Shown here: positions 1 through 38,610 of the stretch, piece after piece
How positions within the stretch are numbered: the stretch's first letter is position 1
Layout: the number at the start of each line of letters is the position of its first letter
DNA from: Nitrosopumilus sp. LS_AOA
GTDB taxonomy: Archaea > Thermoproteota > Nitrososphaeria > Nitrososphaerales > Nitrosopumilaceae
DNA: 38,610 nt
Assembly: GCA_001543015.1 (NCBI GenBank)
Contig: LFLC01000057.1
Span: 91,457 to 130,066 of the forward strand
Direction of reading: 5' to 3'
The notes under the pieces: generated by a model
Database searches by the model: none
What the model was told of the DNA's origin: nothing
The model's input: the letters and a program-made list of their open reading frames with translations, nothing else
Translations under genes and position numbers: made by a program

Positions 1-715
1 TAAACGGAGTATGTTTTTCCTCATCATAATATTTGAAGTATCTTGCTAAATTGAAGTAGTGTGTTGGTGGAGGATTTTCAATCATGTATTTTTTAGCTTT
101 AGCACTAACAGAAATTGGTGAGATTCCGGGAGGTGCTGCAATTGCTTTCTGAGAACCAGTTAGACACACGTCAATATTCCATTTATCTACCTCGAGATTA
201 GCACCACCTAGTAAAGAAACTGAATCTACAACGTAGAATGCATCATTTCTAGATGTTAAATCTGATACTTTATCAAGATAATTTACCATTGTACCAGTAG
301 AAGTTTCATTGTGTACAACGTAGAATGCTTTGACATCTTTATTGTTATCAAATGCTTCTTTGATTTGATCAAAAGTTGAATTTTCTCCGGGTGGAGTTTG
401 AAGTTTAACTACATTGGCACCTTGACCTTCAATAAGTTGGCATAATCTATTTGAAAATTCTCCATTAACTGGAATTATTATTTTATCACCTTTCTTAACT
501 ATGTTAATAACTCCTGCTTCAACTGCACCTGTTCCAGATGCAGATAAAGCAACAATATCATTTTGTGTTTGGAAAACTTGTTGAGTCTTATCTACAACAT
601 CAGTGTATAGTTCAACAAAATCATCGCTTCTATGATTAATAATGGGTGCAAGCATTGCCCTCATTACTCTATTAGGTACATTTGTTGGACCTGGGAGCAT
701 TGAAAGATATTCCAT
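1..715 (-). CDS. Class V aminotransferase, alanine-glyoxylate / serine-pyruvate type (3' end cut off)
   Basis: The reverse strand from ATG at 715 reads 238 codons to the window edge without a stop, so the C-terminus is missing. The product is a PLP-dependent fold-type I enzyme of the alanine-glyoxylate/serine-pyruvate aminotransferase family, which moves an amino group between alanine or serine and glyoxylate or pyruvate. Visible marks are LPGPTNVP at residues 7-14, SASGTGAVEA near residue 65, a DSVSLLGG stretch for PLP binding, and TGSQKAIAAPPG, in which K190 is the expected Schiff-base lysine. The upstream gene on the same strand (nadM) ends 41 bases earlier, so the two could be co-transcribed. 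The amino donor and acceptor cannot be told from sequence; AOA homologues are usually annotated only as class V aminotransferases. Confidence 0.88.
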   Translation of the reverse strand, partial: MEYLSMLPGPTNVPNRVMRAMLAPIINHRSDDFVELYTDVVDKTQQVFQTQNDIVALSASGTGAVEAGVINIVKKGDKIIIPVNGEFSNRLCQLIEGQGANVVKLQTPPGENSTFDQIKEAFDNNKDVKAFYVVHNETSTGTMVNYLDKVSDLTSRNDAFYVVDSVSLLGGANLEVDKWNIDVCLTGSQKAIAAPPGISPISVSAKAKKYMIENPPPTHYFNLARYFKYYDEEKHTPF

Positions 716-755
716 ATGTTATCTATTGTGAATGCAATATGAGGTTTATTTATAA

Positions 756-1250
756 TTAAAGATTTTTGAGATAATTTTTGGCATTAATTTTTTCTAAAAA
801 TTTTTTTGAACCATCAGGTACTAGATCATCCCATTTTTGATCGCTGATTATTAATTCACGTATATGAGTTCCAGATAATTTGTCCCTTTTTAAAAATGGA
901 ATAGTAATTACCTGAATAGATCTTTTTGAATACAGATGCTTTGTTAATTCATCATTTGAAAAAATTATGTCAAATTTTGGAACAATAGTATCTATTTTTT
1001 CAATCCATTTGATATGATTATCCAAATCTGGAATAAAATAAATTGAAATTTTCTCTTTGATGGTCTCATCAATTGAAGAAAGAATCATTTCTTTTCGTTG
1101 TTCTGCTGAAAAAGGATTATCTTTTTGTGATGGTAGATTTGAGCTGCCTAAACCTATCCATAATTTATCAACTTTTGATAGAGCAAATTGTAAAGCATCT
1201 AAATGACCTAAATGAAATGGTTGAAATCGTCCAATCAGTAAACCATTCAT
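756..1250 (-). CDS. nadM: Nicotinamide-nucleotide adenylyltransferase, archaeal NadM type
   Basis: The 164-residue product is a nucleotidyltransferase of the archaeal NadM family, which joins NMN and ATP to give NAD+ and pyrophosphate. The adenylate-binding signature GRFQPFHLGH is at residues 7-16 and the C-terminal SGTHIR motif is at 126-131; both are diagnostic of the HIGH-type adenylyltransferase superfamily. An in-frame start lies 19 codons upstream (1307), but the family begins directly before GRFQPFH, and a TTTTTAAAAAA element at about 1271-1281 sits about 27 bases before ATG 1250, so 1250 is chosen. The gene diverges from rtcA, with 63 bases between the starts. Length and motifs fit the family with nothing odd. 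Confidence 0.92.
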   Translation of the reverse strand: MNGLLIGRFQPFHLGHLDALQFALSKVDKLWIGLGSSNLPSQKDNPFSAEQRKEMILSSIDETIKEKISIYFIPDLDNHIKWIEKIDTIVPKFDIIFSNDELTKHLYSKRSIQVITIPFLKRDKLSGTHIRELIISDQKWDDLVPDGSKKFLEKINAKNYLKNL

Positions 1251-1313
1251 ACAAAATAATAGAAAATTTCTTTTTAAAAAACTATCATAAAGAGTTCTAA
1301 TCAACAAAAAAAT

Positions 1314-2339
1314 ATGGATTTTCTAAAAATTAATGGAGAGTATGGTGAAGGAGGTGGACAAATAATACGCTCAGCAATTACACTTTCATGTATAACAAAA
1401 CAACCAATTCATTTAGAACAAATAAGAAAAAATAGAAAAATTCCAGGTCTAAGGCCACAACATCTAACTGCGATAAAAATTCTTCAAAAAATTGCAAATG
1501 CCAAAGTAGTTGGTGCAGAAATTGGATCTACTGAATTAAAATTTATTCCAGGTAATGTTGAAAGTTTAAAATTAATTGAGGATGTTGGAACAGCTGGAAG
1601 TATTTCTTTAATTTTACAAGTATTAATTCCAGTTGTTGCAATTTCTCAAAAAAAACTTGATTTAACAATTAAAGGAGGAACCGATGTACTTTGGAGTCCT
1701 TCTATTGATTATACTCAGTATGTTTTAAGAGAAGCATATTCTAGAATGGGAATAGAATTCTCACTTGAATTATGTAAACGTGGTTATTATCCAAAAGGTG
1801 GTGGTGAAATTAATTTACATGTAAATCCATCTAATTTAAAATCAATTTCATTTACAAAAAGAAAAACTAATTCAGTAAAAATGATTTGTACATTTTCAAA
1901 ACTTCCCATTGAAGAAATTAAAAGTAAAGTAAATAAAATAAAAGAAAAATTAACTAAAGAGAATTTCATTGTTGAGGTAAAAATTAAAAATGAAAATGCA
2001 ATAAATTCAGGGTCGTCTTTGTTAATTTACAGTAAAGATGAAAATTCAATCACTGGAATTGATGGATTATTTGATACTAAAATACAAAATTTCAATTTAG
2101 ATTTGAATAAATTTATTAAAAATTCATTAGGAGTAGATGAAAATTTGGCAGATATGATTATCGTGACTGCAAGTTTAAGTCGTGGAAAAACAATTTTTCA
2201 TGTTAAAGAGATTACAAAGCATCTAGAAACAAACTTGTTTGTTACATCAAAAATTACAGGTTGTAAATACGGTATTGGAAAATTAGATGAGGGATTTGAA
2301 GTAATTATTGAAGGGATGTCAAACTCCAGCATCAAGTAA
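1314..2339 (+). CDS. rtcA: RNA 3'-terminal phosphate cyclase
   Basis: The 341-residue product matches RtcA, which uses ATP to convert an RNA 3'-phosphate to a 2',3'-cyclic phosphate through enzyme-AMP and RNA-adenylate intermediates. GEYGEGGGQIIRSA near the N-terminus is the family signature, followed by GLRPQHL. The expected catalytic histidine is H303 in the KHLETNLFV stretch, where RtcA has its adenylated histidine. An ATAAAG element at about 1283-1290 is correctly spaced for a leaderless ATG at 1314. The 3' end overlaps the convergent copD-like gene by 21 bases. Other RNA-end enzymes (ThpR, RNase Z, CCA-adding enzyme) lie later in the window but not in this transcript. The low-lysine eukaryotic Rcl1 paralogues lack the His, so a true cyclase is more likely. 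Confidence 0.93.
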   Translation: MDFLKINGEYGEGGGQIIRSAITLSCITKQPIHLEQIRKNRKIPGLRPQHLTAIKILQKIANAKVVGAEIGSTELKFIPGNVESLKLIEDVGTAGSISLILQVLIPVVAISQKKLDLTIKGGTDVLWSPSIDYTQYVLREAYSRMGIEFSLELCKRGYYPKGGGEINLHVNPSNLKSISFTKRKTNSVKMICTFSKLPIEEIKSKVNKIKEKLTKENFIVEVKIKNENAINSGSSLLIYSKDENSITGIDGLFDTKIQNFNLDLNKFIKNSLGVDENLADMIIVTASLSRGKTIFHVKEITKHLETNLFVTSKITGCKYGIGKLDEGFEVIIEGMSNSSIK

Positions 2340-2816
2340 GGATGCAAAAAATAGGATTGCTAGTGATAAAACAACCATGATTTCTCCTAAAATGATGATT
2401 TTTTTTCTTAGTTTTCGAATTTGAATTTCTGACATTTCATTATTCATAATTTGGTCTTCAATATCTTTGCGAATTACTCGGACATGAATTACATATATGA
2501 TAATTAATGCAATTACAAGAATTATCTTAGTTAATAGAAATATTCCATAGCTTGTTGCCAATAGAAGTTCTGGTCTTCCAAGTAACATATGAGAACTATA
2601 CAATCCAGTTGCCATTAGAATAATTAATGATGGAACAGCTACCATGTTAAATCGTCTTCCAACACGAATCATTATTTGCATTCTTTCTTCAAGTGAATTA
2701 GTCATTGTTTTTAGAAGTGGGGAAAATACAATTCCAATAAAAAGTGAGCCACCAACCCATATTGAAGCTGCAATAAGATGAATCCAAGTAAGGATAGCTT
2801 GTTCTAGTGCACTCAT
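2319..2816 (-). CDS. CopD-like four-helix membrane protein
   Basis: The 165-residue product has four hydrophobic segments at about 10-30, 47-70, 80-105 and 130-155. The first reads LTWIHLIAASIWVGGSLF, with the His and WVGG pattern typical of the CopD / copper-resistance D superfamily of membrane proteins (PF05425-like). A role in copper handling is known for some relatives and would suit a copper-dependent ammonia oxidiser, but it is only inferred here. ATG at 2816 is preferred over an adjoining TTG at 2819. The gene diverges from the LEA14-like gene across a short AT-rich spacer (box about 2837-2845), and its 3' end overlaps rtcA by 21 bases. Confidence 0.6.
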   Translation of the reverse strand: MSALEQAILTWIHLIAASIWVGGSLFIGIVFSPLLKTMTNSLEERMQIMIRVGRRFNMVAVPSLIILMATGLYSSHMLLGRPELLLATSYGIFLLTKIILVIALIIIYVIHVRVIRKDIEDQIMNNEMSEIQIRKLRKKIIILGEIMVVLSLAILFFASLLDAGV

Positions 2817-2873
2817 CAAATGTGATATTTTAAATCAAATATTATGTATTTGGATCTTGACAACGTTTTTTAG

Positions 2874-3389
2874 TTGTACGTATTGGGTACCATTGAAATG
2901 GCACTTCAGAGTAAATTTACAGTTTATCTTGCTCTTGTTGGTGTTTTTGCTATGTTAGGGGGAATTATGTATTATGCTAGTTTAGGAAACGCTGATCTTG
3001 AACAAGTAGAAATTGAATTACAAAATGTTGAGATAATTAAAGACAGTATTCAAGAGGATCAACTAAAATTACATGTAGCATTTCTTGTAAAAAATCCAAG
3101 TGATACAACATTTACAGTTTCAGTAATCAAATACAATCTTTACAATAATGGAGTTTTACTTGGTCCAGGAAAATATTCAACAGAAGATATTTCAATGCCA
3201 GGAAGAGCATCGTTTTTTCCAGGTAATGAAATTCCTTTAAAGAACATATTTGTTTTAAACAAAGCAGATGTTGAATCAGAAATTTTTAATATAATTAAAA
3301 ATGGTCCCAATGATTTCAGTGCTGAAGGAATGATCACCACACAAAATACATGGACCATGAGTGAAAAAGAGTTCAAATCTGGATTTTAA
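2874..3389 (+). CDS. Membrane-anchored LEA14-like (WHy-type) protein
   Basis: The product is 171 residues from TTG 2874, or 163 from ATG 2898. One membrane-spanning segment near residues 18-34 is followed by an extracytoplasmic beta-rich domain. The domain has the pattern of LEA14/WHy proteins: alternating hydrophobic strands, a VKNPSD turn, then LYNNGVLLGPG. LEA14-like domains are linked to desiccation or surface functions in other organisms, but no activity is known for the archaeal ones. TTG 2874 is about 33 bases from an AAATATTATG box, so it suits a leaderless message; ATG 2898 remains possible. The next gene is a tRNA on the other strand. A second protein of similar build lies at 8049. 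Confidence 0.6.
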   Translation: MYVLGTIEMALQSKFTVYLALVGVFAMLGGIMYYASLGNADLEQVEIELQNVEIIKDSIQEDQLKLHVAFLVKNPSDTTFTVSVIKYNLYNNGVLLGPGKYSTEDISMPGRASFFPGNEIPLKNIFVLNKADVESEIFNIIKNGPNDFSAEGMITTQNTWTMSEKEFKSGF

Positions 3390-3400
3390 ATAAAAAAAAG

Positions 3401-3474
3401 TGGGCCTAATGAGATTCGAACTCATGATCACTGCCATGTCGAGGCAGTATCCTAACCAGCTAGACTACAGGCCC
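3401..3474 (-). tRNA. tRNA-Val (GAC)
   Basis: This 74-nt cloverleaf can be folded by eye. The acceptor stem is GGGCCTG/TAGGCCC with A73. The D stem is GTCT/GGAT, the anticodon stem CTGCC/GGCAG with loop TCGACAT, the variable loop 5 nt, and the T stem ATGAG/CTCAT with loop TTCGAAT. The anticodon at positions 34-36 is GAC, reading valine codons GUC and GUU; discriminator A73 agrees with valine. CCA is not encoded, and a run of T on the minus strand follows at once and may end transcription. Position 33, nearly always U in tRNAs, reads C here. There is no intron. Confidence 0.93.
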
Positions 3475-3555
3475 ATTGAAATACAAAATTAAGTGCAGAC
3501 ATTATTAACGTTTAACAAAAGAAAGAATTAGTAAATTAAAAGAAGTGATAAAATA

Positions 3556-4266
3556 TTGACAGATGATTTTAGTGAGCAAGAAAAAAGAGGTTTCTACAAG
3601 GCAATTTATTCAAGAAGAGACGTAAGATCTCATTTTAATTCAAAACCCATAAATGATGAAATTTTATCAAGGATTCTTCATGCAGCACATCATGCACCAT
3701 CAGTAGGATTTTCTCAGCCATGGAATTTTATTTTAATAAAAGATATGAATACTAAGAAAAAAATCAAGGAATCTTTTGAAAAAGAAAAAAAACGTTCCTC
3801 AGAACTAGTAGAAGAACCAAAAAGATCAAAATATCTTTCATTTAAGCTAGAAGGAATCTTAGAATCTACTGTAAATCTGTGTGTAACATATGATCCATCA
3901 AAATTTGGTCCATTTGTCATAGGAAGATCAAGTATTCCTGAAGCAGGTCTATACAGTGTATGCTGTGCCATACAGAATTTGTGGCTATCTGCAAGGACAG
4001 AAGGAATAGGTCTTGGATGGGTAAGTATTCTATCAAATGATACTCTAAGAGAAGTCTTAGATATTCCTGAGCATGTTATTCCTGTTGCATATCTTTGTTT
4101 AGGATATGTTGATGATTTTGCAAAGAAACCAGATCTAGAAACTGCAGGTTGGTTACCACGACTTGAATTGAAAGATGTAGTATACTTTGAGAAATGGAAT
4201 GATAAAGAAAATAAAGATTGGGAAAGTATTCAAAAAATGATCAAAGAGAATCTTGATTACGCTTAA
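3556..4266 (+). CDS. bluB: Nitroreductase-family protein, BluB-like 5,6-dimethylbenzimidazole synthase
   Basis: The 236-residue flavoprotein of the nitroreductase fold most resembles BluB, which fragments FMNH2 with oxygen to give 5,6-dimethylbenzimidazole, the lower ligand of cobalamin. Seen in the sequence are an N-terminal YSRRDVRSHF motif, APSVGFSQPWNF in the flavin-binding region, SIPEAGLYSVCCAIQNLWL, and GLGWVSIL; the SVGFSQPW and GLGWVS stretches are typical of BluB rather than generic nitroreductases. AOA are known cobalamin producers, and the cbiH-like gene at 13.6-14.4 kb fits. Translation begins with TTG at 3556; no better in-frame ATG exists. The gene stands alone between two tRNA-type genes. 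An ordinary NAD(P)H nitroreductase is the alternative. Confidence 0.78.
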   Translation: MTDDFSEQEKRGFYKAIYSRRDVRSHFNSKPINDEILSRILHAAHHAPSVGFSQPWNFILIKDMNTKKKIKESFEKEKKRSSELVEEPKRSKYLSFKLEGILESTVNLCVTYDPSKFGPFVIGRSSIPEAGLYSVCCAIQNLWLSARTEGIGLGWVSILSNDTLREVLDIPEHVIPVAYLCLGYVDDFAKKPDLETAGWLPRLELKDVVYFEKWNDKENKDWESIQKMIKENLDYA

Positions 4267-4290
4267 ATAATTAAGAATGATTTTTTTGCT

Positions 4291-4374
4291 GGGCTTGTGG
4301 CGCAGAGTCAAGTTGACGCGAAATATGGATAGCGTGGTAGCCTCCTAAGTTGCAGGTCGAGGGATCCAAGCCCG
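4291..4374 (+). tRNA. tRNA-Arg(CCT)-like gene with enlarged D-loop and truncated T-arm (possible pseudo-tRNA)
   Basis: A perfect 7-bp acceptor stem (GGGCTTG/CAAGCCC, G73) closes the element. It has a D-stem GCGC/GCGT and an anticodon stem GTAGC/GTTGC with loop CTCCTAA, giving anticodon CCT for arginine codon AGG. Two parts are abnormal. The D-loop is 28 nt instead of 8-11. Between the anticodon stem and the 3' acceptor strand there are only 13 nt instead of about 22, so the T-loop motif TTCNANNC is missing. An AT box (CTTAAATAATT at 4262-4272) lies about 25 bases upstream and a T-rich tract follows, so it looks transcribed. It may be a decayed tRNA, an unusual functional tRNA, or a tRNA-derived RNA. 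Confidence 0.5.
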
Positions 4375-4570
4375 TTTTATTTTAAAAATCTATTAAGTTT
4401 ATTGCAAAACAATATTAAAAAAATAAAAGTTTTTGAAAATAAATTAAAATTATACATAAAACAATTTTAAAAAATAAAAATCAGATGAAAAATGGTTGTT
4501 TTTCAAAAATACAGTAAAAAATGTTGAAATTGTAAAAGTAAAATATTAACAAGACATAGAAATTATACTA

Positions 4571-4690
4571 TTGAATTTGAAAAAAGACCCAACTGAGTTA
4601 TGTTCATGTAAATGTCACTATGGAGGCGCTGTAAGTTGTCCTAGTTGTAAGAAAAATCATGGTATAACAAGTTGCCATTGTGATGATTAG
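4571..4690 (+). CDS. Cysteine-rich microprotein (37-39 aa), probable metal binder
   Basis: A short ORF opens with TTG at 4571 (or TTG 4577) and ends with TAG at 4690. The 37-residue form carries seven cysteines: CSCKC at 9-13, CPSC at 21-24 and CHC at 33-35, with histidines at 14, 29 and 34. This spacing suggests a small zinc- or copper-binding peptide. A TATTAA box at about 4543-4550 lies the right distance upstream for a leaderless transcript, in an otherwise AT-rich, apparently gene-poor stretch (4375-4570). No family is recognised and no function is assigned. The dense cysteine spacing would be unlikely in random AT-rich DNA, which is the main argument that it is real. Confidence 0.5.
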   Translation: MNLKKDPTELCSCKCHYGGAVSCPSCKKNHGITSCHCDD

Positions 4691-4695
4691 AATAA

Positions 4696-4892
4696 TTATT
4701 TTCTTTTAGGGTATAATAGTTTCAAATTGGTTAATTCAGTTTTTAATGATTCAATTTGAATAATTGTTTGTGAATTAGGAATTTCTTGATTTAATCACTC
4801 AATTTCACTATCTTTTAGTTTTACAGATTATTTAGATCTAAAGTTAGTTCATTTTGAATTTCCTTAATTTCTGAAATACTTTTTGTAAACAT
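4696..4892 (-). pseudogene. Decayed coiled-coil ORF (frameshift plus in-frame stop)
   Basis: On the minus strand, ATG at 4892 opens a reading frame (MFTKSISEIKEIQNEL...) that stops after 23 residues. A -1 shift near that stop restores a reading frame with the same composition (KLKDSEIE, then TGA at 4797-4795, then LNQEIPNSQTIIQIESLKTEL...) to a TAA at 4698-4696. The heptad-like Leu/Ile spacing and Glu/Lys content look like one coiled-coil protein broken twice. The segment also continues in frame from the stop of the upstream membrane protein (4922-4920). Whether it was a separate gene or a C-terminal extension of that protein cannot be settled from one sequence. Confidence 0.5.
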
Positions 4893-4919
4893 GTATTCGT
4901 TGTCTGAATAGTAATCGTA

Positions 4920-5141
4920 TTACTCTAGCTGTTTTTCGTTAGGAGCATGATTGTGTGTGTAATCAGTACTTTTTTGTGCAAACCAACAAACAACTGCCAA
5001 AAACCACGTAATAGGGACTACTATCATAAATGTTACATTTAGTGTTGGTGCAAAGCCCATAAAATATGGCCAAAGTCCAGTTAGGACAAGTGCAAAAGCT
5101 CCAGTAACTAAAGTAGCTAAATGGTTTCTAGCATATCCCAT
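4920..5141 (-). CDS. Small two-helix membrane protein
   Basis: The product is 73 residues from ATG 5141. Two hydrophobic helices lie at about residues 8-29 and 35-55, joined by a short loop with PYFMGFAPT, and the charged tail contains HNHAPNEK. The short HNH tract might bind metal, but nothing else points to a function. Similar small two-helix proteins of unknown role are common in AOA. It lies downstream of the small HTH gene on the same strand with 82 bases between, and upstream of the decayed coiled-coil ORF, with which its frame is continuous past the stop. Confidence 0.65.
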   Translation of the reverse strand: MGYARNHLATLVTGAFALVLTGLWPYFMGFAPTLNVTFMIVVPITWFLAVVCWFAQKSTDYTHNHAPNEKQLE

Positions 5142-5223
5142 AACAATTTTAAAAATTCATTATTTATAACAGTAATGCCAAAAATCAGAAAATTACGGGA
5201 TTAAAAAGAAAGAGAAATAGATT

Positions 5224-5454
5224 TTATTCGTCTGTTTCAGGAGTAGGAGTTGCTTTTGGCATATCAGATTGTAAGATTTGAATTTTTTGTAATAATTCGG
5301 TTCTTAAATCTCTTGCAACTCTTCTAACAGTAGGTCTTGGTACACCAAGTTCATCAACAACTTTAGTGTAGATATCTTGTTTGTCAGTAACTCCTTTTTC
5401 AAGATAAGAATTAATTGCTTCTTTAATTATCGTGCTTTGGTTTGTACGATTCAA
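5224..5454 (-). CDS. Small helix-turn-helix DNA-binding protein
   Basis: The 76-residue product starts with TTG at 5454. The helical N-terminus (STIIKEAINSYLEKGV) is followed by an HTH of the form DKQDIYTKVVDELGVPRPTVRRVARDLR, where GVPRPTVRRV is the likely recognition-helix region; the last 20 residues are a Pro/Thr/Glu tail. The domain resembles winged-helix or Trp-repressor-like folds of small archaeal regulators. A TATA-like TTATATAG on the minus strand at about 5474-5482 lies roughly 23-27 bases before the start and sits inside an inverted repeat (5462-5494), so self-regulation is plausible. Targets are unknown. Confidence 0.72.
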   Translation of the reverse strand: MNRTNQSTIIKEAINSYLEKGVTDKQDIYTKVVDELGVPRPTVRRVARDLRTELLQKIQILQSDMPKATPTPETDE

Positions 5455-5461
5455 TGATACT

Positions 5462-5494
5462 AAGTTTTAGTTGTTCTATATAACACTATAACTT
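5462..5494. promoter_or_regulatory. Operator-like inverted repeat around the HTH gene's TATA box
   Basis: Arms AAGTTTTAGT (5462-5471) and ACTATAACTT (5485-5494) match as inverted repeats at 9 of 10 positions, with a 13-bp spacer holding the minus-strand TATA-like element for the HTH gene. An inverted repeat around a core promoter directly before a DNA-binding protein gene suggests an autoregulatory site. In such AT-rich DNA some chance symmetry is expected, so confidence is moderate to low. Confidence 0.4.
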
Positions 5495-5697
5495 TTGAAA
5501 TTTGAAAATGCAATTAATATTAAGTTCATATTTTTTCATTTGTTAAAAAAATGGAATAATTAAAACCATTAAAAATAAATTTATCAATAAAAAATATGCA
5601 AAAAATTATAAATTTTTCAACATAATTAAATAATCCATAAGATTTTCAAGTAGATTATCACAAAAGACTCTTATGATAAGAAAAGAAAATCAACGTG

Positions 5698-6174
5698 ATG
5701 AGTGTAGTTACAATTGAAACCAGTTTTGGTAACATTTCATTTAAACTTCTACCTGAATTAGCACCTGAGACTGTAAGAAATTTTGAAAAATTAGTTAAGG
5801 ATGGATTTTATGATGGGATTCTTTTTCATAGGGTTATTCCAGGATTTATGATTCAGGGAGGCGACCCAAATACTAAAACCGATAACAAAGGTTCTTGGGG
5901 AATGGGAGGACCAGGTTATAACATTAATGCTGAATTTAGTTCAAGATCTCATTTACGAGGTATAGTTTCTATGGCTAGATCTCAAGATCCAAACAGTGCA
6001 GGTTCACAATTTTACATAGTTACTGCTGATAGTACGTTTCTTGACAGGCAATATACTGTATTTGGTGAAGTAACAGAAGGAATGGATGTTGCAGATAAAA
6101 TTGTAAATCTTGAAAGAGATGGGAATGATTGTCCTTTAGAAAAAGCACCAATGATTCATGTCACTGTGAAATAA
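5698..6174 (+). CDS. Cyclophilin-type peptidyl-prolyl cis-trans isomerase
   Basis: The 158-residue single-domain cyclophilin catalyses cis-trans isomerisation of X-Pro bonds during protein folding. No signal peptide is present, so it acts in the cytoplasm. The active-site stretch FHRVIPGFMIQGGDP gives R45, F50 and Q53, followed by NSAGSQFYIV (99-108) and DRQYTVFGEV (116-125). The tryptophan that binds cyclosporin in human CypA is replaced by Phe (STFLDRQ), as in many prokaryotic members. ATG 5698 is preferred over the immediately preceding GTG 5695. The next gene starts directly after the stop (TAA-ATG, no gap), so the two are co-transcribed; the isomerase might help fold exported partners, but this is conjecture. 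About 240 bases of very AT-rich DNA without a gene precede it. Confidence 0.95.
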   Translation: MSVVTIETSFGNISFKLLPELAPETVRNFEKLVKDGFYDGILFHRVIPGFMIQGGDPNTKTDNKGSWGMGGPGYNINAEFSSRSHLRGIVSMARSQDPNSAGSQFYIVTADSTFLDRQYTVFGEVTEGMDVADKIVNLERDGNDCPLEKAPMIHVTVK

Positions 6175-7071
6175 ATGAAAACAGAGATTTTTGGATTTTT
6201 AGTAATTTTATTATTAATAGCTATAATTCCTATGGCTGATGCTCAAATTTCAATTGGACAAAAAGCAATACAAAAATTAGTTGAGATTACAATTAATTCA
6301 GAAGGAGAAGTTCATGTCAAACATATTGTACATAAATCAAGTTTACCAACAGATCTTGAGTTAATTTATGGAACAGTTTCAAATGTTTCAGTTACAAATG
6401 AAGAAGGGAACGAACTATTATTCTCATTTATTGATGATGATCGTACACTGTTAGTTCAACCATCAAATAACGATTCAATTATTGAATATGATCTTGAACA
6501 TGTACTAGTTCAAACAAATGGTGTATGGACATGGAATTTTAGATATCTTGAAACAACTTCATTCTATTTCCCAAACGAAGCTAACTTGATCTTTTCAAAT
6601 GAACGGCCCATATATTTAGATGAGAATAAAGGAATTTCATGTCATGGATGTCAAATGCTTTTAGAATATTCTATTAATGAACCAAAAAATTTTAAAAATA
6701 TTACTTGGGAAGATAAAGAATTTGTAGTAGAAATTCTAACTCATTCAAATATTGATAACTTTGTTTTTGATCAACCAACAAGAAGTATTTCTTTTGATGT
6801 ATCTAATGAAAATCAGCTTGTTACAACAATTATTCCATTAGAATTATTGTGGAATCCATATATTGTATTACTTGATGATGAAAAAATTTTCTATCATGAA
6901 TATATTAACAATGGAACTCATATTTGGCTGAGTTTAAAACCTGATACTTCAGGTGCAATTACAATTATAGGAACAACTGTAATTCCTGAATTTCCAATAA
7001 TTGCTCCATTAGCAATTGGATTTTTAATAATTCTTGCATTACCTTTTACTAGAAAATTTAATCTCCACTAG
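6175..7071 (+). CDS. Surface protein with signal peptide and PEFG/PEF-CTERM-type sorting tail
   Basis: The 298-residue protein has an N-terminal signal (hydrophobic residues 5-20 followed by ADAQ, a likely cleavage site), a beta-rich ectodomain, and a tail of VIPEFPIIAP, a hydrophobic helix and a basic end (TRKFNLH). This tripartite C-terminus is the pattern of thaumarchaeal PEFG-CTERM proteins, thought to be sorted by an archaeosortase. The ectodomain has one CHGC motif near residues 155-160, which might bind metal or form a disulfide, and N-glycosylation sequons such as NGTH. It directly abuts the cyclophilin gene, and its 3' end overlaps the small zinc-ribbon gene on the other strand by 14 bases. 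Its function is unknown. Confidence 0.75.
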   Translation: MKTEIFGFLVILLLIAIIPMADAQISIGQKAIQKLVEITINSEGEVHVKHIVHKSSLPTDLELIYGTVSNVSVTNEEGNELLFSFIDDDRTLLVQPSNNDSIIEYDLEHVLVQTNGVWTWNFRYLETTSFYFPNEANLIFSNERPIYLDENKGISCHGCQMLLEYSINEPKNFKNITWEDKEFVVEILTHSNIDNFVFDQPTRSISFDVSNENQLVTTIIPLELLWNPYIVLLDDEKIFYHEYINNGTHIWLSLKPDTSGAITIIGTTVIPEFPIIAPLAIGFLIILALPFTRKFNLH

Positions 7072-7213
7072 AACCACATGAACAAAAACCATATTCATCG
7101 ATTCTAATATCACATACAGGACATTTTTCGCCATAAATTACTTCAGAAGCCGACTTTCCAAAAATTTTGAAGTGATCATCAATTTCTATGGGAATATCCC
7201 TTTTCTTTTCCAA
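7058..7213 (-). CDS. Small zinc-ribbon protein (51 aa)
   Basis: A short minus-strand ORF runs from TTG 7213 to TAA 7060-7058. Its C-terminal half holds CPVC (31-34) and CSC (44-46), a plausible four-cysteine zinc knuckle; the N-terminal half is charged, with HFKIFGKSASEV. It diverges from another small cysteine-rich protein (start 7261) across a perfect 9-bp inverted repeat, and a TATAG element within that repeat lies about 24-27 bases before this start. Its 3' end overlaps the PEFG-type gene by 14 bases. No known family is recognised; an accessory factor or metal-responsive role is speculative. Confidence 0.6.
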   Translation of the reverse strand: MEKKRDIPIEIDDHFKIFGKSASEVIYGEKCPVCDIRIDEYGFCSCGSSGD

Positions 7214-7219
7214 TGATTA

Positions 7220-7240
7220 GTATAGTTGTTTCAACTATAC
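7220..7240. promoter_or_regulatory. Perfect 9-bp inverted repeat between divergent zinc-ribbon genes
   Basis: GTATAGTTG (7220-7228), spacer TTT, CAACTATAC (7232-7240) form a perfect palindrome. The TATAG/TATAC parts of the arms lie at TATA-box distance from the starts at 7213 (minus) and 7261 (plus), so a protein bound here would cover both core promoters. This is the cleanest operator candidate in the window. Confidence 0.6.
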
Positions 7241-7260
7241 ATCATTATCGGAGAATAATT

Positions 7261-7455
7261 ATGAAAATTGAATGTGGATGTCATTGTATAAAATGTAAAA
7301 GTACAGATTTAGAATCAAATAAAATTGGGCAAGTTAAAAAAGATGGATATTTTGATATGCATCATACATGTAATCAATGTAAAACACATTTTGATCATTT
7401 AGATGGAGAAATTTTTTCAAATTGTGAAAAATGTAATTATCTAATTAGCAATTAA
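7261..7455 (+). CDS. Small zinc-ribbon protein (64 aa, eight cysteines)
   Basis: The 64-residue product has cysteines at 5, 7, 9, 12, 37, 40, 55 and 58 (CGCHCIKC, CNQC, CEKC), enough for two zinc sites, plus a histidine-rich stretch at 34-35 and 43-46. A longer frame begins at ATG 7213 but would use the inverted-repeat DNA as coding sequence; ATG 7261 is preceded by GGAG eight bases upstream and lies the right distance from the TATA element. It may be a DNA- or RNA-binding ribbon or a metal-handling protein. Its last 15 bases overlap the convergent neighbour. Confidence 0.62.
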   Translation: MKIECGCHCIKCKSTDLESNKIGQVKKDGYFDMHHTCNQCKTHFDHLDGEIFSNCEKCNYLISN

Positions 7456-7917
7456 TGCATCTTGAACAAAATAATGAGTTTTGCTATCATGTGAATTTTT
7501 CATAATTTCTCTATTTAATGCCATTTTTACTAAAGCTTTTGACACATCTAATGAACTAGTAGCCCAACCATATTCCCTAAGTTGTTGAACAGTTTCAGAA
7601 ACTGTTCTTGGTAAATCAAAAAATTTTTTTGTTTCTAAAATTCTTAATTTTGATTTTATCTCATGAGAAGAAATGTATTTTGGTTCATTAAATTCTGGCT
7701 CAAATGCTTCAGCATCATCCAAAGATTCTAAACCAAATTGATTTGAATTTTTAACTTCAGATGGGTTTGTAGATTCGTATACAATTTTTGCAGAATTTTC
7801 TGGCAAATGATTTGAAATGCTATCTATAACTTCACCAATTGTTTGATTATCTACATAGAAATCCCTTGAATCAACCTCAATTTCATTTTCTCCGATCTTG
7901 AGTTTTATTCTAGCCAT
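7441..7917 (-). CDS. Conserved hypothetical protein with possible winged-helix C-terminal domain
   Basis: The 158-residue soluble protein starts with ATG 7917. The N-terminal 45 residues look like a small beta-rich domain (IKLKIGENEIEVDSRDF). A low-complexity acidic linker (about 50-80, ESLDDAEAFEPEFNEP) follows. The C-terminal 70 residues are helical with charged turns (FFDLPRTVSETVQQLREYG, SSLDVSKALVKMALNREI), compatible with a winged-helix fold. The KALVKMALNRE pattern and mention of a separate recognition turn recall archaeal regulatory or DNA-binding proteins, but no family is recognised. It converges on the zinc-ribbon gene with a 15-base overlap and diverges from the gene at 8049. Confidence 0.55.
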   Translation of the reverse strand: MARIKLKIGENEIEVDSRDFYVDNQTIGEVIDSISNHLPENSAKIVYESTNPSEVKNSNQFGLESLDDAEAFEPEFNEPKYISSHEIKSKLRILETKKFFDLPRTVSETVQQLREYGWATSSLDVSKALVKMALNREIMKNSHDSKTHYFVQDALIAN

Positions 7918-8048
7918 TATGAAATAGTCATAGAATTTTCATTTATTTGGTTAGCTCTAATGAGCTTTAAGAGTAGATCAAAATTTTTACACACTTTATC
8001 GGGTTTTTTTTCGTTTTGAATTAAAATATAATTTTGTGATTATTAGTC

Positions 8049-8495
8049 ATGAAATCATCCAAAAGCGGTCTAATTGTTCTCTTTGTGTTAGGCATGGCTA
8101 TTTTTGGATATTCACAATATGCGTCTGCATCACAAATTGAAGTTAGTATTACTCAAAGTGAATTATTGAGTGAAAATGAAAAAGGTGCAAAGTACAATAT
8201 TGAATTGAAATTTGTTAATCCTTCATTATTACTACTAACTGCAGGTGAAACAGAATTCTTTGTAATTATTAATGATGAAATGGTAGGTAAAGGTCAGTTA
8301 GAATCATTCACATTACAACCATTAGAAAGTAGCAATGTCAAAGGAATTTTTCATACGGATTCTAATAATGATGAATCAAAATCTGTAAAAATTACCGGAA
8401 TTATGAAGTATGATATTTTATTAACAACTATTGATGTGCCGTTTGTTTTTTATCCAACTGATGAACAAGCAAGAGAATTTATACATCAAAAATAA
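8049..8495 (+). CDS. Secreted or membrane-anchored LEA14-like protein
   Basis: The 148-residue product has an N-terminal hydrophobic signal or anchor at 8-27 ending in ASAS, then about 110 residues of alternating strands. The stretch ELKFVNPSLLLLTAGETEF followed by NDEMVGKGQLESFTLQPLES matches the LEA14/WHy pattern (strand, NPS turn, ligand-like loop). The protein at 2874 shares this build. A TTAAAATATA box at 8021-8030 lies about 25 bases before the ATG, so the mRNA is probably leaderless. The PfkB kinase starts 11 bases after the stop, suggesting co-transcription, though no functional tie is evident. Confidence 0.55.
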   Translation: MKSSKSGLIVLFVLGMAIFGYSQYASASQIEVSITQSELLSENEKGAKYNIELKFVNPSLLLLTAGETEFFVIINDEMVGKGQLESFTLQPLESSNVKGIFHTDSNNDESKSVKITGIMKYDILLTTIDVPFVFYPTDEQAREFIHQK

Positions 8496-8506
8496 TTTCT
8501 TCTCAA

Positions 8507-9400
8507 ATGCTTACTGTTTTTGGCTCTACAGCTTTAGATACGATTCGAACACCAAAAAAAACATTAAAAAATGTTTTAGGAGGAGCAGCAACTTTTGCAG
8601 CAATTTCAGCAAGTAATTTTGTAGATACAGGATTAATTGCAGTAGTTGGAAAAGATTTTCCAAGTAAATATCATAAGGTTTTATCTAAACATCTTGATTT
8701 GCAAGGATTAACTGTTAAAAATGGTAAAACATTTCGTTATGATGGAAAATATGATAACACGCTTAGTACAAGATCAACTTTAAAAACTGAATTAAATGTG
8801 CTTGCAGATTTTAAACCAAGTGTTCCTAAAGATTATAGGAAATCACAATTTGTGTATCTTGCAAATAATGATCCTGAACAAAATACAGCATTACTAAAAG
8901 AGTTTGATAAAATAAAATTTTCCATGTGTGATACAATTGACTTTTGGATATCAACTAAAAGAGAAGCAGTAATTAAAATGATAAAATCTGTTGATGCAGT
9001 CGTAATTAATGACGAGGAAGCTAAACTCCTTACAAAAGAATACAATTTGATAAAATGTGCAAAAAAAATAATGAAATGGGGCGCAAAGTACGTAATTATT
9101 AAAAAAGGTGAACATGGATCTCTCATGTTTTATGATGATATCATTTTTCCAACTGCAGGATTTTCATTAGAAGATGTAGTAGATCCTACAGGTGCAGGAG
9201 ATTCTTTTGCAGGTGCAATGATTGGATATCTTGCAAGAAAAAATTCAACTAGTTTACCCGAAATTAAAAAATCAGTTGTTTATGGAAATGTTTTAGGATC
9301 TTTTGCAGTAGAAAAATATGGATTGGATGGATTACTTAGAATCAAAAAAGGAGATATTGCAAAACGAATAAAGATGTATGAAAAAATGATTCGATTCTAA
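8507..9400 (+). CDS. PfkB-family carbohydrate or nucleoside kinase
   Basis: The 297-residue ribokinase-superfamily kinase transfers phosphate from ATP to a sugar or nucleoside. GGAATFAA (residues 25-32) is the substrate-side glycine motif and DPTGAGDSFAGA (226-237) is the PfkB signature 2; D232 is the expected catalytic base. It is somewhat short for the family and its N-terminus is compact (MLTVFGSTALDTI), as in archaeal PfkB proteins often annotated as ribokinase or adenosine kinase. The substrate cannot be called. It follows the LEA14-like gene by 11 bases, and the dUTPase-like gene starts 39 bases after its stop. Confidence 0.88.
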   Translation: MLTVFGSTALDTIRTPKKTLKNVLGGAATFAAISASNFVDTGLIAVVGKDFPSKYHKVLSKHLDLQGLTVKNGKTFRYDGKYDNTLSTRSTLKTELNVLADFKPSVPKDYRKSQFVYLANNDPEQNTALLKEFDKIKFSMCDTIDFWISTKREAVIKMIKSVDAVVINDEEAKLLTKEYNLIKCAKKIMKWGAKYVIIKKGEHGSLMFYDDIIFPTAGFSLEDVVDPTGAGDSFAGAMIGYLARKNSTSLPEIKKSVVYGNVLGSFAVEKYGLDGLLRIKKGDIAKRIKMYEKMIRF

Positions 9401-9439
9401 AAAGACTTAAGTTCAATTATTTCCCAAAATTATTTATCA

Positions 9440-9787
9440 TTGTCTCAAAAAGTTTCTAAAGATAGATTAGATACAATATTCAGACTGCAAAAAGGTCTAT
9501 CAGAGATGATGAATCTTGATAGATACCCAAAAGATTCAGAAGGAAGAATTTCTGCATTAAGTACTGCAATTATGCATGAAGCAGTGGAGCTACAAAGGAC
9601 AACAAATTGGAAATGGTGGAAAACTCCATCAAAATTTGATGTTGCTGAAGCAAGAGAAGAATTAATTGATATTTGGCATTTTGTAGTTCAAGCATCACTT
9701 GAGCTAAATCTTACACCTGATGATATAGTAGATGAATACAAAAAGAAAAACGAAATTAATCGAGAAAGACAGAGAACTGGATATTAA
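9440..9787 (+). CDS. Dimeric dUTPase-like all-alpha NTP pyrophosphatase
   Basis: The 115-residue helical protein resembles the dimeric dUTPase / MazG superfamily, which hydrolyses dUTP (or related NTPs) to the monophosphate and pyrophosphate. The metal-binding pattern E47xxE50 lies before the striking NWKWWK motif, and a second acidic pair is E74xxD77 in REELIDIWHF. A C-terminal KKKNEINRERQRTGY matches the dUTPase Lys-Asn-Arg tail. Together these fit PF08761 better than MazG. It starts with TTG 9440. It would keep uracil out of DNA. Its last bases overlap the convergent MtrA-like gene by 4. Confidence 0.78.
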   Translation: MSQKVSKDRLDTIFRLQKGLSEMMNLDRYPKDSEGRISALSTAIMHEAVELQRTTNWKWWKTPSKFDVAEAREELIDIWHFVVQASLELNLTPDDIVDEYKKKNEINRERQRTGY

Positions 9788-10260
9788 AGAATTTTAATTT
9801 TATTTGATATTGTTTCAAAATTAGTTTCATTGATCAAGTTTACCAAAGTAATATTATTTCTAAAATATTGAATCTTTGATTTTGAAACATTAAGAAAAGG
9901 ATCTGGGCTAGATGAGTTAATTATTCTATTATTTCTATCAATTCCATTTTCATGTAATTGAAATAATGAATGTCCAGCTTTGTGACCCCAGACTTCTTTT
10001 CCACAAACCAAAATGGTCCTAATTTTTTGATTATTATTTACATAATTAATAATTGAGTCAATTCCCTTATTCTCTGAAAATAGTCTTCCTACAATTGATA
10101 TGTGCTCTAAAACTTCAGAATTTACAAATTTTTTGAGTAAATCTATGCTTGATAATGTACAAACTGCAATAAATGAATCTGGATTTCCAGAGTAAGACTC
10201 TTCAGGTATGGGTAAAATGGTCTTACAAAGTTCCCCAATTGCCTCACCTAAAACATTCAC
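9784..10260 (-). CDS. MtrA-like protein (tetrahydromethanopterin S-methyltransferase subunit A-type domain) without membrane anchor
   Basis: The 158-residue protein carries the core of MtrA, the corrinoid-binding subunit of the methanogen methyltransferase. ILVCGKEVWGHKAGHSLFQL (83-102) contains a GH whose histidine (H93) aligns with the MtrA cobalt ligand, followed by HENGIDRNNRII and a Ser/Pro loop. The C-terminal membrane helix of methanogen MtrA is absent. The organism shows no sign of methanogenesis, so a different corrinoid- or pterin-linked role is inferred; relatives outside methanogens are grouped under DUF4346. The GTG start at 10260 overlaps the stop of the DegT gene by 4 bases, so the two are translationally coupled. 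Confidence 0.62.
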   Translation of the reverse strand: MNVLGEAIGELCKTILPIPEESYSGNPDSFIAVCTLSSIDLLKKFVNSEVLEHISIVGRLFSENKGIDSIINYVNNNQKIRTILVCGKEVWGHKAGHSLFQLHENGIDRNNRIINSSSPDPFLNVSKSKIQYFRNNITLVNLINETNFETISNKIKIL

Positions 10261-11339
10261 AAAATATCACGCATAGTTTTTGCGATATATTCAATATTGT
10301 TTTTAGTTACATTTGGATGGATTGGTAATGATATTACATGTTTAGCAGACCAATCAGTGATAGGAAGTTTTGTTTTTAGTTTGTAAAATGGTGTTTTATG
10401 AACCGGTATTGGATAATATGATGCTGCCCCAATTCCTTTTTTGTTAAGTGCTTTTAAAATGACATCTCGTTTGTTTGTTGAAATTGTATATAGATACCAA
10501 TTAACATTCTCATTTTTTCGTTGTTGTGGTAATTGAATTTTAAGATCAGAAATTAATTTTGATAAAAGTTTTGCATTGTTTTTTCTAGCTTTCAAAAATC
10601 CTGGAAGTTTTTTCATTTGTATTGTTGCAATTGCAGCACTAATTTCAGGTAATCGTAAGTTTAGTCCAAATACTTTTGTGTCATATCCATGAACCATTCC
10701 ATGATTTCTAATCATCAATAATTTATCTCGTAATTTTTTATTGTTAGTTACAATAAAACCACCTTCTCCAGAAGTCATTACTTTGGCTGGATACATACTG
10801 TAACAACCCATTTCAAAAAAAGTACCAGTGTGTTTTCCTTTATAGGTAGAACCTAAAGATTGAGCAGAATCTTCAATTATTGGTATATTATTTTTTTTGC
10901 TGATTTCTGATAGTCTTTCTATATTTGCCACATTTCCATAAAGATGAACAGGAATTATTGCGCGAGTTTTTTTTGTGATCTTTTTTTGTAGATCATCGGG
11001 ATTAATGGTATAGTTTTCCTTTAGTATATCAACAAAAACTGGTTTTGCTCCAGTTGATACAACTGCATTTGCAGTTGCTACAAAAGTAAATGATGGTAAT
11101 AGAACCTCGTCTCCTTTTTTAATATCTAATGCATAAAGAGATGCCTGTAACGCAGCAGTACCAGAATTTACTGCTATAGCATATTTTGATTTTACAAAAG
11201 TTGAAACAGATTTTTCAAATTTTTGGACATACTTTCCTCCTTGATTAGCAGCAGATGTCAAAGCACCATCTCTAAGAATAGAAGTAACTACTGAAATCTC
11301 TTCTTTACCAACTAGAGGAATGTTAATTGCTATTTTCAA
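10257..11339 (-). CDS. DegT/DnrJ/EryC1/StrS-family PLP-dependent sugar aminotransferase
   Basis: The 360-residue fold-type I aminotransferase is of the kind that makes amino-sugars from keto-sugar nucleotides with glutamate or glutamine as donor. NSGTAAL (58-64), IEDSAQS (156-161, D157 to the pyridine N) and YPAKVMTSGEGG (183-194, K186 as Schiff-base lysine) are all intact. The usual role is in cell-surface glycan or S-layer N-glycan synthesis; the exact sugar is unknown. A minus-strand ATTTATAG element near 11367 is 27 bases before the ATG, so transcription is probably leaderless. It is translationally coupled to the MtrA-like gene (4-base overlap), an odd pairing with no known shared pathway. 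Confidence 0.9.
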   Translation of the reverse strand: MKIAINIPLVGKEEISVVTSILRDGALTSAANQGGKYVQKFEKSVSTFVKSKYAIAVNSGTAALQASLYALDIKKGDEVLLPSFTFVATANAVVSTGAKPVFVDILKENYTINPDDLQKKITKKTRAIIPVHLYGNVANIERLSEISKKNNIPIIEDSAQSLGSTYKGKHTGTFFEMGCYSMYPAKVMTSGEGGFIVTNNKKLRDKLLMIRNHGMVHGYDTKVFGLNLRLPEISAAIATIQMKKLPGFLKARKNNAKLLSKLISDLKIQLPQQRKNENVNWYLYTISTNKRDVILKALNKKGIGAASYYPIPVHKTPFYKLKTKLPITDWSAKHVISLPIHPNVTKNNIEYIAKTMRDIL

Positions 11340-11390
11340 TAGTAATTCTGTCTATAACTAGTCTATAAATCTCGTTGATGACACATGAAT

Positions 11391-11399
11391 TTTTATATT
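11391..11399 (+). promoter_or_regulatory. TATA-box-like element for the gene at 11422
   Basis: TTTTATATT at 11391-11399 is centred about 27 bases before ATG 11422, the spacing expected for a leaderless archaeal promoter. It argues against the in-frame TTG at 11407 as the start. Confidence 0.5.
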
Positions 11400-11421
11400 T
11401 CAAAATTTGGCTATCGGCATT

Positions 11422-11994
11422 ATGAAGCCACGTCATCTTGAAAAGACAGATTCAGGTTACAAAGTTTATCTGTATATTTTTTATATTTGTGGATTCATTA
11501 TGGTATCATCATTAGTTTTTGGAGTATATGTAACCATGATAGAATGGTTAGAAAATGGAACTTATGTCATGGGAGAAGCAATTCATAATACAACAATTCC
11601 ATTTGAAAATTTTGCAAGAGTAACAACTTGGATATTTTTTTCTACAATAATTGGATGGTATTGTGTTACTAGAATAGGTTGGAAAAGAACTGCAGGAGAT
11701 AAAATTATTGGTACAAGAATGGCATTACTTCAATTAATGTTATTAGGATTTTCAATTATTGCTCTGTATGAAGTATTATACAATTTCACAGTGTTAAATG
11801 CACAGATTACTGCAGGTGTAGTTAATGGATTAGTTCCAGATATTGATATGTTATCAGTTGCTTATCCAGATCCGGATAGACCGTGGAATTTAATTTTTGC
11901 AACTAAAATATTCCTTGCAGGTTTTATCATTAGTACTCATGCATTTTATCTTAGTATAAAACCTAGAAAAAGCTTGGATGAATCAGAAATATAG
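11422..11994 (+). CDS. Conserved four-helix membrane protein of unknown function
   Basis: The product is 190 residues from ATG 11422. Four hydrophobic segments lie at about 16-40 (YLYIFYICGFIMVSSLVFGV), 65-85, 97-117 and 155-175. Loops hold acidic and aromatic residues (DIDMLSVAYPDPDRPWNL) that would lie outside the membrane by the positive-inside rule. It does not match AmoA, AmoB or AmoC as known from AOA, and no other family is recognised. TTG 11407 would add five residues, but the TATA spacing supports 11422. It diverges from the DegT gene. Nothing in the neighbourhood suggests a role. Confidence 0.65.
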   Translation: MKPRHLEKTDSGYKVYLYIFYICGFIMVSSLVFGVYVTMIEWLENGTYVMGEAIHNTTIPFENFARVTTWIFFSTIIGWYCVTRIGWKRTAGDKIIGTRMALLQLMLLGFSIIALYEVLYNFTVLNAQITAGVVNGLVPDIDMLSVAYPDPDRPWNLIFATKIFLAGFIISTHAFYLSIKPRKSLDESEI

Positions 11995-12072
11995 AATAAT
12001 TATTTTTAGTTTTGAGTCATTTTTACAAATTCTACATTAAAACTATTTTTTCTAGTATGAATTACTTTCAAT

Positions 12073-12261
12073 ATGGGGTTATTTGGATCTAGCAAAAATG
12101 AATTAAAATGTAAAAAATGTGGAACAGTTCTTCCTGATTCTGATAGATTAAAAAAACATCAAGAAAAAGCACACAATAAGAAAAAAGAGAAATGTCGAGC
12201 TTGTGGAACTGAATTTGATACTCAAGATGAGTTAAGAAAGCACAAGAAAAATTGTAAATAG
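12073..12261 (+). CDS. Small two-finger C2H2-type zinc-finger protein
   Basis: The 62-residue protein has two fingers. The first is C13-x2-C16-x12-H29-x4-H34 and the second is C41-x2-C44-x12-H57-x3-C61, making the last ligand a cysteine. The rest is lysine-rich (KKHQEKAHNKKKEK), as for a nucleic-acid binder. Short C2H2 proteins of this kind occur widely in archaea and are mostly uncharacterised; a regulatory or RNA-binding role is inferred. It starts with ATG 12073 about 80 bases after the membrane protein, on the same strand. Confidence 0.72.
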   Translation: MGLFGSSKNELKCKKCGTVLPDSDRLKKHQEKAHNKKKEKCRACGTEFDTQDELRKHKKNCK

Positions 12262-12264
12262 AGA

Positions 12265-12465
12265 TTATTTGGGTTGATTTTTTACTTGGTGTTTGAGTGC
12301 TTTTTCAATTGCTTCTAGATTTTTAATTTCATTTTTAGAATTCAATGTTAGAGTTTTAATCATTTCAGAGCCTAGTTGAACTGATTGTTCGGGCAATAAA
12401 TCTAAAAATTTTTGGAGTCCTTTTTTATAATTATTAATTAATTCTAGTCCTTCTTCAAGAGTCAT
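12265..12465 (-). CDS. Small helical hypothetical protein
   Basis: The 66-residue protein starts at ATG 12465, with a possible longer form from ATG 12480 (71 residues). It is almost entirely helical and charged, with leucine-rich amphipathic stretches (LEEGLELINNYKKGLQKFLDLL and NEIKNLEAIEKALKHQV), so a helical bundle or coiled coil is likely. No metal motif, HTH or membrane segment is visible, and no family is recognised. It converges on the zinc-finger gene with 3 bases between the stops and diverges from tyrS. Confidence 0.5.
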   Translation of the reverse strand: MTLEEGLELINNYKKGLQKFLDLLPEQSVQLGSEMIKTLTLNSKNEIKNLEAIEKALKHQVKNQPK

Positions 12466-12524
12466 AACTATTAAAAACATGACAGATATTCAAAGATTTC
12501 AATTCCACTACATTTTTGAATAAC

Positions 12525-12530
12525 TTTATA
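12525..12530 (+). promoter_or_regulatory. TATA-box-like element for tyrS
   Basis: TTTATA at 12525-12530 is centred about 30 bases before TTG 12558. It lies inside the longer upstream reading frame, which favours the shorter leaderless start of tyrS. Confidence 0.5.
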
Positions 12531-12557
12531 CGTTTACAACTCAAAAGTTGTTTTGAT

Positions 12558-13604
12558 TTGGATATTAAAGAAAAAGTTGATTTAATTCTAAGACCTCCAA
12601 CTGAAGAAGTAGTAACACAAGAGGAACTAATAGAATTATTTAAGACAAATTCATCTCCAAAACATTACATTGGTTTAGAAATTTCAGGATTTTTACATCT
12701 TGGTAGTTTGATTAGTACAGGTTTCAAAATTAATGATTTTACAAAAGCTGGTGTTAAATGTAAAATATTTCTTGCAGATTGGCATACTCTGATTAATGAT
12801 AAACTAGGTGGAGATTGGGAAACAATATCAAAAGTTTCAAAATATTATCAAGATGCATTCAAGTTAGTTTGTCCTGATGCAGAAATTGTTTTAGGATCAA
12901 AATTGTACCAAGAAAATCCAGAGTATTGGACAGATCTTATAAAATTTACAAAACATATGACATTGAAAAGAACTATGCGAACACTAACTATTATGGGGCG
13001 TTCTGAAAGTGATGAAAAAATTGATGTAGCTAGATTACTTTATCCTGCAATGCAAGCAGTGGATATGCATTATTTGGATGTAGATATTGCTCATGCAGGA
13101 ATGGATCAAAGAAAAATCCACATGTTAGTTAGAGAAATTTTTCCAAAAATGGGCTGGAAAGTACCAGTATCAGTTCATCATAAATTACTACCAGGACTCT
13201 CAAAGCCTGCAGATACTAGTGAGTCTCAAATATTAAGTAAAATGAGTAAATCAGATCCAAATTCAGGTATTTTTATTCATAATACAGATGAGGAGATTAA
13301 GAAAAAAATCAATAAAGCATGGTGTGATGAAGGAATCATAGAAAATAATCCAATTTTAGCAATAGCAGAATCAATAATTTTTAGTAAATTTAACGAGATT
13401 AATGTTGAAAGGCCAGAAAAGTTTGGTGGTAATGTATCATATTCTAATTATAATCAACTTGAAACAGACTTTGTTGAAAAGAAATTACATCCAGGAGATT
13501 TGAAACAGACAGTTGGAAATTATTTAGTACAAATTATTTCTCCAATAAGAGAAAAGTTGAATCTAAGTGATGAATTACAAGAAACAATAAAGAAAAGTTT
13601 CTAA
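12558..13604 (+). CDS. tyrS: Tyrosyl-tRNA synthetase, archaeal/eukaryotic type
   Basis: The 348-residue class I aminoacyl-tRNA synthetase charges tRNA-Tyr. In the 348-residue numbering the HIGH-type motif is HLGS at 47-50 and KMSKS is at 228-232 in SKMSKSDPNSGIF. TEEVVTQEEL near the N-terminus, MDIEER-like opening and the IGLEISGFLHLGS stretch are characteristic of the archaeal form. A reading frame continues 14 codons upstream to TTG 12516, but family members begin with the residues starting at 12558, and a TATA element at 12525-12530 is correctly placed for it. It diverges from the small helical protein and its 3' end overlaps cbiH by 4 bases. Confidence 0.93.
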   Translation: MDIKEKVDLILRPPTEEVVTQEELIELFKTNSSPKHYIGLEISGFLHLGSLISTGFKINDFTKAGVKCKIFLADWHTLINDKLGGDWETISKVSKYYQDAFKLVCPDAEIVLGSKLYQENPEYWTDLIKFTKHMTLKRTMRTLTIMGRSESDEKIDVARLLYPAMQAVDMHYLDVDIAHAGMDQRKIHMLVREIFPKMGWKVPVSVHHKLLPGLSKPADTSESQILSKMSKSDPNSGIFIHNTDEEIKKKINKAWCDEGIIENNPILAIAESIIFSKFNEINVERPEKFGGNVSYSNYNQLETDFVEKKLHPGDLKQTVGNYLVQIISPIREKLNLSDELQETIKKSF

Positions 13605-14395
13605 ACTTTAAGATCTGGATTAGTTTGCTCTTCCAAATTATATTTTGATTTGTATCCTCTAGGATTAATCATCAAATCTTTGTAAGTATAAGTTGAAGAG
13701 TTTCCAATAATTACAGTGCTAGTCATTCCTAATGTGTCTGAATGTTTTGGTAAATTTTCTAAATCAGTCATTACTATTGTTTCAGATTCTCTAAATGCTC
13801 CTTTGATAATTGCAACAGGAGTTGTAGGTTTTCTATATTTTAGAAGAGTATCTCTTGTTTCTTGTAATTGATGAATTCTTTTTTTGCTTGATGGATTGTA
13901 AATAACAATTACAAAATCACCTTTTGCAGCAGCTTCAACTCTTTTTTTAATAATTTCCCACGGTACTAACAAATCACTCATGCTTACTACTGCAAAATCA
14001 GTCATTAGAGGAGAGCCAATTATAGATGCACATGAATTTAGAGCAGATACTCCTGGAACAATTTCAACTTTGAGCCCATCTTTTGGATTCCAACCAGTTT
14101 CTGCAAGTGTTTCATAAATTAATCCAGCCATTCCATAAATTCCAGGATCACCGCTTGATACAAGTGAAACAATTTTTCCGGATTTTGCAAGATCAATACA
14201 TTGATGAGCTCTTTCTACTTCTTGTGTCATTGCATAACGATGGATTGTTTTTCCTTCAATAAGATCTGAAACCAAGTTAACATAAGTTTCATATCCAACA
14301 ATTGTATCACTTTCAAGAATTACTTCTTTTGCTCGAAATGTCATGTGATCATGATGGCCAGGACCAACACCAACGATGTATAATTTACCTGTCAA
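13601..14395 (-). CDS. cbiH: Precorrin-3B C17-methyltransferase (CbiH/CobJ)
   Basis: The 264-residue SAM-dependent methyltransferase of the corrin pathway methylates C17 with ring contraction. The tetrapyrrole methylase signature VGVGPGHHDHMT is at residues 8-19, followed by VSLVSSGDPGIYGMAG, which fits CbiH/CobJ; the YETLAE region and MTDFAVVSMSDLL also agree. The start is TTG 14395. With the bluB-like gene at 3556 it argues that this organism makes cobalamin, as AOA are known to do. It stands alone; the rest of the cob/cbi set is outside the window. It overlaps the convergent tyrS end by 4 bases. Confidence 0.9.
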   Translation of the reverse strand: MTGKLYIVGVGPGHHDHMTFRAKEVILESDTIVGYETYVNLVSDLIEGKTIHRYAMTQEVERAHQCIDLAKSGKIVSLVSSGDPGIYGMAGLIYETLAETGWNPKDGLKVEIVPGVSALNSCASIIGSPLMTDFAVVSMSDLLVPWEIIKKRVEAAAKGDFVIVIYNPSSKKRIHQLQETRDTLLKYRKPTTPVAIIKGAFRESETIVMTDLENLPKHSDTLGMTSTVIIGNSSTYTYKDLMINPRGYKSKYNLEEQTNPDLKV

Positions 14396-14443
14396 TTTTA
14401 AAATAAATTTTTCATCAAGTAATTTATCCGTTTAGAGAAAAAT

Positions 14444-15907
14444 TCATTGGAATGGATCTATGAATGGGCAATTTACTATATGATCACTATTCATTGGACG
14501 TGCAATACTGACAGTTAACAAATCATCTGCTCTAAATGAATCAATATCAGACTTTGTTTCAAGGATTTTTGCGGATTTTTCATCATTCCATTCAACTAGA
14601 TAAATTCTCCACATAGGACTATAATTTTCATCACCTAGTGCAGCTGCTGCAATCCCTGGTTGGAATCCTAATGGACCTGTTCCTTTAATTCCATTTTTGA
14701 ATTGGAAAAGATCAACTGCTGCTGAATTAATAATTAGATTTGCAGAACTTGGAGATGAAACAACTCCCATTGTTTCTGCAGGTCCTGAAGGAGTTGCATC
14801 AGTTACAATATAGTAAATGGTTTTTCCATCAGGTCCCCAACCTCTATGAGCTACAAAAGTTACAGTTAGTTCATCTTCATTAATCTCAACTATTTGGCCT
14901 CCACTATAGGATATTTCATCAATAATTTCTGCATCATCTCTGATTTTCATCTGGCCATCGGGCCAAATAATTTGAGGTGTATTAAGAACAATACCTGTTT
15001 CATTAAATTCAATTCTACCACTTTCATTTGCAGCAATTATGTCAGTTGATGATTCAAATACAATTTCTTTTTGACCATTCTTCCATGTTACTTCAATAAC
15101 AGAATTTAATGCACTATATTGTGACTCCTGGGATGGAGTACTAGAAAATACTTCATCTTGGAATCCATAAATGCCGTCTCCTTTAATTCCATTTTTAAAA
15201 ATAAATAATTTTTGTAGTGCCTCTTCTGGTACATTTGAAATGACTGTTGATAGTTCAACATTCCATTCTTGTTTTTCTGAAAGCGTTTTTGTATAATCCT
15301 CATCACTTCCATCAGTAATAATGTAAAGTATTTGGCCTCCTTCATAGATTCCTTTATGCATTGGAATTGTAGCTGGAACATTTGTTCGAGCAATCAATGA
15401 TACCGGTTCTTCTTTTTCTAATTCAATTTTTTGCATAATTACTTCAATGGGTTGCCCACGTATCCAGCCATCAACACTAACAGTTGTGGTAAATTTTTTG
15501 GAAGTTGGTGAATGTAATGCAAGTGCAGAACCTGTAAACTCAAAAGAACCTGATTTTTCATCTAAATCAATTAAAGATAATCCATAGATAGAATTTCCAT
15601 CAATAGTCCATGTAGGTTGGCCTTTTGCATCTTGTGAGTTAATTTCATGTAAAACAACAATCTGAACAGGCTCGCTTGAAGTAAATGTCATAGAACCATC
15701 ATAAAGAGTTCCATCGTTTGGTGATAGAATAAGTGCTAATTGGTGATTTTGATGTCCTTGGCCTGGATCTTGTGAAGATGTAATTGTTTGGGTAAAATGA
15801 ATTTTTTTCCTAGAACCTGCATCAGCGAATTGATCAGTTGTTGAAGAAATAGAAATAATACTTGTTACAAAAATTGCAACAATTACAATAGCAATAATTT
15901 TTTTCAA
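14444..15907 (-). CDS. Secreted protein with a duplicated beta domain
   Basis: The 487-residue product starts with TTG 15907 and has an N-terminal signal segment (5-25) followed by a His-bearing stretch (GHQNHQ, 51-56). Two copies of one domain follow. ILYIITD (193-199) with LFIFKNGIKGDGIYGFQ (234-250) match IYYIVTD (364-370) with LFQFKNGIKGTGPLGFQ (400-416), about 166-171 residues apart. Each copy continues to a WKNGQK / WNDEKS strand. This resembles families of unknown function seen in AOA (DUF7482-like), often proposed to be exported or metal-binding. There is no C-terminal membrane helix or PEFG tail, so it is probably released or held by another partner. The function is unknown. Confidence 0.6.
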   Translation of the reverse strand: MKKIIAIVIVAIFVTSIISISSTTDQFADAGSRKKIHFTQTITSSQDPGQGHQNHQLALILSPNDGTLYDGSMTFTSSEPVQIVVLHEINSQDAKGQPTWTIDGNSIYGLSLIDLDEKSGSFEFTGSALALHSPTSKKFTTTVSVDGWIRGQPIEVIMQKIELEKEEPVSLIARTNVPATIPMHKGIYEGGQILYIITDGSDEDYTKTLSEKQEWNVELSTVISNVPEEALQKLFIFKNGIKGDGIYGFQDEVFSSTPSQESQYSALNSVIEVTWKNGQKEIVFESSTDIIAANESGRIEFNETGIVLNTPQIIWPDGQMKIRDDAEIIDEISYSGGQIVEINEDELTVTFVAHRGWGPDGKTIYYIVTDATPSGPAETMGVVSSPSSANLIINSAAVDLFQFKNGIKGTGPLGFQPGIAAAALGDENYSPMWRIYLVEWNDEKSAKILETKSDIDSFRADDLLTVSIARPMNSDHIVNCPFIDPFQ

Positions 15908-15945
15908 CGAATTTGATTATAGTTATTCCCTTAAATTATTTTGTC

Positions 15946-17349
15946 TTAGTTAATTTTGTCAAGAGTAAATTCATCATGTAAGGCTCGTACTGCAGTATTT
16001 GTATCAGAATTTTTTACAACAAATGCGAGATTTAGTTCAGATGAACCTTGAGTAATCATCGATACATTTACTTTATTTTTTTGAATTGCAGTAAAAACTC
16101 TTGATGCAACTCCAACGGTACCTCGCATCCCTGAACCAATTAATGCAATTATTGCTACATTAGTAGTGACTTCTAGCTTTTTGATAATTTTTCCCAGTAA
16201 TTCCATCTCCAAAGAATTAGTTGCTTTATCTAAATCAGTATTTTTTACAACAATAGTTATACTTGATTCGGATGGATTTTGTGAGATCATCATTACGTTA
16301 ATTCCAGATTTTGCTAATGTTTCAAATATTTTTGCTGCAGTTCCAGGATTTCCAACCATACTTCCTCCTCTAATATCGATTAATCCATTATTCCGAACGT
16401 TACTCACACATTTTACAGTATTTTTTGCAGCTTTTGATGGAGTAGCAGATACAAGAGTTCCTTCATTTTTTACATTAAATGAACTTCGAATTTTCATAGG
16501 TATTTTTTTCGAAAGTAGAGGCTCAAATGTTCGTGGATGAATTTGTTTTGCTCCAAATAAAGCCATTTCAATTGCTTCAATGTATGATACTTCTTTGAGT
16601 AATTTTGCATTTTTGACAATCTTAGGATCTGCAGTCATTAATCCATCTACATCACTCATTAACCAAATTTCATCAGCTTTAATACAAGAACCAATTATTG
16701 TTGCAGAATAATCAGATCCCCCTCTTCCAAAAGTAGTTACATGTCCATGTTGATCTGCACCTGCAAAACCTCCTACAACAGGAACAGTTTTCTTTTCAAA
16801 CAGAGATTCAACTATTTTTGATATTCTTAATCTAGATGTATCCATTAGTGGTTTTGATTCACCAAAATTAGAATCAGTTACAATTCCTACTTCTTTACCT
16901 GTTAAAGGAATTGATTTTTTCCCATAATCATTAAGTGAAGATGAAATTAATTTTATGGATAATCGTTCACCAAATGAAATTAAATAATCCATTGATCTTG
17001 GTGTAACTTCACCTAACAATACCATCCCATCTATTAATGCAAGAAGTTCTGTGAAATCTTGATCTAATTTCTGTAATAGTTTCTTTTGAATATCTGATTT
17101 TTTGATTGTTTGTTTTGCTAATTGTTTATGTCTATTGATTATTTTTGCTGCAAGTTGTTCGGCTTTTGATTTATTTTCTCTTTTTATTGATTCTGATATT
17201 TCAATGAGATCATCAGTAGTTCCACTCATTGCAGAACAAACAACAACAATTTGATTATTCTTTGATAAAGAGCTTAGATATTTTGCTATTTTCTGAATAT
17301 CTTTTGTAGTAGATATTGATGTTCCACCATATTTTATTACAAGTCTCAA
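15946..17349 (-). CDS. Aspartate kinase
   Basis: The 467-residue product phosphorylates L-aspartate, the first step to lysine, threonine and methionine. IKYGGTS (4-10) opens the amino-acid-kinase domain, with GGFAGADQHGHVTTFGRGGSDYSA holding the catalytic and nucleotide-binding residues. Two C-terminal ACT domains (about 315-380 and 395-460) suggest allosteric feedback by an end product such as lysine or threonine. The start is TTG 17349. It lies between the secreted duplicated-domain gene and pcn on the same strand, with gaps of about 38 and 35 bases, so it may be part of a longer transcript. Motifs and length are normal. Confidence 0.95.
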   Translation of the reverse strand: MRLVIKYGGTSISTTKDIQKIAKYLSSLSKNNQIVVVCSAMSGTTDDLIEISESIKRENKSKAEQLAAKIINRHKQLAKQTIKKSDIQKKLLQKLDQDFTELLALIDGMVLLGEVTPRSMDYLISFGERLSIKLISSSLNDYGKKSIPLTGKEVGIVTDSNFGESKPLMDTSRLRISKIVESLFEKKTVPVVGGFAGADQHGHVTTFGRGGSDYSATIIGSCIKADEIWLMSDVDGLMTADPKIVKNAKLLKEVSYIEAIEMALFGAKQIHPRTFEPLLSKKIPMKIRSSFNVKNEGTLVSATPSKAAKNTVKCVSNVRNNGLIDIRGGSMVGNPGTAAKIFETLAKSGINVMMISQNPSESSITIVVKNTDLDKATNSLEMELLGKIIKKLEVTTNVAIIALIGSGMRGTVGVASRVFTAIQKNKVNVSMITQGSSELNLAFVVKNSDTNTAVRALHDEFTLDKIN

Positions 17350-17384
17350 TTCAAAATACCTGAATGATTTAATCTTTAAATGCT

Positions 17385-18131
17385 TTAACTTTCCACACGT
17401 GGAGCCAAGTAAAAGTGAATTCTGCCAATATTTGCTACTTTGAATTCAATTCTTAGAGGTTTTGCGCTTGAAAATTCACATGTAATCATGCCTGCATTGC
17501 TTCCTACAGCTTTTACTACGGGATTTAGATATTCTAGACTGTAAGTACCCACACTATCTTCTTTTGAAGAAATCTCTTCAATGTCTTTATCATCTTTATC
17601 TAAATCAATCACGACTTCTCCAGAATCACCTTTGCCTGAAAAATCTGCTTTTGAATCAATTGTTTGAATTGTTAGATAATCAGATACAACCTGGACATCG
17701 CCTAAAATTTTATCAAATTTTGAAGATGATAAAACAATTTTTGAATCATATGGGATTTTTGGTAATGGGGTATCTGTTGCAGAACTTTCAATTAAACGCA
17801 TTTTGTATTTTTTATTTTTTCCAACTGTTACAAGTAACATGTTTTCATCAGAAATACTTATTTCAATACTATCTTTTTTATCTGCTCTTCTGATAAGTTT
17901 TGAAAATTCATCAATTCTTACTCCAAATTTAATATCACTATCACATTCATATTTTTCAAATGCAGAATTTGGCCAAGAAATATCAATTAGTGCAACATGT
18001 GATGGATCCATTCCTCTAAAAGAAATCCCTTCTGCAGTTGCAACAAATGTAGCTTCTTCAACAAGTGTAGAAATTGCAGAAATTATTGCCTTTAGATCAT
18101 CTGAACCACTAGTTTTTGCTTCAAAAGTCAA
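17385..18131 (-). CDS. pcn: DNA polymerase sliding clamp (PCNA)
   Basis: The 248-residue product matches archaeal PCNA, the homotrimeric ring that tethers DNA polymerases and other replication proteins. MTFEAKTSGSDDLKAIISAIS at the N-terminus, the PSHVALIDISWPNSAF stretch, and a C-terminal YLAPRVES are typical. The start is TTG 18131. It is the last gene of an rpoL-tfs-pcn run on the minus strand, an arrangement also seen in other archaea, which may tie clamp supply to transcription factors. One gene copy suggests a homotrimer. Confidence 0.95.
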   Translation of the reverse strand: MTFEAKTSGSDDLKAIISAISTLVEEATFVATAEGISFRGMDPSHVALIDISWPNSAFEKYECDSDIKFGVRIDEFSKLIRRADKKDSIEISISDENMLLVTVGKNKKYKMRLIESSATDTPLPKIPYDSKIVLSSSKFDKILGDVQVVSDYLTIQTIDSKADFSGKGDSGEVVIDLDKDDKDIEEISSKEDSVGTYSLEYLNPVVKAVGSNAGMITCEFSSAKPLRIEFKVANIGRIHFYLAPRVES

Positions 18132-18165
18132 ATCAATTTTCTTGATTCAAAGTTCCAGTTAAACG

Positions 18166-18480
18166 TTATGTGTAATCACGCCAAGTGTATTTACATTTCT
18201 GACAACGATAAAACCTAGTTGTAGGTTCATCTGCACTTCTTGTTTGAAACATCCATCCAACTGCTTCATCATGACCGCATTTTTCACAATCAATTTTGAG
18301 TGTTGGCATTGATTCTTCTCCTTCATTTCCCTCAAAAGCAAGAAGAGAAAAATCCGGTTCTTCTTCATTAGTTTTTTTTGTTTGTTTTACTTTTTGTCCT
18401 TCAGTATAACCACATTTAGAACATTCAAGTCCAGAAGTACCTTTTTTTAATTTGACCTCACATTTGGGGCAAAACTTCAA
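18166..18480 (-). CDS. tfs: Transcription factor S (TFIIS-like; RpoM family)
   Basis: The 104-residue product is TFS, which stimulates RNA cleavage by backtracked archaeal RNA polymerase. Two zinc ribbons are visible: C4/C7/C20/C23 and C65/C68/C93/C96. The catalytic acidic pair D84-E85 lies in RSADEPTTRFYRC, as needed for the cleavage-inducing hairpin. The start is TTG 18480, one base after the rpoL stop, so translational coupling is likely. pcn follows 34 bases after its stop. A role as a subunit of RNA polymerase (RpoM) was an older reading; the catalytic DE favours TFS. Confidence 0.96.
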   Translation of the reverse strand: MKFCPKCEVKLKKGTSGLECSKCGYTEGQKVKQTKKTNEEEPDFSLLAFEGNEGEESMPTLKIDCEKCGHDEAVGWMFQTRSADEPTTRFYRCQKCKYTWRDYT

Positions 18481-18481
18481 T

Positions 18482-18760
18482 CTAATTTACCTTAATTTTG
18501 GAATTAAATAGTTTTTTGAGATCGTCTGCAACTTTTATTGATGTATCTGTGGCTTTTTTAATCTCGTTGAGTGGTTTTGTACTAGAATTGATTTTCATCC
18601 AACATTCATTGGTAAGAGGATGTTTTACAATGACACCTGCAAAATTGATATTTGACTGCTTTAGAAGCTCATGCTGAACAATATATAAAATTCCAATATC
18701 AGCTTCTGCGATTGAAAAACTGATTTCTTTTGCTTCTGAACTGATTACTTGAGCATTCAT
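18482..18760 (-). CDS. rpoL: DNA-directed RNA polymerase subunit L (Rpb11-like)
   Basis: The 92-residue product matches RpoL, which pairs with RpoD (Rpb3-like) to nucleate polymerase assembly. GILYIVQHELLKQSNINFAG followed by VIVKHPLTNE is the family core (the usual form is HTLGNLL...FAGYxxxHPL); the His-Thr of that core is altered here to ADIGILYIV, a diverged version as is common in thaumarchaea. The gene leads the rpoL-tfs-pcn run; tfs starts one base after its stop. It diverges from the gene at 18813 across a shared TATA element at 18785-18795, about 27-30 bases before its ATG. Confidence 0.85.
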   Translation of the reverse strand: MNAQVISSEAKEISFSIAEADIGILYIVQHELLKQSNINFAGVIVKHPLTNECWMKINSSTKPLNEIKKATDTSIKVADDLKKLFNSKIKVN

Positions 18761-18784
18761 GTAATCAGAAAAAGCACATATTGC

Positions 18785-18795
18785 GGATATAAATC
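18785..18795. promoter_or_regulatory. Shared, roughly symmetric TATA element between rpoL and the gene at 18813
   Basis: GGATATAAATC at 18785-18795 reads ATATAAAT on plus and ATTTATAT on minus. Its centre lies about 30 bases before ATG 18760 (minus) and about 23 before ATG 18813 (plus). No other AT box fits either start, so one element may serve both leaderless transcripts. Confidence 0.5.
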
Positions 18796-18812
18796 ATTAC
18801 GAGTAGTAAGAA

Positions 18813-19349
18813 ATGAGTGAAAGTAGAATATCAGACATAAAATTAGTGAATTCTAAGAAAGAATACACATCTGATGAAAATATCGAGATTAACGTTCAGT
18901 TTTCAGTTGAAGGTGACATTAGAGATGTCTTTAATGAGACAAATTGGACAAAAGCATACAACAACTATGATGTTGGCTTCAAATTGAAATATGGTGTAAA
19001 ATTGGCATCAGGTGGATTTAGGAAAAAAGATTTGGGTAGAACCATTGACACCTATAGAAAAGCAGCAATTTTTTGGACAAGAAATCCAAAACTTGTCAAT
19101 CCAAATAAAGATAGAAGGATTTGGGTTCAGATAGCTAAAAACTTTGAGCCTTTTATCAGACTTACAGAAGAAGAGGTAAGAGAGGAATTATTTGACTTTA
19201 ATGAAAAATTTGTTTTCAAGGCATCAGATTTAGGAAAAGGTAATCATAAAATCGGAGCTGAGTCATTTGCATCATGGCAAAAACATGACTATACAGAACC
19301 TGGAAGTATCAAAAATAGTTCTAGTGAAATTGAAATTGTAATTAATTAG
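18813..19349 (+). CDS. Conserved hypothetical beta-rich protein
   Basis: The 178-residue soluble protein starts with ATG 18813. It reads as an Ig-like or beta-sandwich domain (ISDIKLVNSKKEYTSDENIEINVQFSVEG) with a basic, aromatic-rich centre (RKAAIFWTRNPKLVNPNKDRR) and a C-terminal EIEIVIN strand. No signal peptide, helix bundle or catalytic motif is visible, and no family is recognised. Two small co-directional ORFs follow with gaps of 30 and 10 bases, so the three form one transcript. It is divergent from rpoL and shares its TATA element, so its expression may go with the basal transcription machinery. Confidence 0.65.
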   Translation: MSESRISDIKLVNSKKEYTSDENIEINVQFSVEGDIRDVFNETNWTKAYNNYDVGFKLKYGVKLASGGFRKKDLGRTIDTYRKAAIFWTRNPKLVNPNKDRRIWVQIAKNFEPFIRLTEEEVREELFDFNEKFVFKASDLGKGNHKIGAESFASWQKHDYTEPGSIKNSSSEIEIVIN

Positions 19350-19379
19350 GGATATAAGGAACTTTTTTAGTGAATAATT

Positions 19380-19532
19380 ATGGCAAAATATGACGGTCTT
19401 TTAGGACAACCGCTTCTTGAAGTTGAAGAACCAGATAAGGAAGGTGGAATTACATTTATTCTTAAAGATAATAGATTTTTATTCATTAAAGCAGTCGATG
19501 GAAAAATTGACACGGTATCAATCCCAGAATAG
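19380..19532 (+). CDS. Microprotein (50 aa), paralogue of the next gene
   Basis: The 50-residue product from ATG 19380 reads MAKYDGLLGQPLLEVEEPDK at the start, then a beta-hairpin-like ITFILKDNRFLFIKAVDGKI. It aligns with the neighbouring 48-residue product: M-x-KYD-x-L, an acidic middle, T-x-x-F, N-x-x-L/F-x-IK-x-VD-x-K. The shared pattern, two separate ATGs and tight spacing show that this is a real, duplicated gene pair too short for usual ORF length cut-offs. No family is known. It lies 30 bases after the stop of the gene at 18813 and probably belongs to that operon. Confidence 0.68.
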   Translation: MAKYDGLLGQPLLEVEEPDKEGGITFILKDNRFLFIKAVDGKIDTVSIPE

Positions 19533-19542
19533 GTGAAATGAT

Positions 19543-19689
19543 ATGGGAAAATATGATGAACTCAAAATGTTAGAACTAGTAAAAATAGAAGATTCTGATT
19601 CAGGTAGTGAAGTAACATTATTTTTTCAAGAGAATAAAACTTTGAAGATCAAAGTTGTTGATGATAAATTAGTTTCAGAATTTGTATAA
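19543..19689 (+). CDS. Microprotein (48 aa), paralogue of the preceding gene
   Basis: The 48-residue product from ATG 19543 (MGKYDELKMLELVKIEDSDS, then EVTLFFQENKTLKIKVVDDK) shares the KYD start and the IK-x-VD-x-K end with the gene just upstream, 10 bases away; a GGTGA just before the ATG may act as a ribosome-binding site. Both look like small all-beta proteins. The pair probably arose by tandem duplication and is transcribed with the 18813 gene. Function is unknown; a binding partner of the 178-residue protein is one possibility. Its 3' end is one base away from the convergent phosphatase gene. Confidence 0.68.
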   Translation: MGKYDELKMLELVKIEDSDSGSEVTLFFQENKTLKIKVVDDKLVSEFV

Positions 19690-19690
19690 A

Positions 19691-20185
19691 CTAGTTTTTA
19701 ACATGTTTTTCAAAAAAACCAATAGCTAGTTCTTGTATTTCAGATTGAATAGAACCTGGTCTTTCATTTCGAATTTTTTTAATTGCATTATCTGCAGTTA
19801 GTTTTTTATATTTTACAAAGTAACATGCAAGAATTGTTCCTGCTCTTCCTAATCCAGCTGCACAATGAACCATTACTGGATGATCATTTTTAATTTGTTC
19901 ATGAATAAAATCTACTGCAGATTCTATTTTATCCATATCAGGTGCTGCAAAATCTGGAGTCGGTACATGAAGATAATCAATTTTCTGAGTCCATTCATCT
20001 GGAAGAGAATTCTCAGTCATAGTTACAATTGAGTTAACACCTTGATTTACAATCCAATCAAATTCATCAGAACTAGTTGGCATGCCTGAACCAGCCAATT
20101 TTTTTTCAATTAGCCAAGAAAAGTTAGTTGGTTTCTTTGTAATTTTACCATGAACTTTTCTCCAAATATTTCCAGGTTTACTCAT
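19691..20185 (-). CDS. Dual-specificity-type protein phosphatase
   Basis: The 164-residue product from ATG 20185 has the cysteine-phosphatase loop VHCAAGLGRAGT (107-117) with nucleophile C108 and arginine R114, so HCx5R is intact. PTPDFAAPD near 76-84 supplies the likely general-acid Asp. The fold matches small archaeal DSP/PTP-like enzymes that remove phosphate from Tyr, Ser or Thr, or possibly from RNA or phosphoinositides. A TTG at 20197 would add four residues; ATG is preferred. It converges on the microprotein pair and lies downstream of the cyclase gene on the same strand, 54 bases away. Confidence 0.88.
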   Translation of the reverse strand: MSKPGNIWRKVHGKITKKPTNFSWLIEKKLAGSGMPTSSDEFDWIVNQGVNSIVTMTENSLPDEWTQKIDYLHVPTPDFAAPDMDKIESAVDFIHEQIKNDHPVMVHCAAGLGRAGTILACYFVKYKKLTADNAIKKIRNERPGSIQSEIQELAIGFFEKHVKN

Positions 20186-20239
20186 GTAGAGTATCAAAAT
20201 TTGCCTGTTTTTAGCATTACGAAATTTTTTAAGAGTAGA

Positions 20240-20896
20240 TTAAGATGCTATTGCTCTCACTGGAGAGCCTGTTGCGTCTTTGAGTTTTAATGGAAGTATT
20301 GTAAAATTAAATTCCTTTGTTAAAATTTTATTCAAGTTTGTTAAATTTTCTACAATCAAAATATTATTTTTTGATAAAATATGGTGAACATTAAATGATT
20401 CATCTTTTCCAAGATCTATACTTGGAGAATCTATTCCAACAAGATTGATATTTTTTGATGAAAGATATTTTGCAGCTGAAATATCTAATCCAGGATTTTC
20501 TGTGAAATAGTTATCTTTTTTCAGATTTTTTTGCCATCCAGTATAGAAAAATATCGATGAATTATTAGTAATTTTTCCATTCTTTTTTTCAAATAAAGTA
20601 ATATCTGTTTTTGAAATTTTAGTATTCTTAGTTTTTTCTAATTTGATCAAAATTGCTTTTCCTAGAAGTCTATTAAGAGGAATTTGGTGAATTTTCATTC
20701 CATTTTTAACAAAATGGAATGGTGCATCAAGATGAGTCCCAGTATGTGTGCTTAGGAATAATAATTCAAGATTATATCCATCATCTTTTAGATTTGACCA
20801 TGAAATGAATTGTGGTTTTGGTGAACCAGGAAAGCTTGGAATTGATTCAGATATTGTTAAAGTAAGATCTATTGGTTTCACATCAATAGAATTCAT
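20240..20896 (-). CDS. Cyclase-family metal hydrolase (kynurenine-formamidase-like)
   Basis: The 218-residue product carries HTGTHLDAPFHF at 51-62, the metal-binding motif of the cyclase superfamily, with H51, H55, D57 and H61 as probable ligands. Known members include kynurenine formamidase and isatin hydrolase, which open amide or lactam bonds. The start is ATG 20896. The substrate here is not deducible; no other tryptophan-degradation gene is present. It may be co-transcribed with the phosphatase downstream. Confidence 0.85.
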   Translation of the reverse strand: MNSIDVKPIDLTLTISESIPSFPGSPKPQFISWSNLKDDGYNLELLFLSTHTGTHLDAPFHFVKNGMKIHQIPLNRLLGKAILIKLEKTKNTKISKTDITLFEKKNGKITNNSSIFFYTGWQKNLKKDNYFTENPGLDISAAKYLSSKNINLVGIDSPSIDLGKDESFNVHHILSKNNILIVENLTNLNKILTKEFNFTILPLKLKDATGSPVRAIAS

Positions 20897-20956
20897 TAGT
20901 AATTAATCAGTTTTTGAACTGTCAAAGGTTAAATACTGTTTGATGAAAATTTTCGT

Positions 20957-21214
20957 GTGCCTACTGCATATGTTTTATTGAATTCTGATTTAGGATCAGA
21001 TGAGTCAATAATAGACGAAGTAAAAAAAATTCTAGTTGAAGAAGATGTCACGTATGAAATTCAAGGTGTTTATGGAGTGTATGATATAGTCTTAAAATTA
21101 ACTTCAAACGATGCTGAAAAACTACGTGGAATTATTACCAATAAAGTTAGAAAAATTAGTAAAATTCAATCTACTTTGACTATGATGGTAATTGAAGAAC
21201 AAGAAAATCTATAA
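20957..21214 (+). CDS. Stand-alone Lrp/AsnC ligand-binding (RAM) domain protein
   Basis: The 85-residue product starts with GTG 20957. Its alternating strand and helix pattern (TAYVLLNSDLGSDESIIDEVKK, QGVYGVYDIVLKLTSNDAEKL, TLTMMVIEE) is that of the RAM domain, the alpha-beta ligand-binding half of Lrp/AsnC regulators, without the N-terminal HTH. Such stand-alone domains are common in archaea and may bind amino acids and pair with full-length Lrp proteins. Glutamine synthetase and aspartate kinase in the window are possible contexts, but there is no direct link. Its 3' end overlaps the convergent class V PLP gene by 6 bases. Confidence 0.88.
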   Translation: MPTAYVLLNSDLGSDESIIDEVKKILVEEDVTYEIQGVYGVYDIVLKLTSNDAEKLRGIITNKVRKISKIQSTLTMMVIEEQENL

Positions 21215-22360
21215 TTTTTTTATTGCATCAATTACCTGAAGAATTTCAGATTCCGTATTAAAAAAATGTGGAGAAGCTCGAACTATTTTTTTTTCCATAA
21301 TTTCTCTAACAGCTAAAATAATATTTTGTTTTTCAAGTGTATCCACAATTTTTTGTGAATCTAATCCTTTAATGTTAAAAGATACAATGCTTGTTCTATC
21401 GTTTGGATTTTCGGGTCCATACAAAATAATATTTGGAATTTTTAATAATTCCTCTCTAAAAAGATTTGACAAGTATTGGTTTTTCTTATGAATATTATTC
21501 ATTCCAAATTTTACTAAGTATCTGATAGATGATTCTAATCCAACAATTCCCACATAATTTCTAAAACCAGTTTGAAATTTTTCTGGTAATTCTTTGAAAG
21601 CAAGATTTGAATCATCATAAATAATTGCAGACTCGCCTCCAATTGTCATTGGTTCTAATAATTCACTAGATTTTCTATTACAATAAAATAATCCAGTACC
21701 CATTGGTCCACAAAGCCATTTAGATCCATTAAATGACATGAAATTACATTTAATTTTAGATACATCAATTTCTCCTATACATCCAATGGTTTGAGCACTA
21801 TCAATAAAAAATGGAATTTTATCTTCAAGTATTTTTCCAATTTCTTTTACAGGTAAAATAGAGCCTGTATTATACAAAGCATGACTAAGTGCAACTAGTT
21901 TTGTATTATCATCAATAAAAGATTCTAGATCATCTAATTTGAAAAAACCATTTTCATCAATAGGGAGATTTTTTATTGAGATTTTATCTTTTAACTTAAT
22001 CCAGGGATAAAAATTTGAATGATGTTCATGCCCCATTCCACGAATAATAATATTGGATTTATCATTAAAAGAAAGGCCATTTGCCACAATATTGATCCCA
22101 TCAGTAGTACTTTGCGTAAGAACAACTTCATCAGGTTGACAAGAAATTATTTCTGCAATTATTTTCCGTACATTTCTTAGTTTTTCAGTGATAAATGGTT
22201 CAGAATCCTTTGAATCTGGACCAATAGAATTGTATGAAATAAGAAATTCTTTCATGGCTTCAATACTTTGTAAGGGCATAAGAGAAACAGATGCATTATT
22301 TAGATAGATTTTATCTGATCTAGGAAAATCATCTGAAATATCTTTTGATACTAAATTCAT
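21209..22360 (-). CDS. Class V PLP-dependent enzyme, cysteine-desulfurase-like but lacking the active-site Cys
   Basis: The 383-residue product from ATG 22360 belongs to the class V aminotransferase / cysteine desulfurase group. SFNGSKWLCGPMGTGLFY (209-226) contains the probable Schiff-base lysine K214; FFIDSAQTIG holds the Asp to the pyridine N, and HALYNTGSILPV the aromatic stack region. Group-II desulfurases (SufS) carry a GHHCA loop before the final RASPHFFNTE motif; here that region reads AVREIMEKKIVRASPHF with no cysteine. It may therefore be a desulfurase-fold enzyme with another reaction (lyase, epimerase) or an unusual desulfurase. It diverges from the RecA-like gene, with 23 bases between starts. 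Confidence 0.8.
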   Translation of the reverse strand: MNLVSKDISDDFPRSDKIYLNNASVSLMPLQSIEAMKEFLISYNSIGPDSKDSEPFITEKLRNVRKIIAEIISCQPDEVVLTQSTTDGINIVANGLSFNDKSNIIIRGMGHEHHSNFYPWIKLKDKISIKNLPIDENGFFKLDDLESFIDDNTKLVALSHALYNTGSILPVKEIGKILEDKIPFFIDSAQTIGCIGEIDVSKIKCNFMSFNGSKWLCGPMGTGLFYCNRKSSELLEPMTIGGESAIIYDDSNLAFKELPEKFQTGFRNYVGIVGLESSIRYLVKFGMNNIHKKNQYLSNLFREELLKIPNIILYGPENPNDRTSIVSFNIKGLDSQKIVDTLEKQNIILAVREIMEKKIVRASPHFFNTESEILQVIDAIKKL

Positions 22361-22383
22361 TATTATATCTGTAAAATGCTACT

Positions 22384-22992
22384 ATGGTGTTGGATAAAAA
22401 TCCTGAGTGGGTTATAGATAATAATTTAACATCTATTAAAAATGAATTTGAAAAGAATATTCCAAGTATATTGTTATGTTCAGATCCTTTTCATAAAGCA
22501 GAATTCCTTAATAGATTAATCAATTGTATTGAATATCAAATAATTTTTGTGGATATGGATTTGCTTTACACAGGATATGTTGAATCAGGGATGATTAAAA
22601 AAAATGCCAATGTAATTATTTTTCATCCAGATAAAATTAATTGGAAAAAAGAATTATCAAATATTATTACCAAAATTTCAAAAAAGAGAACATTAGTTGT
22701 AATTGATTCATTTAATGGAGTTTACAATATGTTTGATGATTTAGAGTCAGTCAGATTCATTAATTCATGTATTATGTTTCTCTCATCATTTGGAAGAGAA
22801 ACTAATTCATCAGTAATTGTTACTGGAATGGCCAGAAAAAAAGAAGAAAAGTGGATTATATCACCGGGTGGAAAACAGATTATAAAATCAAGTAAAACAG
22901 GCGTATATTTTCTTAAAAAAATAGAAAAAAATTTGATAATTACTACTGAAAATAATATTAATGAAAAATCAAAGCTTTTCAAAATAGAATAA
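22384..22992 (+). CDS. RecA/KaiC-like domain protein without a recognisable P-loop
   Basis: The 202-residue product from ATG 22384 has the strand order of a RecA-like fold: SILLCSDPFHKAEF where the Walker A should be (no GKT/S), IIFVDMDLL, then RTLVVIDSF as a Walker-B-like strand, and SSVIVTGMARKKEEKW, which resembles the RecA-superfamily sensor region. Without a GxxGxGK motif it probably does not bind ATP in the usual way. Such degenerate KaiC/RadA-like proteins occur in AOA with unknown roles; a partner of an active RecA-like protein is one option. It is divergent from the class V PLP gene and is followed after 92 bases by the ferredoxin. Confidence 0.55.
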   Translation: MVLDKNPEWVIDNNLTSIKNEFEKNIPSILLCSDPFHKAEFLNRLINCIEYQIIFVDMDLLYTGYVESGMIKKNANVIIFHPDKINWKKELSNIITKISKKRTLVVIDSFNGVYNMFDDLESVRFINSCIMFLSSFGRETNSSVIVTGMARKKEEKWIISPGGKQIIKSSKTGVYFLKKIEKNLIITTENNINEKSKLFKIE

Positions 22993-23021
22993 GAGATAGT
23001 AACGCGATCAAAAAGTTGAAA

Positions 23022-23036
23022 CGCCGTTATACGGTG
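23022..23036 (+). other. GC-rich hairpin upstream of the ferredoxin gene
   Basis: CGCCGT (23022-23027), loop TAT, ACGGTG (23031-23036) can form a six-pair stem with one G-U pair. It is unusually GC-rich for this region and lies about 30 bases after the previous stop and 15 before the ferredoxin TATA element. It could end the upstream transcript or serve as an operator. Confidence 0.35.
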
Positions 23037-23051
23037 CTATTTTTGGATAAA

Positions 23052-23060
23052 TTATATTAA
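23052..23060 (+). promoter_or_regulatory. TATA-box-like element for the ferredoxin gene
   Basis: TTATATTAA at 23052-23060 is centred about 28 bases before ATG 23085, consistent with a strong leaderless promoter. The ferredoxin codons are more GC-rich than those of its neighbours, as for a highly expressed gene. Confidence 0.55.
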
Positions 23061-23084
23061 TGCCAAATTAAGAAATTATTCATT

Positions 23085-23384
23085 ATGCCAGTAGCAATAC
23101 TTCCTGACATCAGTGAACAAATGTGTATCGGATGCGCACTATGTGTAGAAATCTGTACAACACTTGGTCCAGATGTCCTCAGAGTAAAACCTGTTGAAGG
23201 CTGGAAGAGAGGAAAAGCATTTGTATTTTATCCAGAAAGATGCATTGCAGATGGTGCATGCATCGGTGTATGCCCAACAAAAGCAATCTTTTGGATGAGA
23301 CCAATGGACTTTACCGTTGGACAACCAGTTCCACTCCACAAAGACTCAGTCTTCGTAAAAGGTTGGACTGAATTAATCGATTAG
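23085..23384 (+). CDS. Dicluster ferredoxin ([4Fe-4S] plus CxxDxxC [3Fe-4S]-type site)
   Basis: The 99-residue electron carrier has C14-x2-C17-x2-C20-x3-C24 as a standard [4Fe-4S] set. The second set is C53-x2-D56-x2-C59-x3-C63-P, where Asp takes the place of the second cysteine (CIADGACIGVCP). The same CIADG pattern in Sulfolobus zinc ferredoxin binds a [3Fe-4S] cluster. Here the Asp-type cluster is second and the full one first, the reverse of the Sulfolobus order, and there is no N-terminal zinc extension. It likely serves low-potential oxidoreductases. A TATA element at 23052 suggests leaderless, strong expression. It stands alone. Confidence 0.9.
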   Translation: MPVAILPDISEQMCIGCALCVEICTTLGPDVLRVKPVEGWKRGKAFVFYPERCIADGACIGVCPTKAIFWMRPMDFTVGQPVPLHKDSVFVKGWTELID

Positions 23385-23462
23385 ATTAGTTCATTCAATT
23401 TTAATTTCTTTTTTATTATTTTAAATTAAATAGCACTAGATTATGGTTTTTTCTTTAACCAA

Positions 23463-23497
23463 TACAAGATTACAGGAAACCTGTTTTGATACTTGTA
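23463..23497. terminator. Hairpin between convergent ferredoxin and J-like genes
   Basis: TACAAG (23463-23468) pairs with CTTGTA (23492-23497), and within it ACAGG-AAA-CCTGT (23472-23484) forms a perfect inner stem, followed by TTTT. Lying between two convergent genes, it may stop transcription from either side. Archaeal termination usually relies on T-tracts, so the hairpin's role is uncertain. Confidence 0.35.
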
Positions 23498-23507
23498 ATG
23501 GATATTT

Positions 23508-24650
23508 TTAAGAAAAACCTAATTTTGCTTTCCAACCACTTTTTTGTTTAGTTGATTTTTTTGATAGATTATCTAGCATGTCATATGTGATTGTAAATCC
23601 ATTTCCAACCATTGTTGCATCTTTTGTAAAATTATTTTTGTTAGGTACAAATTCATCAGCTAAATCTCTGATTTTTTTAGTTTTAAGATTAAATAATCTA
23701 ATTGTTTTTCCATTATCAAGTTTTATTGTTGCATCTCCACTTAATCCCTGAATAGAAAAAGTTTCAAAGAATCTTATGATTCCTCCTTTTTTTAATTCAA
23801 TTTCAGAATCATAAGTAAATTTTCCTCCATAAAATAATATTTCTCGTGCAGAAATTTTTACGTTGTCTTCCACATTAAGAACAATAATTGTATCAGCATC
23901 AACTGAAACAGTGTCCATAATATTTTCAGCGATGATTTTTCCATTGGGTGCAGAAATATGTGTTCTGTGTTCTTGAATATGATAAACACCAACTTTTATC
24001 GGGTCAGGAATTTTAAATTTTCTTCCATAAATGTTTCCTACGACAATATTTCCATTATCAACAATTATTTTAGCACCATTTTCAATTTTGTATTTATTTT
24101 CTAAAGGGTTGATAAATTTAAAATCTCCAGAAGTAAGATGTATGTTTGTTTGAAATTCTTCAGTCCATGATGGACTAGTGATACTTCCTTGCATAATTAT
24201 TGGTCCATCATAAGTAATACTTCCTGCCATAAAATTTCCTTTAATAGATAAAGCACCATTGACTTTTCTTTCTAACTCAATTTCACCAAGAGTTTTTGAA
24301 CCAAATAATCTTGTAGCAGTTAAATTTGATCTGTTTAATGCTGATGCCCATTCCTCAGCAGTTTTCATTTCTTTAGATAATTGTTGTCCTAAAATCTGAT
24401 TTTTTCTTTTAACATTAGCTTCTGTTTCATCAGAATACACTCGTGAATTTTTTAATTTTTCAATATCTGTGTCAGGATATTTTTTGCCAATTTTGAGATC
24501 CTCATATGCCTGTTTGATTTTAATGAATTGTTCATTTTCTCCACCACGATCTGAATGAAATTGAAGAGCTAATCGTCTAAACGCATCTCGAATTTCTTTT
24601 GTAGTAGTGCCTTCTACAATTCCCAGAATGTCATAGTTATTTTCTACCAA
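23508..24650 (-). CDS. J-domain-like protein with HSD motif and beta-helical (bactofilin-like) C-terminal region
   Basis: The 380-residue product (TTG 24650) starts with a J-domain (YDILGIVEGTTTKEIRDAFRRLALQ, then KQAYEDL). The loop that should be HPD reads H32-S33-D34, so the proline is lost; HPD is needed to stimulate Hsp70. After a charged coil (60-100) there are about 250 residues of short repeated strands with G/N turns (GALSIKGNFMAGSITYDGPIIMQGSI; IIAENIMDTVSVDADTIIV), resembling polymer-forming right-handed beta helices (bactofilin type). A scaffold with a repurposed J-like domain is plausible but unproven. It stands alone on the minus strand and converges on the ferredoxin gene. Confidence 0.7.
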   Translation of the reverse strand: MVENNYDILGIVEGTTTKEIRDAFRRLALQFHSDRGGENEQFIKIKQAYEDLKIGKKYPDTDIEKLKNSRVYSDETEANVKRKNQILGQQLSKEMKTAEEWASALNRSNLTATRLFGSKTLGEIELERKVNGALSIKGNFMAGSITYDGPIIMQGSITSPSWTEEFQTNIHLTSGDFKFINPLENKYKIENGAKIIVDNGNIVVGNIYGRKFKIPDPIKVGVYHIQEHRTHISAPNGKIIAENIMDTVSVDADTIIVLNVEDNVKISAREILFYGGKFTYDSEIELKKGGIIRFFETFSIQGLSGDATIKLDNGKTIRLFNLKTKKIRDLADEFVPNKNNFTKDATMVGNGFTITYDMLDNLSKKSTKQKSGWKAKLGFS

Positions 24651-24775
24651 ATTTTACACCAATTTGGATAATTTTTCATGTTTCCTATACTTGTAGGTTG
24701 TTACATTAAAAATATAATATTAAAAATAAATTTCTTAAAATGAATTAAGATAAACGATTTTGATATTTGCACTAT

Positions 24776-26221
24776 TCATGCATCTGCATACATTGAAACT
24801 TCCCAAGGTGTAGGAGTTTGAGCAAATGCAGTATATTCTTTATATTTTAATTCAGAATATTTTTCAAGAAAATCATGTGTGAAAACATCTTCTAAGAATT
24901 TTGAATCACTTGATAAAGAATCTAATGCTCCTTTTAGCGATACGGGCAAAGAACCAATATTGTATTCTCGTTTCTTTTCTGTAGAAAGTTGATATACATT
25001 TTCTTCAATAGGATCACCAGGATCAATTTTATTTTTGATCCCATCTAATCCAGCCAACAACAGTGATGCTTCTAAAAGATAGATATTTGCTATAGGATCA
25101 GGTACACGATATTCCATTCTTTTAGTTTTTTCCTGATTTCTGTTATACATTGGAACTCTAATTGCAGTAGATCTATTTCCTAAACCCCAGCAAACATTAA
25201 CTGGTGCTTCAAATCCTGGAACTAGGCGTTTGTATGAATTAGTTGTTGGATTTGAAATTGCACATAATGAAGATGCATGACTCAAAATTCCACCAATATA
25301 GTACCTACCAACTTGACTCAATTGTGCTAATTCATCATTTTCATCATACATTGCATTTGTTTTATCATTCCACAAGCTTTGATGAGTATGCATAGCAGAT
25401 GCATTGTCTCCAAAAATTGGTTTTGGCATAAATGTTGCAACTTTATTTTTTCGTTTTGCCTTTACTTTAATTAAATTTTTTACAGCAATTACATTGTCTG
25501 CCATTATAATCATTTCATCATAAACTAAATTGATTTCACATTGACCAGAAGTTGCTACCTCATGATGTTCTGCTTCAATCTTTATTCCAAAATAATTATA
25601 CAAATCATCACAAATATCTTTTCTAAATCCATCAAGTGTATCTTTAGGTTGTGATGGATAATATCCTTCCTTGATATCAATGGCAGTACTAACGTTTCCT
25701 TTTCCCCAAGGTGATTCTTTTGATTCAATTGAATATCCTGAACCGGCACCAGAATGAGTTGCAGCATATGGTGATGGATATACATTGATGGCATCAAATA
25801 CAAAAAATTCTATTTCTGGTCCCCAATTGGTATGAGTAAATCCAAATTCATTGAGTTTTTCTGATGCTTTGTGAGCAATTCCTCTTGAATCCCGATTGTA
25901 TCTTGATTCTTTTCTTGTACTACCATCATACAAATCACAAAAAATTCTTGCGTTTTTTCTGGGTCCTGGATCATAATCATTTGGAAGAATTTTAAATGAA
26001 TTTGGATCAGGTAGTAAAATCATATCAGAATTATTAACAGATTTGAATCCAACTATTGAACTTGCATCTAATTTTTCAAGCCCATTTTCAAAACTACTTT
26101 TATCAATTGCGTAGCTTGGTATTCCAACATTATGAAGTTCTCCAAAAATATCTACAAACCAAAAATCTATGAATGAGATATTTTCATCTTGTATTGCTTG
26201 TAACACTTGATCTGAATTCAA
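24776..26221 (-). CDS. glnA: Glutamine synthetase (type I-like)
   Basis: The 481-residue product (TTG 26221) makes glutamine from glutamate, ammonia and ATP, the main ammonium-assimilation step. Visible motifs are FWFVDIFGELHNVGIP (beta-grasp start), EAEHHEVATSGQCEINL (metal ligands) and GFEAPVNVCWGLGNRSTAIRVP (ATP and glutamate binding). The NGSGMHCHQSL region usually holding glutamate and metal reads DNASAMHTHQSL, with both Gly changed to Ala. The adenylylation loop tyrosine of enterobacterial GS is not apparent. The gene lies alone, with no GlnK beside it. AOA often carry more than one GlnA, so this may be one of several. Confidence 0.93.
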   Translation of the reverse strand: MNSDQVLQAIQDENISFIDFWFVDIFGELHNVGIPSYAIDKSSFENGLEKLDASSIVGFKSVNNSDMILLPDPNSFKILPNDYDPGPRKNARIFCDLYDGSTRKESRYNRDSRGIAHKASEKLNEFGFTHTNWGPEIEFFVFDAINVYPSPYAATHSGAGSGYSIESKESPWGKGNVSTAIDIKEGYYPSQPKDTLDGFRKDICDDLYNYFGIKIEAEHHEVATSGQCEINLVYDEMIIMADNVIAVKNLIKVKAKRKNKVATFMPKPIFGDNASAMHTHQSLWNDKTNAMYDENDELAQLSQVGRYYIGGILSHASSLCAISNPTTNSYKRLVPGFEAPVNVCWGLGNRSTAIRVPMYNRNQEKTKRMEYRVPDPIANIYLLEASLLLAGLDGIKNKIDPGDPIEENVYQLSTEKKREYNIGSLPVSLKGALDSLSSDSKFLEDVFTHDFLEKYSELKYKEYTAFAQTPTPWEVSMYADA

Positions 26222-26313
26222 TTGATATTTTTAGAAAATTAGTTTACTAATGTTATTGAGTAAGATAGATTTGTCAAGATGGTCAGGTAAATTTTAAGAT
26301 TCAGGATAATCAT

Positions 26314-27657
26314 CTATGGATGAGTCGCTTCGAAATTTTTCATCTCATCTTCAAAGAAGAATTTTTCAGAGAATGCAGGTTTTAAATCATCTAACCAAAT
26401 TGCGTTTTCATCATATTTGGCAAAAAATGGAGTCTCTACCCAATCAGGGTTTCTACCCTGCAAAAATTGTAAAACTATTACTTTTTGATTATTTATAATT
26501 GCAGTTCCAATAACGTGTACTTTTCCTGGAGTTGCAGACATACTAGGTCCGCGTACAGTTCTTGCTAATCCACTTACTGAAGAATACGCCTTTTTGAAAA
26601 TCTCATGTGCCTTTATCAAAGAAATTCCAAAGTAATGTTGAGCTCCTGTATCTCTTACAACAAACATGTAATACGGAATGCATCCCAATTCAACTTGTTT
26701 GCTCCACATTTTTGCCCACATTTCAGAATCATCATTGATATGTGCTAAAATTGGAGATTGTGTTCTAATTTGAGCTCCTGTTGCTCTGATTTTTTTAATT
26801 GCCTCTTTTACAGATTCAGTTGATAATTCATTCAAATGATTAAAGTGTGCCATAAATGCAAGATGTATTCCATTATCTGTAATCTTTCTAAAAATATCTA
26901 ACATTTCTTGAGAATCAGAATCTGTTAGGAATTTGTATGGCCAATAAGAAAGAGCTTTTGTTCCAATTCTAATAGTTTTTAGATTTGGAAGTTTTGCATC
27001 AATTAAAGTATCAATATATTTTGAAAATATTTTTGCTTTCATTATCATTGGATCGCCACCAGTAAAAAGTACGTCACTAATTTCTGGATGTTCAATAAGA
27101 TATTGTACTAGTTGTTCGCCTTCTCGCATAGCAAATTTCATTTCATCTATTCCAACAAATTGTGGCCATCTAAAACAAAAACTACAATATGCATGACAAG
27201 TTTGACTTTGACTTGGAAAGAATAGACAAGTTTCTTTGTATTTGTGTTGCATTCCAAACAACTTTGTTCCATCCTTTAGTGTTGGAACATTTAATTCCAT
27301 TTGCCCTGCTGGATGTGGATTTAGTTGTAAACGAATTTCGTTAGCAATAGATGCTATCTCTTTTTTGTCAGAATTATTTTTTAATGCAGTTGCCATCTTT
27401 TGATAATGTTCTTGACTTAGCATTCCTTTTTGTGGAAAAGTTAAAACAAATATTGGATCATTTGGAATGTTATTCCAATCAATTAGTTGTTCAACAACGT
27501 AATTGTTTGCTTTAAAGGGCAAGACATTACCCACAACTTCCATTTCAAATTGAGCTTCTTCAGAAAGTTTTTGAATATATGGAATTTCTCGAAAATTTGA
27601 TAGTGTGTATGATTTTAGTGAAGGTGAATCATCCCAAACTGACTCTTGATAGGTCAT
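26314..27657 (-). CDS. KamA-family radical SAM enzyme (lysine 2,3-aminomutase-like)
   Basis: The 447-residue product from ATG 27657 has the radical SAM motif C154HAYC158SFC161 in SQTCHAYCSFCFRW and the aminomutase-type ISDVLFTGGDPM stretch. SATPGKVHVIG near residue 385 corresponds to the PLP-lysine region (PGGGGK in lysine 2,3-aminomutase), with the Gly-rich part changed. The family moves an amino group from C2 to C3 of lysine or glutamate using SAM and PLP. The substrate cannot be fixed; beta-lysine or N-acetyl-beta-lysine would be an osmolyte, but the acetyltransferase is not next to it. It stands alone on the minus strand and diverges from the MscS channel gene. Confidence 0.86.
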   Translation of the reverse strand: MTYQESVWDDSPSLKSYTLSNFREIPYIQKLSEEAQFEMEVVGNVLPFKANNYVVEQLIDWNNIPNDPIFVLTFPQKGMLSQEHYQKMATALKNNSDKKEIASIANEIRLQLNPHPAGQMELNVPTLKDGTKLFGMQHKYKETCLFFPSQSQTCHAYCSFCFRWPQFVGIDEMKFAMREGEQLVQYLIEHPEISDVLFTGGDPMIMKAKIFSKYIDTLIDAKLPNLKTIRIGTKALSYWPYKFLTDSDSQEMLDIFRKITDNGIHLAFMAHFNHLNELSTESVKEAIKKIRATGAQIRTQSPILAHINDDSEMWAKMWSKQVELGCIPYYMFVVRDTGAQHYFGISLIKAHEIFKKAYSSVSGLARTVRGPSMSATPGKVHVIGTAIINNQKVIVLQFLQGRNPDWVETPFFAKYDENAIWLDDLKPAFSEKFFFEDEMKNFEATHP

Positions 27658-27786
27658 TTGTTAAAAAGTGTGTTTACCCTTGTTAAAGGTTACAAGTTAT
27701 TTAGGCATGAAAAACGAATTTTTTAATTATTTGAAAACAATTTTAATAAATAATGATAATATTCCTTAACGTTTGTATTCAAAGAT

Positions 27787-27822
27787 ATGAAATTGATTAA
27801 AATGGTGAATAATTATGGTTGA
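27787..27822 (+). other. Short upstream ORF (11 codons) overlapping the mscS start
   Basis: ATG at 27787 opens an 11-codon frame (MKLIKMVNNYG) that stops at 27822, seven bases into the channel gene (ATG 27815), out of frame. An ATAATATT box near 27757-27764 lies about 27 bases upstream, so transcription may begin at this ATG. GGTG at 27805-27808 could then serve the channel start. Whether the short frame is translated is unknown. Confidence 0.3.
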
Positions 27823-29539
27823 AGAAGAAGTATCGCAAATTTCAGTAGGTGAATTTGAAACTATACCACAACTTTTAGCTTCTTCAGAATCTCTTCAACT
27901 GGCGTTTATTATTTTAATTATTGGTTTAGTAGTTATTGGAATTATTTATCGTAAATTTTCACATTGGGTTTTATCTCAAAAATTAAATTATACACGACCA
28001 CATTTTTCTAGATTTATTCGCAAGGCAATATTACCATTTTTTGCAATAGCTTTAGTGTCAACCATTAATGTGTCCATACAAACTGCTGAATTATTTGAAA
28101 ATGAAATTGAAGATGGAGCAGGTGGTGCTGAAAAATTTGCAAAAATTCTTAATTCTATTAACATGTTAGTAATTGGTTGGACAATATCGCATCTAATTCC
28201 AATTGCATTAACAAAACGTGATAAATTAATTCTAGAAAGAGAAGATTATGAGAAATGGGATGATCTACGAGGATTTTCAGACGACGATGATTTATTTCAT
28301 AAATGTTTCAAATGGGTTCCACCACAAACAACACCATATGACATGAAAGATGATGAATTTCAAAAACATATTCAAACAAAAGATGGTTTAAAATTTCTTG
28401 AAAATTATCATACCTCTAAAGGTTTACCAGTTGGTAGTTATGAAAAACTTGTAGATAAGCCATATGAAGAGTGGAGAAAATCAGAGAGGACAAAATATGA
28501 AAAATATTATACAAATTGTATTACTGGAAAAAATCAGACAGGACAAAAGCTAAAGCCGGGTGCTATTCCAGATGAAATTTATCCTATAGATGTATGGAGA
28601 GAACAAAAGAGACAAAATAATTATGAACCTCTAATTCCAAGTTCAAGACCACCTGGATATGCAAGAAAGCAAAAGGAAGGAGTTCCTAAATCTGCAAAAC
28701 AAGTTCTTCCAATTGGAATCTTTGTTGCTACAGTACTTGGTGTAGTTTCGTGGTGGGGAGTGGATTTGGTAGTTTTGGCAACAGCAACTGGTGGATTGGC
28801 ATTTGGAATTGGACTTGCACTAAAAGAAACAATGGAAAATTACTTTGCATATATCATGATAAAGAAAGATAAAGTTATCAAAGAAGGTGATAGGATTACT
28901 TTGCCAAGTGGATACAATGGCCTAGTATACAAAATTACACCTAGAGTTACCTATATTCGACATGGTCTCAATGAGTCTTTAGCAGTTATTCCTACAAAAC
29001 AAATTGTCTCAGAACAAATAATTAATTTTACAAAGGAATTCAAGCTTGTTCCTGCAGTTATTGAGGTAGGGGTTTCATATCTAAACGATCCAGTGCAAGT
29101 AGAAGCAATTCTAATGAAAATAGGTAAACGAGCCATGAAAGAAGTCAAAGATGGACAAGGTAATCATCTTGCTAGACAAAAAAGATGTCCATACCTTGAT
29201 GAACACAAACAAAGTTGTGGATGTGATAAAGCAATACATGTAGATGTAGGGGATCCTGTAGTAAGATTTAACAATTTTAATGATTCAGCACTTGATTTTG
29301 CACTTAGAGTGTTTGTACGAGACTATGGTTCTCAGTTCAAAATGAAAAGTGAAATGCGAATTATAATGTATGAGGAATTTAAAAAATATGATATTAGAAT
29401 TCCATGGCCAATTCGAACAATATACCAAGGTGATGAGAAAAGAGAAGCTGATGAAATTGGAAAATTCGATAAAATACGTGACCAAGTGGTTAAAGAGTAT
29501 AGTTCTAAACAGACAGAGGGTTCTGCTGAAGATGAATAA
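27815..29539 (+). CDS. Mechanosensitive channel of the MscS family with large cytoplasmic insertion and Cys-rich element
   Basis: The 574-residue membrane protein is built on an MscS core. Membrane segments are at about 28-48, 70-88 and 112-130, then a pore-lining pair near 287-345 ending in ATGGLAFGIGLALKETMENYF, the MscS TM3 pattern. Between the third and fourth segments is a charged insert of about 155 residues (EDYEKWDDLRG ... YARKQKEGVPKSAK). In the vestibule region a RCPYLDEHKQSCGC stretch (near 453-466) followed by DKAIHV could bind zinc. It would release solutes on hypo-osmotic shock. The ATG at 27815 is preceded by GGTG and by a short overlapping ORF. It is followed by prs after 39 bases. 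Confidence 0.88.
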   Translation: MVEEEVSQISVGEFETIPQLLASSESLQLAFIILIIGLVVIGIIYRKFSHWVLSQKLNYTRPHFSRFIRKAILPFFAIALVSTINVSIQTAELFENEIEDGAGGAEKFAKILNSINMLVIGWTISHLIPIALTKRDKLILEREDYEKWDDLRGFSDDDDLFHKCFKWVPPQTTPYDMKDDEFQKHIQTKDGLKFLENYHTSKGLPVGSYEKLVDKPYEEWRKSERTKYEKYYTNCITGKNQTGQKLKPGAIPDEIYPIDVWREQKRQNNYEPLIPSSRPPGYARKQKEGVPKSAKQVLPIGIFVATVLGVVSWWGVDLVVLATATGGLAFGIGLALKETMENYFAYIMIKKDKVIKEGDRITLPSGYNGLVYKITPRVTYIRHGLNESLAVIPTKQIVSEQIINFTKEFKLVPAVIEVGVSYLNDPVQVEAILMKIGKRAMKEVKDGQGNHLARQKRCPYLDEHKQSCGCDKAIHVDVGDPVVRFNNFNDSALDFALRVFVRDYGSQFKMKSEMRIIMYEEFKKYDIRIPWPIRTIYQGDEKREADEIGKFDKIRDQVVKEYSSKQTEGSAEDE

Positions 29540-29578
29540 TCTTCTCAAAACTTAAGAATCCCATTAAATTACATTTTC

Positions 29579-30460
29579 TTGTTGAGTAATGTTTCAGTAA
29601 TTTCAGGAAAATCTTCTGAGGAATTAGCAAGAAAATTATCTAAAAAAATTAAAGCAAATCTAGTAAAGTCATCAGTTAGGGTTTTTCCTGATGGAGAAAG
29701 CAAAATCACTCTAAGTGGGAAAATATCTAAAAAAAAATCAATAGTTGTACAATCAATTTATCCGCCTGTTGATACTAATTTACTACAAGCATTATCTCTA
29801 ATTTCAAAAGCTAGAGAAACATCATCTCAAGTCATTGCTGTAATTCCATATTTAGGATATGCCAGACAAGATAGAGAATTTTTATCAGGAGAAATTGTAA
29901 CTATGAAAGTTCTTGCAAAATTATTCAAGGGTGCTGGTGCATCAAAAATTATTGCAGTTGATATTCACAGTACAATTGGATTCAAATATTTTACAATCAA
30001 AAGTCAAAATGTGACAGCAATTCCTAATCTTGTGAAATATTTCAAGAAATTGAGCCTGAAAAATCCATTAATTGTTTCCCCTGATCAAGGTGGAAAAGAA
30101 AGAGCAAAAGAATTTGCAAAGGAATTCGGTTTAGAGTATATTGCATTACACAAAAAAAGAGATAAAAAAAATGGTAAAGTACAAATCAAAACAAAAAATG
30201 CAGATGAAGTTATTGGTAGAGATCTCATTTTAGTTGATGATATGATTAGTACGGGAGGAAGTATCATAAACGCAACACAATTTCTTAAAAAACAAAAATG
30301 TAGAAGAGTCTATGTTGCTTGCACACATGCTCTTTTAATGAATGATGCTGAAAAAAAGATTAGAAAATCTGGAGTAACAAAAATTGTTAGTGCAAATACA
30401 ATTCCTGGAAAGACATCAGTAGTTGATGTATCAGATACAATTGCAAAGGCAATAGTATAA
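29579..30460 (+). CDS. prs: Ribose-phosphate pyrophosphokinase (PRPP synthetase)
   Basis: The 293-residue product makes PRPP from ribose 5-phosphate and ATP, feeding purine, pyrimidine, His, Trp and NAD synthesis. YLGYARQDRE (ATP-binding loop), SPDQGGKERAKEFA and DLILVDDMISTGGSI (PRPP-binding) are intact. It opens with TTG-TTG (29579 or 29582), the N-terminus beginning SNVSVISGKSSEELA. An AACTTAAG box at 29547-29554 lies about 28 bases upstream. The trm-G10 gene starts inside its stop codon (TAATG), so the next four genes appear to form one transcript with it. Confidence 0.94.
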   Translation: MLSNVSVISGKSSEELARKLSKKIKANLVKSSVRVFPDGESKITLSGKISKKKSIVVQSIYPPVDTNLLQALSLISKARETSSQVIAVIPYLGYARQDREFLSGEIVTMKVLAKLFKGAGASKIIAVDIHSTIGFKYFTIKSQNVTAIPNLVKYFKKLSLKNPLIVSPDQGGKERAKEFAKEFGLEYIALHKKRDKKNGKVQIKTKNADEVIGRDLILVDDMISTGGSIINATQFLKKQKCRRVYVACTHALLMNDAEKKIRKSGVTKIVSANTIPGKTSVVDVSDTIAKAIV

Positions 30461-31407
30461 TGCCTGAAAGTTTTTTTGTTTTATCTAAAGATAATCTAAA
30501 TCTCGCAACAGATGAAATTATTGCAATATCAAAAATGTATGATAGATTTTCTAAAATTAAAGTAATTTCTAATTTAGTGATTATTCAATCAAAGACAAAT
30601 TGGAGTAAAATTTCAAATCGAGCAACATTTGTTAAAGTGTCTGGACAAATATTAAGAAAAATGTCAGGATTATTCTTAGATGAGGGAAATTTTGAAATTC
30701 TCAAAAATGCTAAATCATTTGTTTGCAGAATAATTAACATATCATCAAATCAGTTTAATGTTCCAGAATTAGAAAATTCAATGGGAGATATGATATCAAA
30801 ATTCTCTCATGCTAAAGTTAAACTTGTAAATCCAGATATTACAGTATACCTAATTTTTACAGATAAAGAAAATTTTTTTGGATTCTCAAAACGAATTAAA
30901 GAAGAAGTTAGACCAAAAAAGATCAAAAAGTATCCTCATGAATTAGATTGGAAATTAACTCGAGTTATGATTAATTTGATTGGGCTCAAAAAAGGTGAAA
31001 TAATATGTGATCCATTTTGTGGTACAGGTACTACACTATTAGAAGCAGAATCTATGGGAATTCATGCAATTGGAATAGATTTTGATAAAAAGATGTGTGA
31101 AATTACAAAAGAAAATCTCAAAATAAATAAATACAAATCTGAAATTATCAACTCAGATTTTCAAGAAATGGTAAAAATTTCTGAAAAATATGACGGAATA
31201 GTTACTGATTTGCCTTACGGAAGATCATCAAAAGCTTCTGAAAAACCTGAAGAAATTCTTAAGAGATTTATCTCAATTCTCCCTAAACGTAAAAAAATAG
31301 CAATTATGTACAAAAAAGAATTAGAGAGTAATCTAAAGCTAAAAGGGTTAAAAAAATATGAAATCTATAGGCATAAAAGCTTGACAAGGACAATTTTGAT
31401 TAAATGA
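30460..31407 (+). CDS. tRNA guanosine N2-methyltransferase, Trm-G10/Trm11 type
   Basis: The 315-residue SAM-dependent methyltransferase matches archaeal Trm-G10 (aTrm11), which methylates guanosine at position 10 of tRNA. The N-terminal half (about 1-145) fits a THUMP-like RNA-binding region; the C-terminal Rossmann domain has [15 protein letters not shown] (SAM motif), IGIDFDKK, and TDLPYG (motif IV, the D/N-P-P-Y catalytic site in variant D-L-P-Y). The variant TDLPYG is the typical form in Trm-G10. The start overlaps the prs stop by one base and the end overlaps the RNase Z start by 4 bases, so it is translationally coupled to both. Confidence 0.85.
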
Positions 31408-32303
31408 AACTTGTATTTTTAGGAACATCTGCTGCACAACCAACTGAAAACAGAGGATTGTCTTGTATTTGTTTAGAAAGAGATGGAGAAATTCTAATGT
31501 TTGATGCAGGTGAATCTACACAAATTTCCTATATGAAATCAGGTTTAGGATGGAATAAAAAAATGAAAATTTTTGTTACACATCTTCATGGAGATCATTG
31601 TGTAGGAATTTTAGGATTATTGCAAACAATGTCAATGCAAAATAGAACTGAAACTTTAGAAATTTTTGGACCAAGTGGAATTGACGAATTTATTGCAGCA
31701 AATATCAAAGTGTTAAATTTTGGATTATCATTTCCAGTTTTAATAAATATAATTAAAGATGAAAAAATTGTTGATAATAAAAAATTTTCAATTTATACAT
31801 GTAAAGCAAATCATTCAGTAATAGCATATTCATATCTGTTTGAAGAAAAAGATAAACCAGGAAGATTCAATGTTAAAAAAGCAAAAGAATTAGGTATACC
31901 AGAAGGGGAATTATGGAATAAATTACAAAATGGAATTGAAATTAATAATAATGGAAATATTATCAAACCAGAACAAGTTTTAGGAGAAAAACGTCCAGGA
32001 ATAAAAATTGGAATTTCAGGTGATACGATGCCAACAAAAGAATTAGAAGTGTTTTTCAAAGATTGTGATTATTTAGTATTTGATTCTACATTTGTTGAAG
32101 AACAAAAACAAAGAGCTCTAGATACTTGTCATTCTACTGCAAAAGAAGCTGCGATATTAGGAAAAAATGCAAATGTCAAAAATTTGATTCTAACACATTT
32201 TTCAGCTAGATACAAAGATGAGTTAAAACATTTGAATGAGGCAAATAAAATTCATAATTCAGTAATTACTGCAAGAGATCATTTAGAAATAGAAATCAAA
32301 TGA
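31404..32303 (+). CDS. rnz: Ribonuclease Z (tRNA 3' endonuclease)
   Basis: The 299-residue metallo-beta-lactamase-fold nuclease cuts the 3' trailer from pre-tRNA. H60-x-H62-x-D64-H65 in [10 protein letters not shown] binds zinc; GDTMPT supplies another ligand Asp and the C-terminal LTHFSARY holds the last His and the HEAT/HST-type motif. A flexible exosite arm is probable around residues 130-190. The tRNAs in the window do not encode CCA, so trailer removal followed by CCA addition is needed. It overlaps Trm-G10 by 4 bases and Sir2 by 4 bases (ATGA). Confidence 0.94.
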
Positions 32304-33028
32304 AAATGTTTGAATTAATAAAAGATCAAATTAAAGAAATTAAAAAAATAGTTTTTGTGACAGGTGCTGGGATCTCACAAGAAAGTGGAATTCCTACATT
32401 TAGAGGAAAAGATGGATTGTGGAGAAACTATGATGCGATGAAACTAGCAACAATTGATGCATTTTATGAAAACCCCAAGTTGATTTGGGAATGGTATAAT
32501 GAAAGAAGATGTAATATCTTTGCAGCAAGTCCTAATCAAGGTCATAAAGCTATTGCAGAACTTGAAAAGTATGTGGAAGTGGTAATTTTAACACAAAATA
32601 TTGATGGGCTTCATCAAAAAGCAGGAAGTTCAAAAGTCTTAGAATTACATGGTAGTATTGTAAAAATAAAATGTACAGTTTGTGATTTTAAAGATGAAAT
32701 AGTTACTGAATTTCTTGAAATTCCACCTTTATGTAAATGTGGAAACATACTTCGACCAAATGTAGTTTGGTTTGGTGAATCCTTACCACAAGACATCTGG
32801 CAAAAAGCAATAATTCTATCAAGTCAATGTGATTTGATGGTGATTGCAGGCACATCTCTTGTTGTATCACCAGCAAATACTCTACCCATCTATGCAAAAC
32901 AAAATCATGCAATTCTAATTGAAATTAATCCAGAAAAAACTGAAATGTCATCAGAAATGGATTTAGTTTTAAGAAACACAAGTGCAAATGCGTTGCCTGA
33001 ATTAGTCTCAATATTTAAAAATAATTAA
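32300..33028 (+). CDS. Sir2-family NAD-dependent protein deacylase
   Basis: The 242-residue sirtuin removes acetyl or other acyl groups from lysine, using NAD+. [15 protein letters not shown] near residues 20-36 is the NAD-binding loop, [12 protein letters not shown] with the following LELHGS supplies catalytic His, and CTVC (about 126-129) with CKCG form the four-cysteine zinc site. The start is ATG 32300, overlapping the RNase Z stop by 4 bases. In other archaea Sir2 deacetylates the chromatin protein Alba; no Alba gene is seen here. It consumes NAD made by NadM. Confidence 0.94.
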
Positions 33029-33029
33029 A

Positions 33030-33761
33030 TTATGGTTGTAAAAAAATTCCATTAATTTTTGTGTCAGAAGAATCCCCAGGATTATATACTGATGAAGTTA
33101 CTGTGCCATAATCTTCATGCTCAATAACCATATCTACATAATAAGGAACACCACTAATATCATTTACATTAGTTTCAAACATGGAAGTAAAAAATATACC
33201 AGAAAAGATTTCTTTTTGATCTGTTCTAATAATTACATTTACACTATTTGTTTTTCCACTTGAGTCATAGTATTGAAGTGTGATATCATCATTTGATTGA
33301 TGTGTAGTGGATAAAGATAATGTCTCATGAATTAAAGGAGATTGGTTTTGAGTTGGATTTTGATTTGTAGAATCTTTAATTGAATTTGATGTACTAGGTG
33401 AATTTGAATTATCAGTAAAAATATTTTGTATTGATTCAATTGGATTAAAGTTAGAAATTTTTTCAGTAATTGTTTGTTGAGATGATTTTCTTACATCAGA
33501 TATTTCATTAGAGATATCATTTCCTATATCACTAATTTCATCAGTAATTACATTACTTGTTTTATCTACTATTTTATCAACAGATTCATCAATTCTTTTT
33601 TCCACTGATTCAGAAGCTATAGTGCCAAAATTAGAAACATCATCTTTCAATGAATTCACTACACTAGCAGAAGTGGATGGGAATAGAACATCAATTTCAT
33701 TAGAGAATACCATGCCTCCTAAAATAATAATTCCTGCAATTATGCCTAGTTTAATGAACAT
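33030..33761 (-). CDS. Membrane-anchored protein with coiled-coil stalk and beta-rich C-terminal domain
   Basis: The 243-residue product from ATG 33761 has an N-terminal hydrophobic anchor (3-19), a 60-residue repeat-like coil (VEKRIDESVDKIVDKTSN, IGNDISNEISDV), a Ser/Asn/Gln-rich linker (115-150), and a C-terminal beta domain (SGKTNSVNVIIRTDQKEIFSG, YYVDMVIEHEDYG). It looks like a surface stalk with a terminal globular domain. No family is recognised. It converges on the Sir2 gene with a one-base gap. The composition fits an extracellular AOA protein. Confidence 0.6.
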   Translation of the reverse strand: MFIKLGIIAGIIILGGMVFSNEIDVLFPSTSASVVNSLKDDVSNFGTIASESVEKRIDESVDKIVDKTSNVITDEISDIGNDISNEISDVRKSSQQTITEKISNFNPIESIQNIFTDNSNSPSTSNSIKDSTNQNPTQNQSPLIHETLSLSTTHQSNDDITLQYYDSSGKTNSVNVIIRTDQKEIFSGIFFTSMFETNVNDISGVPYYVDMVIEHEDYGTVTSSVYNPGDSSDTKINGIFLQP

Positions 33762-33841
33762 TTCTTAATAATTATAAAAAATAGATTTTAGATTCAAACT
33801 AAAAAAAATAGTCAGAGATGAGTGAATTTTCTTAGCTAGTT

Positions 33842-34240
33842 CTAATCTACAAAAACTATCCAATCAATTATTCTATCAATATCAGGTGAAGTCATAATTA
33901 CTTTAATTGGTCCCAAAGGAGATTCTTCTGCTTCTTCACAAATTGCTATTTCTTCAGCAAAGGCTGCTTGTTTATTTAGATAAAACCAAGTTGTATCATT
34001 ATCTAAGTTATTTTCAAGATTACGTCTATAGTTTTTTTGAGATCTTTTAGAACGAATTGTTTCATAGATTTTTTCAAAAGAAGTTAAATCTTTAGAATGG
34101 GCATTAATAGAAAAATCTTCAATTTTTATTTTTGAGTTGGGGAAAATATTTAAAATTGATTTTTTTATTTTTTCTGGATCTTCAGAAGGATTTATTGAGC
34201 AAAACATTTCTATTTTACATTTAATATTAGGAATTTTCAT
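33842..34240 (-). CDS. UPF0201-family protein
   Basis: The 132-residue product from ATG 34240 carries the UPF0201 (DUF54) pattern: an N-terminal strand-helix region and a C-terminal WFYLNKQAAFAEEIAICEEAEESPLGPIKV stretch, where LNKQAAF and ESPLGPI are the conserved parts. Proposed to bind RNA in other archaea, but unproven. TTG 34249 would add three residues; ATG 34240 gives the ATGA overlap with the preceding UPF0200 gene typical of coupled translation, and the two families are adjacent in many archaea. Confidence 0.88.
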   Translation of the reverse strand: MKIPNIKCKIEMFCSINPSEDPEKIKKSILNIFPNSKIKIEDFSINAHSKDLTSFEKIYETIRSKRSQKNYRRNLENNLDNDTTWFYLNKQAAFAEEIAICEEAEESPLGPIKVIMTSPDIDRIIDWIVFVD

Positions 34241-34785
34241 TCTATCCAACTTTGGATTATTTTAAATCCAGATTCTATTAATTCATCTTTTGTAAGACCA
34301 ATGTTTGAAATTGCATAATCTGATAATGCAATTGCATTACTTATTCCAACTCCTAATTCTCTATTGTCTCTTTCTTCAAAATGTTCTTGTGTTTTAGGAT
34401 CATCTGATCTTCCTCTTTTTTGTAAAAAATCAAATCTGATTCCAGTTGATGCATGAATTGCTAAAAGTTTCACATTTCCAAATTTTTTAAGCACTTGAAT
34501 TTCATCATTAGATCGAACCCCATCTACCAAAATTACATTTGAAGATGATGATTCAATTTCTGGTTTGATTAACTCAGCAATTGCACCAGGACCGTTTTGT
34601 TCTCTAAGTTCAAGCATCAATTTACCAAGATTTTCTCTAGTAGATTCTAAATTTCTTTTTTTTGCTTCGGCTCTTACAGCATTTCCCATATTTACAATAT
34701 CATATCCTTTTAATTCCAACCCTTCAGCAATGGTAGATTTGCCAGCCCCAGGCATTCCTGTCAGGCATACAATTAGTTTAGTCAA
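34237..34785 (-). CDS. UPF0200-family P-loop kinase-like protein
   Basis: The 182-residue product (TTG 34785) is a small P-loop NTPase: GMPGAGKST (10-18, Walker A), then a region (GNAVRAEAKKR) like nucleoside or dephospho-CoA kinases, ILVDGVRSNDEI (Walker B-like) and KRGRSDDPKT (lid-type basic loop). It matches UPF0200 (AAA_17-like kinases), a family of archaeal proteins often annotated as adenylate kinase- or dephospho-CoA kinase-like. The substrate is unknown. Its stop overlaps the ATG of the UPF0201 gene, so the two are translated together. Confidence 0.85.
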   Translation of the reverse strand: MTKLIVCLTGMPGAGKSTIAEGLELKGYDIVNMGNAVRAEAKKRNLESTRENLGKLMLELREQNGPGAIAELIKPEIESSSSNVILVDGVRSNDEIQVLKKFGNVKLLAIHASTGIRFDFLQKRGRSDDPKTQEHFEERDNRELGVGISNAIALSDYAISNIGLTKDELIESGFKIIQSWIE

Positions 34786-34826
34786 TACATATCAAAAAAA
34801 TGGCTCGTCTAAGAAGTTACCGGAAA

Positions 34827-34835
34827 TTATTATAA
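34827..34835 (+). promoter_or_regulatory. TATA-box-like element for the thpR-cca-kinase transcript
   Basis: TTATTATAA at about 34827-34835 is centred 27 bases before ATG 34858, fitting a leaderless start for thpR. The three genes thpR, cca and kinase overlap or abut, so this may be their only promoter. Confidence 0.5.
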
Positions 34836-34857
34836 AGATACTTCAAAAATTGTTATA

Positions 34858-35400
34858 ATGCGAACGTTTGTAGCAATTGAAATTTCAGATGACAATGTAA
34901 TTAATTCAATTGAAAAATTTCAAAAAGAACTTAAGATTAATGCAAAACCAGTTAATTCAAGAAATTTACATTTCACATTACAATTTTTAGGTGAAATTAC
35001 AGAAGAGATCTCACAAAAAATCATTCAGATTCTTAAGACAATTAATTTTTCAAGTTTTGATGTAAATTTGAAAGGAATTGGTGTATTTCCCAAACTAAAA
35101 TTTCCTAGAATAGTTTGGATTGGAACAGATGAAAATGGAGGAAATAAATTAGTAAACTTGGCACAAAAAATTGAAGAGTTGTTAAAACCTTTAGGATTTA
35201 TCTCCAATAAAGCATTCAAACCTCATATCACAGTATTTAGAATTAAAAAGAAAGGTGAAGATATTACAAGACAAATGGAAGATAATAAAAATATGAATTT
35301 TGGAATTCAGAAAATAACTAGTATAAAGTTGAAAAAAAGTGAACTAACACCTAATGGACCAATCTATTCAGATTTGGTGGAGATTAGTGCTATAAAATGA
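34858..35400 (+). CDS. thpR: RNA 2',3'-cyclic phosphodiesterase (ThpR, 2H superfamily)
   Basis: The 180-residue 2H-superfamily protein has both His motifs: HFTLQFLGE (H38, T40) and PHITVFRI (H123, T125). The family hydrolyses 2',3'-cyclic phosphates to 2'-phosphates or joins 2'-5' ends of RNA. RtcA makes the cyclic phosphates in the same genome, so the two act on the same RNA end chemistry. The start is ATG 34858, with TATA at 34827. It overlaps the CCA-adding enzyme gene by 4 bases. Confidence 0.92.
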   Translation: MRTFVAIEISDDNVINSIEKFQKELKINAKPVNSRNLHFTLQFLGEITEEISQKIIQILKTINFSSFDVNLKGIGVFPKLKFPRIVWIGTDENGGNKLVNLAQKIEELLKPLGFISNKAFKPHITVFRIKKKGEDITRQMEDNKNMNFGIQKITSIKLKKSELTPNGPIYSDLVEISAIK

Positions 35401-36728
35401 AACAAATAATTTCTAAAGTTGCAAAAACAGTTGTACCATCAAAGACCATAGAAATAACAAAAAAGAAAATTGCCAAATTAGCATATAATTTAGTTGAAAA
35501 AGAAATAAAGAAATTTTCTGAAGTAGTTGATTTAGAATTTGGAGGTTCGTTTGCTAAAGGGACTTGGTTAGCAAAAGAAGCAGATATAGATATTTTTATC
35601 AAATTCAAAAAATCCACATCAGAAGAAAAATTTGAGACAATTTCAAAAAAGATTGGTTTTGAGGCATTAAAAAAATACTCTCCATATGTCAGATATTCTG
35701 AGCATCCATATGTTGAGGCTAAAATCAAAGATACCAAAGTCAATGTTGTACCATTTTATGATGTAAAACTTGGAGAATGGAAAAGTGCTGCAGATAGATC
35801 ACCATTTCATACAAAGTTCATGGAAAAATCATTAACACCAAAAATGAGAAACGAAATTAGAATTTTAAAGACATTTCTAAAATCAAATGGAATCTATGGG
35901 GCAGAAATTGCAAAACAAGGATTTAGTGGATATGTTTCAGAAGTTTTAATTTTAAATTTTAAAAGTTTTGAAAATTTAATTAAATCAATTTCAGAAATTA
36001 AAGAAAAACAAATCATAGGTAAAACTTCAAAGAAATTTGAAACATCTATAGTAATTATTGATCCAATTGACAGCAATCGAAATTTAGCTGCAGCAATTTC
36101 TAATGAAAATATCGGAAAATTTGTTCTTATTTCTAGAGCCTTTAAAGAAAAACCTAGATTGACATTATTTCAAAATAAAAAATCTGAAATATCAAAAAAG
36201 TATTGGGAAAATCTGTTAGTAGTGAAATTTAATTTTAAACTAAGAAGTCCAGATATAATATGGGGTCAAATTAAAAGAGCTACATCATCATTGTCTACAC
36301 AACTAGAATTAGGAGGATTTACTGTCCTAAGAAGTAAATCTCATACAGATGAAGTAAAAGAGGCATATCTTTTGTTCTTTTTAGAATCTACAAAAATTAA
36401 TCCTACATATTCAAAGAAAGGTCCTGAATTCTTCAGAGAAAATAGTTCCAAAAGTTTCATTTCAAAAAATCTAAAAAATACTGAATTAATGTGGATCGAA
36501 ACTGATGGAAAAATTATTGCACTTGAAAAAAGAAAACATGCAGAAGCTGCTAAATTTATGAAAGATTTCTTGAAAAAGAATATTCTAACAGGCATACCAA
36601 AAGGACTTTTAGATGATTTCAAGCAAGGTTTTGAGGTTTCTGTAGGAAGTAAAAATTTAAGCAAATCAATTAAAGAGGAAGCCAATGAGTTGATTTCAAC
36701 TGATGGTACATTCCTTTATTTCAATTAA
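35397..36728 (+). CDS. cca: Archaeal CCA-adding enzyme (tRNA nucleotidyltransferase, class I)
   Basis: The 443-residue product adds CCA to tRNA 3' ends. The class I nucleotidyltransferase core reads FGGSFAKGTWLAKEADIDIFI (48-68): GGS at 49-51 and catalytic D63/D65. The C-terminal half includes the tRNA-binding body and tail domains typical of the archaeal enzyme. The tRNA-Val gene in this window lacks encoded CCA, consistent with need for it. It overlaps thpR by 4 bases and the kinase gene starts 26 bases before its stop, so the three form one transcript. Confidence 0.95.
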   Translation: MKQIISKVAKTVVPSKTIEITKKKIAKLAYNLVEKEIKKFSEVVDLEFGGSFAKGTWLAKEADIDIFIKFKKSTSEEKFETISKKIGFEALKKYSPYVRYSEHPYVEAKIKDTKVNVVPFYDVKLGEWKSAADRSPFHTKFMEKSLTPKMRNEIRILKTFLKSNGIYGAEIAKQGFSGYVSEVLILNFKSFENLIKSISEIKEKQIIGKTSKKFETSIVIIDPIDSNRNLAAAISNENIGKFVLISRAFKEKPRLTLFQNKKSEISKKYWENLLVVKFNFKLRSPDIIWGQIKRATSSLSTQLELGGFTVLRSKSHTDEVKEAYLLFFLESTKINPTYSKKGPEFFRENSSKSFISKNLKNTELMWIETDGKIIALEKRKHAEAAKFMKDFLKKNILTGIPKGLLDDFKQGFEVSVGSKNLSKSIKEEANELISTDGTFLYFN

Positions 36729-37464
36729 GAAATTTGCTGATGAGCCATATTCAAAAATTCTAGGGTATCCAAAAGCAACAACTCGTCAAATCAATTCAAG
36801 AATTAAAGAGTTAGAAAAATTAAAAATAAAATCTATATCATTTACAGGTCCCACAACACTTGGAAAATTAGCAATTTTGGGTAAAGGATACGTAGGAGTA
36901 GTTGTTCTTGCAAAAAAAGGTAACAAACAAGTTGCATTAAAAATTAGAAGGACTGATTCACAAAGGAAAAATATGAAAAATGAATCAATACTATTGAAAC
37001 TAGTAAACACTATTGATGTAGGACCAAAAATATTTGATAATAGTAAAAATTTTTTAGTTATGGAGTATCTGGAAGGAGAGAAAATTAGTAATTGGGTAAA
37101 TTCACTACATGGTATTGGCAGTACAAAAAAATTCAAAACTGTTGTTAAAAAAATTCTTGAAGACTGTTACAAATTAGATAACTTAGGATTAGATCATGGA
37201 GAATTAAGTAATGTTTCTAAACATGTAATTGTAGGAAAAATAAAATCTACCTTAATTGATTTTGAGAGTTCCAGTACTAAGAGAATACCATCCAATGTAA
37301 CATCAATTACTCAAGCATTTTTTATTGGTTCAGGAATTGCAAAAAAGGCTCAAAAAATTTACAAAAATCCCTCTAAAGATAAAATCATTGAGGCTTTACA
37401 ACGGTACAAAAAAGAAAAGACAAGTGAAAATTTTGAAAAACTATTAAAAATTCTAAAATTATAA
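36703..37464 (+). CDS. Predicted protein kinase (Bud32/RIO-related) with altered catalytic loop
   Basis: The 253-residue product has a protein-kinase-like fold: a helical N-terminus, GKGYVGVV (60-67, glycine loop), VALKIRR (K80), E94 in the C-helix, then DHGELSNVSKHV where active kinases have HxDxxxxN; E167 occupies the place of the catalytic Asp. The Mg-binding motif is D186-F-E instead of DFG. This resembles the predicted Ser/Thr kinases of COG2112. Activity is uncertain. It starts with ATG 36703, overlapping the cca gene by 26 bases, so it is translationally coupled. It may act in tRNA biology along with cca and thpR. Confidence 0.75.
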   Translation: MVHSFISIKKFADEPYSKILGYPKATTRQINSRIKELEKLKIKSISFTGPTTLGKLAILGKGYVGVVVLAKKGNKQVALKIRRTDSQRKNMKNESILLKLVNTIDVGPKIFDNSKNFLVMEYLEGEKISNWVNSLHGIGSTKKFKTVVKKILEDCYKLDNLGLDHGELSNVSKHVIVGKIKSTLIDFESSSTKRIPSNVTSITQAFFIGSGIAKKAQKIYKNPSKDKIIEALQRYKKEKTSENFEKLLKILKL

Positions 37465-37564
37465 TGTGATTGATAGAATTCGTATGTTTTTGTTCATTAT
37501 TTAGGTACCAATCAGGCGTGAGAAAGTCAAAAAATAAGAAAAGAATTTTTAATTTCTTAAAAAT

Positions 37565-38596
37565 ATGTTATTGATGTTGAAAATATTTATCATCTTTTTA
37601 TTATTTTTTTCAATTTCGGCATCTTTAGCATTTGCAGAAGAACCTTCAGAAGGATGGGAAAGACTAGCCAACATGCCAGAACCTAGATCAGAATCAAATG
37701 CAATTGCATATAATAATGAAATCTATGTTGTTGGGGGATTAAACAACAAAGAGCTTGCAGATAATTCCATGTTTGTTTATGACATTAATGAAAATGAATG
37801 GACCGTTGGAACTTCCATGCCAACTGCAATACATCATGCAGGTGCAGCAATTTACAAAGAAAAACTGTACGTTGTTGGGGGATATTATGATAAATGGATA
37901 CCATCAAATGAATTATGGATTTACGATATTACATTAGATGAATGGTCTAAGGGAGAAAATATGCCTACTCCACGAGGTGCATTAACTGCAGAATTTCTTG
38001 ATGGTAAATTATATGCAGTTGGTGGATTCAACAAAGATACTCGTTTTGAGAATGAAGTTTATGATCCACTAATAGATTCTTGGGAGAAAAGAGCAAACAT
38101 GCCAACACCTAGAGAACATCTTGGCTCGACAATTTTAGATGATCAGATGTACGTTATAGGAGGAAGAGATGATCAAATTAATCTTGATACAACAGAAGTG
38201 TATGATTATTCTTCTGATAGTTGGAAATCATTAGAACCTATTCCTACTGCAAGAAGTGGATTGGCAGCAGCTACCTTGAATGGTGTAATCTTTGTTTTTG
38301 GTGGTGAGGGATATGCTAATACATTTGCAGAAAATGAAGCGTATATTCCAGGAGATGGATGGTTTGAACAACAACCCATGCCTATTCCAAGACATGGATT
38401 AGATGCAGTAACAATTAATGATAATATCTATTTGGTTGGGGGTGGAATTTCTCCAGGTGCCAGTTATAGTCCAATCATTGAAAAATATCACAACACTGTA
38501 ATTCCAGAATTTGGAGTTTTTGTTTTAATAATTTTTGCAACATCTGTTACAATAATCATTTTATTTACAAAATCTAAAATTATCAATTACAATTAA
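37565..38596 (+). CDS. Secreted kelch-repeat protein with PEFG-CTERM tail
   Basis: The 343-residue product has a signal peptide (5-24, ending AFAEE), six kelch repeats, and a PEFG (314-317) sorting tail followed by a membrane helix and a basic end (TKSK). The GG doublets of the repeats lie near residues 57, 105, 153, 199, 246 and 292, so a six-bladed beta propeller is likely. Kelch propellers bind proteins or sugars; in AOA they are exposed on the cell surface and their targets are unknown. ATG 37565 is used; ATG 37574 is also possible. About 100 bases of AT-rich DNA without a gene precede it. Confidence 0.88.
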   Translation: MLLMLKIFIIFLLFFSISASLAFAEEPSEGWERLANMPEPRSESNAIAYNNEIYVVGGLNNKELADNSMFVYDINENEWTVGTSMPTAIHHAGAAIYKEKLYVVGGYYDKWIPSNELWIYDITLDEWSKGENMPTPRGALTAEFLDGKLYAVGGFNKDTRFENEVYDPLIDSWEKRANMPTPREHLGSTILDDQMYVIGGRDDQINLDTTEVYDYSSDSWKSLEPIPTARSGLAAATLNGVIFVFGGEGYANTFAENEAYIPGDGWFEQQPMPIPRHGLDAVTINDNIYLVGGGISPGASYSPIIEKYHNTVIPEFGVFVLIIFATSVTIIILFTKSKIINYN

Positions 38597-38610
38597 AATA
38601 TTGACAAATT

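Follow-up and report, generated by a model that had tools for sequence, protein, structure and literature searches.

The 38,610-nt stretch of the Nitrosopumilus sp. LS_AOA genome that we analysed (hereafter the window) carries at positions 4291-4374 a tRNA-Arg-like gene that reads GGGCTTG TG GCGC AG[AGTCAAGTTGACGCGAAA]TATGGATA GCGT G GTAGC CTCCTAA GTTGC AGGTC GAGGGATC CAAGCCC G (Table 1). The acceptor stem, the D-arm and an anticodon arm with CCT are all present. The D-loop measures 28 nt and the T-arm is absent, the 5-bp stem and 7-nt loop of a functional tRNA-Arg(CCU) being short of 9 nt. This anatomy agrees with the original prediction, as do the promoter and T-tract it had placed around the gene. 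The TATA-like box is kept in genus orthologues even where the spacer behind it has diverged, and TTAAATAATTAA probably acts as the promoter. A tRNA-Val(GAC) gene lies on the minus strand at 3400-3474, in divergent orientation to the nitroreductase gene upstream of tRNA-Arg.

Table 1. Features of the tRNA-Arg(CCT) locus in the window.
Feature	Position	Strand	Description and basis
TATA-like promoter element	4263..4274	+	TTAAATAATTAA; overlaps stop codon of upstream nitroreductase gene; sequence
Exon 1, tRNA-Arg(CCT)	4291..4305	+	Acceptor 5' strand GGGCTTG, TG, D-stem GCGC, A14 G15; alignment to intron-less orthologues
Putative 18-nt intron in D-loop, after G15	4306..4323	+	AGTCAAGTTGACGCGAAA; absence in intron-less orthologues, helix compensation, length variation, predicted fold
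Exon 2, first part	4324..4366	+	TATGGATA, D-stem GCGT, GTAGC-CTCCTAA-GTTGC anticodon arm, variable loop AGGTC, T-stem 5' strand GAGGG, ATC
9-nt deletion junction	4366..4367	+	Lost GAAGCCCTC, the T-loop end and most of the T-stem 3' strand; kept by every intact orthologue checked
Exon 2, end	4367..4374	+	Acceptor 3' strand CAAGCCC and discriminator G; sequence
T-rich 3' flank, terminator-like	4375..4383	+	TTTTATTTT; sequence; T-rich flank also in most relatives

Neither ARAGORN nor the Rfam tRNA model at its gathering score called the tRNA-Arg(CCT) locus, both reporting only the tRNA-Val gene in the window. A DNA search of 61 related genomes nevertheless recovered the gene in 42, with whole-length matches across most of the genus and matches to its 3' part in more distant families. 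The genus orthologues are syntenic, sharing the upstream nitroreductase gene, the TATA-like box and, for the most part, the intron. Conservation and synteny of the locus throughout the genus exclude a chance resemblance to a tRNA; the gene is the orthologue of a conserved Nitrosopumilaceae tRNA-Arg(CCT). Under a covariance model built from orthologues, the window gene scores 52.5 bits, against 81-84 bits for intron-bearing members of the genus and 100-104 bits for intron-less orthologues, which places it about 28 bits under its intact intron-bearing counterparts. Judged by these comparisons, two independent and unrelated features are joined in one odd tRNA gene: a conserved D-loop intron and a T-arm deletion private to one genome. 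The original prediction was right about the anatomy and the anticodon, and right that introns cannot by themselves shorten a T-arm, the T-arm loss being a separate 9-nt deletion; its interpretation overlooked that the two features are independent, one conserved and the other private.

The orthologues that lack the extra D-loop bases run without a break from GCGCAG into CATGGATAGCGC, the window sequence minus 18 nt, and read GCGCAG(C/T)ATGGATAGCGC, a normal tRNA (also written GCGCAG-(C/T)ATGGATA-GCGC). By orthologue comparison, the overlong D-loop is thus an 18-nt non-canonical intron with exact boundaries, and it would be removed from the pre-tRNA by splicing. Among 92 distinct orthologous precursors that could be parsed, the window's included, 83 carry the intron and 9 have none, and its length ranges from 17 to 29 nt. 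Within one genus, the gene of G025 (L065, G025:C57) is intron-less and that of its close relative G010 (L061, G010:C148) is intron-bearing; by alignment, the D-loop intron of tRNA-Arg(CCT) has here been lost cleanly and recently.

The intron and its flanks form a recognizable splice motif. In the window it comprises a bulge AG^A, a hairpin GTCA/TGAC, a CGC/GCG helix with the exon D-stem and a bulge AA^T, the predicted cuts falling behind the second base of each 3-nt bulge. Across orthologues the intron likewise starts after AG^A and makes a hairpin, and its GCG(N) pairs with the D-stem strand GCGC; the AG^A bulge occurs in 81 of the 83 distinct intron-bearing genes, and the second bulge is AA, AG or AT ahead of exon 2. 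The exon-intron helix of the window has 3 bp and a G.A mismatch, which makes its motif a relaxed one, compared with 4 bp in most relatives. Both helices are supported because changes occur on both sides of their pairs (GCGC/GCGC to GCGT/ACGC in one; GTC/GAC to GCC/GGC or ATC/GAT in the other); three pairs show such compensatory change, a number that none of 500 shuffles reached. Folded alone, the window stretch is predicted to form CGC...AGA...GTCA-AGT-TGAC-GCG, the bulge-helix-bulge-like shape, with an energy that is unremarkable beside shuffles (z -0.29; a relative gives z -2.02).

Introns of this sort are an already known kind in Thaumarchaeota, where tRNAscan-SE 2.0 counts 107 non-canonical tRNA introns (PMC8450103). 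The present one resembles them in being short, in lying outside position 37/38 and in having a helix-bulge-helix splice motif; it differs in nothing essential, its central helix having 3 bp with a G.A mismatch. Heteromeric thaumarchaeal tRNA endonucleases accept non-canonical intron sites (PMC4090602). The genome encodes two tRNA-intron-endonuclease proteins above the PF01974 cut-off, and two such subunits would be consistent with the alpha2beta2 or heteromeric enzymes of Thaumarchaeota that are lenient for these introns.

Two further genes were noted. The tRNA-Arg(CCT) at about 19450-19560 of G060:C36 (L069) combines the D-loop intron with another one directly 3' of the anticodon (CCGAGAGAAGAGA), and a second tRNA-Arg-like gene with anticodon CCG and a D-loop intron at the same position lies on a GC-rich contig (L064, G021:C73:2298-2379); the latter is possibly a duplicate with a shifted anticodon or of contaminating symbiont origin. 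Other readings of the window gene were also considered and rejected. A permuted or split tRNA does not fit, as the two acceptor strands stand in their usual order at the ends of the gene and the intron-less orthologues are colinear. A T-arm displaced into the D-loop insert fails too: the insert forms a hairpin of variable length, which is conserved in genes that possess a T-arm as well. A T-loop formed instead by GGG-ATCCAAG-CCC would consume the acceptor strand and is a fortuitous product of the deletion.

Relatives read GAGGG ATCGAAG CCCTC CAAGCCCG across the T-arm, where the window reads GAGGG ATC CAAGCCCG. The missing nine bases, GAAGCCCTC, lie between imperfect direct repeats, CGAAGCCC and CCAAGCCC, 9 nt apart. 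The gene was found in 84 of the 95 genus genomes searched, including all 56 good ones, and the T-arm is present in 83 of these 84, so that the loss is confined to the window genome; the nine bases are likewise kept in 160 of the orthologous loci fetched. Comparison with related Nitrosopumilus genomes, which the original prediction had proposed as a check, therefore returned normal T-arms in 83 other genomes of the genus, a result that fits an error as well as a true deletion. G305, the closest relative found, matches at 94.4% identity over 3.1 kb and has its T-arm intact. Outside the deletion, the exons show no substitution relative to the intact orthologues of G305, G008 and G061, even though the flanks have diverged from the window by about 6% (G305) to 18% (G008). 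Because the remaining exons are identical despite such diverged flanks, either the lesion arose very recently, or it is artefactual, or selection still acts on the gene; most likely it reflects a disabling mutation of very recent date or an error of assembly.

Several details of the surrounding sequence were recorded. The gene of the nearest relative contains Ns in its intron loop (GTCANNTTGAC) and 3' flank (L234, G305:C24), which suggests strain variation or low coverage. In L034, L053 and other relatives, the tRNA and the next conserved block downstream are separated by about 600-1000 additional bases that the window and L033 lack, and the contigs of G008, G016 and G034 terminate at tRNA-Arg(CCT). 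A remnant of an integrative element was rejected: the window holds no second copy of this tRNA's 3' end, and the gene is intact in G027, which shares the downstream flank. Loose-pattern matches that appeared to place the deletion in other genera are apparently intact tRNAs with a T-stem ending in CCCGC, as seen directly for f2 genomes.

A covariance-model search of the genome, suggested at the outset for listing its tRNA-Arg(CCT) genes, returned this locus as the only one, and tRNA-model, DNA and pattern searches of the assembly (1.93 Mb, 98.6% complete) yielded no further tRNA-Arg(CCT). The tRNA inventory comes from model searches, and counts from contig scans are to be read as "at least". 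Genes for an intact Arg(TCT), Arg(TCG) and Arg(GCG) are present; Arg(CCG), Trp, Glu(TTC), Pro(CGG) and Leu(TAA/CAA) are not among the standard tRNA hits of the genome. A second full T-arm in the genome belongs to the tRNA-Arg(TCG) gene at C35:206186, with which the locus shares a 22-nt T-arm identity. A tRNA 3' half scoring 24 bits at G000:C21:9736-9783 (L095) probably carries several non-canonical introns. AGG is rare, with 14 AGG against 160 AGA codons in 24 window ORFs, and tRNA-Arg(UCU) is expected to read AGG through U34 wobble. The proposal that a gene without a second copy may be essential is weakened because the intact tRNA-Arg(TCT) can be expected to read AGG.

With somewhat better than even confidence, we propose that the sole CCT gene of this genome, with a spliced D-loop intron, has become a null allele through a recent T-arm deletion, AGG being decoded by tRNA-Arg(UCU). 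The pre-tRNA intron would be recognised as a bulge-helix-bulge in which D-stem GCGC pairs with intron GCG(A), the hairpin being set between the 3-nt bulges AG^A and AA^T, and the tRNA splicing endonuclease would remove the 18 nt to leave a normal 10-nt D-loop. We infer that replication slippage between the imperfect repeats was the probable cause of the 9-nt loss; because the deletion removed the T-arm, the allele would most likely be non-functional in translation, and the rare AGG codons would be read by tRNA-Arg(UCU). As in tRNA pseudogenes, one structural arm is lost, the gene falls under the Rfam tRNA gathering score and the disabling lesion is absent from orthologues, the nearest relative being intact; it differs from them in being the sole CCT copy found and in having as yet no other substitutions, so that no relaxed constraint is seen in the exons relative to G305, G008 and G061. 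The deletion itself is the only sign of decay, and the otherwise unsubstituted exons fit an assembly error or continued selection as well. That every one of the 56 good genus genomes has tRNA-Arg(CCT) implies selection to keep it.

The main competitor, which we regard as possible yet clearly less probable, is that the deletion arose as an artefact of assembly or consensus, or represents a minority variant, in an organism with a normal, intron-bearing tRNA-Arg(CCT). The deletion occurs in a single draft assembly, made up of 67 contigs, the other 83 genomes are intact, the remaining exons match intact orthologues, and the sister assembly G305 has Ns within the same gene; the imperfect 9-nt tandem and the T-arm shared with tRNA-Arg(TCG) also make local assembly trouble conceivable. 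Yet a clean 9-nt deletion with unbroken flanks is atypical of homopolymer or k-mer error, a 9-nt imperfect repeat is far below usual k-mer lengths, and the contig is unbroken at the locus. Of the readings offered originally, a functional odd tRNA and a regulatory RNA have less support than decay, or than an assembly error. T-armless tRNAs do function in nematode mitochondria (PMC7609411), and the intact acceptor, D and anticodon arms, promoter and unsubstituted exons would suit a spliced 66-nt RNA of that style, in which 13 nt would stand in for the variable loop and T-arm; after splicing, it would likewise retain a D-arm and lack a T-arm. We hold such a working tRNA to be improbable because the T-arm is conserved everywhere else. 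The mitochondrial forms are conserved and co-adapted, served by adapted EF-Tu and CCA enzymes on which they depend (PMC12221289, PMC7730189), whereas the window has a single deletion on an archaeal chromosome, conserved in no relative, and the predicted fold of its spliced RNA is no better than shuffles (z -0.56). That an archaeal chromosomal tRNA-Arg is spliced at its D-loop intron and then translates without a T-arm is likewise held to be very improbable. A tRNA-derived regulatory RNA, for which the remaining promoter-like box and T-tract are the sole support, is scarcely plausible: the deleted form is unconserved, there is no target evidence, and all other genus copies resemble working tRNA genes.

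The D-loop intron accounts for the failure of plain tRNA finders to see this gene, and, its limits being well defined, it allows intron retention to be compared with what looks like repeated loss at a single tRNA position. An artefactual T-arm deletion would call for caution with tRNA inventories built on draft genomes; a real one would represent an unusual loss of the only tRNA-Arg(CCT) in the genus and would offer a natural test of whether tRNA-Arg(UCU) suffices for AGG.
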